A program made the translations under genes and the position numbers. Shown here piece after piece: positions 1 through 64,000 of a DNA stretch of 64,000 nt. The notes under the pieces were generated by a model, which did no database searches, was not told the origin of the DNA, and saw only the letters and a program-made list of their open reading frames with translations. Origin of the DNA: an uncultured Anaerolineae bacterium (GTDB taxonomy: Bacteria; Chloroflexota; Anaerolineae; Anaerolineales; Villigracilaceae); NCBI GenBank assembly GCA_903875215.1, contig CAIQVH010000021.1:62001-126000 (forward strand). The letters are read 5' to 3'. Within the stretch, counting starts at the first letter, position 1; each line of letters opens with the position of its first letter.

Positions 1-833
1 GCCTGCAGGGTGTAGCTTTGCCCATCGAAAGCGAGGGCGGCTTCCAGTGTGGCGGGTTGGGCCTGGATGTGCAGGCGCTCTTTGAGGCTGCGGTCTTTCA
101 GCAGAAACAGGGGAATATCCAGTGACCCAATCAGCGGCAGGTATTGAAAATAATGGGTGATGCCGCTGTAGCTGTAAAAAAACGGGTTGGAAATCAGCAG
201 GTTGAAGAGGTGCAAGCCCTCGGGGGAGAGATTGACGGTGGTGTTGATCTGCAGTGGTTTGTTCAGGGCTTCCAGGTGCGGCACCCAGCTGCGGTTTTGA
301 TCCAGGTATTCGCTGGCCTGCCGGGCATTTTGTAGCAGCTCGATGGATTGTATGCCGGGCCAGTGCCGGTTGGATACCCAAAAGGGATAGAGGTGGGTGG
401 AATAGTCCCCGCTGTTGTTGCGGTTGATTTCCAGCCCGAGCACGGCGATCATCTTTTCGGGTTCTTTTTTTGCCTTGGGGCGCCGCGGTGTGTTTTCCAG
501 GGCCAGGCCCAGCTGGTATTGCCAGTGTTTTTCGGCGGTGGTTTTCAGGTATTCACGTACCGCCAGGCCAGAGGCGACCATGTGCTCACAGGTGGCTTTG
601 CGGGCCGCCACCGGGCAATTGCACAGGGCATTGAGGCTGCTGCGCGAAACCGCCGAGAGAATGGTGGTGAAATTTCCGCCGGGGGCCAGCACGCGGCAGG
701 TGGCGCTGTGTCCGTCGAATTCGAGCAATTCTACACGGCCATTCTGATAGAGCGCCTTGCCGCGCTCGGAAATCTGCCAGTCTGAGTAATGAAATGGATT
801 TTTATCCAGGAGTTCGCGGGTTAATAAGGGCAT
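1..833 (-). CDS. SWIM zinc-finger protein, N-terminal part (probable SNF2-type helicase)
   Basis: The frame starts at an ATG two bases after the recQ stop codon and runs off the left edge, so only about 277 N-terminal residues are visible. Residues 71-84 carry Cys-x-Cys-x8-Cys-x-His (CNC...CEH), the SWIM zinc-finger signature. In bacteria this finger often sits at the N-terminus of long SNF2/DEAH helicases, so a helicase core probably lies beyond the edge; that is inference because no helicase motif is inside the window. The two-base gap to recQ suggests translational coupling and a shared role in DNA transactions. Four consecutive Lys/Arg-rich residues follow the finger near residue 120. The finger is clear; the full product is unknown. 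Confidence 0.75.
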   Translation of the reverse strand, partial: MPLLTRELLDKNPFHYSDWQISERGKALYQNGRVELLEFDGHSATCRVLAPGGNFTTILSAVSRSSLNALCNCPVAARKATCEHMVASGLAVREYLKTTAEKHWQYQLGLALENTPRRPKAKKEPEKMIAVLGLEINRNNSGDYSTHLYPFWVSNRHWPGIQSIELLQNARQASEYLDQNRSWVPHLEALNKPLQINTTVNLSPEGLHLFNLLISNPFFYSYSGITHYFQYLPLIGSLDIPLFLLKDRSLKERLHIQAQPATLEAALAFDGQSYTLQ

Positions 834-835
834 GC

Positions 836-3013
836 TCAACTCGACCGGCTCAGGTAAATCAGCCGCAAGGTTTTCAAGTCGTCGTATGTCACACTGCCGT
901 TCAGACGGTCAAAGACTGGTTTGATGAAGGCTGTGCCAAGTTCCTTAAAGGCCTGCAGTGCGGCCTGTTGCTGCGCCGGGCTGCAGGAGATCAGCGACTC
1001 GAAATCGGTCCCGGCGCGCAGCCGATTCCCGGCTGCGATATAACGCGCCAGGTGGTCGATGATCGTCCCGGCTGCAACTGCGTACTGTTCCATCAGCGCG
1101 GCCAGCGTCGCCCCGGCGTTATAGGCTTCGCCAACCGCCACATAGCGCCGCCCCTCATCGCTTTTGGTGCGCCGGGTGGTTTTGGATTGCTGTTCGGGCA
1201 GGCCCTTTTTCTGGCAGTAGGCCGTGATGATGACCAAAAACGCCTCGCCATACTGCCGCGCTTTGACCTGTCCCACGCCCGAGATATTCAACAAACTGTC
1301 CGCGCTTTGCGGGTAAAAAGCCGCCATCTCTACCAGGGTTTTATCCGAGAAGATGACATACGGTGGCACGCCAGCCTCATCGGCCAGTTCCTTGCGCTTC
1401 TGGCGCAGCAGGGCAAATAAGGCGTGGTTGTACTCCTGTTCAGTCTGGCGGGCTGCTTTGTTGCGCGGGCGCTCCTCCACTTCCTGCATCTGCCCCAGGA
1501 TTGGCGCGCGTTTGCGCAGCGCCTCGAGGGCTTTCTCCGTCAGGCTGAGCGTGTTGAATTCGCCCTCCTGACGCACATATCCTTGCTGGAGCATTTGCCG
1601 CGCCAGGTGCATCCACTGCTTCTCGGTCAGATCCGCGCCGATACCGTAGGTGGAGAGTTGATCGTGCTCATGCCTGAGCACTTTCTCAGCCCTGGATCCG
1701 CGCAGCACGTCGATGACATGCCCGGCCCCAAATTTTTCCCCGGTGCGCCGGACGCAGGAGAGAAATTTCTGTGCCGGCAGGGTGATATTCTCCAGCACTG
1801 GCGGCGTGGAGGTGCAATTGTCACAGTTGTTGCATTTGGTGGTTTCGGCGCCGGCGGGTGGATATTTTTCGCCGAAGTAGGTCAGCAGCGGGGTGCGGCG
1901 GCAGTTGGATTGGTCTTCGGCGTAGTCCACCATCGTATCCAGGTGCTGTTGAGCCACCCGGCGTTCCTCGCCGGATTTCTGGGAGATGAAATATTTCAGC
2001 TTGGCAGCGTCGGCGTAGCTGTAGAGCAGCAGACAGTGGGCGGGCAGGCCGTCGCGCCCGGCGCGGCCGATTTCCTGGTAGTAGCCTTCCAGGCTCTTCG
2101 GCAGGTCGTAGTGCAGCACAAAGCGGACATTTGGCTTGTTGATTCCCATGCCAAAAGCGATAGTGGCAACCATGATTTGCACGTCATCGCGGATGAAGGC
2201 TTTTTGATTGCGATGCCGCTCGTGGTCTTCCAGGCCGGCATGGTAGGGAAGTACCGAAAAACCTTTGGCGGCCAGGCTGTCGGCCAGCTCATCCACCTGC
2301 CGGCGCGAAAAGCAGTAGATGATGCCCGATTGGTCTTTGAAGCGTCTCAAGAAGCGCATGGTCTGCTGCAGCGCATCCGTTTTGGGGGCCACTTCAATGT
2401 AGAGATTTTCGCGGTTAAAGCTGGCCACAAATTCGTTCGATTTGGCAAATCCCAGGCTGCGGGTGATGTCCTGCCGCACCCGCGGCGTGGCAGTGGCCGT
2501 CAGCGCCAGGCAGACGGCGCGCGGGTAGCGGCGGCGCACCTCCACCAGTTGACGGTATTCCGGGCGGAAATCATGTCCCCATTCTGATATGCAGTGGGCT
2601 TCGTCAATGGTCAGCAGGTCGAGCTGGAGCGCATCCAGCAGACCGAAGATGCGCGGGGTGAGCAACGTTTCCGGCGCCACATAGAGCAGTTTGGCTTCGC
2701 CGCGTCGGATGTGTTCCATCCCGGCGGCATACGTTTCTGTCGAAAGCGTGCTGTTGAGAAACAGGGCCGGGACGCCGGCGGCGCGCAACTGCTCGACCTG
2801 ATCTTTCATCAGCGCGATGAGCGGCGAGACGACCACCGTCAGACCGCCAAAAAGCAGCGCCGGAATCTGGTAGCAGAGCGATTTTCCACCCCCAGTGGGC
2901 ATGACGGCCAGCGTGTCTCGCCGGGCGAGCACGTTTTCGATCACCTCGCGCTGGTGTGGGCGGAAGGTGTCGTAGCCGAAGGTGTCTTTGAGAATGGATG
3001 CGGGGCTTGTCAC
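836..3013 (-). CDS. recQ: ATP-dependent DNA helicase RecQ
   Basis: This is a 725-residue RecQ helicase, a 3'-5' DNA unwinding enzyme of recombination and fork repair. Walker A PTGGGKS lies at about residues 39-45 and the DEAH box (IDEAHC) at 137-140, followed by the second RecA lobe, the zinc-binding RQC Cys set (CRR...CNNCDNC), an HRDC domain (about 510-590) and a C-terminal helix-turn-helix region. I chose the GTG at 3013. The frame stays open to a GTG at 3052, but that codon lies inside the hairpin terminator of the gene upstream. A TATAAT box ends six bases before GTG 3013, which suggests a leaderless transcript; no Shine-Dalgarno sequence is visible. The family assignment is secure and the exact start is probable. 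Confidence 0.95.
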   Translation of the reverse strand: MTSPASILKDTFGYDTFRPHQREVIENVLARRDTLAVMPTGGGKSLCYQIPALLFGGLTVVVSPLIALMKDQVEQLRAAGVPALFLNSTLSTETYAAGMEHIRRGEAKLLYVAPETLLTPRIFGLLDALQLDLLTIDEAHCISEWGHDFRPEYRQLVEVRRRYPRAVCLALTATATPRVRQDITRSLGFAKSNEFVASFNRENLYIEVAPKTDALQQTMRFLRRFKDQSGIIYCFSRRQVDELADSLAAKGFSVLPYHAGLEDHERHRNQKAFIRDDVQIMVATIAFGMGINKPNVRFVLHYDLPKSLEGYYQEIGRAGRDGLPAHCLLLYSYADAAKLKYFISQKSGEERRVAQQHLDTMVDYAEDQSNCRRTPLLTYFGEKYPPAGAETTKCNNCDNCTSTPPVLENITLPAQKFLSCVRRTGEKFGAGHVIDVLRGSRAEKVLRHEHDQLSTYGIGADLTEKQWMHLARQMLQQGYVRQEGEFNTLSLTEKALEALRKRAPILGQMQEVEERPRNKAARQTEQEYNHALFALLRQKRKELADEAGVPPYVIFSDKTLVEMAAFYPQSADSLLNISGVGQVKARQYGEAFLVIITAYCQKKGLPEQQSKTTRRTKSDEGRRYVAVGEAYNAGATLAALMEQYAVAAGTIIDHLARYIAAGNRLRAGTDFESLISCSPAQQQAALQAFKELGTAFIKPVFDRLNGSVTYDDLKTLRLIYLSRSS

Positions 3014-3019
3014 GGGTTG

Positions 3020-3025
3020 ATTATA
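3020..3025 (-). promoter_or_regulatory. -10 box of recQ, leaderless arrangement
   Basis: A perfect TATAAT on the minus strand is followed by six bases and then the GTG start of recQ. This places transcription start at or next to the start codon. No clear -35 box is seen 16-18 bases upstream, where the terminator hairpin of the preceding gene lies. Confidence 0.5.
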
Positions 3026-3033
3026 CGGCAAAT

Positions 3034-3070
3034 TGAAAAGCCTGCCTCGCACAGCGAGGCAGGCTTTTCA
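3034..3070 (-). terminator. Intrinsic terminator after the GyrI-like gene
   Basis: A perfect 17-bp inverted repeat (arms 3034-3050 and 3054-3070, three-base loop) lies 33 bases past the stop codon of the GyrI-like gene. The 3' arm on the minus strand ends in TTTTCA and is followed by ATTTG, which gives a U-rich tail. Confidence 0.75.
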
Positions 3071-3102
3071 GTTGGAAGTCGTTGTAACGGATAGAAAAAA
3101 GC

Positions 3103-3750
3103 TTATGGCCGCGGGCGTTCCACCGGATGGCGCAGTACCGTCTTCAGCCTGTGCGGGTCGCTTCTGCGTGGGTCACTGAGATAGATTTCGTGGTGTTTTC
3201 CGCCCAGCCCAACCCGATCGCGCAGGCCGTTTTCAGTCATGCAGGCTTGCAGTTTGTCAACGGTCGCCGGCTCGGTGGCGTATGGGCCGATGTGCATCAT
3301 CTGGACGCACAGGCCCTCGTGGAAGCTCTCGAAGCGCAGCCGTTCCAGGCCGGGGCTGGGATTCTTTTTGCGCAACTGTGCCAGACCTTCCTGCACCATT
3401 TGGACAGTGATGTGCGCCGGCTGCAAAATCATCAGGGTCCACTTCCAGTTGCCGGGCTGGCGGATGTCAAATTCGCCCTGCTCGATCCACCACAGCCCCT
3501 CGAGCGTCATCACGGTGTAGTCTCGCGGGCTTTCTTTGCGCAACTTGGACATGAACTTGAGCGTGTACGAAAGTCCGTAAAGGGCCTGGGTCGCTTCCTG
3601 GAAGGTCGGCGAATCACCTGGCAGCACGCCGGGCTCGTTGGCACCGTCGGCCATCAGGAAATTGAAGGCAGGTACGTCCACAATCGCCGGCTGCCTGGCA
3701 GATGGCTGATAAAGCTGTTGGTACTCTTTGCGCAAATCCAGTTTTTCCAT
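3103..3750 (-). CDS. GyrI-like small-molecule-binding domain protein
   Basis: This 215-residue protein starts at ATG 3750 behind a strong GGAGGAAGCC ribosome site. It belongs to the stand-alone GyrI-like family that opens with a Lys/Asp-rich helix (MEKLDLRKEYQQLYQPSA) and the strand VDVPAFNFLMADG, and ends with the basic segment SDPRRSDPHRLKTVLRHP. Members share the SOUL/GyrI-like fold of BmrR effector domains and bind hydrophobic ligands; most have no assigned role. The name does not imply gyrase inhibition here. No DNA-binding domain is present. It is divergent from the pinwheel-protein gene at 3836, with 85 bases between the starts. Confidence 0.85.
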   Translation of the reverse strand: MEKLDLRKEYQQLYQPSARQPAIVDVPAFNFLMADGANEPGVLPGDSPTFQEATQALYGLSYTLKFMSKLRKESPRDYTVMTLEGLWWIEQGEFDIRQPGNWKWTLMILQPAHITVQMVQEGLAQLRKKNPSPGLERLRFESFHEGLCVQMMHIGPYATEPATVDKLQACMTENGLRDRVGLGGKHHEIYLSDPRRSDPHRLKTVLRHPVERPRP

Positions 3751-3807
3751 GGCTTCCTCCAATTTCATTGTACAGCGATTTGCCCGGATGTTGACACGCA
3801 GAGACGA

Positions 3808-3813
3808 TATAAT
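3808..3813 (+). promoter_or_regulatory. -10 box of the coiled-coil/pinwheel gene
   Basis: TATAAT lies 22 bases before the ATG at 3836. No -35 hexamer has correct spacing: the nearby TTGACA at 3791-3796 is only 11 bases away. The AAAGGA ribosome site is at about 3823-3828. Confidence 0.4.
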
Positions 3814-3835
3814 TACGCCTCCCAAAGGACCGCTT

Positions 3836-4999
3836 ATGACTTTTAATGACAAAATTGATGAATGGATCGCCGAAGCGGAAACCCGCCCCGGCTCGGCGCT
3901 GATGATTCTCAAGCTGATTGCCGGCCGCCTGCGCGACCTGACGGAACGCAACGAGGAACTGCTGGCCGAAAACATCGCCCTGCAGGATGGCTCGCGCGTG
4001 GAGACGTACCAGAAGCGCATCAGTTACCTGGAATACCAGTTGGAACTGCTCAAGCGCCGGCTGGGGGCCGATGATTCTGCGCTGGAAGCGCTTGCGGAGC
4101 AGGAGAAAGCCACCAGCCTGTTGGTGTACAACGCCACGGGGCGGATTTTGCGCCTCGAGGCTGGCGCAGAATCCGCCGGGCCGTTGGGCCGCCTCACAGG
4201 TGAACTCTCTGCGGCGGGCGAACCGCCGCGCCTGCTGGCCCTGCCGGCGCGGGAGGAAGTCCTGCTGTTGTTCACCTCGGGGCGCATCAGCACGCTGCCG
4301 GTCTCCAGCCTGCCGGCTGCGGCCCCCGGCGAAAGCTGGGATTGGGAAGCGGCCCCGGTGCCCGAAGAGCCGCACGCTGGTGAGCAGCTGGCCTGCCTGC
4401 TGCCCCTGGCGCGCCTCTCGCTGGCCGATTTTTTCTTGCAGGCCAGCCGGCGGGGGTTTGTTAAAAAAACCCCGGCCAGCCTCACGCAATCCATCCTGGA
4501 AAATCACTTTTTAGGCCGGGGCACACTCCAAAAAGCCGATCAGGCCTTCGATCTGTTGCTCGGACAGAAAAAAGACCTCCTGGCCCTGGTCAGCGCTGAA
4601 GGGCGGCTGCTGGGATTGGCCAGTGACAACCTGTCTTTTTCTGCCGAGGAACGCCTGCGCCTGGAGCTGACGGATTATGTCATCGCGGCGTGCGCCTTGC
4701 GCCCGGACGATGTGTTGCTCTGCCTGACTCAGACTGGTAAAGTCATTCAGCGCGAGGGGAAAATGCTTGAGCTGGCCAAATCGGCGGCTTCGCGCGGGCA
4801 GGCGTTGATTTCGCCGGCGCGGCTGGAGCAGGGGACGCGCTTCATTGGGGCGGCGGCGGTGCGGGCGCAGGATCGGCTGATCGTGCTGGATGCCGCCGGG
4901 TGGATCTCGCTGCACGGTGCCGGCGAGGCGGCTGCGGCGGGGAATCTCCATGCTGAGGCCGTGATTCTGTCCATGGGCCTGTTGCCCGCCCGGGCGTAG
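3836..4999 (+). CDS. Coiled-coil protein with gyrase-pinwheel-like repeats
   Basis: This is a 387-residue protein with no signal peptide or membrane segment. Residues about 25-80 form a heptad-rich coiled coil (LTERNEELLAEN, RISYLEYQLELLKRRLG). The rest holds at least five short repeats of the form hydrophobic strand-x3-G-[RK]-[IVL]-x-[RQ]: LLVYNATGRILRL, VLLLFTSGRISTL, LLALVSAEGRLLGL, VLLCLTQTGKVIQREG and LIVLDAAGWISLHG. The pattern resembles blades of the GyrA/ParC C-terminal pinwheel, including the blades of gyrA in this window. The gene ends 11 bases before the Hsp70 gene, so the two are probably co-transcribed. A stand-alone DNA-binding or structural propeller is possible; the function is unknown. 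Confidence 0.7.
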   Translation: MTFNDKIDEWIAEAETRPGSALMILKLIAGRLRDLTERNEELLAENIALQDGSRVETYQKRISYLEYQLELLKRRLGADDSALEALAEQEKATSLLVYNATGRILRLEAGAESAGPLGRLTGELSAAGEPPRLLALPAREEVLLLFTSGRISTLPVSSLPAAAPGESWDWEAAPVPEEPHAGEQLACLLPLARLSLADFFLQASRRGFVKKTPASLTQSILENHFLGRGTLQKADQAFDLLLGQKKDLLALVSAEGRLLGLASDNLSFSAEERLRLELTDYVIAACALRPDDVLLCLTQTGKVIQREGKMLELAKSAASRGQALISPARLEQGTRFIGAAAVRAQDRLIVLDAAGWISLHGAGEAAAAGNLHAEAVILSMGLLPARA

Positions 5000-5010
5000 G
5001 AAAAATCCCA

Positions 5011-6345
5011 ATGTCCATAAAAATCGGGCTTGATTTTGGCACCAGTAATTCGGGTGTGGCCATCTACGATGGGCGCCAGGTGAGGCTGCTGCCGATTGAC
5101 CGGCAAAATGTGCTGCCGGAGGTGGTGAAGACGGTCTTGTACATCACCCGCGATGGGCAGTTTTCGATTGGGCAGGATGCGATTGCGCAGTATTACCGCC
5201 ACAATGTCAACCGCCAGCGTCGTTATGTGCGCAAGTGGGCTGGGGAGATTGATGTGATTGGCGCGGATATGCACTTTGTCCGCGATGTGTATGTGATGGT
5301 GGATGAGTTGAAGCCGGGGCGGCTGATGCAGTACCTGAAAACTGCGTTGCGCAAGGATGGTTTTGAGGGGACGCAGGTGTTTGAGCGTTTTTTCCGCCCT
5401 GGCGACCTGGTGCAGGCTTATCTCAGCCTGCTTAAACGCCGCGCCGAGGAATTGCTGGGCGAGCCGATTGACTCGGTGACGCTGGGCCGCCCGGTGAAGT
5501 TTTCTGAAAACCCGGCCCGCGATCGCGCTGCCGAAGAGACGCTGCGCGCCGCCGCGCTGCAGGCCGGTTTCAGGCAGGTGGAGTTTGAACTGGAGCCGAT
5601 CGCCGCGGCGCTGGATTATGAGCAAACCCTGACGCGGCCCGAAAATGTGCTGATCTTCGATTTTGGCGGCGGGACGCTCGATCTGGCGGTGCTGCGTCTC
5701 ACTGGCCCGGGCGGCCAGCGCCAGGTTTATGCCAGCGGTGGGGTGGATGTGGCCGGGAGTGATTTTGACCGCGCGATCATCGAAGCGCGGTTGCTGCCGC
5801 ATTTTGGGCTGGGCAGTGTCAATCACCAGCCGGAGATTTTGGAGATGATCCAGGCGGTGCCCGATTGGATGGCCTTGCCGGAGCTGGCGACGCCGCTTAA
5901 TCGCAATACGCTGGAGAAGGCCATCCGCGCCGGGCTGGCGCCGGTGCGCCTGCGGGCGCTGCAAGCGCTGATCTACAACGACCTGGCGTTCACGTTTTAC
6001 AATCGCGTCGAGGCCGCCAAGATTGCGCTCTCCAGCCAGGGCGCGACCACGCTCAGCCTGGAGGACAGCGGCGTGTCGTTCTGGGAGTTGTACACCCGTC
6101 ACCAGTTTGAGCGGGATATTGCGCGTTATGTCAGCCAGGTGCGGCAGGTGTTGGATGAGACGCTGGCGGCTTCGGGGCTGGAGGCGGGCCAGATTGATGC
6201 CGTCGTCAAGACCGGCGGCTCGTCAAATATTCCGCTGTTCACCGGGCTGTTGGAGCAGGTCTTCGGCGCGGAAAAGGTTAAGGCATCCAACGCCTTCAGC
6301 AGCGTGGCTGCCGGCCTGGCGATTCGGGCCGGGCGGCGCGGTTAA
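5011..6345 (+). CDS. Hsp70-family ATPase, short form without substrate-binding domain
   Basis: This is a 444-residue Hsp70/actin-superfamily protein. Phosphate-1 (GLDFGTSNSG) is at residues 6-15, phosphate-2 (IFDFGGGTLDLAV) near 215 and the adenosine motif (KTGGSSNIPLF) near 400. DnaK is about 630 residues long; this protein ends right after the nucleotide-binding domain, like YegD-type proteins, so it lacks the substrate-binding domain and lid. The start ATG has GGAAAAA upstream. It follows the pinwheel gene by 11 bases and is closed by a terminator at 6368-6398. No DnaJ or GrpE gene is adjacent; the only J domain in this window is at 43952-45427. ATPase activity is likely and the client is unknown. 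Confidence 0.9.
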   Translation: MSIKIGLDFGTSNSGVAIYDGRQVRLLPIDRQNVLPEVVKTVLYITRDGQFSIGQDAIAQYYRHNVNRQRRYVRKWAGEIDVIGADMHFVRDVYVMVDELKPGRLMQYLKTALRKDGFEGTQVFERFFRPGDLVQAYLSLLKRRAEELLGEPIDSVTLGRPVKFSENPARDRAAEETLRAAALQAGFRQVEFELEPIAAALDYEQTLTRPENVLIFDFGGGTLDLAVLRLTGPGGQRQVYASGGVDVAGSDFDRAIIEARLLPHFGLGSVNHQPEILEMIQAVPDWMALPELATPLNRNTLEKAIRAGLAPVRLRALQALIYNDLAFTFYNRVEAAKIALSSQGATTLSLEDSGVSFWELYTRHQFERDIARYVSQVRQVLDETLAASGLEAGQIDAVVKTGGSSNIPLFTGLLEQVFGAEKVKASNAFSSVAAGLAIRAGRRG

Positions 6346-6367
6346 GCAAGTATCTGGTTAAAAAGGG

Positions 6368-6398
6368 CCCGGCAGCGATACTGAAAATCGCTGCCGGG
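6368..6398 (+). terminator. Intrinsic terminator after the Hsp70 gene
   Basis: A 12-bp perfect stem (CCCGGCAGCGAT with its complement, seven-base loop) is followed by GTGTTTT. It lies 22 bases past the Hsp70 stop codon and before the convergent ior gene. Confidence 0.8.
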
Positions 6399-6427
6399 GT
6401 GTTTTAAGAGAGTTGGGGAGCCGTCTT

Positions 6428-8935
6428 TCAGGCTGGCACCTGGGCCAGTTGGCGCCCGGCCTGGAAGGCGGCATAATTCCCGGCCCAGATGGCTGGTTTG
6501 GAATTGGCGCGCCGGATGGCTTCGAGCCACAGCTCTGCCGGGAGAGTGTTGAAAGGCGCCAGCGTGCTGAGCAGGCCAAGCATGACGACGTTGGCGCTGC
6601 GTCCGCTGCTGTCGCCGAGGTGCATGGCCTCGCCCAGCACATCGACTGCGATGACGTGGAAACCGGCCAGGCTGGCGTGGATCTGTTCATCGGTGGGATA
6701 CTGCTCTTCGGGCAGGCCGAAGGGTACGATCTTCGTCTGGGCCAGCAGCACCATTCCGCCGGGTTTGAGCAGTTCGAGGAAGCCGGGGCGCAGTACTTCG
6801 CTTTTTTCCATTACGATCAGGGCGTCGGCTGTGTTGGGCAGCAGGACCGGGCTGGCCACGTCGCCGCAGCCGAAGGTGCTGATGACCGGCCCGCCCATCT
6901 GCGCCATGCCGTGAGTTTCCCCTTTGATGATATTTTGCTCGCCGTAACCGGCCAAAAAAGCCAGCTTCGACATGACGCTGCCAAAGAACAGGTTGCCCTG
7001 CCCGCCCACGCCGCGGATGGCCAGCGAAAGGTGCGCCGGGATGCTCTCCGGCGCCAGGGCCGGGAGCTCAATTCCAGCCGGGGCGGCGGCAAAATGCGGC
7101 GCGGCTGGCCGGTCCAGGTCTTTCAAATCCACAATTTTCAGCACATTGGTCGGGCAGCTTTGTGCGCAGGAAGGTGCGTAGCCGCCACAGCCGCTGCACA
7201 GGTTGTTGACCTGTGGAATGCCGTTGGCATCCAGTTCGATGCCGGGGCAGATCAGGCAGGCGTTGCACTTTTTGCAGGTTTCCGGCTCCACAAAGACGCG
7301 CTGGCTGCTGGCCGGCACTTTCTGGACGCAGGCCCCATCCGTCACGACCAGGGTGGTATAGACGCCGTTGGCGGCTTCGGCCAGGGCGGTGCGCAGGGCG
7401 GTGCGCAGGCCTTTCTTCTCGTAGGCGCCGACCGAAACGGTTTTGGCGCCGTGCGCCTGTAACGCTCCAGCCAGGTCAAAGCCCATTGTGTCGCCGGCCA
7501 GGTTGGCGGGGGAGGTGGGCGAGGGCTGGCCGCCGGTCATCCCGATCCACGAATTGTCCAGGATGACTTTGACGCCCGGCACGTTGCGGTAGATTGCGTT
7601 GCGGGTGGCGTCCATGCCGCTGTGACATTCCGTCCCGTCACCGATGACGCTGATGACGCGTCCGGCCTGTTCGGGGCGCGAGAGCACATAGCCGATGCGC
7701 TCGGCTTCGCTGGCGCCCATTGCCAGGCCGGTATCGAGGGCGTTCATGAAGTACAACAGGGTGTTGCAGCCAATATCCCCAAAGACCACATCGAGCTGTT
7801 TTTTCTTGCGCAGCAGGGCCACTTCCTGGGCAAACAGGCGGTAGGGACAGCCCGGGCAGATGATGGGCGGGCGCGCCACCGGGGCGGCAGTCTGTTGCGG
7901 GGTGTGGCGCCATAGGCCGAGGTGTTCGGCTACCAGCGCGGGAGTCCACTCTGTCAGCGTGGTGTAGGGGTCTTTGCCGATCACTTTCAGCCCGAGTTGT
8001 TCGATCGATTCCTGCAAATAACGGTAGCCGTCTTCGATGAGATACACCTCCCCTTTAATGGAGGCGTGAAAACGCCGGATCAGCTCCACTGGCAGCGGGT
8101 TGGTGAAGCCCAGGGAAAGGATGTCAAGATCAGCGCCAAATTTTTGCTGGATCTCGCGCACGTATAAATCTCCCACGCCGCAGGTGATGACGCCGACCTT
8201 CCCGGAGCCTTTTTGCCAGCGATTGAGCGGACTCGCTTCTACAAATTGTTGCAGCGCGGGCATGCGCCCTGTGATCATGGCGTCATAATTTTTGCGGGCC
8301 ACTGCCGGTAAAACGTTGAAGGATTTCAGGCTTTCGGGCATTGTCACGGGTTCGCGGGTTTGCGCCGGCATCAGGTGCACCAACCCTTCACTGTGACAGA
8401 GCTGGCCCCCGGCCAGGATGACTACCTGCGTTTTGAAGCGGCGCGAAATTTCCACCGCCAACGCCGCCGCTTCGTGCATCTCCTGGTGATTGCGCGGTTC
8501 GAAGACCGGCGTGAAGGAACTCTTGAACAGGTAGCGCGGATCGATGACGTGCTGGGTGGAGCTGGGGGTATAGTCGCTGGCGATGTAATAGACCAGCGCC
8601 CCGCGCTCCTGTACGAATAACGCCCCGCTGGTGAAGATGTCGCCAGCCTGGAAGAGGCCCGGGATTTTCATCGTCACCACGCAGTCGCGCCCGGCCAGTG
8701 AATGACCGTGCCCGACCGCCGCCGCTACCGCCTCGTTGACCGACCAGCCGACGCGAATCAAATCCTGCACCTGCGAAAGGCCCTTGTCGATCACTTCCGA
8801 GCTGGGTGTGCCAGGATACCCGTCCGCGGCATGGATGCCGCCGCGGACGCATCCGCTGGCAAACGCGATATTGCCTTGCAAGACTTCAGCCTGCCCGGCG
8901 GGCGCCAGGCATAACTCTTTCATCGAATTAGCCAT
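6428..8935 (-). CDS. Indolepyruvate:ferredoxin oxidoreductase, fused alpha-beta subunits
   Basis: This 835-residue protein oxidatively decarboxylates aryl (or branched-chain) 2-oxo acids to acyl-CoA and reduces ferredoxin. The order is an N-terminal pyrimidine-binding TPP domain (GGIHAADGYPGTPSSEV), a TPP-pyrophosphate domain (GDGTECHSG near 430; DNSWIGMTGGQ), an 8-Cys ferredoxin-like segment near 550-600 (CKKCNACLICP, CSGCGGYAPSCAQSCP), and from about 615 the gamma/IorB domain (AIRGVGGQGNLFFG). IorA and IorB are separate in most archaea and bacteria; here they are one polypeptide. ATG 8935 has AAGGA seven bases upstream. It follows the aminotransferase by 10 bases in the same transcript, which fits amino-acid to acyl-CoA conversion. 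The substrate cannot be fixed from sequence. Confidence 0.93.
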   Translation of the reverse strand: MANSMKELCLAPAGQAEVLQGNIAFASGCVRGGIHAADGYPGTPSSEVIDKGLSQVQDLIRVGWSVNEAVAAAVGHGHSLAGRDCVVTMKIPGLFQAGDIFTSGALFVQERGALVYYIASDYTPSSTQHVIDPRYLFKSSFTPVFEPRNHQEMHEAAALAVEISRRFKTQVVILAGGQLCHSEGLVHLMPAQTREPVTMPESLKSFNVLPAVARKNYDAMITGRMPALQQFVEASPLNRWQKGSGKVGVITCGVGDLYVREIQQKFGADLDILSLGFTNPLPVELIRRFHASIKGEVYLIEDGYRYLQESIEQLGLKVIGKDPYTTLTEWTPALVAEHLGLWRHTPQQTAAPVARPPIICPGCPYRLFAQEVALLRKKKQLDVVFGDIGCNTLLYFMNALDTGLAMGASEAERIGYVLSRPEQAGRVISVIGDGTECHSGMDATRNAIYRNVPGVKVILDNSWIGMTGGQPSPTSPANLAGDTMGFDLAGALQAHGAKTVSVGAYEKKGLRTALRTALAEAANGVYTTLVVTDGACVQKVPASSQRVFVEPETCKKCNACLICPGIELDANGIPQVNNLCSGCGGYAPSCAQSCPTNVLKIVDLKDLDRPAAPHFAAAPAGIELPALAPESIPAHLSLAIRGVGGQGNLFFGSVMSKLAFLAGYGEQNIIKGETHGMAQMGGPVISTFGCGDVASPVLLPNTADALIVMEKSEVLRPGFLELLKPGGMVLLAQTKIVPFGLPEEQYPTDEQIHASLAGFHVIAVDVLGEAMHLGDSSGRSANVVMLGLLSTLAPFNTLPAELWLEAIRRANSKPAIWAGNYAAFQAGRQLAQVPA

Positions 8936-8945
8936 ATGTTTTTCC

Positions 8946-10121
8946 TTATGCCGGCAGCAGGTCGGTTTGCAGCTCGTCCAGGCCAATCAACCCGGCGCCG
9001 GGAGGTACCTCGCAGCCTTTGTGACGCAGAAAATCTTCCATGGCGGTCAAAAACTCCACCAGGTATTCGTCCTCGGCGGCCTTGCCCAGGTGTCCAACGC
9101 GGAAGATTTGGCCGGCCAACGCGCCAAAAGCCCCGCCAATCGCCATGCCGCGTTCATCTGCCAGCCACTGCATCAGCTCATGCACGCTGAATTCGGGCCG
9201 CGCGCACACCCCGGTCACAATCGGCGAGGCCGTATCTTCTGGCGCATACAGGGTAAAACCCAGGTTCTCCAGGCCGCGCCGCACGATCTGGCTGGCGCGG
9301 GCATACTTGGCATAATGCGCCTCCAGCCCGCCGCGCAGGATGCGCCGCATACTGGCGCGCACCGCCAGGATGATATTAACCGGCATGGTCACCGGCGAGG
9401 GGTGCCAGCTGCCCCACTCGGCGGCATATTGGCGCCAGGTGCGCAGGTTGAGGTACCAGCCGTGCCCGGCCGCGGGCTGGCTGTCTACCAGCTCCCAGGC
9501 GCGCGGGCTGACGCTGATGAACCCCACCCCTGGCATGGCCTCCAGGCATTTGTTGGCCGAGGTGATGCAGACATCCACGCCCCACTCATCCACCCGGATC
9601 TCCACCCCGCCCATCGAAGAAACCGTATCCACCACCAGGATTCGCCCGGCCTCGCGCACCACCGCCGCCAGTTCACGCAGCGGATTCAAGATCGATGTGC
9701 CGGTTTCGTGATGCACCAGCGCCACCACGCGCGCCTCGGGATGTTCGCGCAGCAGCCGGCGCAAGACCTGTGGATCGAGCGGTTCGCCCAGCGCTGCGGT
9801 AAAGGGCACAATCTGCGCCTGGTAGCCGTTGGCAATATCCACCAGCCGGTCGCCAAAAAAACCATTCGTGCCGATAATCACCTTTTCGCCGCTGCGCACC
9901 AGGCTGCCGATCGCCATATCCAAAAGCGCAGAAGCCGGGCCGGGGATGATAAAAAGGTCATTGTGGGTCTGGAAAAACTGGCGCAGCAGGCTGAGCGTTT
10001 CACGATAAATTTCCATGTAATCTGGCCCAAAATGGCGCAACACCGGCGTGGACATGGCCAACAGCACGTCTTCGTCGACATCGCCGGGGCCGGGGGTGAA
10101 AAGTTTATAATGAGTGGGCAT
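8946..10121 (-). CDS. Class V aminotransferase (alanine-glyoxylate/serine-pyruvate type)
   Basis: This 391-residue PLP enzyme opens with the family start motif (MPTHYKLFTPGPGDV) and has the Schiff-base lysine near residue 190 in SANKCLEAMPG, preceded by the PLP-binding VVDTVSSMGG strand. Relatives include alanine:glyoxylate, serine:pyruvate and 2-aminoethylphosphonate aminotransferases, and the amino donor cannot be chosen from sequence. The ATG at 10121 has AAGGA upstream. The ior gene begins 10 bases downstream, so the pair probably turns an amino acid into a 2-oxo acid and then an acyl-CoA. An upstream -10 box and a palindrome of Crp/Fnr geometry suggest control by the neighbouring regulator. 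Confidence 0.9.
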   Translation of the reverse strand: MPTHYKLFTPGPGDVDEDVLLAMSTPVLRHFGPDYMEIYRETLSLLRQFFQTHNDLFIIPGPASALLDMAIGSLVRSGEKVIIGTNGFFGDRLVDIANGYQAQIVPFTAALGEPLDPQVLRRLLREHPEARVVALVHHETGTSILNPLRELAAVVREAGRILVVDTVSSMGGVEIRVDEWGVDVCITSANKCLEAMPGVGFISVSPRAWELVDSQPAAGHGWYLNLRTWRQYAAEWGSWHPSPVTMPVNIILAVRASMRRILRGGLEAHYAKYARASQIVRRGLENLGFTLYAPEDTASPIVTGVCARPEFSVHELMQWLADERGMAIGGAFGALAGQIFRVGHLGKAAEDEYLVEFLTAMEDFLRHKGCEVPPGAGLIGLDELQTDLLPA

Positions 10122-10155
10122 AGCAATTCCTTTCACGAGTGTGTGGATGAAAGGA

Positions 10156-10161
10156 ATCATA
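10156..10161 (-). promoter_or_regulatory. -10 box of the aminotransferase-ior operon
   Basis: TATGAT on the minus strand predicts transcription start near 10149, giving a 28-base leader with its AAGGA ribosome site. No good -35 hexamer is present, as expected for an activator-dependent promoter. Confidence 0.45.
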
Positions 10162-10183
10162 CAGGAAAAGCCCCAATTATTTA

Positions 10184-10197
10184 GTAGCGGCGGCTAC
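10184..10197. promoter_or_regulatory. Fnr-geometry palindrome, candidate Crp/Fnr operator
   Basis: GTAGC-GGCG-GCTAC has two 5-bp arms and a 4-base spacer, the same layout as Fnr/Dnr-type sites. Its centre is 41.5 bases upstream of the predicted start of the aminotransferase-ior transcript, the class II activation position. The Crp/Fnr-family gene ends 50 bases away at 10247. Confidence 0.4.
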
Positions 10198-10246
10198 AAT
10201 TTTTAATAATACCTGCTTGCGTGATTGTAATGCCCCACTTCAGCCG

Positions 10247-10933
10247 CTAAACCGTTTCGATCAGCCGTTTCAAGGCTGGAAAATCGGCAATTTCGAGAGT
10301 CTTCTTGGAGAAATGCGTCAGGATGCCCAGCTTTTTCAGGCGGCTGATGGCCTTGGTAACCGTCACCCGGTGGACGCCCATTAAACGGGCAATATCTGTC
10401 TGTGTCAGACCGGGCTGAATGCTGACTTGAGGCGGAGCCTTGGCCAGATCCACACCCTTGAAGCGAATCAGGTAGACCAGCATCTTGCAGACGCGCAGGA
10501 AGTTATCGCTTTCCAGGCTGTCTTGCAACAAAACCCCATACATGCGGATTTTGTAGGCGGAAGCGCGGATCAGCTCAAGCAGCAGGTGCGGCTGTTGGTG
10601 CGCGATCACCCCTTCCAGCAGGTTGCGCCCGAAGAAGAAGACGACACAATCGGTGCGGGCTCCCACGCTGGCTTCGTCGCTCTCGCCGGGGACAAAACAG
10701 GAAACTTCGCCAAAAACGCAACCCGGCCCGAGATAGAAAAGCACTTTCTCCGGGCCGTGCGAGGTGTACAGGGGGGTTTCCACAATCCCCTCTTCAATGT
10801 AGTAAATCCCGTCCACGGCGTCTTCCAGGCCAATGATTTTGCTGCCCTTCGGAAAGGTGTGACGTACTCCCAGCGCGGTAATCGCGCCCCAGGACGGACA
10901 GAGATTTTCAAAAAAAGGCAGTTGAAATTGCAT
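10247..10933 (-). CDS. Crp/Fnr-family transcriptional regulator
   Basis: This 228-residue regulator has a cyclic-nucleotide-binding beta-roll (about residues 20-130; FPKGSKIIGLEDAVDGIYYI, LFYLGPGCVFGEVSCF), a dimer helix and a winged HTH near residues 165-205 (LTQTDIARLMGVHRVTVTKAI). It lacks the N-terminal Cys cluster of Fnr. The R-E-T of Crp's recognition helix reads R-V-T here, so a DNA site unlike TGTGA is expected. Two ATGs are adjacent; the second (10933) is better spaced from AAAAGGAG and was chosen. It is divergent from the secreted NBR1-domain gene and sits upstream of the aminotransferase-ior operon, its likely target. The ligand is unknown. Confidence 0.9.
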   Translation of the reverse strand: MQFQLPFFENLCPSWGAITALGVRHTFPKGSKIIGLEDAVDGIYYIEEGIVETPLYTSHGPEKVLFYLGPGCVFGEVSCFVPGESDEASVGARTDCVVFFFGRNLLEGVIAHQQPHLLLELIRASAYKIRMYGVLLQDSLESDNFLRVCKMLVYLIRFKGVDLAKAPPQVSIQPGLTQTDIARLMGVHRVTVTKAISRLKKLGILTHFSKKTLEIADFPALKRLIETV

Positions 10934-10956
10934 CATTCTCCTTTTGGACAGGCCTG

Positions 10957-10987
10957 ATTTTAGCCCAACCCGCGCGATTCTGCGCGG
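10957..10987 (-). promoter_or_regulatory. Promoter region of the Crp/Fnr gene with overlapping inverted repeat
   Basis: A TAAAAT -10 box (10957-10962) on the minus strand lies 24 bases before the ATG. An inverted repeat CCGCGC-N6-GCGCGG at 10970-10987 covers the expected -35 region, a position suited to repression or autoregulation. A near-identical repeat is in the gyrA leader (34276-34293). Confidence 0.3.
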
Positions 10988-11024
10988 ACTGCGTTTCAGG
11001 TGCATTACCGCGCCGCCGGGGTGA

Positions 11025-11053
11025 TTGAATTTGCCTGCTGACCGGCTTATGAT
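11025..11053 (+). promoter_or_regulatory. Sigma-70-type promoter of the NBR1-domain gene
   Basis: TTGAAT (11025-11030), a 17-base spacer and TATGAT (11048-11053) predict a start near 11060 and a 75-base leader ending in a perfect AGGAGG ribosome site. Confidence 0.55.
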
Positions 11054-11134
11054 GAAAATGGCCGGTTTATGGGGATTGGCCGGAATTGTTCCGCCTGTTT
11101 TTTCGGGCGACGAAGGTTCCAGGAGGTCGAACCG

Positions 11135-13900
11135 ATGAAAACTCAAAGAATGATCCTGTCTGTCCTGCTCCTGGCAGGGCTGTTGATGTTGCCGCTGCCT
11201 GCCTCGCGGGCTTCGCAAGCGCTTGGAACGGTTTTCGATTTTACGGCGAATGCCGCTTATGCCAGCTGGCAAAGCGGCGCCGGGACATTGCCCTTCCCCG
11301 GCACCAGCGGGGACGCGCGTGGCATGGCCCAGCTGGATTCTGCTCCAGTGCTGGAAGATGGCACAGTGGCGGCGCCCGGTCTGCTGATGGTGCCCCAGGA
11401 CAGGTACAACGGTTATCTCCAGGGCATCTACCCCGAATTTCTGGTGCAAAAAGGTGACCGGTTTCAGACGATCGTCAACTGCGCCTATGGCGCGACCGGC
11501 TGTTATGTCACCTTCCGGCTCGATATTCTGACTGCTGGCGGCGCGCCGCGCATTCTCTGGCAGTGGAAGGAGAAACACGAAGGACGCTACTATGCGGCTG
11601 ACCTGGACTTGAGCGCGCTGGCCGGGCAAAAAGTGCGCTTCGTGCTGACTCTGCTCGCCACCGGTTCCGCTTCCGGCGACCGGGCGCTGTGGGTCGCCCC
11701 ACGCCTGGTTCGCCCCGGCAATGGACAGACGCCGCTGCCTTCCATCACACCGACCTCCACGCCGTTTTCCACGCCTCCGCCCGTCACCCCGACGAGCTGC
11801 AACCGCGCCGCGCTGGTCTCAGATCTGACCGTGCGTGATGGCACCACCTTTGCGCCCGGCGCCGCTTTTACCAAAAGCTGGCGGCTGAAAAACATCGGCA
11901 ACTGCACCTGGACGAAATCTTATGCCCTGCTCTTTTACAGCGGCGAGCAAATGAGCGCACCAACTGTCGTCACACTGCCCTGGAGTGTGGCCCCCGGCCA
12001 GACGGTTGATCTTGCCGTGGATGCTGTCGCTCCGTTGACGGACGGTACACATCGCAGTGAGTGGATCCTGCGCTCGGCTTCCGGCGCGCTCTTCGGCGCC
12101 GGGGCTATCGGCGCCAGCCCGATCTGGCTGCAGATCAACGTGACCGGCAGCGCGCCAGCGTCCGGTTCAGGCTATGATTTCGTCACCAATGTCTGCGCGG
12201 CGCAGTGGCAGAGCGGTGCAGGTGTGCTGCCTTGCCCGGCGGCCAGCGCAGATACGCGCGGCTTCGCGTTGGCGCAGTCCCTGCCAGCCCTGGAAGACGG
12301 CTCCACCAGCGCCTCGGGCTTGTTGACTGTTCCGCAGAACAAGCTCAACGGCTACATCCAGGGCATTTATCCTGCCTTTACCGTACAGCCCGGCGACCGG
12401 TTCCAGGCGCTGGTCGGATGTGAAGCGCAGGCCAGCTGCTATGTCACCTTGCGGTTGGAATACCTGACTCCGGGCGGCGCGCCGCGTATTTTCTGGCAGT
12501 GGAAGGAAAAAAATGATGGCCACACCTATCGCGTCAACCTGGATCTGACCTCGCTCGCCGGCCAGAGTCTGCGCTTTGTCCTGACCACGCTCGCCAGCGG
12601 TTCACCGATTGGCGACCGCGCCGTCTGGGCGGAACCTCGCATCGTGCGCCCCGGCCTGCCAGTCACAGCCACCGCCCAGCCCTCCACCACCGGCTGGAAT
12701 ACTTTCAGCAACCCGGCCTATGGTTTTCAGTTCAAAACCCCGCCCGGGACGATTCTCAACAGCCAGAGCAACACTGCCGCGCAGCTGACCCTGCCCATGC
12801 TCTCGACCGGGACGAACTTGACCAGTAAAACCCTCGACCTGAAGGTGGTTGAGGGCCTCAGCACTTGCTCGGTCGCGCTCACTCACGGCGCACCCGGCGG
12901 AATTTCGCAGACGCAGAATATCAGCCTGAACGGCCTCAACTTTGTCAAAGTGGAGGGAACCGAGCGGGGCGCCGGGCAGATCTACCAGTACACGGCCTAC
13001 TCCACTGCCAAAGGCAATGCCTGCCTGACGTTGATGTTCATCCTGCGCTCCGGCCAGCCCGGCTTCTACGACCCACCACGCCCGGTTTTTGATACGCTGC
13101 TCGAAACAGCCATCATCTCGCAGGTGCTCGGCACCTTCAGCTGGCCGGCCCTGGCCCAGACTTCTGTCGCCCAGGGCCCCTATGCCGTCTTCCTGGTCCC
13201 GTCTGGAGGCACGCTGATTGCCTATGCCGCTGCCGGGGCCAACAACCCGACTACCGCTGAGCTGTCCTCCAGCCGCAAGGACCTGTATTTTGGAAATTCC
13301 CTCAACCTGGCGGATGGCAGCCGCTGGGTGGAACTCCGCCTCGATGATGGCAGCAGCGGTTGGGTCGATTTCCAGTCTTTGACTGAATCGGTTACGCCAG
13401 AACAATTTGTGGCCGATCCGCGCCCGGTGGCGCGAATTGAGCAGCTCAAGCAGGCGGTCAACGCGGCGGATGGGGAGTTGCTCGCCACGCTCGTCAGCCC
13501 CCGCCACGGGCTGCGCATCTCGTATCATGGCAGTTTTGGCCCGGGCCTGGTGTTCATGCCCGCCCAGGTGCGCGGTTTGTTCAGCAGTACCGAGTCGCTC
13601 AGCTGGGGCACACGCGGTGCGAGCGGCCTGGAAGCGGTCGGGACGTTCTCCGACATCATCCGGCCCGATCTGCTCGCTACTTTGAACGCGGCTTACCAAC
13701 TGCACGCCAATGATCCGTTGCATGCGCGCATGTACCTGGAGCCCTGGCCGGGTATCTACCAGAACATTCCATACTTTGCCGTGCTCAAGCCTGCTGCGAC
13801 GGAAGATAGCCTGGACTGGCGCATCTGGCTGGCCGGTTTTGAATATGTGGATGGCACGCCCTACCTTGTCAGCCTGATTCAATACATCTGGGAACCCTAA
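11135..13900 (+). CDS. Secreted multidomain protein with NBR1-type Ig-like domain
   Basis: This is a 921-residue exported protein. Residues 1-30 are a signal peptide ending near PASRASQA. Two copies of one module of about 160 residues follow, at about 35-195 and 345-505, sharing WQSGAG, GYIQGIYP/GYLQGIYP, GDRFQ and APRI[FL]WQWKEK. Between them, at about 222-337, lies an NBR1-type Ig-like domain (FTKSWRLKNIGNCTWTKSY, APGQTVDLAVD). A Thr/Pro linker joins the first module to it. Residues about 690-755 look like an SH3-like fold (RWVELRLDDGSSGWVDF). No anchor or sortase motif is visible. The repeated module is unknown to me; a carbohydrate- or wall-binding beta-sandwich is a guess. ATG 11135 has AGGAGG at ideal spacing. 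Confidence 0.8.
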   Translation: MKTQRMILSVLLLAGLLMLPLPASRASQALGTVFDFTANAAYASWQSGAGTLPFPGTSGDARGMAQLDSAPVLEDGTVAAPGLLMVPQDRYNGYLQGIYPEFLVQKGDRFQTIVNCAYGATGCYVTFRLDILTAGGAPRILWQWKEKHEGRYYAADLDLSALAGQKVRFVLTLLATGSASGDRALWVAPRLVRPGNGQTPLPSITPTSTPFSTPPPVTPTSCNRAALVSDLTVRDGTTFAPGAAFTKSWRLKNIGNCTWTKSYALLFYSGEQMSAPTVVTLPWSVAPGQTVDLAVDAVAPLTDGTHRSEWILRSASGALFGAGAIGASPIWLQINVTGSAPASGSGYDFVTNVCAAQWQSGAGVLPCPAASADTRGFALAQSLPALEDGSTSASGLLTVPQNKLNGYIQGIYPAFTVQPGDRFQALVGCEAQASCYVTLRLEYLTPGGAPRIFWQWKEKNDGHTYRVNLDLTSLAGQSLRFVLTTLASGSPIGDRAVWAEPRIVRPGLPVTATAQPSTTGWNTFSNPAYGFQFKTPPGTILNSQSNTAAQLTLPMLSTGTNLTSKTLDLKVVEGLSTCSVALTHGAPGGISQTQNISLNGLNFVKVEGTERGAGQIYQYTAYSTAKGNACLTLMFILRSGQPGFYDPPRPVFDTLLETAIISQVLGTFSWPALAQTSVAQGPYAVFLVPSGGTLIAYAAAGANNPTTAELSSSRKDLYFGNSLNLADGSRWVELRLDDGSSGWVDFQSLTESVTPEQFVADPRPVARIEQLKQAVNAADGELLATLVSPRHGLRISYHGSFGPGLVFMPAQVRGLFSSTESLSWGTRGASGLEAVGTFSDIIRPDLLATLNAAYQLHANDPLHARMYLEPWPGIYQNIPYFAVLKPAATEDSLDWRIWLAGFEYVDGTPYLVSLIQYIWEP

Positions 13901-13962
13901 AACGGGCGGCGGCAGGATCCCTGCGGCTACAGGGCAGAGAATGGGAAAGATACTTCAAGGAA

Positions 13963-13971
13963 TGATATACT
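13963..13971 (+). promoter_or_regulatory. Extended -10 promoter of the peptide ABC importer
   Basis: TGA-TATACT is an extended -10 element and would give a leader of about 165 bases before the substrate-binding-protein gene. The rest of 13901-14143 shows no gene. Confidence 0.35.
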
Positions 13972-14143
13972 CGCGTCACAAATCAAATCCGACGGGCCAG
14001 CCATTTCAGGCGGAAGTAGACCCTCAGTTCCAAACACGAAGTATTAGCTGCGCGTTGCCGTGGCCGCCCCGCGGGCTTTAATCGGAATGGCCATTGCCTG
14101 GCAAAACCGGGCAGTTGCACCAATTTTTGTCTGAGGGAGCCCC

Positions 14144-15850
14144 ATGCCGCCCAAAGTTGCCGCCCCACTTGCCCTGACTTTTGCACTGCTTGCCAGCCTG
14201 CTGGCTGGCTGTGGCCCCGCCGCCTCGCAAACCGCCATCCCCTCAAAAACCAGCGTGACCATTGTCATTCCCGAAGACCCGCCCAGCTTTAACCCAAGCG
14301 TGGGCGATACCGGTTATGACGCTCTGGTGCTCAACCTGGTCATGCTTGGCCTGACCGGAATTGACCCGCAGGGAAATATCTACCCCGAACTGGCTGCGGA
14401 ACTGCCCACTCGTGAAAATGGGCTGGTGACGGTTGATGAATCTGCCGGGACAATGTCGGTTACCTGGAAACTGCGCACGGATATTGTCTGGTCAGACGGT
14501 GTGCCCTTCAGCGCCGATGATGTCGTCTTCACCTGGCAGGCCATCACCGATCCGGTCAACGGGCTGTGGGTGCGCGGCATTGATGCGGTCGACTCGCTTG
14601 AAAAGGTGGACAGCCAGACGGTCATTTTCCACTACAACAGTATTTACCCTTCCTACCTGACCCAATTGGGGGGTGAACAGCTGGCAATCTGGCCGGTCCA
14701 TTACTGCAAAATCGAACAGGGTTTTGCCGCCTGGGATTGCGGCCGCCAGCCGCTCAGCACCGGGCCCTTTGTCTTGAAGGAATGGGCCAGCGGGGAGAGA
14801 ATGATCTTCACCCGCAACGAGAAATACTTCCAGCCGGGCAAGCCCGCCATCGACGAGGTGATCATCAAAATCGTGCCGGATGACGCCGTGATGAAGCAGA
14901 TGATGTTAAAGGGTGACGCGGATATCTTCATGTGGGTTTCGGAAACGATTGCCGCCGAATTTCAAAAATCAGAGAATGTCAAAGTCAGCCTGGCCGCAGA
15001 CAATCGCTGGGCTTTGCGCCTGTGGCCAAATCGCGCTGCCCGCGGCGAAATTGATCCGCTGGCGCACCCGCACCCCATTTTTGCCGATCCTCAGGTCCGC
15101 CAGGCCATCCGCATGGCGATTGATGTGGATACCCTCATCCAAACTGCCTTCCAGGGTTTCAGCCAGCCGGTTTGGACGGAATTCCACCGCGCCCCCTATG
15201 CCTGTGACATAGCCCGACCGGAATATAACCCGCAAAAAGCCGCTGCCCTGCTGGAAGCCGCCGGCTGGCAGGATAGTGATGGCGATGGAGTGCGCGAATG
15301 CCGTGCCTGCCAGAACGCTGCCCCAGGCGCCCTGATGCAAGCGGAACTGGCCACCTATCCTGAATACGGCGAACCCATGCTGCTCGCCCAGCAACTGATC
15401 GCCGAAATGCTCAAAAAAATCGGGCTGGATCTTAACCTGGTCACCGTGGAAGGCAGCCTGATGTGGGCCGACCTGGCCAGCGGCGGCACCGAACAAAGCG
15501 GAAATTACGACCTCGACCTGGTGGATGATGGCTATTCCGGCATCGACCCAAGCGATTTCCTGACCGAAATCTATACTTCATCAGCCAGCCAGCCGGGCAA
15601 CGGCATGAACTTCGTCCGATACCAGAATGCCGATGCCGATGCCCTGATCCAACAAACTTACAGCCTGGACGAATCACAGCGCAAAACCGCCTTTTGCCAG
15701 CTGGCGCAGCTCTTCGATCAGGACCTGCCCAACATCCCGCTGGTCTCCATCATCAACGCCGACGCCTACAATGCGCGCCTGGAAAACATCATCTCCAACA
15801 GCAACGATGTCGTCACCTGGAACGTCGCAGATTGGCAGGTTCGGAAGTGA
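14144..15850 (+). CDS. Peptide/nickel-type ABC transporter substrate-binding lipoprotein
   Basis: This is a 568-residue family 5 solute-binding protein. Residues 1-23 are a lipoprotein signal with lipobox LLAGC (Cys23), so it should be membrane-tethered outside the cell. The family start EDPPSFNP, the W-x-LR-x-DI-x-WSDG-x-PF signature (near 107-122) and VVFTWQAI are all present. An EF-hand-like DSDGDGVRE loop occurs at about 377-385. Oligopeptides are the usual cargo, but sugars and nickel are also known. GAGGGAG precedes the ATG. The stop overlaps the next ATG (TGATG), coupling it to the permease. Confidence 0.92.
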   Translation: MPPKVAAPLALTFALLASLLAGCGPAASQTAIPSKTSVTIVIPEDPPSFNPSVGDTGYDALVLNLVMLGLTGIDPQGNIYPELAAELPTRENGLVTVDESAGTMSVTWKLRTDIVWSDGVPFSADDVVFTWQAITDPVNGLWVRGIDAVDSLEKVDSQTVIFHYNSIYPSYLTQLGGEQLAIWPVHYCKIEQGFAAWDCGRQPLSTGPFVLKEWASGERMIFTRNEKYFQPGKPAIDEVIIKIVPDDAVMKQMMLKGDADIFMWVSETIAAEFQKSENVKVSLAADNRWALRLWPNRAARGEIDPLAHPHPIFADPQVRQAIRMAIDVDTLIQTAFQGFSQPVWTEFHRAPYACDIARPEYNPQKAAALLEAAGWQDSDGDGVRECRACQNAAPGALMQAELATYPEYGEPMLLAQQLIAEMLKKIGLDLNLVTVEGSLMWADLASGGTEQSGNYDLDLVDDGYSGIDPSDFLTEIYTSSASQPGNGMNFVRYQNADADALIQQTYSLDESQRKTAFCQLAQLFDQDLPNIPLVSIINADAYNARLENIISNSNDVVTWNVADWQVRK

Positions 15851-16884
15851 TGCCTTACGCCTTGCGCCGTCTGGCGCAGGCTATCGTCCTGGTTTTCCTG
15901 CTCAGCCTGGCCTTCTTTGCGCTGGTCAACCTGGCTCCCGGCGGTCCGCTGGCTGGTCAGGGACATTCCCGCCAAATGCGACCCGAACAGGCCGAGCGCC
16001 TCAGGCGCCAGTTTGGCCTGGACCGCCCGCTGCCCACCCAGTACCTGATCTGGCTGGTTGGAAATGACTGGATGCAGGTCGACACCGATGGCGATGGCCG
16101 CCTCGACGCGCCTGGCGCCCGCCTGGGCATTTTACGCGGTGACTTTGGCTTTTCCTTCCGTACCCGCACCCCCGTCCTCGACGAAATCTCCAGCCGCCTG
16201 CCTAACACTCTGCTGCTGATGGGTGTGACCATGCTGGTGGCGCTACTGCTCGCCATCCCCGTTGGCATCCTCTCGGCTGTCAGGCAGTATTCGCTCTTCG
16301 ATATCACTGCCACCACGCTCTCTTTCGCCGGCCAGGCCCTGCCCGAATTCTGGCTCGGCATGCTGCTGATCATCCTCTTCTACGTCACCTTAAAAAACCC
16401 TCTGACAGGCGGCCCGCTGCTTCCGGCAGGCGGCATGTACGACCAGGAAACCTTCTCCCTCACCGACCGCCTCGCTCACCTGATTCTGCCCGTCGCCACT
16501 GGCGCGCTCGGCTGGGTCGCCTGGTATTCGCGCTTCCTGCGCGCTTCCATGTTGGAAGTCATTCACCAGGATTACATGCGCACCGCGCGCGCCAAGGGCC
16601 TGCCCGAAGTGCTGGTCATTTACAAACATGCCCTGCGCAATGCTCTTATCCCACTCGTTACCATGTTCGCCCTCGACCTGCCGACCATCTTCGGCGGCGC
16701 AATCTTCGTCGAAATGCTTTTTTCCTGGCCCGGCATGGGACGTCTCTATTACCAGGCCGCCTCCCAGCGCGATTACCCTGTGCTGCTGGCCATTCTGATT
16801 ATCAGCGCCGGCTTCATGATCCTCTCCAGCCTGCTTGCGGATCTCGTCTATGCAGCTCTCGATCCCAGAATTCGATACGATTAG
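15850..16884 (+). CDS. Peptide-type ABC transporter permease, DppB/OppB family
   Basis: This 344-residue inner-membrane permease has one N-terminal membrane helix (IVLVFLLSLAFFALVNLAPG), an external segment, then about five helices and the EAA-type loop (ARAKGLPEVLVIYKHALRNA) near 250 that contacts the ATPase. It ends in the family tail YAALDPRIRYD. The external segment carries a DTDGDGRLD loop (residues 78-86) that looks like a calcium-binding EF-hand loop and echoes one in the binding protein. ATG 15850 overlaps the upstream stop codon. Confidence 0.93.
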   Translation: MPYALRRLAQAIVLVFLLSLAFFALVNLAPGGPLAGQGHSRQMRPEQAERLRRQFGLDRPLPTQYLIWLVGNDWMQVDTDGDGRLDAPGARLGILRGDFGFSFRTRTPVLDEISSRLPNTLLLMGVTMLVALLLAIPVGILSAVRQYSLFDITATTLSFAGQALPEFWLGMLLIILFYVTLKNPLTGGPLLPAGGMYDQETFSLTDRLAHLILPVATGALGWVAWYSRFLRASMLEVIHQDYMRTARAKGLPEVLVIYKHALRNALIPLVTMFALDLPTIFGGAIFVEMLFSWPGMGRLYYQAASQRDYPVLLAILIISAGFMILSSLLADLVYAALDPRIRYD

Positions 16885-17773
16885 CAGCCTCGCCGCCCAG
16901 AATAACATCTGGCGCCGCTTTCGCCGCCATCCCGGGGCCGTTTTTGGCGCGCTGCTCCTGACGTTGCTGATTGCCGCCATCCTGCTGGCCCCGCTTTCCC
17001 CCTACAACCCAGAAGCCTCATCCCCGGCCGAAGCCTACCAGGCCCCCTCCCTCGCCCACCCAATGGGCACCGATGCCCTCGGGCGCGACCAGCTCACCCG
17101 CCTGCTCTACGGCGGACGGGTTTCGATGACCGTCGGACTGATGGTCGTCATTATCACTGTTTGCATCGGCGTCACGGTCGGCGCCCTGGCGGGCTACTTC
17201 GGCGGCGCGCTCGACAACATCCTGATGCGCATCACCGACGCCGCCCTGACCCTGCCCACCTACCTGGTGCTGATTCTGCTCGCCTCCATTCTGCGCGAAC
17301 TCTCCACCTCCTTCTTCAAAGAAAACAACCTCCTGACAATTGCCCTGGTGATCGGTCTGCTCTCATGGATGACCTCCGCGCGCCTGACGCGCGCCCTATT
17401 CCTGACCTTGCGTGACCAGACCTACGTCCAGGCAGCACGCAGCCTGGGCGCCAGCAACCGGCGCATCATCCTGACCCACATCCTGCCCAACAGCCTGGGC
17501 CCGCTCATCGTCGAAGCCACCCTCGAGCTGGGCTACGCCATTATCGAAGAATCCGGCCTCAGCTTCCTGGGTTTTGGAATCCAGCCGCCCACACCTTCCT
17601 GGGGCAATCTGCTCTCCAACGCCCAGGCTCACTTCACCGATCACCCCTGGCTCGCAATCTTCCCCGGCCTGCTGATCTTCATCACCATCATTTCGGTCAA
17701 CTACATTGGAGACGGCCTGCGTGATGCCTACGACCCGCACAAAGTCCTCGAACAAGTCGGCGAAGTGTTCTAG
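16850..17773 (+). CDS. Peptide-type ABC transporter permease, DppC/OppC family
   Basis: This 307-residue permease partners the DppB-like protein. It has the N-terminal family segment (WRRFRRHPGAVFGALLL), the HPMGTDALGRDQLTRLLYGGR signature near 70-90 and the EAA loop (AARSLGASNRRIILTHILPN). It ends with GDGLRDAYDP. The ATG at 16850 overlaps the end of dppB by 35 bases; a TTG at 16835 in the same frame is an alternative. No oppD/oppF-type ATPase gene follows: the next gene is a methyltransferase. The ATPases must be encoded elsewhere. Confidence 0.92.
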   Translation: MQLSIPEFDTISSLAAQNNIWRRFRRHPGAVFGALLLTLLIAAILLAPLSPYNPEASSPAEAYQAPSLAHPMGTDALGRDQLTRLLYGGRVSMTVGLMVVIITVCIGVTVGALAGYFGGALDNILMRITDAALTLPTYLVLILLASILRELSTSFFKENNLLTIALVIGLLSWMTSARLTRALFLTLRDQTYVQAARSLGASNRRIILTHILPNSLGPLIVEATLELGYAIIEESGLSFLGFGIQPPTPSWGNLLSNAQAHFTDHPWLAIFPGLLIFITIISVNYIGDGLRDAYDPHKVLEQVGEVF

Positions 17774-17808
17774 GCAACCCGGCCGCCCCAACTCACCCAA
17801 GAGGAAAC

Positions 17809-18591
17809 ATGCCTCCTTCCATTGATATCCGCGCCTATAACCGTGAAGCCTGGAACCGTCAAGTCGAAAATGGACAAAACCCCTGGACCATCCCGGTCAC
17901 TGCAGAAGTAATCGCCCGGGCGCGCCAGGGCCAATTCTCCGTGCTCCTGACAGAAAATGTCCCCGTCCCCGCCGACTGGTTCCCGCCGCTCAAGGGTTTG
18001 GAAGTGCTCGCCCTGGCCTGCGGCGGCGGACAGCAAGCCCCCGTCTTTGCCGCAGCTGGCGCGCGCGTGACCGTCTTCGACAATTCCCCCGCCCAATTGG
18101 GCCGTGACCGCGAAGTAGCCGGGCGTGAAAACCTGCCATTGACCCTGGTCGAAGGCGATATGCGCGACCTGAGCATCTTCGACAACGAATCTTTCGACTT
18201 TATCTTCCACCCGGTTTCAAATCTTTTTATCAATGACGTGCGCCCGGTCTGGAAGGAAGCCTTCCGCGTCCTAAGGCCGGGCGGCACGCTCCTGTCTGGC
18301 TTCATGAACCCAATCTTTTACCTGTTCGACAGTTTTCTGGCCGAACGCGAATCCATACTGGAAGTCAAATACAAGCTGCCCTATGCAGACTATAACCACC
18401 CCGAAGTGCGCCAACTCGTCATGGAACAGGGCTGGCCGCTCGAGCACAGCCACTCGCTGACCGACCAGCTCGGCGGGCAGATGGCCGCCGGATTCCACCT
18501 CATCGGCTTGTACGAAGACCGCCACGCCAAAAATATCATCGGCGATTACACCCCCACCTATCTGGCCACGCGCGCGCTAAAACCCAAATAA
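17809..18591 (+). CDS. Class I SAM-dependent methyltransferase
   Basis: This 260-residue methyltransferase has motif I (VLALACGGGQQAPVFAAAG) near 65-83 and the acidic end of strand 2 (VTVFDNS), followed by EGDMRDL and the post-motif FRVLRPGGTLLSGF. The GGG variant of the GxGxG loop occurs in a subgroup of Methyltransf_11 proteins. The substrate is unknown. It lies 35 bases after the ABC permease gene with AGAGGA before ATG, so it may be the last gene of that transcript. Confidence 0.88.
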   Translation: MPPSIDIRAYNREAWNRQVENGQNPWTIPVTAEVIARARQGQFSVLLTENVPVPADWFPPLKGLEVLALACGGGQQAPVFAAAGARVTVFDNSPAQLGRDREVAGRENLPLTLVEGDMRDLSIFDNESFDFIFHPVSNLFINDVRPVWKEAFRVLRPGGTLLSGFMNPIFYLFDSFLAERESILEVKYKLPYADYNHPEVRQLVMEQGWPLEHSHSLTDQLGGQMAAGFHLIGLYEDRHAKNIIGDYTPTYLATRALKPK

Positions 18592-18627
18592 CCGTCCAAT
18601 TTGCAATGTTCTCGTTTTGCAGTCCGC

Positions 18628-18656
18628 TTGACGCATTAGAAAGGTTGTGCTAGTAT
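18628..18656 (+). promoter_or_regulatory. Sigma-70-type promoter of the LysM lipoprotein gene
   Basis: TTGACG (18628-18633), a 17-base spacer and TAGTAT (18651-18656) predict a start near 18663, 57 bases before the ATG at 18720. Confidence 0.65.
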
Positions 18657-18719
18657 CTACCAAAGACCCACTCTCCCGCGCATATCCCGTCCTTTTTTCA
18701 AGTAGGAGATAGAGAAGTT

Positions 18720-19427
18720 ATGAGCAAGAAAATCGCAATCACCCTCATCGCCGTACTCGTGCTGACGCTCAGCGCCTGTACGCGCACAGCCTCCACCCCG
18801 TTCCCTGCCACGGCGACAGTGGTGTCCAACTTCCCGGAAGTGCCCGCCGCAACCAACATGATGAAAGTCATCGAAGATGCCGGCACGCAGACCGCAATTG
18901 CGCAAACCGGCACTCCCCTGGCCGGCTTGCCCGTCAACACGCCGCTGGCCGGTGCCCTGGCCACCCTTACCCCCCCGGCAGATGCCACCAGTGTCCCGGT
19001 CAACCTGACACCCGGAGCTGAAACCCCCACCAGCGCGGCCGTCACCACCCCGCTGCCTTCCGCCACCTCCGCGCCTGCCACCCCCCTCACCAAGCCCGGC
19101 ACCTACACCCTGCAGGCCGGCGAATTCCCCTATTGCATTGCCCGCCGCTTCAATCTCGATTTGGATGAACTGCTCGCTCTAAATGGCTTGAGCGCTTCGC
19201 AAATCTACGACCCCGGCACCGTACTCAAGATCCCCTCCAGTGGCAAACCCTTCGCCGCTGACCGCTCGATTATCGACCACCCGGCCACCTACACCGTGTT
19301 GCTCAACGACACCATCTACAGTATTGCCTGCAAATACGGTGACGTTGACCCGCTGGCCATCGCCAGCCACAACGGCCTGCAGGCCCCCTATACCCTGGCC
19401 GTGGGCACCACCCTCAACATCCCCTGA
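18720..19427 (+). CDS. LysM-repeat lipoprotein
   Basis: This is a 235-residue lipoprotein with lipobox LSAC (Cys20). A Thr/Pro/Ala-rich linker (about 22-120) leads to two LysM repeats: GTYTLQAGEFPYCIARRFN...LKIP (about 125-175) and ATYTVLLNDTIYSIACKYG...LNIP (about 185-235). LysM binds N-acetylglucosamine polymers, so it probably holds on to peptidoglycan or another glycan outside the membrane. Each repeat has a Cys (PYCIA, YSIAC), which could form a disulfide. A good promoter and a terminator flank it, so it is a single-gene unit. Confidence 0.9.
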   Translation: MSKKIAITLIAVLVLTLSACTRTASTPFPATATVVSNFPEVPAATNMMKVIEDAGTQTAIAQTGTPLAGLPVNTPLAGALATLTPPADATSVPVNLTPGAETPTSAAVTTPLPSATSAPATPLTKPGTYTLQAGEFPYCIARRFNLDLDELLALNGLSASQIYDPGTVLKIPSSGKPFAADRSIIDHPATYTVLLNDTIYSIACKYGDVDPLAIASHNGLQAPYTLAVGTTLNIP

Positions 19428-19444
19428 TCCACGCTGCTTCTCCC

Positions 19445-19473
19445 ACACCCGGGCATGTTGAATGCCCGGGTGT
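19445..19473 (+). terminator. Intrinsic terminator after the LysM gene
   Basis: A 12-bp stem (19445-19456 with 19462-19473, loop GTTGA) is followed by GTTTGTTTA. The NUDIX gene starts 22 bases later and may depend on read-through. Confidence 0.75.
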
Positions 19474-19495
19474 TTGTTTATCACAGGAACCCGCC

Positions 19496-20023
19496 ATGAA
19501 ATTTGAACTGATCCACGCCGAAACCGTGTACACCGGGCGAGCCTTTCACGTCCGCCGCGACAACCTGCGCACACCCGACGGGCGCACCGTCAAATATGAC
19601 ATCATCGAGCACATCGGTTCCGTCATCCTCGTCCCGGTTGACGATTTTGGCCAAATGTATTTCGTCCGCCAATACCGGCACGCCGCCGGCCTCGACCTGC
19701 TCGAACTGCCTGCTGGCACTCTCGAAATTGGCGAACCGCCCATTGAAGCCGCCCACCGCGAAATCCGCGAGGAAACCGGCATGGCCGCCGGCAGCCTGCG
19801 TGAAATCGGCTCCTTTTACCTGGCCCCAGGCTACTCCACCGAGCTGATGCACGTCTTCCTGGCCACCGGCCTGCGACACGACCCCCTTGAAGCCGACGCG
19901 GATGAATTTCTCAGCGTGGAAAAAATTCCCGTCACCGAAGCCCTGCGCATGGCCCGCAGCGGCGAACTGCCCGACGCCAAATCGCTGGCGGCCCTGCTTC
20001 TGGCAGGCAGCCACCTGACATAA
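19496..20023 (+). CDS. NUDIX hydrolase, ADP-ribose pyrophosphatase type
   Basis: This 175-residue protein has a complete NUDIX box, G-x5-E-x7-REUxEExGU, in GTLEIGEPPIEAAHREIREE followed by TGM (about residues 78-100). The preceding DIIEH and VRQYRHA strands are typical of ADP-ribose pyrophosphatases, which cleave ADP-ribose to AMP and ribose 5-phosphate. The box defines Mg-dependent cleavage of nucleoside diphosphate links; the exact substrate is inferred. ATG 19496 has AGGAA upstream. It is closed by the strong terminator at 20049-20095. Confidence 0.9.
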   Translation: MKFELIHAETVYTGRAFHVRRDNLRTPDGRTVKYDIIEHIGSVILVPVDDFGQMYFVRQYRHAAGLDLLELPAGTLEIGEPPIEAAHREIREETGMAAGSLREIGSFYLAPGYSTELMHVFLATGLRHDPLEADADEFLSVEKIPVTEALRMARSGELPDAKSLAALLLAGSHLT

Positions 20024-20048
20024 ACACCGTTCTTCGTCGCGATCCAAA

Positions 20049-20095
20049 AAAAAGCCGACTTCCCCAGCCAGCCGGTGTGGGGAAGTCGGCTTTTT
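20049..20095 (+). terminator. Intrinsic terminator after the NUDIX gene
   Basis: A perfect 17-bp stem (20049-20065 with 20079-20095, 13-base loop) ends in a T5 run. It works as a terminator in either direction by sequence. Confidence 0.85.
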
Positions 20096-20105
20096 CCAAC
20101 CAAGT

Positions 20106-20125
20106 TTGTCCGAAATTGGTGACAA
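20106..20125. promoter_or_regulatory. Rex-like palindrome upstream of nifJ
   Basis: TTGTC-CGA-AATT-GGT-GACAA is a 20-base palindrome in which 7 of 10 base pairs match, with perfect TTGTC/GACAA ends and an AATT centre. The layout resembles operators of the NADH-sensing repressor Rex. It lies 141 bases before the nifJ ATG. No confident promoter is seen between; CATAAT at 20198-20203 is a weak -10 candidate. Confidence 0.25.
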
Positions 20126-20266
20126 GACTCGTTTCTTTAATATGACATTCATGACTTCTCATTCAAAAATAGAGCGGCTACACTTGTCCAGATGTGGCAT
20201 AATAGACAGGTTTGAGAAAAATATCACAACCAGAATCATATTCTCTCTAACAAGGAGTTAAACACG

Positions 20267-23818
<3,552 letters not shown>

Positions 23819-23826
23819 TCCCGTCA

Positions 23827-23865
23827 GCAGAGCCGGGCAGGCAGCACCCGCCTCCCCGGCTCTGC
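23827..23865 (+). other. Hairpin between nifJ and the DHOD-like gene
   Basis: An 11-bp stem (GCAGAGCCGGG at 23827-23837 with its complement at 23855-23865) encloses a 17-base loop. No T-run follows, so it is more likely a processing or mRNA-stability element than a full terminator. Confidence 0.4.
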
Positions 23866-23893
23866 GACCGGCATTCACTCCCCGAGGAAATTT

Positions 23894-24895
23894 ATGACCG
23901 ACCTGACCACTCGATACCTGGGCCTCACGCTGAAAAACCCGCTTGTCGCTGCCGCCTCGCCCCTCACCAAGAAACTTGAAAGCGCCCAAAAATTGGATGA
24001 AGCTGGCGTTGGCGCAATCGTCATGTACTCACTGTTTGAAGAACAGATCATCCACGAAAGCCTCGAACTCGATCACTACCTCAACCGCGGCAGCGATTCC
24101 TTCGCCGAAGCCCTCACCTACCTGCCTGATACCGGCGCTTATAACATGGGCCCTGGCAAATACCTCGATCATCTTTCCGCCATCAAAAAAGCCGTCAGTG
24201 TGCCAGTCATCGCCAGCCTGAACGGCGTTTCCACGGGCGGCTGGACACGCTACGCCCGCTACATGCAAGATGCCGGCGCCGATGCCCTCGAACTCAACCT
24301 CTATTACCTGGCCACTGACCCCGACCTGCCCGGGCTGGAACTGGAAAACGCCCAGGTGGAACTGGTCGCCAATGTGAAGTCGGCCGTCAGTATCCCCGTT
24401 TCCGTCAAGATCAGTCCCTTCGTTACCTCGCTGCCCAACTTCGCCAGGCGCCTGAAGGAAGCCGGCGCCGACGGTCTGGTGCTGTTCAACAGGTTCTACC
24501 AGCCCGATATTGATCTCGAAACCCTGGAAATTGTCCCCAGCCTGGTGCTCTCCACCTCCGACGAACTACGCCTGCCCCTGCGCTGGATCTCCATCCTGTA
24601 CGGCCGTGTCCAAACCGACCTGGCCCTCAGCACCGGCATTCACACTGCCACCGACACACTCAAAGCCATGATGGCCGGCGCGCGGGTGGCCATGCTCGCC
24701 TCCGAAGTGCTGCAAAACGGGTACGCCCGCATTGGCGATATGCTCAACACCATGACGGCCTGGATGGAAGCGCACGAGTACGAGTCTATCCAGCAAATGC
24801 AGGGCAGCATGAGCCAGCAGGCCGTGCGCGAACCCGCCGCGTTTGAACGCGCCAATTACATCAACGTCCTGAGTTCCTACCGCAACCTGCCCTGA
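23894..24895 (+). CDS. Dihydroorotate dehydrogenase-like flavoprotein
   Basis: This 333-residue protein has the class 1 DHOD TIM-barrel layout: LTTRYLGLTLKNPLVAAASP at the start, VPVIASLNG, DALELNLYY, IPVSVKISPF and DGLVLFNRF. It diverges from true PyrD at the substrate loop: the usual SxPN/NCSPN context is replaced by NLYYLATDPDLPG. DHOD-like proteins of this type are commonly encoded beside PFOR genes in anaerobes. FMN binding is likely; orotate synthesis is doubtful. ATG 23894 has GAGGAAA upstream, and the gene lies 75 bases after nifJ. Confidence 0.85.
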   Translation: MTDLTTRYLGLTLKNPLVAAASPLTKKLESAQKLDEAGVGAIVMYSLFEEQIIHESLELDHYLNRGSDSFAEALTYLPDTGAYNMGPGKYLDHLSAIKKAVSVPVIASLNGVSTGGWTRYARYMQDAGADALELNLYYLATDPDLPGLELENAQVELVANVKSAVSIPVSVKISPFVTSLPNFARRLKEAGADGLVLFNRFYQPDIDLETLEIVPSLVLSTSDELRLPLRWISILYGRVQTDLALSTGIHTATDTLKAMMAGARVAMLASEVLQNGYARIGDMLNTMTAWMEAHEYESIQQMQGSMSQQAVREPAAFERANYINVLSSYRNLP

Positions 24896-24908
24896 ACTGG
24901 ACTTAACA

Positions 24909-24942
24909 AAAAAGGGACACCTCGCGCGAGGTGTCCCTTTTT
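24909..24942. terminator. Bidirectional terminator between DHOD-like gene and infA
   Basis: A perfect 34-base palindrome (GGGACACCTCG and its complement, flanked by A5 and T5 runs) separates two convergent genes and can end transcription from both sides. Confidence 0.85.
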
Positions 24943-24963
24943 ATTTACTCAAACGGTGTATGG

Positions 24964-25212
24964 CTATTCTTCGACAGGCGCATTATTCATCTTGCGCTGC
25001 CGGAAGGTAATCCGGCCGCGGGTCAAATCATAGGGGGACATTTCAACCTTAACCCGGTCACCGAGCAAAATGCGAATGTAGAACTTGCGCATTTTCCCCG
25101 AGAGATACGCCAAAATCTCGTGGCCGTTTTCCAGCCGGACTTTAAATTGCGTGCCCGGCAGGGCTTCCACTACCACACCTTCCACCACAAGCTTGTCATC
25201 CTCTTTCGCCAT
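24964..25212 (-). CDS. infA: Translation initiation factor IF-1
   Basis: This 82-residue S1-fold protein has the IF-1 hallmarks [40 protein letters not shown] and [13 protein letters not shown]-1 binds the 30S A site and helps IF-2 and IF-3 select the initiator tRNA. The tail KMNNAPVEE is longer than the roughly 72 residues of E. coli IF-1. ATG 25212 is five bases after GGAGG; a GTG two codons earlier touches the ribosome site and was rejected. It lies downstream of rpsU with a 15-base gap, in one operon, whereas many bacteria place infA near secY/rpmJ. Confidence 0.96.
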
Positions 25213-25227
25213 ACACACCTCCGGTCA

Positions 25228-25425
25228 TTAGTCCGTATACTTCACCTGGCGCCGTTTGAGACGGCGGGTGGCCTTCTTTTCATCCATGCGGCGCTGCTCG
25301 CTTTTGGAAACAAACCAGCGTTTGCGGCGCACGGTGCTGAGGACGCCGCTCTTGACAACTTTCTTTCGAAAGCGCTTGAGCAGTTGATCCTGAGATTCGT
25401 TGTTGCGTAAAACTACGATCGTCAT
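25228..25425 (-). CDS. rpsU: 30S ribosomal protein S21
   Basis: This is a 65-residue, strongly basic S21 (MTIVVLRNNESQDQLLKRF at the start; RRKRWFVSKSEQRRMDEKKA in the middle). S21 binds near the 3' end of 16S rRNA and helps mRNA pairing. It is followed by infA, so the operon codes for two proteins acting in translation initiation. GGAGGTGAG precedes the ATG. The leader holds a terminator-like hairpin at 25457-25487, which may control expression. Confidence 0.95.
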   Translation of the reverse strand: MTIVVLRNNESQDQLLKRFRKKVVKSGVLSTVRRKRWFVSKSEQRRMDEKKATRRLKRRQVKYTD

Positions 25426-25456
25426 GCTAAACTCACCTCCCTTCTATCAAGGGGTG

Positions 25457-25487
25457 AAAAAAATCGGCTGGTCGCAGACTCAGCCGA
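25457..25487 (-). terminator. Terminator-like hairpin in the rpsU-infA leader (possible attenuator)
   Basis: On the minus strand TCGGCTG pairs with CAGCCGA (25481-25487 with 25464-25470, 10-base loop) and is followed by seven Ts. It lies between the likely promoter (25605-25633) and rpsU, so it could attenuate the operon. It could also terminate read-through from the gene upstream. Confidence 0.6.
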
Positions 25488-25604
25488 AAAAAGTGCCAGA
25501 GTACCGGGGAATGACAAAGCGAGCATTGTGATTCAGGCTCTTGGACAACTCCTTATGACCACCAAAAAAAACGGCAATCGCGCGGGTCTGGTCTGCGGGA
25601 TAAG

Positions 25605-25633
25605 ATTATACTATACAACCGGGCGGGTGAAAA
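25605..25633 (-). promoter_or_regulatory. Promoter of rpsU-infA
   Basis: TTTTCA (25628-25633), a 17-base spacer and TATAAT (25605-25610) on the minus strand predict a start near 25598 and a leader of about 170 bases. Confidence 0.55.
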
Positions 25634-25641
25634 GGCCGAGT

Positions 25642-26757
25642 CTAGTCTTCCAGATGGTAGGTATGGTAGGGATTCTGGCAGGGATTCCCCCAGGCGATGT
25701 GCATCTCGCGCGCGGTCAGGTCGAACACCATGGCGTTGATGGTTTTTTCGCGGTCGAGGGCGTCATTCTGGTCAACGGCATGGTTGCAGATGGAATTGGA
25801 AAAATTGACGTGATCTTTTTGGATGGCCTGCAGGGATTTGATGGTGTGAATATCGCTCTGGCGCAGCAGGCGCTGGGCGCGGAAGTAGCGCACCCGCGAG
25901 GAAATCAGCTCTTCCGGCTCAGATTCGATTTCCTTCATCTTCACACCCAGGTAGTGATTGGTGTGTACCATGTAGCCTTCTTCGGCATACAAGATGTCGA
26001 AGCGGCGCGCAGATACCTCCACCGAGTAGATTTCTCCGCTTTCGTGGGCGATGACGTGGTTGTATCCTGCCGCACGATGGGGGATGATGGCTTTTCGCAG
26101 GGCTTCGGCGGGTGTTCTGGAGGCCAGTACCGCCCGGCCAACCACAATGCGTGGGATGCCAATGCGTGAATCGTTCGGGTAGACCGAATCGATCAGCTGG
26201 GCAATCCCGTAGGCGTTGAAGCCGATGTTGGGCAGCAGTCCGCCGTAATTCATCGCCAGGAAGGGTGGTTCGTCATCCGGCCGGGCGTAGACCACATAGA
26301 CGTCATCTTCGTCTTCGGGTACCCAGTCTTCGTTGTGGGCCGCCAGGATGTGCCCGTCGGCAGTATATTGCTCGTTGACGGCCAGGCTGGTGCAGCGGGT
26401 CAGGTGCAGCGCGTCGGTGGTGACGGCTTCCATGGCATTTAGCACGACGATATCTTCAAAAGTCACGCCGCCGCCTTCGGAGATGCCAAGCATTTCATCC
26501 ACATATTGTGGAAAGCGCTCTTGGGCAAATGGCAGGTATTTGCGCGCCTGGATGGTGGCGCCATCCCAGGTGAGTTCCAGCTGTTGGTAGGCGTCTGCCA
26601 GCAGCTGGTGGGCATTTTCGATGCTGTGTCTGACCTGTTGGCGGGTCGCTTCGCCAATCTGGCGGCCGATTTCTCGATGCGAGCCGGAAACGCGAATCAG
26701 CGGTACCGGCTGGGAATGGATGGGTGTATTGTAGGGGTTGTTGGGTTGCTTGAGCAT
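25642..26757 (-). CDS. C45-family autoproteolytic acyltransferase/hydrolase
   Basis: This 371-residue Ntn-type hydrolase resembles isopenicillin N acyltransferase. The motif GSHREIGRQIGEATR opens the family, and TRCTSLAV near residue 125 supplies the Cys that becomes the N-terminal nucleophile after self-cleavage. GHILAAHNEDW and AMNYGGLLPNIGFNAYGIAQ are also typical. In bacteria without penicillin synthesis these enzymes cleave or transfer acyl groups on unknown amides. ATG 26757 has GAGAAAG upstream, but that ribosome site lies in the 3' arm of a long hairpin. No signal peptide is present. Confidence 0.87.
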   Translation of the reverse strand: MLKQPNNPYNTPIHSQPVPLIRVSGSHREIGRQIGEATRQQVRHSIENAHQLLADAYQQLELTWDGATIQARKYLPFAQERFPQYVDEMLGISEGGGVTFEDIVVLNAMEAVTTDALHLTRCTSLAVNEQYTADGHILAAHNEDWVPEDEDDVYVVYARPDDEPPFLAMNYGGLLPNIGFNAYGIAQLIDSVYPNDSRIGIPRIVVGRAVLASRTPAEALRKAIIPHRAAGYNHVIAHESGEIYSVEVSARRFDILYAEEGYMVHTNHYLGVKMKEIESEPEELISSRVRYFRAQRLLRQSDIHTIKSLQAIQKDHVNFSNSICNHAVDQNDALDREKTINAMVFDLTAREMHIAWGNPCQNPYHTYHLED

Positions 26758-26760
26758 GTT

Positions 26761-26806
26761 CTTTCTCAAACACCCCTGCGGGTTGAGGCAGGGGTGCTTG
26801 AGAAAG
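26761..26806 (-). promoter_or_regulatory. 19-bp hairpin covering the ribosome site of the C45 gene
   Basis: The arms 26761-26779 and 26788-26806 pair over 19 positions with one mismatch around an 8-base loop. The arm next to the ATG at 26757 contains the GAGAAAG ribosome site. There is no T-run, so translation control is more likely than termination. Confidence 0.5.
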
Positions 26807-26832
26807 ATTGTACCATAAGGGCTTTGGCCGGG

Positions 26833-28248
26833 TTATGAGTCAAACCCGAGCCCGAGCCCGTCCAGCAGGCGCAGCCACAGGTTGCGGCGACCTTCCTGCT
26901 GATCGGCCAGGTCGAGCGCGGCGCGCGTCTGGTTGATGATCAGTGAGCGCAGCGGTTCGGGCGGAAAAGGCACGGGTTTTTGGCGCACCATTTTCAGCCG
27001 GGAACGCTCTGTGGTGCGGCCATCCAGCAGATCGAGCAGCACCTGCGCTCCAAAACGGGTGGCGGCCACGCCCAATCCGGTATACCCAAGAGCGTAGGCG
27101 CTCAACCCGCCATGCGCAGTGCCCCAAAAGACGCTGAAGCGCGAACAGGTGTCGATTGCTCCGCCCCAGGCATGTGTAAAGCGCAGCCCGCGCAGCTGCG
27201 GGAAGGTTTCAAAAAAATGTTCAGCCAGCCGGCCAAACGATTCGCGATTGACCTCCAGGTGCGGCCCGAAGCCGTTGTTGCGATAATAGACCGCATCATA
27301 GCCGCCCCACAAAATTCGCCCGTCGGCGGTGGTGCGGTAATAATGGAATTGGTTGCCCGAATCGCCAAGGCCCTGGCGGCCCTGCCAGCCGATTTCGGCC
27401 CACTGTGCCGGGGAAAGCGGTTCGGTCACCAGTACATAATCATAGACCGGGACTATGTAATGATTCAGGCGTTGCAGCAGCGGCGGGAAGGCATTGCTGG
27501 CCAGGGCCAGTTTTTTTGCGCGGACGCTGCCGCCGGGCGTGCGCACCTCGATCGAGTGCCGGCCGGGCTTCAGCGCGGTGGCCGGTGTGCGCTCATACAG
27601 CCGCACCCCCCGCTCGAGACAGGCCTGGCGCAGGCCCCACACCAGTTGCGCCGGATTGACGAGCGCCACGCTGGGATCGTACAGCGCACCCAGGTAGGTC
27701 GGCGAATTGACCTGGGCTCGCACCTGGTCACGCTCCAGCCAGGCCAGCGTTTCATGATACCCGGCGGCCAGTTGTGGTTTCTCGCGCAGCGCCGGCACCT
27801 GGTAGGCTTCAGTGGCTACGAACAACTCCCCCGCGCGGATAAAATCACAGTCAATGTGGTAACGCCCCAGCGCGGTCTCGATTTCGTCGAGATTGGCATG
27901 CCCAAGCGCATTCAGCAAGGCCAGTTCGCGCGGCCAGCGTGCCAGGCCGTTCTCAAAGCCGTGCGTCAGCGATGGCTCCATAAAGCCGCCATTGCGCCCG
28001 CTGGCGCCTGAGGCACTTTCACCGGCTTCCAGCAGCAACACCTCGCGGGCCGGGTCAGCTTCGCGGGCCAGCAGAGCGGTCCACAGCCCGGTCAGGCCGG
28101 CGCCGATGATGACCAGATCGGCGGTCGTGGTGCCGGTCAGCGAGGCGGCAGGTTCCGGCCTGGCCGGGTCATCCAGCCAGAAAGGCGTGAAAATAACCTC
28201 GGAGAGCGAAGTCAAGGTTTCCGGGCTGGGGTGTCTGGCAAATGGCAT
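26833..28248 (-). CDS. FAD-dependent oxidoreductase, DAO family
   Basis: This 471-residue flavoenzyme has an FAD dinucleotide motif near 45-75 (DLVIIGAGLTGLWTALLA, then the acidic strand LLLEAG) and the SGASGRNGG segment near 85 typical of the glycine/D-amino-acid/gamma-glutamylputrescine oxidase group. The C-terminal YALGYTGLGVAATRFGAQ is the second FAD contact. The substrate is probably an amine or amino acid, but this is inference. ATG 28248 has AGAGG upstream. The C45-family gene follows at 76 bases, separated by the hairpin at 26761-26806; joint transcription is possible. Confidence 0.87.
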   Translation of the reverse strand: MPFARHPSPETLTSLSEVIFTPFWLDDPARPEPAASLTGTTTADLVIIGAGLTGLWTALLAREADPAREVLLLEAGESASGASGRNGGFMEPSLTHGFENGLARWPRELALLNALGHANLDEIETALGRYHIDCDFIRAGELFVATEAYQVPALREKPQLAAGYHETLAWLERDQVRAQVNSPTYLGALYDPSVALVNPAQLVWGLRQACLERGVRLYERTPATALKPGRHSIEVRTPGGSVRAKKLALASNAFPPLLQRLNHYIVPVYDYVLVTEPLSPAQWAEIGWQGRQGLGDSGNQFHYYRTTADGRILWGGYDAVYYRNNGFGPHLEVNRESFGRLAEHFFETFPQLRGLRFTHAWGGAIDTCSRFSVFWGTAHGGLSAYALGYTGLGVAATRFGAQVLLDLLDGRTTERSRLKMVRQKPVPFPPEPLRSLIINQTRAALDLADQQEGRRNLWLRLLDGLGLGFDS

Positions 28249-28313
28249 GGTCGGGCCTCTCGGGCTGATTGGGAAATCAACGGCTGATGTTGGTTTGTTG
28301 TGCCGGCGCGGAT

Positions 28314-28344
28314 AAAAAAACAGCCCGCAGATTGATCTGCGGGC
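28314..28344 (-). terminator. Intrinsic terminator after the FmdB gene
   Basis: GCCCGCAGAT pairs with its complement (28323-28332 with 28335-28344), and the minus-strand transcript then runs into seven Us (28314-28320). Confidence 0.8.
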
Positions 28345-28359
28345 CGGACATTTTTCTGC

Positions 28360-28650
28360 CTATTCAGCCTTACTGCTGCTTTCAGATTCTTTTTTCGGGC
28401 TCGAACTGGCTTCCGTCGAACTGGCAGCTTCCTTGCTCTCAGGTTTGGTGGCGCGGCCGGCGCCGGAGGGAGATTTGTGGTCGGTGGCATACCAGCCGGA
28501 ACCCTTGAAAACGATTCCCGCCGGGGTGAATACTTTCCGCAGACTATTCTTGTTGCATTCCGGGCAGCGCTTGAGCGGCTCATCATTAAATGACTGGTGG
28601 CGCTCAAATTGCACCCCGCAACTTTCGCAGCGATACGTGTAAACTGGCAT
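28360..28650 (-). CDS. FmdB-family zinc-ribbon protein
   Basis: This 96-residue protein starts MPVYTYRCESCG and has a CxxC pair at residues 8/11 and another at 29/32, forming the FmdB/CxxC zinc ribbon. The motif GIVFKGSGWYATDH is typical of the family. The last 35 residues are Ser/Lys/Glu-rich and likely disordered. FmdB was named from a putative regulator at the formamidase locus; a general role is not established. GAGGAAGG precedes the ATG. It has its own promoter and terminator. Confidence 0.9.
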   Translation of the reverse strand: MPVYTYRCESCGVQFERHQSFNDEPLKRCPECNKNSLRKVFTPAGIVFKGSGWYATDHKSPSGAGRATKPESKEAASSTEASSSPKKESESSSKAE

Positions 28651-28677
28651 CCTTCCTCACTTTCTGAACGAAAAGGT

Positions 28678-28706
28678 ATTATAGCGTTGTTCAACCCGCA
28701 TGGCAA
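28678..28706 (-). promoter_or_regulatory. Promoter of the FmdB-family gene
   Basis: TTGCCA (28701-28706), a 17-base spacer and TATAAT (28678-28683) on the minus strand give a strong consensus match and a leader of about 20 bases. Confidence 0.7.
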
Positions 28707-28834
28707 GATTCGCCGTTTTTGGGCATGACAAATGTCATCGAAACATCCCTGCCCCGGCGCGGAAATCTGGCGACGGCCAAAAATCTGGTAAAATACCGCT
28801 ACAAGTTCGGGGCCAACTCCAAAAAAACTTGTCC

Positions 28835-28863
28835 TTGCAAATAATACTTATGCGCGGTATAAT
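28835..28863 (+). promoter_or_regulatory. Promoter of rpoC
   Basis: TTGCAA (28835-28840), a 17-base spacer and TATAAT (28858-28863) predict a start near 28870 and a 140-base leader. It shows that rpoC is expressed apart from rpoB. Confidence 0.7.
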
Positions 28864-28903
28864 CTTTCGATTGATGTCCCATTCTTAAAACTGACCCCAA
28901 AGG

Positions 28904-28935
28904 CGAGCGCTTGAGACCGAAGTCTCTTGCGCTTG
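28904..28935 (+). promoter_or_regulatory. Hairpin in the rpoC leader
   Basis: CGAGCGC-TT-GAGAC-CGAA-GTCTC-TT-GCGCTTG forms a 12-pair stem with a TT/TT internal loop, one G-U pair and a CGAA tetraloop. CGTTTCTTTG follows, so weak attenuation or a binding site is possible. Confidence 0.4.
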
Positions 28936-29009
28936 CGTTTCTTTGTCTCCAGAGGACGATTAACCTGGGGTAAGGGGCATAAACTGGATTTATTCATCAG
29001 GAGGACTCC

Positions 29010-33245
<4,236 letters not shown>

Positions 33246-33260
33246 CCCCCCTGTTTACGC

Positions 33261-33290
33261 CCGGGGCGGACTTCCCAAAGTCCGCCCCGG
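33261..33290 (+). terminator. Intrinsic terminator after rpoC
   Basis: A perfect 13-bp stem (CCGGGGCGGACTT and complement, four-base loop) is followed by seven Ts. Confidence 0.9.
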
Positions 33291-33329
33291 TTTTTTTGTT
33301 AACCGGGCATGGAAATTGAAACCGAACTT

Positions 33330-33338
33330 TGCTATACT
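33330..33338 (+). promoter_or_regulatory. Extended -10 promoter of the SH3-like lipoprotein gene
   Basis: TGC-TATACT is an extended -10 element that predicts a start near 33345, 22 bases before the ATG at 33367. Confidence 0.4.
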
Positions 33339-33366
33339 CCTTTTTATTGACCCGATGGAGGACCCC

Positions 33367-34200
33367 ATGCCCAAACCCAATTCTGCCCGCCTGATCTTCA
33401 CCCTGCTCCTGTTCGCCGCGCTGACAGCCTGCAACCTGCCGACAGCCGCCACCCCACTGCCCACCGCCAGCCTCCAGCCGCCTACGCAAACACTCTTGCC
33501 GCCCAGCGCCACCTCCGCGCCGACGGAAACCGCCACGCCAGCGGACACTGCAGCGCCCACCCTGCCCCCCACACCAGCCGAAACCGCCACTCCCCAACCC
33601 ATCACCGCCCGCCTGCTGCAAGACAGCAACTGCCTGAGCGGCCCAGCCGGAAACTATGAACTTGTCAGCACCTACCCGGTCGGCGCGCGTGTCGAGGTGA
33701 TCGCCAAAGACCTGGGCGGCTACTTCTGGCTCATCCGCGACCCGGCCAACCCCGACCAAACCTGCTGGCTGAACAGCACCAGGATCGAAATTGATGGGGA
33801 TACCAGCACCCTGGCGGCCGTCACGCCCCCGGCCTCGCCCACCCCCGTGCCGGCCTTTACCATCGCCTACAAAAACAGCGACATCTGCAAAGGCCCCTTC
33901 ATGCGTTTTGAAGTTGTCAACAACGGCGGCGAACAATTCCGCTCAGCCTACATCAAAATCACCGACCAGAAAACCGGCGAAATCAGTGAACAGGCCGTGC
34001 TGGCTTTCGACTTCACCGTCGGCTGCGTCGTGGCCAGGAACATCACCCCGCTCAAGCCTGGCTCCACCGGCTACCTGCAAAGCACCCCCTTCAAAAAACC
34101 CTACCTCGGACACAAAATCAAGGCCACATTCATGTTATGTACCGAGCAAGGCCTGAAAGGCGCCTGCGCCACCCAAACGCTGGAATTTACCCCCAAATGA
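33367..34200 (+). CDS. Lipoprotein with Thr/Pro linker and SH3-like domain
   Basis: This is a 277-residue lipoprotein with lipobox LTAC (Cys22). A Thr/Pro/Ala-rich linker covers about 25-78. An SH3b-like segment follows (LLQDSNCLSGPAGNYELV, GARVEVIAKDLGGYFWLI, about 80-135), with two Cys that could pair. The C-terminal part (about 160-277) has four Cys and an Ig-like strand pattern with FMRFEVVNNGGEQFRSAYIK; no family is recognised. It should sit outside the membrane and touch the cell wall. GGAGG lies five bases before ATG 33367. A further in-frame start upstream lacks a ribosome site. Confidence 0.8.
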   Translation: MPKPNSARLIFTLLLFAALTACNLPTAATPLPTASLQPPTQTLLPPSATSAPTETATPADTAAPTLPPTPAETATPQPITARLLQDSNCLSGPAGNYELVSTYPVGARVEVIAKDLGGYFWLIRDPANPDQTCWLNSTRIEIDGDTSTLAAVTPPASPTPVPAFTIAYKNSDICKGPFMRFEVVNNGGEQFRSAYIKITDQKTGEISEQAVLAFDFTVGCVVARNITPLKPGSTGYLQSTPFKKPYLGHKIKATFMLCTEQGLKGACATQTLEFTPK

Positions 34201-34217
34201 TCCCACGGTTTTTTTCC

Positions 34218-34246
34218 TTGACGCATTATCTCTTTCAACTTAAGAT
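34218..34246 (+). promoter_or_regulatory. Promoter of gyrA
   Basis: TTGACG (34218-34223), a 17-base spacer and TAAGAT (34241-34246) predict a start near 34253 and a 58-base leader. The leader holds the inverted repeat at 34276-34293. Confidence 0.6.
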
Positions 34247-34275
34247 AGACGAAATAGAACAAATATGCAGATGCA

Positions 34276-34293
34276 CCGCGCAACTCTGCGCGG
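34276..34293 (+). repeat. Inverted repeat in the gyrA leader
   Basis: CCGCGCA-ACTC-TGCGCGG has 7-bp arms. It matches the repeat at 10970-10987 at 16 of 18 positions. In RNA it would form a hairpin just before the gyrA ribosome site. Confidence 0.45.
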
Positions 34294-34310
34294 ATTAAGA
34301 AGGGTAGCGT

Positions 34311-36938
34311 ATGGAACTCGGCCTCGTCCGCAAAATTGATATTGACCATGAAATGCAGCAAGCGTATCTCGATTACGCCATGTCCACCATCGTCGCGCGG
34401 GCCCTGCCCGACGCCCGCGATGGGTTGAAACCCGTTCACCGCCGCATTTTGTATGCCATGTACGACATGGGCCTGCGCGCCGACAGCTCCTACAAAAAAT
34501 CCGCCCGTATTGTGGGCGAAGTGCTCGGCAAATACCACCCGCACGGCGATGCCGCCGTCTACGACGCGATGGCGCGCATGGCGCAGGATTTCTCGCTGCG
34601 CACCCTGCTGGTGGATGGACAGGGCAACTTCGGCTCCATTGATGGCGACCCACCCGCGGCCATGCGCTACACCGAAGCGCGCCTGACCCCCGCCGCACTG
34701 GACATGCTCTTTGACCTGAACAAAAACACCGTCGCCTTTGGACCCAACTTTGACGACACCCTCACCGAACCCCTGGTTCTGCCGGCGGCCATCCCCAACC
34801 TGCTGGTCAACGGCGCGACGGGAATTGCCGTGGGCATGGCCACCAGTATCCCGCCGCACAACCTGGGCGAAGTGGTGGACGCGCTCGTCTACATGCTCCA
34901 GCACTGGGAAAAACTCGACGATATTGATATTGCCCACCTGATGGAATTCATCCAAGGCCCCGATTTCCCCACCGGCGGCGTGATCATCCAGGAGGCGGGC
35001 GAGGAAGGCCTGGAAGCGGCCTACGGCTCGGGCAAGGGCAAAGTCACCATCCAGGCGCGGGTTCACATCGAAGAAATGGAACGCGGCAAAAGCCGGTTAA
35101 TCGTCACCGAATTGCCCTACATGGTCAACAAATCCAGCCTGATCGAACGTATCGCCGAATTGGCGCGTGACGGGCAGCTGGAAGGTCTCTCCGACCTGCG
35201 CGACGAATCTGACCGCCAGGGCATGCGCATTGTCATCGAGCTGACCAAAAACGTTGACCCCGAAAAGGTGCTGGCCGAACTGTACCGGCGCACACCCATG
35301 CAGACCACTTTCAGCATCATCCTGCTGGCCCTGGTGGATGGCGAGCCGCGCATGTTGACGCTTAAGCAGGCGCTGCGGGTCTATATCGAACACCGTCTAA
35401 CGATCATCAAGCTGCGGGCCGAGTATGACCTGGAAAAAGCCCGGGCGCGGGCCCACATCCTGGAAGGTTACCTGATTGCCCTGAAAAACCTGGATGAGAT
35501 CATCGAACTGATCAAAAAATCGCCGGATGTTGAAACCGCGCGCGAACGCCTGATGAAGCGCTTTAAACTGAGCGATCTGCAGGCCAACGCCATCCTCGAA
35601 ATGCAGCTGCGCCGCCTGGCCGCGCTGGAACGCAAGAAAATTGAAAACGAGTACAAAGAAGTTCAGGAACTGATCAAGAACCTGGAAAGCTTGCTCAAAT
35701 CGCCTGCCAAGATGCGCGCGCTGGCCGCCGAAGAACTGCTCAGAGTCAAAACCGCCTACGGCGACAAGCGCCGCACGCACATCATCAGCCTGAAGGAAGG
35801 CAAGCAAAAGAAGCATGTCCTCACTTCAGCCCAACTGCTGCCCGAACAGATCGTCTGGGTGGGGATGAACGCGGAAGGGCTGATCAGCCGCACCCACGAC
35901 GAAAAGCCCCCGCGCCCAAGCGGAACCGATGCCCCGAAACTGCTCATCCGCGCCAACTCCACCGACACGCTCTACCTGGTCTCGGAGCGCGGCCAGGCTG
36001 CGGCAATCGCCGTCCATACCCTGCCCGAAGCCGCCCGTCTGGCCGATGGGGTGCCTTTCTTCAAAGCCTGCGCTCTAAAAGCCGAAGAACGCCCGCTGGC
36101 GGGTTTTGCCCTGCCGGCGCGCAAATCCATCTTCCCCGAAGAAACCTGCCTGATGACCATGACGCGCGGCGGGATGCTTAAAAAATCCTTGCTGACCGAA
36201 CTGCCCGGCCCTTCCGCCCAGACCTTTGCGCTTTGCAAAGTCAACGATGGCGACGCGCTCGGCTGGGTGGCGCTGACCGACGGAAAAAAAGAAATCCTGC
36301 TGATCACCGCGCTCGGCTTTGGCATCCGCTTCCCCGAAGACGACATCCGCCCGATGGGGCTGGCAGCGGCGGGCGTCAACGGCATCAAGCTGGGCATCGG
36401 CGACCAGGTGATTGGCGCGGAAGTCCTGCCAGCCGACCCGAAAAACTCCAGCGCAGCCGAACTATTCCTGGTATGCACCGACGGCAAGGCCAAGCGCCTG
36501 CAACTCAAAGAATTCCCAATCCAGGGACGCTACGGCAAGGGCGTCATCGCCTGGGAAATGCAGCTGGGTGTCAGCCTGGCCGGGTTGGCAATTGGCAAGG
36601 GGACACACAGTGTCACCCTGCACCTGCGGAAAGCCGCCCCCCGACAGATCCGTCTCGATGAAGCCGGGCTGAAGAAACGTGCCGCCACCCGCGGCGATGC
36701 GGTGGTGGAAGTGAAGGTCGGCGATGGCGTGATCGGCTTGACGGATGGCTGGCTGGCCGAACGATATGTGGAGATCAAAACCGACTCCAGGCCGGAACCC
36801 GCCGCAAAAGCGCCAGCGGCCCAGAAGACTCCCCCCGCCAGGCAACCCGCCGCGCCGAAAACGGCCGCCAAAAAAACTACCACCAAACCGCCCGCTGCAA
36901 AGCCCGCCCCGGCCCGCAAAAGCCCCCCCAAGAAATGA
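34311..36938 (+). CDS. gyrA: DNA gyrase/topoisomerase subunit A
   Basis: This is an 875-residue type IIA topoisomerase cleavage subunit. The catalytic Tyr120 sits in [10 protein letters not shown] and the quinolone-determining loop reads [12 protein letters not shown] (about 74-85). Position 81, equal to E. coli Ser83, is Ala; Asp85 equals Asp87. The C-terminal pinwheel (about 515-815) has blades such as [15 protein letters not shown] and [15 protein letters not shown], but I do not find the QRRGGKG GyrA box, so supercoiling versus ParC-like activity is open. The last 45 residues are a Lys/Ala/Pro tail like histone H1. The ATG has GAAGGG upstream. gyrB is not in the window. Confidence 0.93.
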
Positions 36939-36943
36939 CCCGC

Positions 36944-36971
36944 AAGCCCCGCGCTCATCAGCGCGGGGCTT
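36944..36971 (+). terminator. Hairpin after gyrA
   Basis: A perfect 12-bp stem (AAGCCCCGCGCT and complement, four-base loop) lies six bases past the stop codon. No T-run follows, so termination may be partial. Confidence 0.55.
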
Positions 36972-37074
36972 GTCAATCCATGCCAGGTTGATAGCCTCCG
37001 GTTAGCTGGCGAACAGGTTGAAACAGACCCGATCGGGTATCCTTTTTAGCAGAAAAAGCGCTGGAAGGAAACCC

Positions 37075-37737
37075 ATGTCACCCACTCTCTTTTACAAGAT
37101 CGGCCGAAATGTGATCCGGGCCTACGCCCGCCTCATGCTCAAGCTGGATATTCAATCGCATCTGCAGCTGCCCGCCGGGCCGGTCCTGTTCGCCGCCAAT
37201 CATCCCAGCACCACTGACCCAATCTTCATTCATCTGATCGCCCCCCGGCCCATCAGCGTCATGATCACCGCCAAGGTTTTCAGCATCCCCGGGCTGGGTG
37301 CGTACATGCGCAGGATGCAGCAGATCGCCGTCACGCCGGGGCAGGGCGAACAGGTGCTGGAAACCGCCCGCCAGGTGCTCGACGCAGGCCGCTCGGTGGC
37401 GATTTTCCCCGAAGGGCTGATCAGCCCGGTGGATGGATTCCACACCCCACGCTCGGGAGTAGCCCGGCTGGCCCTGAAGACTGGCGTCCCGGTCGTTCCG
37501 CTGGGGATTTATCTCGCCGAAGAGAACTGCAAACGCATCCCCACCACGCTGGAAGGCGAACCTGACCTGATTACCTGGTATCTGCGCGGGCCCTACGCCA
37601 TCACCATCGGCCGGCCGCTGTGGTTCAGCGGCAGCGCTGACGACCAGCCGCTGGTTAAATCCATTGCCGAGACGATCATGCAGCAGATCCGCGGGCTGGC
37701 GCACGAAAGCCGCCAGCGCGCTCTGGAAAGCGCGTAG
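37075..37737 (+). CDS. PlsC-like 1-acylglycerol-3-phosphate acyltransferase
   Basis: This 220-residue acyltransferase has the NHPSTTD block (NHx4D) near residue 40, FPEG near 115 and the VPVVPLGIYLA block, which together form the LPLAT active site. Family members acylate lysophosphatidate during phospholipid synthesis. It lacks an obvious N-terminal membrane anchor, so peripheral membrane binding is likely. GGAAGGAAACCC precedes ATG 37075. It is a single-gene unit ended by the hairpin at 37739-37772. Confidence 0.9.
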   Translation: MSPTLFYKIGRNVIRAYARLMLKLDIQSHLQLPAGPVLFAANHPSTTDPIFIHLIAPRPISVMITAKVFSIPGLGAYMRRMQQIAVTPGQGEQVLETARQVLDAGRSVAIFPEGLISPVDGFHTPRSGVARLALKTGVPVVPLGIYLAEENCKRIPTTLEGEPDLITWYLRGPYAITIGRPLWFSGSADDQPLVKSIAETIMQQIRGLAHESRQRALESA

Positions 37738-37738
37738 A

Positions 37739-37772
37739 AAAGAAAGAGACCGGGCAGCCGGTCTCTTTCTTT
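37739..37772 (+). terminator. Intrinsic terminator after the acyltransferase gene
   Basis: A perfect 15-bp stem (AAAGAAAGAGACCGG and complement, loop GCAG) ends in CTTTCTTTG. Confidence 0.85.
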
Positions 37773-37854
37773 GTGAGGCGCTTGATCAGGCTGGCCGTTT
37801 CTCAGCCAGCTTTGCCGGGGAGTTGGCAATCCGGCAACCTGTATCAATCTCGGG

Positions 37855-38565
37855 TTACTGCAGGACGGAGAACAAGATAATGATGCAGGTCAGCAGGATG
37901 ACCGCCACCAGGGCCAGGACGCCGGGCAGCCAGGCGCCCTGCACGCCGAAAATGATTCCGGTGAACATGGCAATGGCCAGCGCGCGCCGGGCCGAGCTCA
38001 TGCTGATGCGCGGGCCAGGGAATTCGACGCGTGGCTGCAGCAGCCACAGGCCCAGCAGGGTGAAAATCAGGCTAAGACCCAGCCAGAGCGCCAGAAGAAC
38101 CTGCCCGCTGAGCCCAGGCGCATTGATCACCAGGATGCCGCAGGTATCTTCTGCCAGCGGGGTCTGGTAATCTGGGAAGCGGTAGGCTTTGGCAAACACG
38201 AAAAAATTGAGGTCGATGTTGTTTGCCGAGAGCGGCCAGACCAGGCTCTGGCTTTGGCCGGGGGCCAGCTTGACCTGCACCTGGTCGGTAAATCGCAGGC
38301 CGGGCGTGCTGATTTCCACGCGTACCACCGGCGCAATCGGCAAATCATGGTCATTGTGCGCCGTCACCGTCAGGTGGGTGACTTCAGAGCGGGTCATCAG
38401 AGGTGGACAGACCAGCCCGTTCAACGGGGTATTGGTCAAATGCGTCAGACCGTAGAAAACCGCCTCCAGGTCGGCCCAGGCCAGGCCGCCAAACAGCAGC
38501 GTACCCAGCAGGATGCCAGTGGCAAATGTGATCATTCCGGGGAAGTTTTTGTAATTTTTTATCAT
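37855..38565 (-). CDS. Membrane protein of unknown function
   Basis: This 236-residue protein has an N-terminal membrane helix (about 11-31), an external domain of about 110 residues with an Ig-like strand pattern (THLTVTAHNDHDLPIAPVVR, LVWPLSANNIDLNFFVFA), and three C-terminal helices (about 150-235). The external domain has two Cys. I do not recognise the family. A TAAAAT box ends nine bases before the ATG and there is no Shine-Dalgarno sequence, which suggests a leaderless or nearly leaderless mRNA. It is convergent with the acyltransferase gene and divergent from radC. Confidence 0.65.
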   Translation of the reverse strand: MIKNYKNFPGMITFATGILLGTLLFGGLAWADLEAVFYGLTHLTNTPLNGLVCPPLMTRSEVTHLTVTAHNDHDLPIAPVVRVEISTPGLRFTDQVQVKLAPGQSQSLVWPLSANNIDLNFFVFAKAYRFPDYQTPLAEDTCGILVINAPGLSGQVLLALWLGLSLIFTLLGLWLLQPRVEFPGPRISMSSARRALAIAMFTGIIFGVQGAWLPGVLALVAVILLTCIIILFSVLQ

Positions 38566-38677
38566 AGCAACATGATTTTACAGCAGGTTGAGAGGGGCTG
38601 GCAATGGGCCTTCCGGTTGAAAGCCCCTCGCGCGCACTGTTGATGTAAAATAAATTCATTCCAAGGGAAGGTGCGCC

Positions 38678-39385
38678 ATGGCCAATGAATCCTCCAAACC
38701 GTTTTACCGCATCACCGACTTGCAGGTTGATGAACGGCCGCGTGAGCGTCTGATCAATTTTGGGGCAAACGTGCTCTCAAACGCCGAATTAATTGCCATC
38801 CTGTTACGCGTTGGCGTACCCGGCGAAAATGCCGTGGAAGTCGGGACGCGCCTGCTGGTTAAATTTAAGGGACTGCCCGGCCTGCACCGCGCGCCCCTGG
38901 CCGAGCTGGTTAACGAACATGGCATTGGTCAGGCCAAAGCCGCGCAGCTGAAAGCCGCCATTGAACTTGGGCGGCGACTGCGAGATGAAAAGCCTGATGA
39001 ACTCCCGGTCATCAATTCCCCGGCAAATGCCGCTGACCTGGTGCGCTATGAAATGTCGGCGTTTGAGCAGGAGCATCTGCGCGTGCTATTGCTCGACCGT
39101 CGCAACCATGTGCTGGAAATCAAAGATCTGTACATCGGCTCGACCAGTTCGGCGCAGGTGCGGGTGGCCGAAATCTTCCGCGAGGCGGTGCGCAAGAATG
39201 CCTCCGCGCTGATTGTGGTTCACAACCATCCCAGCGGCGACCCCACTCCCAGCCCGGACGATGTGGCTCTGACCCGCGCCATTGTGCAGGCGGGCAAGCT
39301 CCTGGATATTGATGTCCTCGATCACCTGGTGGTCGCTCAGAATGGCTGGGTTTCGTTGAAGGAACGCGGGTTGGGGTTTGGATAA
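38678..39385 (+). CDS. radC: RadC-family JAB-domain protein
   Basis: This 235-residue RadC has the N-terminal helix-hairpin-helix-like region (DERPRERLINFGANVLSNAE, GIGQAKAAQLKAAIELGRR) and a C-terminal JAB/MPN metalloprotease-like fold with HNHPSGDPTPSPDD (His-x-His-x10-Asp zinc site) near 185-198. The old repair role of RadC has been withdrawn; the function is uncertain, although the JAMM residues are intact. AAGGGAAGG lies before the ATG. It is transcribed alone. Confidence 0.94.
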   Translation: MANESSKPFYRITDLQVDERPRERLINFGANVLSNAELIAILLRVGVPGENAVEVGTRLLVKFKGLPGLHRAPLAELVNEHGIGQAKAAQLKAAIELGRRLRDEKPDELPVINSPANAADLVRYEMSAFEQEHLRVLLLDRRNHVLEIKDLYIGSTSSAQVRVAEIFREAVRKNASALIVVHNHPSGDPTPSPDDVALTRAIVQAGKLLDIDVLDHLVVAQNGWVSLKERGLGFG

Positions 39386-39419
39386 GAACTCGGGGACGCC
39401 CAAACACGATTCTCCCCTC

Positions 39420-40337
39420 TCAAGCCGGGTCTTCACACTCGTGCAGTTCCACGCTGCAGGCTTCTTCAACCTGGGCCGGACACGATAACAGCGGGGGGCG
39501 CACCGGCCACCGTTCAAAGCCGTGCAGGCGCGCCAACATGGCCTTGAGAATGACCGGAAAGGGAGTATAGCGGTCGAGGATACGGCGGCGGCGGTTGAGG
39601 CTTTCCTGGGCTTCAAAGGCATCGCCGCCTTGCAGGAAGATGTTCCAGACCTGGCGCAGCAGGGGCGAGTACAGGTTGGCCATGGCGGTGATGGCGCCGC
39701 CGGCGTTGTATTCAAGCGCGTGCAGGAACAGGCCGTCGTTGCCGGTCAGCACGAGCAGGTCGCGGCCAAAGCGGCCGCCCAGGGCGATCGCGAAATCAGG
39801 GTCGCCGGAAGAATCTTTGAGCCCGGCAAATTTTTGCGGGTGGGCGTCTTTCAGGCGCGCGAGCAGGTCGAGCGAGAGCCCGACGCCAGCCTGGGCAGGG
39901 ATATGGTAGCCGAGCAGGTAGCCGCCGTCGGGGACAGCCTGATTGAGCACCTGGTTGTACCAGTTGAACAGGCCGTCATCACTGGCTTTGCGGAAGTAAT
40001 AGGGCGGCAGGACCACCACACCCTGGCAGCCGAGGTCGAAGGCGGTTTTTGTCAGCTGAATGGTTTCGTCGAGGCTGGGGGTGCCGGTGCCGGCCAGCAG
40101 GCGAAAATCGGGGTGGGTTTTGTGGACGCCCTGGGCGGCGCGCAGCACGCTTTCGCGCTCGCGGGCGCTGAAAGAGGGGCCTTCGCCGGTGGTGCCAAAG
40201 AGCAGGGCGCCGTGGCAATCGCGGGTGGCGAGGAAGTTGAGAAACGGGACGACGGCTTGCGGGTTGGGGGTGGTGTCTGGGTTGAGCGGGGTCAGCGCGG
40301 CGGCGTAGACTCCGGCCAGTGGATGGCGGGCAGGCAT
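39420..40337 (-). CDS. DapA-family aldolase/lyase
   Basis: This 305-residue (beta/alpha)8 enzyme has GTTGEGPSFS near residue 48, the active-site Tyr in LGYHIPAQAG and the Schiff-base Lys in KFAGLKDSSGD near 172. Family members include dihydrodipicolinate synthase, N-acetylneuraminate lyase and sugar-acid aldolases. The neighbours give no lysine-pathway context, so it is probably a paralogue with another 2-oxo acid substrate. AAAGGAACC precedes the ATG. It lies 15 bases after the metallophosphoesterase gene, in one operon. Confidence 0.9.
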   Translation of the reverse strand: MPARHPLAGVYAAALTPLNPDTTPNPQAVVPFLNFLATRDCHGALLFGTTGEGPSFSARERESVLRAAQGVHKTHPDFRLLAGTGTPSLDETIQLTKTAFDLGCQGVVVLPPYYFRKASDDGLFNWYNQVLNQAVPDGGYLLGYHIPAQAGVGLSLDLLARLKDAHPQKFAGLKDSSGDPDFAIALGGRFGRDLLVLTGNDGLFLHALEYNAGGAITAMANLYSPLLRQVWNIFLQGGDAFEAQESLNRRRRILDRYTPFPVILKAMLARLHGFERWPVRPPLLSCPAQVEEACSVELHECEDPA

Positions 40338-40352
40338 GGGCAGGTTCCTTTT

Positions 40353-41003
40353 CTAGGGTGATGCACGGCCGGTGTGGTCAGGCACAGCGGGGTCGATTTC
40401 GAGGATTCGAAAGGGAAAGATGTTGATGACCTGGGTGCTGTAATAGCGGCTGATGTGGCTGACCAGGTTTTGACGGTAAAAGAGGGTGTGGCCGTGCAGG
40501 AAGTAGCGCGGTTTGGCCCAACGTATGAGCAGGTTGAGGGCTTTCAGGCCCTGGTGGGCGGGGTCGTCGTCGTCGTGGATGCCGTACGGGGGGGAATGGG
40601 TGATGAGCAGGTCGAGCGGGCGGCGCCAGCTGTGCAGGTAGATTTTGGACATCAGGCGGTAGACGCGCAGGTACATGTCTCTTTGCGAGTACTGGTTGGG
40701 GGTGTTCTCGTGGTAGCGCAGGCTGCCGCCCAGCCCGGCCAGGAGCAACCCCTTGTTGGCGACGACCTGGCCATCGAGGTTGAAGCCGCCTTCGACGTGC
40801 GCGCCTGGGGAGGCTGAGTAGGCAGGATCGTGGTTGCCGGGGACGTAAAAGAGCGGAATGTTGTAGAGGGTGACGAGAAATTCGAGGTAGGAATAGGGCA
40901 GGTCGCCGCAGCCGATCAGCATTTGCAGGTCGGGGTAGGTGGTGGTGACCGAGCTGGTGTACAGGCGGTCCACAATTTGATCGCTGACGGCGAGGAGTTT
41001 CAT
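40353..41003 (-). CDS. Metallophosphoesterase
   Basis: This 216-residue calcineurin-like phosphoesterase has GCGDLPYSYLEF (GD block), VPGNHDP (GNHD), LLITHSPPYG and HGHT. The N-terminal metal pair DxH is altered: SDQIVD has no His. ATG 41003 lacks a clear ribosome site, and an upstream TTG (41048) in frame is an alternative. The DapA-family gene follows at 15 bases. It is divergent from the kinase operon. The substrate is unknown. Confidence 0.88.
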   Translation of the reverse strand: MKLLAVSDQIVDRLYTSSVTTTYPDLQMLIGCGDLPYSYLEFLVTLYNIPLFYVPGNHDPAYSASPGAHVEGGFNLDGQVVANKGLLLAGLGGSLRYHENTPNQYSQRDMYLRVYRLMSKIYLHSWRRPLDLLITHSPPYGIHDDDDPAHQGLKALNLLIRWAKPRYFLHGHTLFYRQNLVSHISRYYSTQVINIFPFRILEIDPAVPDHTGRASP

Positions 41004-41051
41004 GACAGGGGGGATTTTCCCGCAAAACCGGCGCCAGTGCAAGGGCAATTT

Positions 41052-41080
41052 TTGTCATCCGTATCAGAATAGACTATAAT
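41052..41080 (+). promoter_or_regulatory. Promoter of the Ser/Thr signalling operon
   Basis: TTGTCA (41052-41057), a 17-base spacer and TATAAT (41075-41080) predict a start near 41087. An ATG at 41083 lies too close to the -10 box to be the start codon. Confidence 0.75.
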
Positions 41081-41124
41081 TTATGTCTTATTATTCTTTA
41101 GGCCTGATTCTAAAAGTAAAGGGT

Positions 41125-43011
41125 ATGGTTACACAACAAGTTCCACCACCGACCAATTCTAATGATCGCCGGACGGATGCCGGCCAGCTTCAATCTGGAA
41201 AAAACCTGGTCAATCGCTATGTGATTCAGGAAGTGATTGGCGTGGGCGGAATGGGCTCGGTGTACCGCGCCCGTGATTTGCACTTCCCGAATGTGGTTAA
41301 GCTGGTGGCGATCAAGGAGATGATCAACCAGGCGCCCGATCCTTTGGTGCGGCAGACGATCGTGCAGAATTTTGAGCGCGAGGCCAATATTCTGGCAACA
41401 CTCAGCCATCCGTCAATTCCGCGCATTTATGATTATTTCACGCTGGATAATCGCTCGTACCTGGTGCTGGAATTTATCAACGGGCGCGACCTGGAAGTTT
41501 TTTTGAGCCAGACCGAGGGTTTCCTTGGCGAGGAGCATGTGCTCGACTGGGCCATTCAATTGTGCGATGTGCTTGTTTTTCTGCATAACCACAAGCCGGA
41601 CCCGATTGTTTTCCGCGATATGAAGCCGTCCAATGTGATGGTGAATCAGTACAATCACATTGTGCTGGTCGATTTTGGGATTGCGAAGCCTTTTCAGACG
41701 GGGCAGAGGGGCACCATGATCGGCACCGAAGGGTACTCGCCACCGGAGCAATATCGCGGCGAGGCGAATGTGCAGGCTGATGTGTATGCGCTGGGGGCTA
41801 CGCTGCATCACCTGTTGACGCGCCGCGATCCGCGCCTGGAGCCGCCTTTTTCGTTTGCAGAACGTCCCATCCGCAAAATTAACCCAGGTGTGTCGGTGGA
41901 GATGGAAGCGGCGATCAATACGGCGTTGCAATACAACGTGGAAGACCGTTTCAAATCGGTGGAAGAATTTAAGCAGGCGCTGATTGCCGCCGGGCAAAAG
42001 ACTGGCTTGTTAAACCGCATTCCGTCCAGGGTGGCCAGCCCCAACCAGGCTCAGGGCATTAAACCCGTCTGGGCCTTTCAGTGCGAAGATGAGGTGCGTG
42101 GAACGCCGCTGGTGTATAACGGGATGGTCTACGCCGGGTGCTACGATAATAACCTGTACGCTGTCAACGCAGCCAGCGGCGCTTTCCAGTGGAAGTATGC
42201 CAGTGAAGGCGGAATCGTCAGCCGCCCGGCAGTGGCAGACGAGATGCTTTTCTTCGGCTCCGAAGATAAAAGGGTGCATGCCATCAGCGCCCGTCAGGGA
42301 AAACTGGCCTGGTTGTACTATACTGAAGGGCCGATTCGGTCTTCCGGGCGGATTGCGGATGGCCACCTGTTCATCGGTTCGGATGACCACCTGCTGCATG
42401 CGATCAATATCAATACCGGGCGCAAGGCCTGGCTGTTCGATACCGGTGACGAAATCCGCTCGACCCCATTTTTAATCAATGAAATGGTCTACTTTGGCAC
42501 CGAGGGCGGTGAGGTGCTGTGCCTGGATTTTCGCGGCACGGTGAAGTGGCGTTTTAAGGCCAAACGGGCGATCACATCTTCGCCCTGGGTGCAGGATAAC
42601 GTGGTGTACGTCAGTTCCATGGATGGTTTTCTGTATGCCCTGGACGCCAAATCTGGCTGGATGTTATGGCGTTTCCGCATGGAAAAGCCTTCCATCGTTT
42701 CGTCCTGTGTGGCAGATATGCTTGTTTTCACCGGCTCGGCCGATGGGCATATTTACGCCGTCGATTCCCGCAATTCCAAGGAGATCTGGCGCTTCAAGAC
42801 GAATCACCAGGTGAACGGTTCACCGGTCATTTACAAAGACGCGCTCTACATTGGCTCCATCGATAATTTCCTGTACTGCCTTGAATACCGCACCGGGCGG
42901 TTGCGTTGGAAATTCGAAACCAAAGGTCCTATCACCGGTACGCCAACAGTCTATGACGATATCGTTTATGTGGGATCCACCGATCATTTTATTTATGCCC
43001 TGCTGGCTTAA
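41125..43011 (+). CDS. Ser/Thr protein kinase with C-terminal PQQ-like beta-propeller
   Basis: This is a 628-residue fusion. The Hanks-type kinase domain (about 30-300) has the Gly loop GVGGMGSVY (39-47), Lys64 in VAIKEM, a catalytic loop with FRD (163-165) in place of HRD, DFG at 183-185 and GTEGYSPPEQY. The C-terminal 315 residues contain eight W-x-[FY] strands at about 40-residue spacing (WAFQC, WKYAS, WLYYT, WLFDT, WRFKA, WRFRM, WRFKT, WKFET), a PQQ-type propeller. Bacterial kinases of this type usually have a membrane helix before the sensor; none is visible, so the propeller is cytoplasmic. It is the first gene of a six-gene operon. Confidence 0.93.
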   Translation: MVTQQVPPPTNSNDRRTDAGQLQSGKNLVNRYVIQEVIGVGGMGSVYRARDLHFPNVVKLVAIKEMINQAPDPLVRQTIVQNFEREANILATLSHPSIPRIYDYFTLDNRSYLVLEFINGRDLEVFLSQTEGFLGEEHVLDWAIQLCDVLVFLHNHKPDPIVFRDMKPSNVMVNQYNHIVLVDFGIAKPFQTGQRGTMIGTEGYSPPEQYRGEANVQADVYALGATLHHLLTRRDPRLEPPFSFAERPIRKINPGVSVEMEAAINTALQYNVEDRFKSVEEFKQALIAAGQKTGLLNRIPSRVASPNQAQGIKPVWAFQCEDEVRGTPLVYNGMVYAGCYDNNLYAVNAASGAFQWKYASEGGIVSRPAVADEMLFFGSEDKRVHAISARQGKLAWLYYTEGPIRSSGRIADGHLFIGSDDHLLHAININTGRKAWLFDTGDEIRSTPFLINEMVYFGTEGGEVLCLDFRGTVKWRFKAKRAITSSPWVQDNVVYVSSMDGFLYALDAKSGWMLWRFRMEKPSIVSSCVADMLVFTGSADGHIYAVDSRNSKEIWRFKTNHQVNGSPVIYKDALYIGSIDNFLYCLEYRTGRLRWKFETKGPITGTPTVYDDIVYVGSTDHFIYALLA

Positions 43012-43041
43012 TCAGGACCAGCACACAAGGAGATGCCTGTG

Positions 43042-43944
43042 ATGGACTTCTTCCGTAAGATTTTTGGCAAACCCAACCCGGTCAAGGGAGCTGAACAGAA
43101 TGTGGTGACGGCACCGCTTTCTGAACTGCAACTGAAATCGATCAAAGCCATGACATTCAACCATTATGAACCGGCCCAATTATTGGTGGCCAGTGCCCAA
43201 TCAGTTGGGCGGCAGCGTGAATTGAACGAAGACAGTCTGTTCGCGATCTCCACCACCATTGCCGGGAATAGCAGCAACCCGCCCTTTGGCCTGTACATCA
43301 TCGCCGATGGGATGGGCGGGCATCAATATGGCGAAGTAGCCAGCAATGTCGCCATCCGCACGATTGCCGGCTATGTGATGAAGAAATTTCACAGCACCCT
43401 TTTTAACCTGCCTTCGCTGCCCATGGATGAATCCATGCAGGAAATTGCCCAGGCGGCGATCATGGAAGCCCAGCGCGCCATCCTGCGCGAGGCCCCCGGC
43501 TCCGGGACGACAGTCACTGCCGCCCTGGTGCTTGGCCAGCAGCTAACCATTTCGCACGTTGGAGACAGCCGCGCCTACCTGTTGTATAACGAGAATCGCA
43601 TCGAAGCCATCACACGCGATCATTCTCTCGTGCGGCGGCTGGAGGAACTTGGTCAGATCACCTCTGCTGAAGCCGCGGTGCATCCCCAGCGCAATGTTCT
43701 GTATCGCGCCCTGGGCCAGGGTGAAAGCCTGGAGCCGGACGTGGTCACCACGCCCTTCCCGGTCGGCGGATATCTGCTCCTGTGCAGCGATGGCCTGTGG
43801 GGCCTGGTCTCGGAAGATGAAATGCGCAAGATCGTTTACGATGCGCCGACCATTCAGCGCGCCTGCCAGAATCTGATTGTCGCCGCCAACAGTGCCGGCG
43901 GCCCAGACAACATCAGTGCCATCCTGGTCCAACTGCTTGCCTGA
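43042..43944 (+). CDS. PP2C-family Ser/Thr phosphatase
   Basis: This 300-residue phosphatase keeps the PP2C metal ligands: NEDS, IADGMGGHQYGEVAS, SHVGDSRAYLL, LLLCSDGLWGLV and GGPDNISAILV. About 50 extra residues precede the catalytic core. It should reverse phosphorylation by the kinase encoded 30 bases upstream. ATG 43042 is nine bases after AAGGAG; an ATG at 43033 directly abuts the ribosome site and is less likely. Confidence 0.93.
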   Translation: MDFFRKIFGKPNPVKGAEQNVVTAPLSELQLKSIKAMTFNHYEPAQLLVASAQSVGRQRELNEDSLFAISTTIAGNSSNPPFGLYIIADGMGGHQYGEVASNVAIRTIAGYVMKKFHSTLFNLPSLPMDESMQEIAQAAIMEAQRAILREAPGSGTTVTAALVLGQQLTISHVGDSRAYLLYNENRIEAITRDHSLVRRLEELGQITSAEAAVHPQRNVLYRALGQGESLEPDVVTTPFPVGGYLLLCSDGLWGLVSEDEMRKIVYDAPTIQRACQNLIVAANSAGGPDNISAILVQLLA

Positions 43945-43951
43945 AGGTGGC

Positions 43952-45427
43952 ATGACAAAGCGTTCCGATTTTTACACCCTGCTGGGCCTGCTCCGTACCG
44001 CAACACAGGAGGAAATTCGGCGCGCTTATCTCAAAGCGGCCAAGCGCCTGCATCCTGATACCAACCAGGCCCCTGGCGAAACCGAACTCTTCCTTGAAGT
44101 CCAGCAGGCCTACCAGGTACTCTCCGATGCAGCCCGGCGCTCGGCATACGATGCCTCCCTGTCAGAAGCCGAAACCGCGCCAGATATCCTTGAACAGCAC
44201 GTCGTATTTAGCCGCCAGAGCCTCCCAGCGCTGAAAGAATCCCAGCTGCTCTATGCCCTGATCAACCTGGCGCCTGGCGCTGCACAAAAAAAAGCCACCG
44301 AAGCCGTCCCCCTCAACCTGTGCCTGGTGCTGGATTGCTCCACTTCGATGAAGGGCGAAAAACTGGACATGGTCAAGGCCACTGCCATCCAGTTGATTCG
44401 CAAGCTCAAGCCGCAGGATATTTTTTCGTTGGTCACGTTCAGCGACCATGCCGAAGTGCTGATTCCCGCCGCCCGGCACGAAAACATCCACAAACTGGAA
44501 ACCGCCACCCAGCACCTGCAAACCGGCGGTGGCACCGAAATCTTCCAGGGGTTGCGCACCGGTTTTGCTGAAGTGCGCCGCTTTGCCAGCCGCAATACGC
44601 TCAGCCACCTGATCCTGCTCACCGATGGCCGCACCTACGGAGACGAAGGACAGTGTTATGAGCTGGCCAAACAGGCCGCCGGGTTAAAAATTGGTATCAG
44701 CGGGCTGGGAATTGGAAGCGGCTGGAATGACATCTTCCTTGACCAACTGGCCCTTACCACCGGCGGAACCTGCATGCACGTTTCTCATCCGCTGGATATC
44801 GAACGCCTGCTGAATGAAAAATTCTCCAACCTCTCCAAAACTTTTGCCGAAAGTGTGACCCTGTCTTTCCAACTACCCTCCGGTGTTAGGCTCAAGGATG
44901 CCTTCCGATTGCACCCCGAAGCCGCCCCACTTGGAGTAGAAAGCCCTCTGCCGCTGGGGCCCATTCTGCAGGATGCCCCGCTCTCCGTTTTGTTCGAATT
45001 CCTGATTCGGCCGTTGGATGAACCCCGGACCACGCTCGAACTTCTGACAGGCTCCTTCGAAGTGACCTCCGCCGCGCTGAAGGCCTCGACTGCCCCGGTA
45101 CCCATCCACCTGACCGTTGCGGTGAGAGACAATCTGCCTTCGGAACCACCCCCGCCCACGCTGGTGCAGGCCCTCTCCAAATTGACACTGTACCGCATGC
45201 AAGAAAAAGCGCGTGCCGAGATTGTCGCCGGTGATTACGCCCGCGCCACCCAGCACTTGCAGCGGATGGCAACCCAGTTATATGCCCAGGGTGAGCGCAA
45301 CCTGGCCCAAACGATCATGCTTGAGGTGGAAAACATTCAAAAAGTTCAAGCCTTCTCTCCGGAAGGCGAAAAACTGATCAAATATGGGACACGGGCTTTG
45401 CTGCTCCCCGGAGACAAATCACCATGA
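43952..45427 (+). CDS. J-domain / von Willebrand factor A fusion protein
   Basis: This 491-residue protein starts with a J domain (about 5-70: DFYTLLGLLRTATQEEIRRA, HPD at 34-36, LSDAARRSAYD), which stimulates Hsp70 ATPases. A VWA domain follows (about 118-290) with an intact MIDAS: Asp128-x-Ser130-x-Ser132, TGGGTEIFQG and LTDGRTYGDE. The C-terminal 200 residues hold a beta-sandwich-like region and a helical tail (LTLYRMQEKARAEIVAGDYA). It starts eight bases after the phosphatase gene, and its stop overlaps the FHA gene (ATGA). J-VWA fusions are unusual; a metal-dependent adaptor that recruits Hsp70 is inference. Confidence 0.9.
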   Translation: MTKRSDFYTLLGLLRTATQEEIRRAYLKAAKRLHPDTNQAPGETELFLEVQQAYQVLSDAARRSAYDASLSEAETAPDILEQHVVFSRQSLPALKESQLLYALINLAPGAAQKKATEAVPLNLCLVLDCSTSMKGEKLDMVKATAIQLIRKLKPQDIFSLVTFSDHAEVLIPAARHENIHKLETATQHLQTGGGTEIFQGLRTGFAEVRRFASRNTLSHLILLTDGRTYGDEGQCYELAKQAAGLKIGISGLGIGSGWNDIFLDQLALTTGGTCMHVSHPLDIERLLNEKFSNLSKTFAESVTLSFQLPSGVRLKDAFRLHPEAAPLGVESPLPLGPILQDAPLSVLFEFLIRPLDEPRTTLELLTGSFEVTSAALKASTAPVPIHLTVAVRDNLPSEPPPPTLVQALSKLTLYRMQEKARAEIVAGDYARATQHLQRMATQLYAQGERNLAQTIMLEVENIQKVQAFSPEGEKLIKYGTRALLLPGDKSP

Positions 45428-45918
45428 TCATTTGTTCGAATTGTAAACACCCCGAAACGGACGGCGCAATTTTTTGCAGCGAATGCGGGCTGGAAATCAA
45501 ACATTCCGGCCTGATCGAAACCCAGCGCTTTCCCCAAAATGTTGAAAAAGGCGGCATCACGCCCGACGAGGAAAAACCCCAGGTCAGCAATCAGGCCTGG
45601 ATCTTTCTGCATTTGCTGGAAAGCGGGCAGATTCTGCCGGTAGCAGACCGCGCCGATTTTACCGTTGGCCGGGTGAGCGATAACCAGCCCATAACTCCCG
45701 ACATTGACCTGACCCGCTTCAAGGCCTTCGATAACGGTGTCTCACGTTTGCATGCCGTCATCCGCAATTTGAATGGCACCATTATCATCATGGACCTTGG
45801 CTCCTCCAACGGGACTTACATTAACGGTACGCGCATTCTGCCCAATATCGAACACCCGATCCGTCATGGCGATGTTGTTGCCCTGGGCAAACTAAAATTT
45901 CAAGTTGTCTTATCCTGA
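45424..45918 (+). CDS. Zinc-ribbon / FHA-domain protein
   Basis: This 164-residue protein has an N-terminal zinc ribbon (Cys4, 7, 18, 21: CSNC, CSEC) and a C-terminal FHA domain (about 65-164) with FTVGRVSDN, VSRLHAVIRN and DLGSSNGTYINGTRI. The GR, SxxH and N residues needed to bind phosphothreonine are present. It is thus the probable reader of marks set by the operon's kinase. Its ATG overlaps the stop of the J-VWA gene. Confidence 0.93.
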   Translation: MIICSNCKHPETDGAIFCSECGLEIKHSGLIETQRFPQNVEKGGITPDEEKPQVSNQAWIFLHLLESGQILPVADRADFTVGRVSDNQPITPDIDLTRFKAFDNGVSRLHAVIRNLNGTIIIMDLGSSNGTYINGTRILPNIEHPIRHGDVVALGKLKFQVVLS

Positions 45919-45927
45919 AGGTGCATC

Positions 45928-46167
45928 ATGCCAACTATCCTAATTCACATTTTGAACGAAGACCCCATTATGGGCGAAGTCGCCGAACTGCCTGCCGCCA
46001 CCGACCAGACCATTCTCGTCAAAAACCCCCGCCGCCGGGATGGGAAGGATCTGCACTACCTGCAAGCCAATGTGACCGATGTCATCTGGCCGCTGGTACG
46101 CATCGCCTTCATTGAAATCATTCCCGGCGAGGAAGAAGAACGCCTCATCGGATTTGTGAGGGAGTAA
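45928..46167 (+). CDS. Small conserved-looking protein of unknown function
   Basis: This 79-residue acidic protein has AAGGTG before its ATG and fits tightly between the FHA gene (nine-base gap) and the response-regulator gene (three-base gap). It has the strands TILIHILNEDPIMGEV, HYLQANVTDVIWPLVRIAFI and a motif PRRRDGKD, and looks like a small beta-barrel. I do not recognise the family. Its placement argues that it is a real component of the signalling unit. Confidence 0.7.
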   Translation: MPTILIHILNEDPIMGEVAELPAATDQTILVKNPRRRDGKDLHYLQANVTDVIWPLVRIAFIEIIPGEEEERLIGFVRE

Positions 46168-46170
46168 CTC

Positions 46171-46896
46171 ATGCCAGAAGAACTCGATCGCCGTCGCATT
46201 CTTGTTGTAGATGATGAAGAGCGCATGGTGCGCTTCATCCGCATGAATCTGGAGCATGATGGATTTCAGGTCAGCGAGGCTTTTAATGGCCGCCAGGCCG
46301 TTCAAAAACTGCGCGATGTTAACCCGGACCTGATCTTGTTGGATGTGATGATGCCTGACCTGGATGGGTTCGAAGTGCTCGAAATGGTGCGCGAGATCAG
46401 CAACGTGCCGGTCATTATGCTGACGGCCAAGGGTGAGGAAGATGACCGGGTGCGCGGACTGGAACTTGGCGCAGACGATTACGTCACTAAACCCTTCAGC
46501 CCGCGTGAACTGGTCAGCCGCGCCCGGGCGGTTTTGCGCCGCACCGAGGGTGCCTCCGGCTCGATGCACGGCCTGATCGAAGTGGATGAGCGCCTGAAAA
46601 TTGACTTTGACCGCCATGAAGTCTGGCTGGAGAGTAAAATCGTCAAACTTCGCCCGACGGAATACCGCCTGCTGTATCATCTGGTGCAAAATGCCGGCTG
46701 GGTGGTTTCACATGACCAGCTGCTGGCCAAAGTGTGGGGCTACGAATATCGCGATGAGCCGCATTATGTACGTTTGTACATCAATTATTTGCGCCAGAAA
46801 TTAGAAAAAGATGCCGCCAACCCGAAATATATCCTGACGGAGCGCGGTGTCGGCTACCGGTTTGTCGATTTTCGCAGGCAAGGCAAAGACGGTTAA
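46171..46896 (+). CDS. OmpR/PhoB-family response regulator
   Basis: This 241-residue regulator has a receiver domain ([11 protein letters not shown]; phospho-acceptor Asp58 in [24 protein letters not shown]) and a winged-helix DNA-binding domain ([49 protein letters not shown]). No histidine kinase gene is adjacent. Its place as last gene of the kinase operon suggests that Ser/Thr signalling feeds into it, by phosphorylation or FHA contact; this is inference. Confidence 0.95.
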
Positions 46897-46971
46897 ACGG
46901 CGCACCGCTTCCAGCGTGAAGAAAATCCTTGCAGGTAGCCTCCCGCATGGTTCCGGTCCCATATCCGGCCC

Positions 46972-47000
46972 TTGCCAATTGGTATTCTGTCGACTATACT
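46972..47000 (+). promoter_or_regulatory. Promoter of the NarL-type regulator gene
   Basis: TTGCCA (46972-46977), a 17-base spacer and TATACT (46995-47000) predict a start near 47007, 27 bases before the ATG. Confidence 0.65.
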
Positions 47001-47033
47001 CTTAATTCGACTTATTCAGGAGAATTTGAATCC

Positions 47034-47693
47034 ATGACCAAACAGCGCATTCTGCTGGTAGATGACCATGAAGTTGTTCGTTTGGGATTAAAAGCCCTGC
47101 TCGAGCGGCATCCCCACTTTGAAGTGGTGGGCGAGGCTGGTTCAGCGCGGGATGCCATTGAACAGGTGGCCACTTTGCAGCCGAATGTTGTGGTGATGGA
47201 TATTCGTTTGCCGGGAACTTCGGGCATTGAAGCCTGCGAGGAAATTGTCCAGCGTTTCCCCGAGACGAAGGTGATCATGCTCACCTCGTACGCCGAAGAT
47301 GAGATGCTCTTTTCTGCCATCCGCGCCGGGGCTTCGGGCTATATCCTGAAACAGATTGGCGGCGAGGATCTGGTGCGCGCATTGGAAGCGGTTGGGCGCG
47401 GCGAGGCACTGCTCGACCCGGCGGTCACCCAGCGCGTCTTCCAGGAAGTGCGCAAGGCCGTCAAGGAGGAAGAGGCTTCGGCCTTTTCACACCTCAGCCA
47501 GCAGGAAAAGCATGTGCTTCTGCTCGTTTCAGAAGGCAAAACCAACCGCGAAATCGCCAAGGCCCTTTTCCTGGGCGAGGGTACGGTGCGTAACTATGTC
47601 AGCAGCATCCTTTCCAAGCTGGGCGTCAACAACCGCGCCGAAGCCGCTGCTTATGCGGTTGAGCATAATCTGAAAGAATACATCCAGGTTTAA
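47034..47693 (+). CDS. NarL/FixJ-family response regulator
   Basis: This 219-residue regulator has a receiver ([17 protein letters not shown]; Asp56 in [23 protein letters not shown]) and a LuxR-type HTH ([40 protein letters not shown]). AGGAGA precedes ATG 47034. It has its own promoter and terminator and no adjacent kinase. The HisKA_3-type GAF kinase at 58674-60344, the class that pairs with NarL-type regulators, is a candidate partner 11 kb away. Confidence 0.95.
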
Positions 47694-47697
47694 CCGG

Positions 47698-47718
47698 CGT
47701 GCGGAACCAATCCGCACG
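47698..47718 (+). terminator. Intrinsic terminator after the NarL-type gene
   Basis: An 8-bp stem (CGTGCGGA and complement, loop ACCAA) is followed by TTTTCTTTTT. Confidence 0.75.
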
Positions 47719-47733
47719 TTTTCTTTTTCTGCC

Positions 47734-49521
47734 ATGACTCGTGTACCAAGACGCCTGTTGACTGCGCTGCTGGGGATATTTAGCGCGCTTTTGATCGTTG
47801 CCTTTGTCAGTGCCTTATACCCGTATGCCGGGTTTGATTACAAATATTTCCTTGCGCGCCTGTTCGACACCTACCTGCATTACCAGGTAAACGGTCTGTG
47901 CATACAATGGTACACACCAAGCTTTGGTGGTGGGTTGCCAGCCTACCCCAATCCGCAGCAAATGCAATTTTCTCTGCCGCAACTGCTGACAATGGGAGTC
48001 AATCCCTGGAAGGCCGCCCTGGGTTCCATTTTTCTCTATGCCTTGGCCGGTTTTTGGGGAACCTACGCCATCGGTCGCCGCCTGTTTCAACTGGATTGGA
48101 CTTCCAGCACGCTGGCAGCGCTGTTCTTCACGATCAACGGATTCTACCTGGAGCACATGGCCATCGGGCATCTCGGATTCCAGGCATTTCCTTTACTGCC
48201 GCTTTTTCTGCTCGTCCTGCTGCACCCCGCTCTGCCCGATCTGGCCGCCGGAGCCCTGATCGGCCTGCTCTTTGCCATGCTGATCCACTCGGGTGGGTTT
48301 TACCCAATTGTGTACATCGCCCTCTCCATGGGGATTTTACTGCCCGCGGCCTATCTCATTGCGCCCGGGCTGTTTGCCACCCGGCTCCTGTTGCGCCGCC
48401 TGGGCTGGAGCGCCGTATTCGCGATTTCTCTGAGCGCCTCCAAAATCTACGCCATCCTGGCTTTCATGCGCTACTTCCCGCGCCTGATCACCGATACGAT
48501 CACCACCAGCACTGGGCAGGCCCTGAAGGGAGTGCTGGCCCAACTGGCTGGCATGATGAGCCTCGGCCCCTACGCCCTGCTGACCGGGAAACCCCTGACC
48601 CATGTGCGCGATCTGCTGCAAGATCTGAACGGCACCGGCCTTGGCCTGTGGGAAATGGACAATTCAATCTCCCCCGTACTGTGGATCCTGGTGCTGTGTG
48701 GCGCAGTCGGGCTGATGGTGAAAGCCCTGCGTACGCACCAGGCGCGCCCGTGGCGAGACTGGCTGGCCCTGTTTTTCCTCGCAGGCATGTTGGAACTGAC
48801 CCTGGAATTTTGCATCGCGCGCGGGCTGTTTTACCCCAGCCTCAGCCAGCTGCCGATATTGAAATCACTGCATGTCAATACCCGCTACAGCTCCGCCTAC
48901 CTGCTGCCACTCGCCCTGGCCGGTGCGTTGGTTTTCGAGTGGCTGCGCCGGCGGCTGACAGAGCGCCAGGGCGGGCTGGCCTTCGCCAGCTTGGCTGCGC
49001 TGACCTGCCTTTCGGCGGCCATCTACTTCATCTCTCCCATGCAAATTCTGCAAAGGCGCCAATATTACGCTGCCGGCATCGCCAGCCTGTACGATCAACG
49101 CCCCGCCGCCGAAATCTACCCCGTGGAGCAAATTCAGGCAACCTTGAATGACCCGCGCGTGTTTGACCAGCACGCCAGCAACCTGAATCCTTACGAAGTC
49201 ATTTTTGGCTATAACATCGGGCAGTTAAAGCTGGACCTGGTCCCTGGTTCCGTCTGGGAGATTCGCCAGGGACGCTATAACATGACCAACCCGACTGGCT
49301 ACGTTTTCCCCGCTGAAAATCACACCACAGTCTTTGAGCGCATCCCTGCCGGGCAGGCCGACACCCTGACCGATTTTGTCAACCGGCGCCAGCCAGCAAA
49401 CTGGAGGGTGCCGCCCGCCCAACTGGCGCTGAACGGGCTGGGGCTGGCCGGTCTGGCCGCCGAAGCGCTGATCCTGGGCAGGCTGACCCTCGCCGCCCTG
49501 CGCCGGGTTTTTTCGTTATAA
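47734..49521 (+). CDS. Polytopic membrane protein, GT-C glycosyltransferase-like
   Basis: This 595-residue protein has about ten to twelve predicted membrane helices. The first external loop carries WYTPSFGGGLPAYPNPQQMQ, like the W-x-P-x-x-x-G-G-x-P...NPQ segment of YfhO-type GT-C membrane glycosyltransferases. A soluble C-terminal part (about 440-570) precedes a last helix. Lipid-linked sugar transfer outside the membrane is plausible but not shown. The ATG lacks a ribosome site and follows a T-run, so the start is uncertain. It overlaps the convergent nfo-like gene by six bases. Confidence 0.7.
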   Translation: MTRVPRRLLTALLGIFSALLIVAFVSALYPYAGFDYKYFLARLFDTYLHYQVNGLCIQWYTPSFGGGLPAYPNPQQMQFSLPQLLTMGVNPWKAALGSIFLYALAGFWGTYAIGRRLFQLDWTSSTLAALFFTINGFYLEHMAIGHLGFQAFPLLPLFLLVLLHPALPDLAAGALIGLLFAMLIHSGGFYPIVYIALSMGILLPAAYLIAPGLFATRLLLRRLGWSAVFAISLSASKIYAILAFMRYFPRLITDTITTSTGQALKGVLAQLAGMMSLGPYALLTGKPLTHVRDLLQDLNGTGLGLWEMDNSISPVLWILVLCGAVGLMVKALRTHQARPWRDWLALFFLAGMLELTLEFCIARGLFYPSLSQLPILKSLHVNTRYSSAYLLPLALAGALVFEWLRRRLTERQGGLAFASLAALTCLSAAIYFISPMQILQRRQYYAAGIASLYDQRPAAEIYPVEQIQATLNDPRVFDQHASNLNPYEVIFGYNIGQLKLDLVPGSVWEIRQGRYNMTNPTGYVFPAENHTTVFERIPAGQADTLTDFVNRRQPANWRVPPAQLALNGLGLAGLAAEALILGRLTLAALRRVFSL

Positions 49522-50355
49522 CGTTTCCCAGGTTTTTTTCATCAAGAGCGCATCTTCTTCCATGAGCGGGCTTTCGCACAGGATGCGCCCGCCTGCGCCG
49601 CAGGCTGCCAACGCGCGGAACAAGTCCCGCATCTGCAAATCTGATTCAGCCACTGGAAGGTGATTCTTCTCCCCCTTGGGTCCATACTCAATGCCCGAAA
49701 GGTGGATGTGCAGCTGATGCAGGGCCCCGTCTCCCAGTGCTTTGCCGTATAACTCCAGCAGCGCCGACCATTCTGCATACGAGTTGACGCTGCCATCACC
49801 CGGGCGGGCGTGCAGGTGGGCAAAATCAATACATGGCAGCACGCCGGGGATGGCCTGCGCCATGGCAAGCGTATCTTCCAGCGAACCGAGCATGGCGCTT
49901 TTGCCCATCGTCTCGGGGCGCAGGGTGACCGGATTGCCGGCGGCGCGCAGCTCTTGCGCACAACCTGCCAGGCGCGGCAGGGCAGTTTCCAACACTTCGG
50001 CGGCTGGTCGTTCAAAATAAGAGCCGGGGTGAAAGATGATGTCTGTGGCGCCGGCCAGGTTCCCAAAATGGGCGGCATCCATCAGACGCTGGCGGCTTTT
50101 GGGCCATTCCTCGTCGTTGGCGTTCAGGTTGATGAAGTATGGCGCATGGACGCTGAGGGCCACTGCCTCGCCCAGTGCGGTCTGGCGGATGGCAGCGCAG
50201 GTCTCTTCCGAGACGCGCACGGCCTGCACCCAGCCGAGTTCGAGCGCGGAGAGCCCAACCGAGCGCGAAAACTGGATGGCGCCGACCGAGCCGCCCGGTT
50301 TTTTGGGGGTGCCAAGCGGCGAGCCAACGGTGCCGAAACGAAAGGAGGCGGTCAT
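49516..50355 (-). CDS. Endonuclease IV-family TIM-barrel protein
   Basis: This 279-residue protein has the AP endonuclease family 2 blocks: LSVHAPYFINL, IIFHPGSY, TLRPETMGK, PCIDFAHLHAR, IHLSGIEYGPKGEKNHLP and LCESPLMEEDALLM. His and Glu metal ligands of the trinuclear zinc site are present. True Nfo cleaves DNA at abasic sites; some relatives are sugar isomerases, but the HxSG and E-S-P blocks favour endonuclease IV. AGGAG precedes the ATG. It is the last gene of the yqeY-pgpH-ybeY-dgkA transcript. Confidence 0.88.
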   Translation of the reverse strand: MTASFRFGTVGSPLGTPKKPGGSVGAIQFSRSVGLSALELGWVQAVRVSEETCAAIRQTALGEAVALSVHAPYFINLNANDEEWPKSRQRLMDAAHFGNLAGATDIIFHPGSYFERPAAEVLETALPRLAGCAQELRAAGNPVTLRPETMGKSAMLGSLEDTLAMAQAIPGVLPCIDFAHLHARPGDGSVNSYAEWSALLELYGKALGDGALHQLHIHLSGIEYGPKGEKNHLPVAESDLQMRDLFRALAACGAGGRILCESPLMEEDALLMKKTWETL

Positions 50356-50371
50356 GAAAACTCCTGCGAAA

Positions 50372-50758
50372 TTAGAAACCGAAAAAGGGGGAGAGCTTGT
50401 TCCATAATGGCGGCCCGAGCAGCAGCAGGCCGATCAGGACGGCGGCGCCCGCGGCGATCAGGACTGCCGCTGCGCCAACATCCTTGCCAACCTTGGCCAG
50501 CGGGTGGTGGACGGGGCTGGCAAGGTCAACGACCGCTTCGATGGCCGTGTTGAAGAATTCCGCCGACCAGACGACCGCGGTGATGAGCACCAGGGTGGCC
50601 CAATCACGGGCGGGGATTTGCAGCCAGAAGGCGAGTATGACCACCAGGGTGGTGAGGGTGGCATGGATCCAGGCATTTTTCTGGGTGCGGATGACGTATG
50701 CCCAGCCGTGAAAGGCGTGCCCAAAGGAGGCGATGCGCGACCGGAAGAAGGCGATCAT
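50372..50758 (-). CDS. dgkA: Diacylglycerol/undecaprenol kinase, DgkA family
   Basis: This 128-residue membrane kinase has three helices and the active-site segment SAEFFNTAIEAVVDL, followed by HPLAKVGKDVGAAAVLI. Gram-positive-type members phosphorylate undecaprenol and recycle the lipid carrier of wall synthesis. Its ATG overlaps the ybeY stop (ATGA). The ybeY-dgkA order is conserved in many bacteria. Confidence 0.94.
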   Translation of the reverse strand: MIAFFRSRIASFGHAFHGWAYVIRTQKNAWIHATLTTLVVILAFWLQIPARDWATLVLITAVVWSAEFFNTAIEAVVDLASPVHHPLAKVGKDVGAAAVLIAAGAAVLIGLLLLGPPLWNKLSPFFGF

Positions 50759-51207
50759 TGCTCGCGTACCTGCAGGTCTCCCAGTCCCAATTGGGCCAGG
50801 ATTTCGGCTTGAGCCTGCCACATGCGGGCTTTTTCTGCGGGGTTGGCGTGGTCATGGCCGAGCAGGTGCAAGATGCCGTGGATGACGAGCAGCTGTACTT
50901 CGGCTTTCAGTGGGTGCGTGCTGGCCTGCCGGGCGGCGGTTTCGAGCGAGATGAGGACGTCGCCCAGGTAACGGGAGCCGGTTTCCGGGTCGGTTTCTTC
51001 GGACGGGAAGGAGAGCACGTCGGTGGGGGCGTCAATGCCCATCCACTGCAGGTTTAATTCCTGGAGCTGGGCGTCGTTGCTGAGGACAATCGTCAGGTCA
51101 GATTCGGGCGGGGCGGACTGGTGGGCAAGCGCTGCGTGGGCGGTGGTGTCGATGAGTTCGATGGGCAATTCGGACGGGTGGTTTTTAAGTGTTTCGATGA
51201 AGATCAT
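50755..51207 (-). CDS. ybeY: Endoribonuclease YbeY
   Basis: This 150-residue metalloenzyme has the zinc motif HGILHLLGHDH (His-x3-His-x5-His) near 110-120 and the upstream MGIDAPTDVLSFP segment. YbeY matures the 3' end of 16S rRNA and acts in 70S quality control. The pgpH gene lies 11 bases upstream and dgkA overlaps downstream. Confidence 0.96.
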   Translation of the reverse strand: MIFIETLKNHPSELPIELIDTTAHAALAHQSAPPESDLTIVLSNDAQLQELNLQWMGIDAPTDVLSFPSEETDPETGSRYLGDVLISLETAARQASTHPLKAEVQLLVIHGILHLLGHDHANPAEKARMWQAQAEILAQLGLGDLQVREQ

Positions 51208-51218
51208 GGGGGGGCCTT

Positions 51219-53339
51219 CTATTTGGGAGCCGGGAGCGTGGGAGTTTCGCCTGTGGCGGGCGCTTCGAGGCCGGGATATTGGATGCGTGGATGGTAGATT
51301 CCGACCAGCGAGGTGACGAAGACTTCGGAGATGATGGCCAGGTCTTTCAGGGTGAAGCGGGTGTCGGCCAGCTGGCCTTCTTTTTGGCAGGTGTCGATGG
51401 CTTTTTGGACGATGGCGCGAATCTGGTCGTCGGTGCGCGGTCGCTCGGAGCGGGTGCGCGCTTCGACGTTATCGGCGAGCATGAGCAGGGCGGTTTCGCG
51501 GCTGCGCGGGCGCGGGCCTGGGTAACGGAAGCGGGTGGCATCTACCTGGGTGGTGTCGCCGCCGGCGGCCTGGACGGCGCGGTTGTAGTGGTAGCGTGCC
51601 AGCAGGGTGCCGTGATGTTCGAGCATGAAGTCGGTGATGCGGCTGGGCAGGCGGTATTTGCGGCCAATCTGCACGCCATCGGTGACGTGGCGGATGACCT
51701 GTTCGGCGGCGGCGGCGGGGTCGAGGTCGTGATGTGGGTTGAGGTTGTCGGGGAGTTGGTTTTCGATGAAGAAGGCGGCGTTGGCAGCTTTGCCGACATC
51801 ATGGTACAGGGCGCCGACTCGCACGAGCAGCGTATCCATGCCCAGTTTTTCGGCGGCCTGTTCGGCCAGGTTGGAGACCATCAGGCTGTGCTGGTAGGTG
51901 CCGGGGGCGTTGCGTAGGAAGTATTGCAGGAGTGGGGAATCGGGGCGGGCGATTTCGAGCAGGCGCAGGGTGGTGGTCAGCCCGAGGAATTCGGCCAGTA
52001 AATATTGGAGCATCAGGGCCAGGCTGGCCGAGGCGATGCCGTTCAGCATGCTGGCGCCGGCCAGCTGGATGTAGCCCAGCCAATCGAGGTTGGCGGCTGG
52101 CAGGCGGTAGGCAACGATGACTGCCAGGCCGGTGACGCCGGAGACGACGCCGGCCCAAATAAAGGTACTGATGCGATGGGCCTTGCCGAGCGAGAGCACT
52201 CCCATTAGCGAGGCGAACAGGTAGTAGAGGCTGATCTCGATGGCGCCGGGCTGGCCGAAGGCGGCCAGGACACTGAGCGCGACCGAGAGGATCAGTGCGC
52301 TGCCGGGGCTGAAAAGGATGGCGATCAGCAGGCCAAAGGCGGGGATGGGGAAAATATAAGGCAGCAGGGTGCGGCCTGGTACGATCAGCCGGATGGTGGC
52401 CAGGAAAAGCAGGAAAAGGATGGCCACCAGGAGCAGGTTACGGCCTTCGTTGTAGAAGGCAGGACGGCGGCGCAGGAAATAAAAGGCCGTGAAGGCCATC
52501 GTCACGGCGACGATGGCGAAGGCGCTCAGGTATTCCATGCCGGGGTTGCTGGGCCGGATCAGTCCGAGTTTTTCGAGCGCTTCAAGATCTGCATCGACCA
52601 GCACTTTTCCGCGCCGTACGACCACTTCGCCGGCGACGTAGGTCTGTGTGACGGGTTCAATGGACTGGCGGGCTTTTTGTTTGGCCGCGTCGGTCAGTTC
52701 CGGGCTGAAAAAGCTGTTGGTGACGACAAACGGGGTGACCAGTTCGACGACAACGGAGGTCTGGGCTTCGGTCAGCGCGAAACTGACCACCGAGGGGATG
52801 GTGGCCTGGATGCTTTGCAGGTTCTCCTCGCGGACCGAGGCGCGCATGACGGCTTCCAGGACGCGCATGGCATCCTGTTGGATGGCGTACCAGCGGCTGT
52901 CGGAGAGGGCCAGCAGGTTGTTGATCGTCTCGGGGGTCAGGCTCAGGTCGCTGATGGAGGTCAGCGCGGTGTGTTTTTGCAGGCCGGTCAGGGTGGAGTC
53001 AGTGCGGGTGGCGTTGATCAGATCCAGGGCGGCGCTGAGGCGGGCAATCTGTCGCCGCGAGATGGCTGGGTCGGGCAGAGTGTAGACCGGCGCGATGGCA
53101 CGTTCGGCGGCATCGCGTGCCTGGGTGGTGCGCACGTCGCTGATGTACTCTCCGTTGGAAGGGGCGGTGAAATCTTGCGGCGCCACCTGCCCGGCTTTGA
53201 GCAGGGCGCTGGCATTGCCGAGCGAGGCTGGCAGGATGAGGATGAAATAGGCGGCCAGCCCGGTCAGAATCAGCAGAAGCAGTGCCAGCAGGTCGTGGCG
53301 ATCCACCTGTTGCCACCAGCGCGGGGAAGGAAGACTCAC
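51219..53339 (-). CDS. pgpH: PgpH-like 7TM HD-domain phosphohydrolase
   Basis: This is a 706-residue membrane enzyme: one N-terminal helix, an extracellular 7TMR-HDED domain (about 50-270), seven helices (about 275-480) and a cytoplasmic HD domain with LYHDVGKA near 530. PgpH-type enzymes degrade cyclic di-AMP. The N-terminal SLPSPRWWQQVDRHD and QVAPQDFTAP fit the family. GTG 53339 starts one base after the yqeY stop with no ribosome site of its own, so it depends on coupling. A phoH gene, often its neighbour, is absent. Confidence 0.92.
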   Translation of the reverse strand: MSLPSPRWWQQVDRHDLLALLLLILTGLAAYFILILPASLGNASALLKAGQVAPQDFTAPSNGEYISDVRTTQARDAAERAIAPVYTLPDPAISRRQIARLSAALDLINATRTDSTLTGLQKHTALTSISDLSLTPETINNLLALSDSRWYAIQQDAMRVLEAVMRASVREENLQSIQATIPSVVSFALTEAQTSVVVELVTPFVVTNSFFSPELTDAAKQKARQSIEPVTQTYVAGEVVVRRGKVLVDADLEALEKLGLIRPSNPGMEYLSAFAIVAVTMAFTAFYFLRRRPAFYNEGRNLLLVAILFLLFLATIRLIVPGRTLLPYIFPIPAFGLLIAILFSPGSALILSVALSVLAAFGQPGAIEISLYYLFASLMGVLSLGKAHRISTFIWAGVVSGVTGLAVIVAYRLPAANLDWLGYIQLAGASMLNGIASASLALMLQYLLAEFLGLTTTLRLLEIARPDSPLLQYFLRNAPGTYQHSLMVSNLAEQAAEKLGMDTLLVRVGALYHDVGKAANAAFFIENQLPDNLNPHHDLDPAAAAEQVIRHVTDGVQIGRKYRLPSRITDFMLEHHGTLLARYHYNRAVQAAGGDTTQVDATRFRYPGPRPRSRETALLMLADNVEARTRSERPRTDDQIRAIVQKAIDTCQKEGQLADTRFTLKDLAIISEVFVTSLVGIYHPRIQYPGLEAPATGETPTLPAPK

Positions 53340-53340
53340 G

Positions 53341-53787
53341 TTATTTTTGCAACAGTTCGCGAACCGCGGCGCTGATCTGGTCACCGGGCGCGCGCCCTGC
53401 CACCCGGGCCAGCATCACTTTCATCACCTTGCCCATGTCGGCGGGCGCAGCGGCGCCGGTTTCGGTGATGGCCTGGCGCGCCAGTTCGCGCAGTTCAGCG
53501 GGGCTGAGGCCCTGGGGGAGGAAGGAATTGAGTACTTCGATTTCGGCCTGTGACTCGGCGGCCAGGTCGGCGCGCGCGGCTTTTTGGGCTTCCTCGAGGG
53601 ATTCTTTGCGCATCTTGATCTCTTTTTGCAGGATGGCCAGCACGGCCATCTCATCCAGGCTGATGCGCCGGTCGATTTCGACCTGTTTGATGGCGGCCAG
53701 TGCCATGCGCACGGTGCGTTTGCGCACTTCGTCGCCCGATTTCATGGCCTGTTTCAGGGCTTCATTCAGTTGGGTTTTGGTGTCCAT
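53341..53787 (-). CDS. yqeY: GatB/YqeY-domain protein
   Basis: This 148-residue helical protein is a YqeY (TQLNEALKQAMKSGDEVRKR, FLPQGLSPAELRELARQAIT, DMGKVMKVMLARVAGRAPGD). YqeY resembles the tRNA-binding tail of GatB; its role is not settled. It starts the five-gene transcript. TATAAT ends six bases before the ATG and no Shine-Dalgarno sequence is present, so the mRNA is probably leaderless. Confidence 0.94.
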   Translation of the reverse strand: MDTKTQLNEALKQAMKSGDEVRKRTVRMALAAIKQVEIDRRISLDEMAVLAILQKEIKMRKESLEEAQKAARADLAAESQAEIEVLNSFLPQGLSPAELRELARQAITETGAAAPADMGKVMKVMLARVAGRAPGDQISAAVRELLQK

Positions 53788-53793
53788 GCTTTC

Positions 53794-53799
53794 ATTATA
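53794..53799 (-). promoter_or_regulatory. -10 box of yqeY, leaderless arrangement
   Basis: TATAAT, six bases, then ATG: the same layout as at recQ. No clear -35 box is visible. Confidence 0.5.
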
Positions 53800-53823
53800 C
53801 TCTTTTGGGGTAAGGCGCGGGTT

Positions 53824-54447
53824 TCAGGTCTGGCCGGTGAAGCGGGGAAAATGCAGCGGAGCCAGTTCGCGGCGCAGAGTTTCGAGTTCCAGTGCGGTGC
53901 GCTGGACCGCGGCGGCATAGGCGTAGTCAAAGTCGGGGCGCGAGGGGTCGTCTTTGTTCATCCAGGCGTGCGAATCGCGCGGCAGGCGCGGCAGGACCAG
54001 CGGTTTGAGCGCCGGGAAAAAGGAAAGATATTCGAGCGGGGCGTAGATCTGCCCGGAGCACAGCCGGGGATCGTGGAGTAGTTCCGGCTGGAGCGGATCG
54101 ATCGCCTGCGGCCCGGAGCCGGGATTTTGTTCGCGCCACAGGCTGACGTAGTTGCTGTGAGCGTAGAAATCCTGGGCGGTATGGGTCAGGCGTCCAAAGG
54201 CGGAGTGTGCCAGGCTGGCTGCCTGGTCCGTTTGCAGCGCATCCAGCACCAGTTGGTGTTGTTCGCGCAGGTAGTTGTCTCCGGCGGAGAAGGCGCTGTT
54301 ATCATAATGAAAATGGTCATGACTGCCGAACTGGTAGCGCAGGGCATCTTGCCCCAGGTTGGCCTGTACAATCGCCTCGAGTGCGACCGGGCTGAAAACC
54401 GGCCGCAGGGCTTGTTCGGTGATGGCGCGGTGGAAAATACCTTTCAT
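53824..54447 (-). CDS. HetC/zinc-dependent phospholipase C-like protein
   Basis: This 207-residue protein has a His/Asp-rich pattern: MKGIFHRAITEQAL, YQFGSHDHFHYDN, and HTAQDFYAHSNYVSLW near 85-100. The last motif matches the heterokaryon-incompatibility HetC and zinc-dependent phospholipase C-like families, where His and Asp bind metal. No signal peptide is visible. The substrate is unknown. ATG 54447 is seven bases after a TATAAT box with no ribosome site, so a leaderless mRNA is likely. Longer open reading to 54804 is antisense to the adenosyltransferase gene. Confidence 0.7.
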   Translation of the reverse strand: MKGIFHRAITEQALRPVFSPVALEAIVQANLGQDALRYQFGSHDHFHYDNSAFSAGDNYLREQHQLVLDALQTDQAASLAHSAFGRLTHTAQDFYAHSNYVSLWREQNPGSGPQAIDPLQPELLHDPRLCSGQIYAPLEYLSFFPALKPLVLPRLPRDSHAWMNKDDPSRPDFDYAYAAAVQRTALELETLRRELAPLHFPRFTGQT

Positions 54448-54454
54448 GAGCCTG

Positions 54455-54475
54455 ATTATAACAGTGCGATATAAT
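54455..54475. promoter_or_regulatory. Face-to-face divergent leaderless promoters
   Basis: TATAAT on the minus strand (54455-54460) lies seven bases before the ATG at 54447. TATAAT on the plus strand (54470-54475) lies seven bases before the ATG at 54483. The two polymerase footprints overlap. Confidence 0.5.
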
Positions 54476-54482
54476 AGCGCGC

Positions 54483-55031
54483 ATGTCTCCCTTTTACACC
54501 CGTACTGGCGATGAAGGCACCACCAGCCTGATTGGTGAAGGCCGGGTCCCAAAATTTGATTTGCGCATTGAGGCGCTAGGCGCCCTGGATGAAGCCACCG
54601 CCGCTCTCGGGCTGGCGCGCGCGAGCTCCAACACTCCCCAGGTTGGGGAGCTGTTGCTGGTTGCGCAGCGCGAACTGTACCAGTTGATGGCCGAGGTGGG
54701 CGCGACGCCTGAAAACGCGGCCCGCTTTCGCAAAATCGGTGGGACGAATGTGCAGTGGCTCGAAGCGCAGACCGATGCGATTGCGGACCTGGTGGAAATT
54801 CCACGCGAGTTCATCATCCCCGGCGAAACCGTTCCAAGCGCGGCCATGGCGCTGGCACGCACGGTCGTGCGGCGCGCTGAGCGGCGCGTGGCGGAACTGT
54901 ACCATGCCGGGGAACTGGAAAACGTCGAACTGGTTGCCTATCTGAACCGGCTTTCCTCGCTTTGTTTTGTGCTGGAGCTTCTCGAAAATCAGTCTGGAGG
55001 ACAGGCCACCCAGCTGGCCAAAACCCAATGA
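54483..55031 (+). CDS. Cob(I)alamin adenosyltransferase, PduO type
   Basis: This 182-residue enzyme has the PduO-type P-loop-like start FYTRTGDEGTTSLI and the helices FIIPGETVPSAAMALARTVV and RRAERRV. It transfers adenosyl from ATP to cob(I)alamin to make coenzyme B12. Thus the cell uses or recycles adenosylcobalamin. It starts without a Shine-Dalgarno sequence, seven bases after a TATAAT box. The DUF554 gene overlaps its stop (ATGA). Confidence 0.94.
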   Translation: MSPFYTRTGDEGTTSLIGEGRVPKFDLRIEALGALDEATAALGLARASSNTPQVGELLLVAQRELYQLMAEVGATPENAARFRKIGGTNVQWLEAQTDAIADLVEIPREFIIPGETVPSAAMALARTVVRRAERRVAELYHAGELENVELVAYLNRLSSLCFVLELLENQSGGQATQLAKTQ

Positions 55032-55762
55032 CCGGAACCATTATTAATATCATTGCCATTTTGGTCGGCGGTGTGGCGGGTATGCTGTTTGGCGCCCGCC
55101 TTTCCGAAAAACTCAAAACCACAATCATCGCTGGAATGGGCCTGTTCACCGCGGCGATCGGCATCCAAATGTTTTTGAAGACCGAAAATCCGCTGGTTGT
55201 GTTGGGTGCGCTCATCCTGGGCGCACTGCTCGGTGAGTGGTGGGACATCGAATCACGCCTGCAGGATTTGGGAATCTGGCTCGAAAAACGGCTTTCGGGC
55301 AACGCCCAGGGCGGAGCTTCAAGCCGCTTTGTGCGCGGATTCTTGACCACCTCTCTGCTCTTTTGCATCGGCCCGATGGCCATCCTGGGCGCGATCAGCG
55401 ACGGGCTCAGCGGGGATGCCAGCACGCTGACCATTAAATCCGTACTGGATGGTTTTGCCGCCATGGCATTTGCTTCCAGCCTGGGCGTGGGCGTGTTGTT
55501 TTCTGCCCTGCCGGTGTTCATCTACCAGGGCGGCATCAGCCTTTTGGCAGGTCAGCTCAATGCCATCGTCACTGCGTCGATGATGGCGGAGATGACTGCC
55601 ACGGGCGGCGTGCTGCTGATGGCGGTTTGTGTCAGCAATTTACTGGAATTGAAAAAGATTCGCGTTGGGAATTTTCTGCCTGCCCTGGCGGTTGCGCCGC
55701 TGATTGTGTTCCTGATCCCGATCGTCCAGGCCTGGCTCTTCGCCTGGCTGGGCGGCGGTTAA
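55028..55762 (+). CDS. DUF554-family membrane protein
   Basis: This 244-residue protein has about six or seven membrane helices and the family blocks MTGTIINIIAILVGGVAGML, GALLGEWWDIESRLQDLG, FVRGFLTTSLLFCIGPMAIL and VFIYQGGISLLAG. DUF554 (YdfK-like) proteins are common in Firmicutes and Chloroflexota; the transported substrate, if any, is unknown. It is translationally coupled to the adenosyltransferase, which hints at cobalamin metabolism, but no B12-specific feature is seen. Confidence 0.9.
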   Translation: MTGTIINIIAILVGGVAGMLFGARLSEKLKTTIIAGMGLFTAAIGIQMFLKTENPLVVLGALILGALLGEWWDIESRLQDLGIWLEKRLSGNAQGGASSRFVRGFLTTSLLFCIGPMAILGAISDGLSGDASTLTIKSVLDGFAAMAFASSLGVGVLFSALPVFIYQGGISLLAGQLNAIVTASMMAEMTATGGVLLMAVCVSNLLELKKIRVGNFLPALAVAPLIVFLIPIVQAWLFAWLGGG

Positions 55763-55781
55763 CTCCTCAGGGTATCCAGGC

Positions 55782-55810
55782 AAAAGCGCCCGCTTGCCGC
55801 GGGCGCTTTT
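55782..55810. terminator. Bidirectional terminator between DUF554 gene and dnaA
   Basis: AAAAGCGCCCGC and its complement form a 12-bp stem with loop TTGCC, flanked by A and T runs, between convergent genes. Confidence 0.85.
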
Positions 55811-55841
55811 TTAGTTGTTTTCGGGGAAAAGGAAACTGGTC

Positions 55842-57197
55842 TTAGACGGCCAGACGCGCCGGGTTGTATAACTGCTGCCGGATGCTGACCACGCGGCGGC
55901 GCAGCTGGTCATCGCGTTCGAGCATATCCGAAATTTTCTCGATGGCGTACATGACGGTGGTATGGTCACGCCCGCCAAGCGCTTCGCCGATCTGCGGCAA
56001 GGTGGCATTCGATTCTTCGCGCAGCAGGTACATGGCCACCTGGCGCGAGAGTGCTACTTCGCGGGAACGGTTGCGGCTGAGCATCTGGTCGCTGGTCAGG
56101 TTGAATTCGCGGGCCACGATGTCCACCACCTTTTCGTGTGCAAGTGTGCGGACTTGTGGCAGCAGGTCCGCCAGGGCCATCTCGGCCAGGCGGGCGTTCA
56201 GAGCGGTGCCGCTCAGGTCGGCAAAGGCGATGATGCGATTCAGGGCGCCTTCCAGTTCGCGGATGTTGGATTGGACGCGGCGGGCGATCAGTTCCAGCAC
56301 TTCGTTGGGCACTTCGCGGGTAGCGCGTTCGGCCTTGTAGCGCAGAATGGCGATGCGGGTTTCTAGGTCTGGCTGTTGGATGTCGGCGGTCAGGCCCCAC
56401 TCAAAACGCGAGCGCAGGCGTTCTTCCAGGGTAACCAGGGCCTTGGGCGGCCGGTCGGAGGAGACGATAATCTGCTTGTCCTGGCTGTGCAGGGTGTTGA
56501 AGGTGTGAAAAAACTCTTCCTGCGTGGATTCTTTGCCGGCGATGAACTGGATGTCGTCGATCAGCAGCACGTCGCTGGAGCGGTATTTTTCACGGAAGGC
56601 CTGGGTGGTGTGGCTGCGGATGGCGTTGATCAGGTCGTTGGTGAATTCTTCGGATGAGACGTACAGGACGTTCAACCCGCGGCTGCAGCAGGCGTTGCCA
56701 ATGGCATGCAGGAGGTGGGTTTTTCCCAGCCCGACTCCGCCGTACAGGAACAGCGGGTTGTAGGCTCGGGCGGGTTTTTCGGCAACTGCCAGGGCGGCGG
56801 CATGCGCCAGGCGGCTGTTGGCGCCCACAACGTAATTCTCGAAGGTGTAGCGCGGATTGAGCGTGGTGTTGCGCTGCTTAACGGCCGCTGGTTCGAGCGT
56901 GCTGTTTTGTTCTGTTTCGTGAGCGGTTTCTTCGGCTTCGAGGCTTTCCTGTCCGTTGGCTACAATAAAACGGACATCGACCACGCGTCCCAGGATTTCA
57001 GCCAGCAGGCGCGAAACGGTTTCGAGCAGGCGGGTTTCCAGCCAGTCGCGGGCATATGCGTTGCGGACAGATACGGTTAGGATGTCATTTTCGTAGGCAA
57101 GGGGACGCGTATCGCGCACCCAGGTATCAAACGAGGCGCGGGGCATTTCAAGTTGAAGTTGTCCGAGCACCGATTGCCATGCTTGTGTTGCATTCAT
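55842..57197 (-). CDS. dnaA: Chromosomal replication initiator DnaA
   Basis: This is a complete 451-residue DnaA: domain I (AWQSVLGQLQLEMPRASFDTW), a variable linker (about 85-110), the AAA+ core with GGVGLGKTHLL, LLIDDIQF and sensor RRVQSNIRELEGALNRI, and domain IV with the DNA-binding signature GGRDHTTVMYAIEKI. ATG 57197 has GGAG upstream; further open reading upstream crosses the likely promoter. dnaN is not adjacent, unlike the common dnaA-dnaN order. The 511-base region upstream is a candidate origin. Confidence 0.97.
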   Translation of the reverse strand: MNATQAWQSVLGQLQLEMPRASFDTWVRDTRPLAYENDILTVSVRNAYARDWLETRLLETVSRLLAEILGRVVDVRFIVANGQESLEAEETAHETEQNSTLEPAAVKQRNTTLNPRYTFENYVVGANSRLAHAAALAVAEKPARAYNPLFLYGGVGLGKTHLLHAIGNACCSRGLNVLYVSSEEFTNDLINAIRSHTTQAFREKYRSSDVLLIDDIQFIAGKESTQEEFFHTFNTLHSQDKQIIVSSDRPPKALVTLEERLRSRFEWGLTADIQQPDLETRIAILRYKAERATREVPNEVLELIARRVQSNIRELEGALNRIIAFADLSGTALNARLAEMALADLLPQVRTLAHEKVVDIVAREFNLTSDQMLSRNRSREVALSRQVAMYLLREESNATLPQIGEALGGRDHTTVMYAIEKISDMLERDDQLRRRVVSIRQQLYNPARLAV

Positions 57198-57226
57198 GAG
57201 CTGCTCCAGGCAGTACAAAGTGAGAG

Positions 57227-57254
57227 AGAATAAGGGAGACCAAGCCCTCTGCAA
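57227..57254 (-). promoter_or_regulatory. Probable dnaA promoter
   Basis: TTGCAG (57249-57254), a 16-base spacer and TATTCT (57227-57232) on the minus strand predict a start near 57220. An 8-bp hairpin (57245-57252 with 57261-57268) overlaps the -35 box. Confidence 0.4.
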
Positions 57255-57389
57255 GGATGCGCAGAGGGGGGAAGGTAAATATGAACTTGTCTCGGTTATT
57301 CTCGGGATCGGGATGCTTTTTCCGGCGCGCATCCGTTTGAACGACTGCCCACATTCTAGCAAAAAGACTCTGCTTCAAACGTACGAAAG

Positions 57390-57588
57390 GCCTACGCTAT
57401 CTTTAAAACTTCCTGTTTTTTAAGGAATTGAAATCTTAAAGAAACCTTATCCTGTCTGGGTAGCGCATCCGAAAATTCTAGAATGAATATTCTAGCCAAA
57501 CGCAAGCCGTCAGGGAAAATAATCCCCATATATGGGGTTTTTTCAAAAAATGAGGTCTCCTGGCCTACGGAAATCTTAAAAACTTCTG
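57390..57588 (+). repeat. Imperfect direct repeat in the dnaA upstream region
   Basis: Copies at 57390-57415 and 57563-57588 share GCCTACG, then ATCTT(T)AAAA and ACTTC-TG, 173 bases apart. Each contains an A/T-rich core. Confidence 0.5.
57524..57537. repeat. Perfect palindrome in the dnaA upstream region
   Basis: CCCCATATATGGGG is a 14-base palindrome followed by T6. It may be a protein site, an unwinding aid or a small hairpin. Confidence 0.5.
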
Positions 57589-57708
57589 CGCAGTCCAGGG
57601 TTGAATTTGAAACATGTCAGCCAAGACTCATTTTGGAAAAAGAGCGTGGATTTGTCGTTTTGTCTCAAAATTGTGGCACCTTAAAGAATCTTGCGGTCTG
57701 GGGCCGGT

Positions 57709-58569
57709 TTATCCGCCCAGAGCGATGAGCAGGATGCCGCTGAAAATTGCCAGCGCGCCGGCCACGCGCAGCCAGCCCAGGCGCTCACCGAGGAACAGCC
57801 AGCCCGCCAGCGCCCCCAGGACGACACTTACCTCGCGGACGGCGCCGCTGTAGCTGACACGCGCCAGCGAATAGGCCGTCAGCACCAGCAGGTATGCGCC
57901 GACCATCAGCACGCCGATGGCCACCAGCCGGGCGCTATGCTGGCGCAGCTCGGTTTTCATCAGCGTCCAGCCGTAGCGGCGCAGCACCACGGGCAGGGTA
58001 AGTGCCGGAGGTAGCAAAAATACCAGCGTGCCATAGGCCAGCGCTGAGGTCTGTTTGACTGCCGCCCCGTCAAGAGTGGAATAAACAGAGATCAGCACGG
58101 CCAGCAGCAGGGCCAGGCCGATGCCCCGCCAGTGCGGCGCTTTCCCGCTTCCGTGCGCCGCCAGCAGGCTGGATCCTCCGACGGTCAGCAGTCCGGCTAC
58201 GATCAGCCCCAGACCGGCCAGCCCGGTTGGACTGAGCTGCTCACGCAGGAAAAGCACCGACCAGGTGGCGATCAGGAAAGGCGCCGCGCCGCGCGCCAGT
58301 GGGTAAACGAGCGAAAAATCCGCGTCACGGTAGGCTGCGGCCAGTGTGATGTAATAAGCGGTTTCGGCGAGCACGCTGAGCAGCAGCAAGCCCCAGGTTT
58401 CACGGGCCGGCAGGCCTGTCCATAACAGAACCGGCAGGAACAGGCTCGCGCCGAGTAGAATTCCCCACCAGGTGGCGATGTATTTTTCCCCGGCCTGTTT
58501 GAGTAGAAGATTCCAGGTGGTGTGCAATAGGGCCGAAAAGCATAACAGCAAAACAATGGCGAACGGCAT
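57709..58569 (-). CDS. EamA/DMT-family transporter
   Basis: This 286-residue protein has ten membrane helices in two EamA repeats: an N-terminal one (LLLCFSALLHTTWNLLLKQA, DFSLVYPLARGAAPFL) and a C-terminal one (LLLAVLISVYSTLDGAAVKQ, ALAGWLFLGERLGWLRVAGA). DMT proteins usually export metabolites or amino acids. ATG 58569 was chosen; a TTG four codons upstream is an alternative, and neither has a strong ribosome site. The gene ends next to the candidate origin. Confidence 0.9.
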   Translation of the reverse strand: MPFAIVLLLCFSALLHTTWNLLLKQAGEKYIATWWGILLGASLFLPVLLWTGLPARETWGLLLLSVLAETAYYITLAAAYRDADFSLVYPLARGAAPFLIATWSVLFLREQLSPTGLAGLGLIVAGLLTVGGSSLLAAHGSGKAPHWRGIGLALLLAVLISVYSTLDGAAVKQTSALAYGTLVFLLPPALTLPVVLRRYGWTLMKTELRQHSARLVAIGVLMVGAYLLVLTAYSLARVSYSGAVREVSVVLGALAGWLFLGERLGWLRVAGALAIFSGILLIALGG

Positions 58570-58628
58570 GGCAGTGCTCAACTTTCAGAAAAGGATTTTG
58601 CGGCCGTTGATTGTAATCTGAAAATAAA

Positions 58629-58648
58629 AAGACGGCTTCAGCCGTCTT
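58629..58648 (-). terminator. Intrinsic terminator after the histidine kinase gene
   Basis: AAGACGGC pairs with GCCGTCTT around a four-base loop. The minus-strand transcript continues TTTATTTT. Confidence 0.8.
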
Positions 58649-58673
58649 CTCCAAGTTTCGGTTCTGGCACCGG

Positions 58674-60344
58674 CTACTGTGTGCGCGGCACCCAGGCCAG
58701 TACCGAGGTGCCATTCTCGGGCGCGGAGTTAATTTCCACATCTCCGCCGACATGATGGGCGCGGGTGTGCATATTGGAAAGACCGTGCCCGAGCGTCATG
58801 GATTTTTCCGCCATTTCAAAGCCCCGGCCGTTATCGCGGATTTCGAGCATGTAGCGTTCCGCCGAGGCCCAGACATTGATTTCCACCTTCTTGGCGTGCG
58901 CGTGTTTGGCGGCATTCGCCAGGGCCTCCTGGCAGATGTGGAACATCGCCAGCGCCTGGGGCTGGGTCAACTCTTTCAGGTCGTCCGGGTCGCCGATCAG
59001 CACAGCATCGGCAAGAGTATTGATGCGGAACTCGACCAGCAGGCGCTTCAGGCCATCGAGCAGGTTTTCATTGCCAAACTGGCGCGGGCGCAGGTCTAAA
59101 ATATATGAGCGAATGTCACGGATGGTGTGATTCAGACTGTCAATTGCCTGCTGAATGCGTTCCTGGCTGCGCGAGGGCTCTTCCACCGCCAGCAGGCGGG
59201 CATGTTCCAGCACCAGTCCCACGCCATAAATCGACTGGATGATGCCGTCGTGCAGATCCATGCCGATCCGGTCGCGTTCTTCCAGCACCGCCAGGCGGCG
59301 GGCATCATTATGCAGGCGGGCATTTTCGATGGCCAGGCCGGCCCAACTTCCAATGGCGGTGATGACCTGAATATCATGCTCGTTCAGAGGGTTTGCGCTT
59401 CGCGTAACCGCACTCAGTACGCCGACCAGGTTGCCGCTGGAAGTCAGCGGAAAGCAGGCCATTTGGCGAAAGCCGGCCTTGACCACCGCATCACGCAGGT
59501 AGCGCACATCATTGGCCAGGTCATGGCTGACAACCGGGTCATTCGACTGGGCCACCAGCCCCACCAGCCCCTCGCCAATGTTAAAACGGTTGCGGGTCCA
59601 GAAAGCTTCGGCGGCCTGACCGCGGTGCAGGACCAGGCGCAGGGTTTGCTTGTCTTCTTCGAGCAGGAAAATCTCCCCCGATTCGACATCCATGTAATCC
59701 ATCACCAGCGAGAGTGTTTTATGCAGGATTTCATCCAACTTAAGCGAGGAAGTCAGCCCTTCGGCAATATTGTTAAGTAACGCCAGGTCCTGGTTGCGGC
59801 GCGTCAGGGTTTGATCACGCTCCTTGAGATCCTCGTACAGGCTGGCATTGTGGATCGCCACTGCCGCGTAAGCCGCCAGCATCTGGATGATGCGCTCGTC
59901 ATCGGCGGTGAACTCATCCAGGCCCAGCTTCTCCGTCAGGTAGATTTGGCCATACTGATCCTCGCCCAGCCGGATGGGCACTCCCAGGAACGAACGCATG
60001 TGCGGGTGGTTGCGTGGAAAACCCACACTGCGCGTATCGCGCTGCATTTCTGCCACGCGGATCGACTGGTCAGTGTCCATCAACGCGCCAATCAGCCCGT
60101 GCCCCATAGGCGGGTGCGGAATGCGCCGGATCTCGTTATCTGTCATGCCAACCGAAATAAATTGTTTCAGCTTGCCATTTTCCCCCAGAACTCCCAGCGC
60201 GGCATAACGCGCCTGGGCTTGCTCGCAGGCCACGGAAGCAATGCGTTCAAGCAGGGTTTCCAGAGAAATATCTTCAACAAGCTGCAAACTGGCCTGGTGA
60301 AGCGCAACCAGGCGCTCCTCCAATTGCTGGCGCGTCAGTAGCAT
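58674..60344 (-). CDS. GAF-domain sensor histidine kinase, NarX/HisKA_3 type
   Basis: This is a 556-residue soluble kinase with two GAF domains (about 20-165 and 195-345), a HisKA_3 dimerisation region with phospho-His365 in MDLHDGIIQSI, and a HATPase domain (EALANAAKHAHAKKVEI, IRDNGRGFE, GHGLSNMHTRA). It has no membrane helix, so it senses a cytoplasmic signal such as a small ligand or redox state. ATG 60344 is six bases after AGAGGAG; the ATG at 60350 directly abuts it. No regulator is adjacent; the NarL-type protein at 47034 is a candidate partner. Confidence 0.94.
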   Translation of the reverse strand: MLLTRQQLEERLVALHQASLQLVEDISLETLLERIASVACEQAQARYAALGVLGENGKLKQFISVGMTDNEIRRIPHPPMGHGLIGALMDTDQSIRVAEMQRDTRSVGFPRNHPHMRSFLGVPIRLGEDQYGQIYLTEKLGLDEFTADDERIIQMLAAYAAVAIHNASLYEDLKERDQTLTRRNQDLALLNNIAEGLTSSLKLDEILHKTLSLVMDYMDVESGEIFLLEEDKQTLRLVLHRGQAAEAFWTRNRFNIGEGLVGLVAQSNDPVVSHDLANDVRYLRDAVVKAGFRQMACFPLTSSGNLVGVLSAVTRSANPLNEHDIQVITAIGSWAGLAIENARLHNDARRLAVLEERDRIGMDLHDGIIQSIYGVGLVLEHARLLAVEEPSRSQERIQQAIDSLNHTIRDIRSYILDLRPRQFGNENLLDGLKRLLVEFRINTLADAVLIGDPDDLKELTQPQALAMFHICQEALANAAKHAHAKKVEINVWASAERYMLEIRDNGRGFEMAEKSMTLGHGLSNMHTRAHHVGGDVEINSAPENGTSVLAWVPRTQ

Positions 60345-60364
60345 GGGCATCTCCTCTTGGAGAT

Positions 60365-60393
60365 ATTCTACCTTAGCCCTCCAAATTGTTCAA
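60365..60393 (-). promoter_or_regulatory. Promoter of the histidine kinase gene
   Basis: TTGAAC (60388-60393), a 17-base spacer and TAGAAT (60365-60370) on the minus strand predict a start near 60358 and a very short leader. Confidence 0.65.
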
Positions 60394-60458
60394 GCTGATA
60401 GATTTTGCCAGAAGGAGCCGGTACAATCAAGCTACAGTCTGATTTTTAAGGATGCGCT

Positions 60459-61730
60459 ATGGCTACCTCCCGCCTGCCCGGTTTTTACAACCTGACCCTC
60501 GAACAACGCCTGGCCCAAACCGCTGCCGCAGCGGAGCTGACCCCGCCGGAGCTGGCCGCCTGGGCCTCGGGCGGAATCAACCCTGAAGCCGCCGACCATA
60601 TGATCGAAAACGCGGTCGGTCTGCACAGCCTGCCGCTCGGCATCGGGCTTAACTTCCAGGTAAACGGTCGTGATGTGCTGGTGCCGATGGCGATTGAGGA
60701 GCCTTCCGTCGTCGCCGGGGCATCCTTCATGGCCAAACTGGCTCGTGCCGGCGGCGGTTTCCATACCACCTCCAGCGACCCGCTGATGATCGGGCAGATG
60801 CAGGTCATTCGGGTGCAAAACTTACACGAAGCAAAGTTCAAAATCTACGAGAAAAAAGCCGAACTGCTGGCCGAGGCGGATTCAATAGACCCGGTTTTGA
60901 AGAAGTTTGGCGGAGGAGCCAGGGACATCGAAGTCCGACTCATCGAGGAGTCGGTGATTGGCCCCTTCCTCGTGATCCATCTCATCTATGATGTGCGCGA
61001 TGCGATGGGCGCAAATGCCGTCAACACGGCCTGCGAGCGCCTGGCTCCGCGCGTTGAGCAAATTACCGGCGGAAAAGTTCATCTGCGGATTCTTTCCAAC
61101 CTGGCCGACCGGCGCATCGCCCGGGCACGCTGCACCATCCCTGTGAGCGCATTGGCGTTTGACAATTTTTCCGGTGAAGCTGTGCGCGATGGCATCATCG
61201 CCGCCTATGCTTTTGCCGCGGCAGACCCGTATCGCGCAGCGACGCACAACAAGGGCATTATGAACGGCGTGGATGCGGTGGTGATTGCCAGCGGCAACGA
61301 CTGGCGCGCCATTGAAGCCGGGGCGCACGCTTACGCGGCCCGCTGCGGGCGTTATACCAGCCTTTCGACGTGGAACCAGGATTCCGATGGGAACCTGGTT
61401 GGGACGCTGGAAATGCCGATGGCCGTAGGCATCATCGGCGGGGCAACCAAAGTTCATCCCGCTGCCAAAGCCGCGATCCAATTGATGGGTGTTAAAACCG
61501 CCTCGGAACTGGCTGAAATCATCGTCGCGGTTGGGTTGGCCCAGAATATGGCCGCCTTGCGCGCCCTCGCTACGGAGGGCATCCAGCGCGGGCACATGAG
61601 CTTGCATGCGCGCCAGGTGGCGATCGCTGCCGGGGCGTCGGGTGAGCAGGTTGAAAAGCTCGCCGCGCAACTGGTGGCCGAAAAAACCGTCCGTATTGAC
61701 CGGGCTGAGGAAATTTTGAAAAGCTGGTAA
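60459..61730 (+). CDS. Hydroxymethylglutaryl-CoA reductase, class II
   Basis: This 423-residue enzyme interconverts HMG-CoA and mevalonate. It has ENAVGLHSLPLGIGLNF, the catalytic Glu in EEPSVVAGAS, DAMGANAVNT, the catalytic Lys in HNKGIMNGVD, the Asp in GNDWRAIEAG and the His pair in GHMSLHA (His379, His383). The length and lack of a membrane domain match class II enzymes. HMG-CoA synthase and thiolase genes follow, so the biosynthetic direction is likely. AAGGATG precedes the ATG. Confidence 0.95.
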   Translation: MATSRLPGFYNLTLEQRLAQTAAAAELTPPELAAWASGGINPEAADHMIENAVGLHSLPLGIGLNFQVNGRDVLVPMAIEEPSVVAGASFMAKLARAGGGFHTTSSDPLMIGQMQVIRVQNLHEAKFKIYEKKAELLAEADSIDPVLKKFGGGARDIEVRLIEESVIGPFLVIHLIYDVRDAMGANAVNTACERLAPRVEQITGGKVHLRILSNLADRRIARARCTIPVSALAFDNFSGEAVRDGIIAAYAFAAADPYRAATHNKGIMNGVDAVVIASGNDWRAIEAGAHAYAARCGRYTSLSTWNQDSDGNLVGTLEMPMAVGIIGGATKVHPAAKAAIQLMGVKTASELAEIIVAVGLAQNMAALRALATEGIQRGHMSLHARQVAIAAGASGEQVEKLAAQLVAEKTVRIDRAEEILKSW

Positions 61731-61739
61731 ACTGCGCGG

Positions 61740-62495
61740 ATGAGGCTGATGATCCATCCCGCAGTTGATCCCTTGCTCGAAAAGCTTCTGCATGCTGCGC
61801 AGGCTGCGCTTGGCGGGCAATTCCTGGGGCTTTATTTGCACGGTTCGCTGGCGGTCGGCGATTTTAACCCCGCAACCAGTGATATTGATTTTGTCGGCGT
61901 GACCAGCGGGCCGCTGGCTGAGCCAGAAATCAAATCGCTGGAAGCCCTGCACACCCGGTTGCTGGCTGCCGACCCCAAATGGGCCTACCAGTTGGAAGGC
62001 TCTTACATTCCCGCCGCAGATTTGCGCCGTTATGACCCGCTGAATGGACCCTACCCGAGTGTACACGAAGGCCGTTTCTATCTCGCCCGGCACGAAAGTC
62101 ACTGGATTTTGCAGCGTCACATTTTGCGCAAACAAGGCGTCATCCTGGCTGGCCCTGGCCTTCGCGACCTGATCGATCCGGTCAGTGCCGAGGACCTGCG
62201 CGGCGCACTTGGACAGTTCTTGCGCGAATGGTGGCTTCCGCTGCTGGATCATCCCGCCAGACTGGCCGGGGATGATTATCAGGCCTACGCGGTGTTGACC
62301 ATGTGCCGGATGCTGTATACCTTTGAAAACGGCGTCATTGCCTCCAAGCCGGTTTCGGCCCGCTGGGCCCAGGCCGCGTTTCCAGCGCAGGCTGAACTGA
62401 TTCAGCGGGCGCTTGATTGGCCTGAAAAACCGCTTGAGCGGGTTGCTGAAATCCGCGCCTTAATTCGATTTACTGCAAGAAAAATCCTGGAATAG
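61740..62495 (+). CDS. Nucleotidyltransferase, aminoglycoside adenylyltransferase-like
   Basis: This 251-residue protein has the minimal nucleotidyltransferase motif LHGSLAVGDFNPATSDIDF near residues 33-51 (GSx4GD...DxD), with the helical AadA/DUF4111-like C-terminal part (LREWWLPLL, YAVLTMCRMLYTFENGVIASK). Homologues can adenylylate aminoglycosides, but a resistance role cannot be assumed. It starts nine bases after the HMG-CoA reductase stop. ATG 61749 is an alternative start. Its place inside a mevalonate cluster is unexplained. Confidence 0.82.
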   Translation: MRLMIHPAVDPLLEKLLHAAQAALGGQFLGLYLHGSLAVGDFNPATSDIDFVGVTSGPLAEPEIKSLEALHTRLLAADPKWAYQLEGSYIPAADLRRYDPLNGPYPSVHEGRFYLARHESHWILQRHILRKQGVILAGPGLRDLIDPVSAEDLRGALGQFLREWWLPLLDHPARLAGDDYQAYAVLTMCRMLYTFENGVIASKPVSARWAQAAFPAQAELIQRALDWPEKPLERVAEIRALIRFTARKILE

Positions 62496-62534
62496 CAGGG
62501 AGCCGTCTGGCGGCCACCCTGCGGGAGAAAACCC

Positions 62535-63596
62535 ATGCCAAACACTCTGCTCACCCCCAACCGCCCGGTCGGCATCGTTGGTTACGGTTCGTATGTGCCG
62601 CGGTATCGCATTGCGGCCAGGGAGATTGCCCGCGTCTGGGCGGGCAGCAAAGGCGGACTGCCGGTTAAAGAAAAAGCCGTGCCCGGCCTGGATGAAGATG
62701 TCATCACCATGTCGATCGAGGCGGCCCGTAATGCCATGCTGCGGGCGCAGATCGAGCCTGCGCAGCTGCGCGCCGTCTGGGTGGGTTCGGAATCGCACCC
62801 GTACGCCGTCAAACCGACTTCAACCGTCGTAGCCGAAGCCATCGGCGCCGTGCCGCACATCCAGGCCGGAGACTGGGAATTCGCCTGCAAGGCCGGGACG
62901 GAAGCGATGGTCGCCGCGATGGGCTTTGTCGGTTCGGGCATGGCCGATTATGCGCTGGCCATCGGCATGGATACCGCCCAGGGCAAGCCCGGCGACGCGC
63001 TGGAATACACAGCCGCGGCGGGCGGCGCGGCTTTCATCATCGGCCCGGCGGAAAATGCCCTGGCGACTTTGAACGCCTCCTATTCCTATGTTACCGATAC
63101 GCCCGATTTCTGGCGGCGTGAATATCAGAAATATCCCGAACATGGTGTGCGCTTCACCGGCGAGCCGGCCTACTTCCAGCACATTACCTCCTCTTCTAAA
63201 ACCCTGATGGCAGAATTGGGCACAACCGCCAAAGACTACCAGTGGGCCGTTTTTCACCAGCCCAACACCAAGTTCCCGCAGCGTGCCGCGCAGATGCTGG
63301 GATTCACCCCTGAGCAAATCGCCCCGGGGTTGCTGGTGCCGGTCATCGGCAACACTTATTCGGGTGCTTCCATCATAGGGCTGACCGCCATCCTCGATAT
63401 TGCCAAGCCCGGCGACCGCATCTTGCTGGCTTCCTTCGGCTCCGGAGCTGGCTCCGACGCCTTCGACATCACCGTCACCGATAAAATTACCCTGCGCGCC
63501 GGGCTGGCCCGCAAAACCCAGGAATACATCGCCCGCCGCACCGAAATCGACTACGCCACCTACGCGCGCTATCGTGACAAGATCACGATGAAGTAA
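62535..63596 (+). CDS. Hydroxymethylglutaryl-CoA synthase, archaeal type
   Basis: This 353-residue thiolase-fold enzyme condenses acetyl-CoA with acetoacetyl-CoA. It has the catalytic Cys118 in [11 protein letters not shown], His241 in FHQPNTKFP and the start [14 protein letters not shown]. The length and blocks match the archaeal MvaS-like form (about 350 residues) that forms a complex with a thiolase and a DUF35 protein. The thiolase gene follows 27 bases downstream. GGGAGAAAACCC precedes the ATG. Confidence 0.95.
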
Positions 63597-63623
63597 TCAG
63601 CGGATAGATAGAAACGGATTTTT

Positions 63624-64000
63624 ATGACAGATGTCATTCTTGCAGGAATTGGACAAACCGAAGTTGGCGAACATTGGGGCATCGCACTGCGCGATCTGGC
63701 GTTAACCGCCATTCGGCAGGCCCAGGCCGATAGCGGCGGGCTCGAACCCGGCGCTTTGTTCGTCGGGAACATGCTCGCCCCGAATCTTTCCAACCAGGCC
63801 CACCTGGGCGTATTGCTGGCCGATCACTGTGGATTGCGCGGCATTGAAGCCGTCACCGTCGAAGCAGCTGGGGCCTCGGGTGGCGCCGCCCTGCGCCAGG
63901 GCTACCTGGCGATCAAAAGCGGCCTGGTGGATGTGGCGCTGGTCGTGGGGGTGGAAAAATTCACCGACCAGGTCGGCGCAGGTGTGGATGCGGCCGTTGC
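63624..64000 (+). CDS. Acetyl-CoA acetyltransferase-like thiolase, N-terminal part
   Basis: About 125 N-terminal residues of an archaeal/SCP2-type thiolase are visible before the window ends: DVILAGIGQTEVGEHWGIAL, ALFVGNMLAPNLSNQAHLG and VDVALVVGVEKFTD. This enzyme would supply acetoacetyl-CoA to the HMG-CoA synthase. At the place where relatives have the nucleophilic Cys (consensus AACASGG), this protein reads EAAGASGGAAL, with Gly83. The base sequence there is unambiguous (GCT GGG GCC). Whether another residue takes over cannot be judged from the fragment. Confidence 0.88.
   Translation, partial: MTDVILAGIGQTEVGEHWGIALRDLALTAIRQAQADSGGLEPGALFVGNMLAPNLSNQAHLGVLLADHCGLRGIEAVTVEAAGASGGAALRQGYLAIKSGLVDVALVVGVEKFTDQVGAGVDAAV

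Follow-up and report, generated by a model that had tools for sequence, protein, structure and literature searches.

A J domain on an ArnB-like VWA protein in a phospho-signaling gene run of Chloroflexota and its possible link to Hsp70

Why is a J domain attached to a von Willebrand A (VWA) chain? The question was raised by a gene at 43952-45427 (+ strand) of the window, the 64,000-nucleotide stretch of DNA from an uncultured Anaerolineae bacterium that was analyzed in this study. A sequence-only reading of this DNA had proposed that an Hsp70 is brought to a client chosen by the VWA domain, and had pointed to an Hsp70 gene at 5011-6345 in the same window. The gene product, termed J-VWA here, was compared with known folds, neighboring genes, and homologues.

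The J-VWA frame was open over 491 codons, and the opposite strand was interrupted by stops. The ATG at 43952 (after GAAGGTGG) was preferred as the start over the TTG at 43877, because the latter would run into the PP2C gene. Pfam placed DnaJ at residues 6-67 (43967-44152; 1.4e-20, 73.6 bits, cut-off 27.8), with HPD at residues 34-36 (44051-44059), and VWA at residues 122-277 (7e-19, 69.1 bits, cut-off 23.8). The MIDAS was intact, consisting of D128-x-S130-x-S132 (DCSTS), T195, and D225. The AlphaFold2 model, built from a 10-sequence alignment, had a mean pLDDT of 84.6. Its VWA domain was well formed and four J-type helices were present (residues 7-15, 19-33, 43-58, and 60-69), the J domain being less certain than the remaining model (pLDDT mostly 65-79). 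Pfam, motifs, and model agreed, and the 491-residue fusion with intact HPD and MIDAS claimed by the sequence-only reading was confirmed. A chance match to either domain was ruled out by the E-values and by conservation, and a frame fusion or assembly artefact by homologues with co-linear J and VWA domains.

DnaJ and VWA were the only domains above the Pfam cut-off. DnaJ_C was absent, and the layout differed from that of classes A and B. On its sequence, J-VWA is by exclusion a class C J-domain protein with an intact HPD. Beyond these two domains, the model added a beta-sandwich and a C-terminal helical bundle. The beta-sandwich (residues 80-108 and 297-392) was split by the MIDAS-bearing VWA domain (about residues 118-296), the whole spanning 44189-45127, and its fold matched ArnB, 4fx5, and ITIH. 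The helical bundle covered residues 402-482 (45155-45397), with Thr480 at 45389-45391.

This layout, in which a MIDAS-bearing VWA domain interrupts a beta-sandwich and a helical bundle ends the chain, is that of ArnB. The best structural match of the model was 4fx5 (residues 75-487, Z 33.4). ArnB in the ArnA-ArnB co-crystal 8s05 was matched by residues 79-487 (Z 29.1 over 371 residues), and the ArnB paralogue 5a8j by residues 78-486 (Z 24.7). These three matches spanned nearly all of the chain beyond the J domain, while most other matches covered the VWA domain alone. The J-VWA sequence profile reached ArnB at 1.5e-16, inside the VWA part. Membership in Pfam ArnB_C (PF18677) was rejected, as the J-VWA family did not reach the cut-off (E 0.24 in one of ten members); the protein is therefore termed ArnB-like and not a family member. 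The results suggested that the scaffold is an ArnB-like chain extended at its N terminus by a J domain.

The next gene (45424-45918, + strand), whose start overlaps the J-VWA stop by 4 bases, was found by Pfam and profile search to encode a zinc-ribbon and FHA protein. It showed an ArnA-like layout, with an N-terminal Cys4 zinc ribbon and an FHA domain with phosphopeptide-binding residues. The best PDB match of its profile was ArnA (2e-9), to which the FHA stretch contributed about 1e-4 and the zinc-ribbon stretch was weak alone. A structure search with the FHA model placed ArnA at rank 48 among many matches, which is not ArnA-specific, FHA folds being generic.

The archaeal pair provides a frame for this pairing. 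According to two reports (PMC6509490, PMC12852372), the zinc finger of ArnA docks on the beta-sandwich and helical domain of ArnB, the ArnA FHA domain binds phosphothreonines in the C-terminal bundle of ArnB, and the kinase ArnC and the phosphatase PP2A shift the complex between a loose and a tight state. The fold and the neighbors of J-VWA correspond to ArnB with an FHA partner (PMC12852372), which argues against the VWA domain as a client selector.

J-VWA was the third gene of a seven-gene run on the + strand. The first gene (41083-43011) encodes a Ser/Thr kinase with a C-terminal PQQ/BamB-type beta-propeller (Pkinase 1.9e-37, beta-propeller 2.1e-71), an AfsK-like layout without a transmembrane segment by hydropathy. 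Its true start is perhaps Met15 (41125) rather than 41083, because the -10 box of the promoter-like site ends at 41080, too near the first ATG. The second gene (43033-43944) encodes a PP2C Ser/Thr phosphatase (Pfam 1.4e-17; Stp1 family model 4.9e-65, 219 of 230 bits). J-VWA and the FHA protein are followed by an unannotated 79-aa protein (45928-46167), an open frame with homologues 3' of the FHA gene in 70 loci. Two response regulators complete the run. The OmpR-type regulator (46171-46896; domain models) accompanied the cluster at most of the Anaerolineae loci compared, and the NarL-type regulator (46929-47693; Pfam) was present in some relatives only.

The intergenic gaps among the first five genes were 21, 7, -4, and 9 bases. 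A promoter-like site (TTGTCA-17-TATAAT, 11 of 12 positions, 41052-41080) lies 5' of the kinase, and an intrinsic-terminator-like hairpin with a T-rich tail (47696-47720) lies 3' of the second regulator; both are consensus matches only. With these signals at its two ends, the run may be one operon. Hydropathy revealed no transmembrane segment in the kinase, PP2C, J-VWA, or FHA protein, and all four are therefore expected to be cytosolic, as is DnaK. The 79-aa protein had no match in Pfam or NCBIfam. It was also present at J-less loci, with the consensus NpR.RDGK..hYl and Pw.Ri.fiE, and is possibly a small beta-barrel.

A candidate switch site was found in the helical bundle. Thr480 was conserved in all 72 cluster proteins, and R481 and L483 after it in 99%. 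FHA domains commonly read phosphothreonine, with a +3 preference that can be Leu. T480, in the motif T480-R-x-L483, is a candidate phosphothreonine. The model places this residue in a helix, and its conservation may be structural instead.

Co-linear J and VWA chains were detected in 67 of 199 genomes sampled from the class. In the phylum sample, the window's family was represented by 25 genomes, each of which had such a chain. Outside the class, J-bearing versions came from two genomes (L110, L121). A scan of GTDB contigs returned close Anaerolineae/Chloroflexi relatives, one archaeal VWA protein, and nothing else. The order kinase-propeller, PP2C, VWA protein with or without J, FHA protein, and 79-aa protein was near-constant in about 70 Chloroflexota loci. 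An FHA partner was found at 71 of 72 loci, and the Cys4 and SRxH motifs were present in all 71 of these proteins. The sequence-only reading had raised the case of a wide occurrence in unrelated contexts; the fusion is wide-spread, yet in one constant gene context.

Two further groups of VWA genes were noted. Loci L051-L063 hold J-less VWA paralogues in other clusters, alongside multiple kinase genes and PP2C and FHA genes, and represent a broader ArnB-like signaling expansion in Chloroflexota. J-VWA itself was not found on plasmids: the 18 plasmid matches left the J part uncovered, and the two that were inspected sit after MerR regulators. In these two (L130 and L131, about 4960-6220), from Deinococcus and cyanobacterial plasmids, a MerR-family gene lies directly 5' of a VWA protein of 26% identity, which is a different VWA gene pair.

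The genomic setting also bears on a role in defense. Kinase, PP2C, and VWA sets are known from actinobacterial conflict systems (PMC7159879), and the TerY-type trait of a kinase and PP2C beside a VWA gene was found at the J-VWA locus. An anti-phage or toxin-related system akin to such triads was considered on this basis. PADLOC matched a generic kinase and, weakly, the phosphatase, with no match for J-VWA or the FHA protein, and no ter or effector genes were found among the neighbors run through Pfam. Unlike mobile defense systems, the module lies among housekeeping genes (gyrA, radC) and was missing from none of the family's sampled genomes. A defense role is therefore extremely improbable.

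The state of the J domain varied within this constant context. Among the 72 cluster proteins, 51 had a J domain with HPD, 5 had a J domain without HPD (L067, L069, L081, L082, and L101), and 16 had no J domain. The MIDAS was conserved in all alignment rows inspected. Since the MIDAS, the FHA partner, and T480 persist without the J domain, this domain is an optional extra of the module. The J states required about 10 changes on the VWA tree. In family f35, a degenerate and an absent J domain fell within one well-supported group of this tree, which suggests that the J domain decayed and was then lost, the direction not being given by the tree itself. The J-domain tree did not reject a single origin (AU p 0.44, 72 columns), and is consistent with, but cannot prove, one origin for the J domain of J-VWA.

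These losses could mean that J-VWA has only a leftover J domain, or one that serves as a structural spacer and has stopped working with Hsp70, as HPD was lost in five homologues, the J domain is absent in several lineages, and f35 has both forms. However, HPD was retained in 51 of the 56 proteins with a J domain, even at overall identities as low as about 35%, and Y8, L11, A17, F47, A53, and L57 were also invariant among the HPD-bearing set. This retention makes the leftover reading quite unlikely. The HPD-bearing J domain very probably recruits an Hsp70.

The same counts divide the proposal that an Hsp70 is brought to a client chosen by the VWA domain. Its recruitment part agreed with HPD retention, and its client-choice part did not agree with the 16 J-less loci. 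In such a co-chaperone, the VWA MIDAS would bind a client peptide and the J domain would pass the client to Hsp70 for folding. J and HPD are present as this requires, and peptide-binding VWA co-chaperones of MoxR ATPases are established (PMC7159879). On the other side, the same phospho-module contains a J-less form of this VWA chain at some loci, the constant partner genes encode a kinase, a phosphatase, and an FHA protein with no chaperone among them, and no Hsp70 gene is linked. Since loci that lack J still retain the VWA chain together with its partners, a client-selecting co-chaperone was judged very unlikely.

The gene at 5011-6345 (+ strand) was examined as a source of the recruited Hsp70. 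In DnaJ, D35 of HPD contacts R167 of DnaK (PMC8215388). The Hsp70-like protein has Glu at R167 and Leu at N170, and it stops after the ATPase domain, without an interdomain linker or a substrate-binding domain. It scored 175 bits against PRK11678, which we take to be the YegD model, under the cut-off of 331. None of the 14 same-order genomes with the cluster, 13 of which have J, contained the gene, and where J was present (9 of 47) it was not clearly more frequent than where J was missing (5 of 16). Co-occurrence and J-contact residues ruled this protein out as the partner of J-VWA, and the link drawn by the sequence-only reading was not upheld. The YegD-like gene is sporadic in the phylum. 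In three genomes (G181, G067, and G035), it lies inside open frames of about 800 aa, which suggests a fusion with another domain.

The source genome contained one full DnaK (C17, outside the window), one GrpE, and three J domains, namely that of J-VWA and one in each of two frames about as long as a typical DnaJ. J-VWA is therefore the sole J protein besides the two DnaJ-length ones. A search for J domains in 25 genomes gave a like number, two or three, in about half of them. With a single full DnaK and few J proteins, the general DnaK is the likely partner of J-VWA. The J charges that position DnaK were weaker in J-VWA, with Leu27 at DnaJ K26 and a helix II net charge of 0 in many close relatives.

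Taken together, the evidence tips slightly in favor of an ArnAB-like phospho-switch in which the J domain brings DnaK to remodel or reset the scaffold-FHA complex. In this mechanism, the linked kinase would phosphorylate the C-terminal bundle of the scaffold, with T480-R-x-L483 as the candidate site, and the linked PP2C would take the phosphate off. The zinc ribbon of the FHA protein would sit loosely on the scaffold beta-sandwich, and the FHA domain would clamp the scaffold phosphothreonine, as in ArnA-ArnB. The linked response regulators, or other partners, would relay the output. The J domain would draw the general DnaK of the cell to the complex and trigger its ATPase, and DnaK may then open, dissolve, or re-load the complex. 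A precedent is auxilin, a J protein that steers Hsc70 to clathrin (PMC13254874). The module persists at the 21 of 72 loci whose protein has no J domain or a J domain without HPD, so DnaK would be dispensable for the core switch. The broader statement, that a bacterial ArnAB-type switch is wired to Hsp70, with DnaK resetting or gating the complex and so tying folding state to signaling, is offered tentatively, with confidence somewhat short of even.

The main rival to DnaK-driven remodeling is the reverse direction of control, a sensor of chaperone status. Unfolded protein would titrate DnaK, free J-VWA, and shift phosphorylation or FHA binding, so that heat or folding stress is reported to the response regulators. 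DnaK titration controls sigma32, and the same parts suit both directions of control. The low number of J proteins in the genome and the position of J-VWA within a regulatory gene run also favor a sensor. However, some modules have lost J and otherwise persist, which suggests that J is an accessory input and not the main sensor, and the propeller domain of the kinase already offers a likely sensor. The sensor reading is considered unlikely.

The remodeling model can be placed among known systems. The Hsp70-like protein of the window has an Hsp70 ATPase fold of the YegD-like type, but its gene is about 38 kb away and sporadic, and it lacks the J-contact residues of DnaK. TerY-type conflict sets (PMC7159879) share the trio of kinase, phosphatase, and VWA protein; the J-VWA module differs in its ArnB-like VWA and FHA partner, in the lack of ter or effector genes among the tested neighbors, and in the lack of a PADLOC match for J-VWA. 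The class C J proteins DjlA, HscB, and auxilin likewise fuse an HPD-bearing J domain to a specific interaction module, whereas the fused part of J-VWA is an ArnB-like VWA scaffold in a phospho-signaling run, of which no described bacterial example was found. A full-text literature search for J-domain, vWA domain, and DnaK returned no paper, though the main census of bacterial J proteins may mention such a fusion.

The closest counterparts are 4fx5 and the archaeal switch. 4fx5, a VWA protein of Catenulispora acidiphila, shares the fold over J-VWA residues 75-487 and has no J domain in the aligned structure. The accessible part of PMC12852372 mentions 4fx5 and YfbK as bacterial structural relatives and describes no bacterial two-protein system. 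ArnA-ArnB of Sulfolobus acidocaldarius (with ArnC and PP2A; 8s05, 5a8i, 5a8j) shares with the Chloroflexota module the VWA domain, split beta-sandwich, and helical bundle, the zinc-ribbon and FHA partner, and the involvement of a Ser/Thr kinase and a phosphatase. In contrast, the Chloroflexota module is bacterial, has an added J domain, does not reach Pfam ArnB_C, and links a propeller kinase, PP2C, the 79-aa protein, and response regulators in one run. Each component (J domain, ArnB-like VWA protein, FHA partner) is already known, but to our knowledge no switch combining them has been described. Relatives with a working, broken, or absent J domain are available, and the role of Hsp70 in the signaling complex is therefore testable by comparison. 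If the model is true, switches of the ArnA-ArnB type, known from archaeal motility, are also widespread in bacteria, where one gene run includes the kinase and phosphatase, and some lineages have put a direct Hsp70 input on them.
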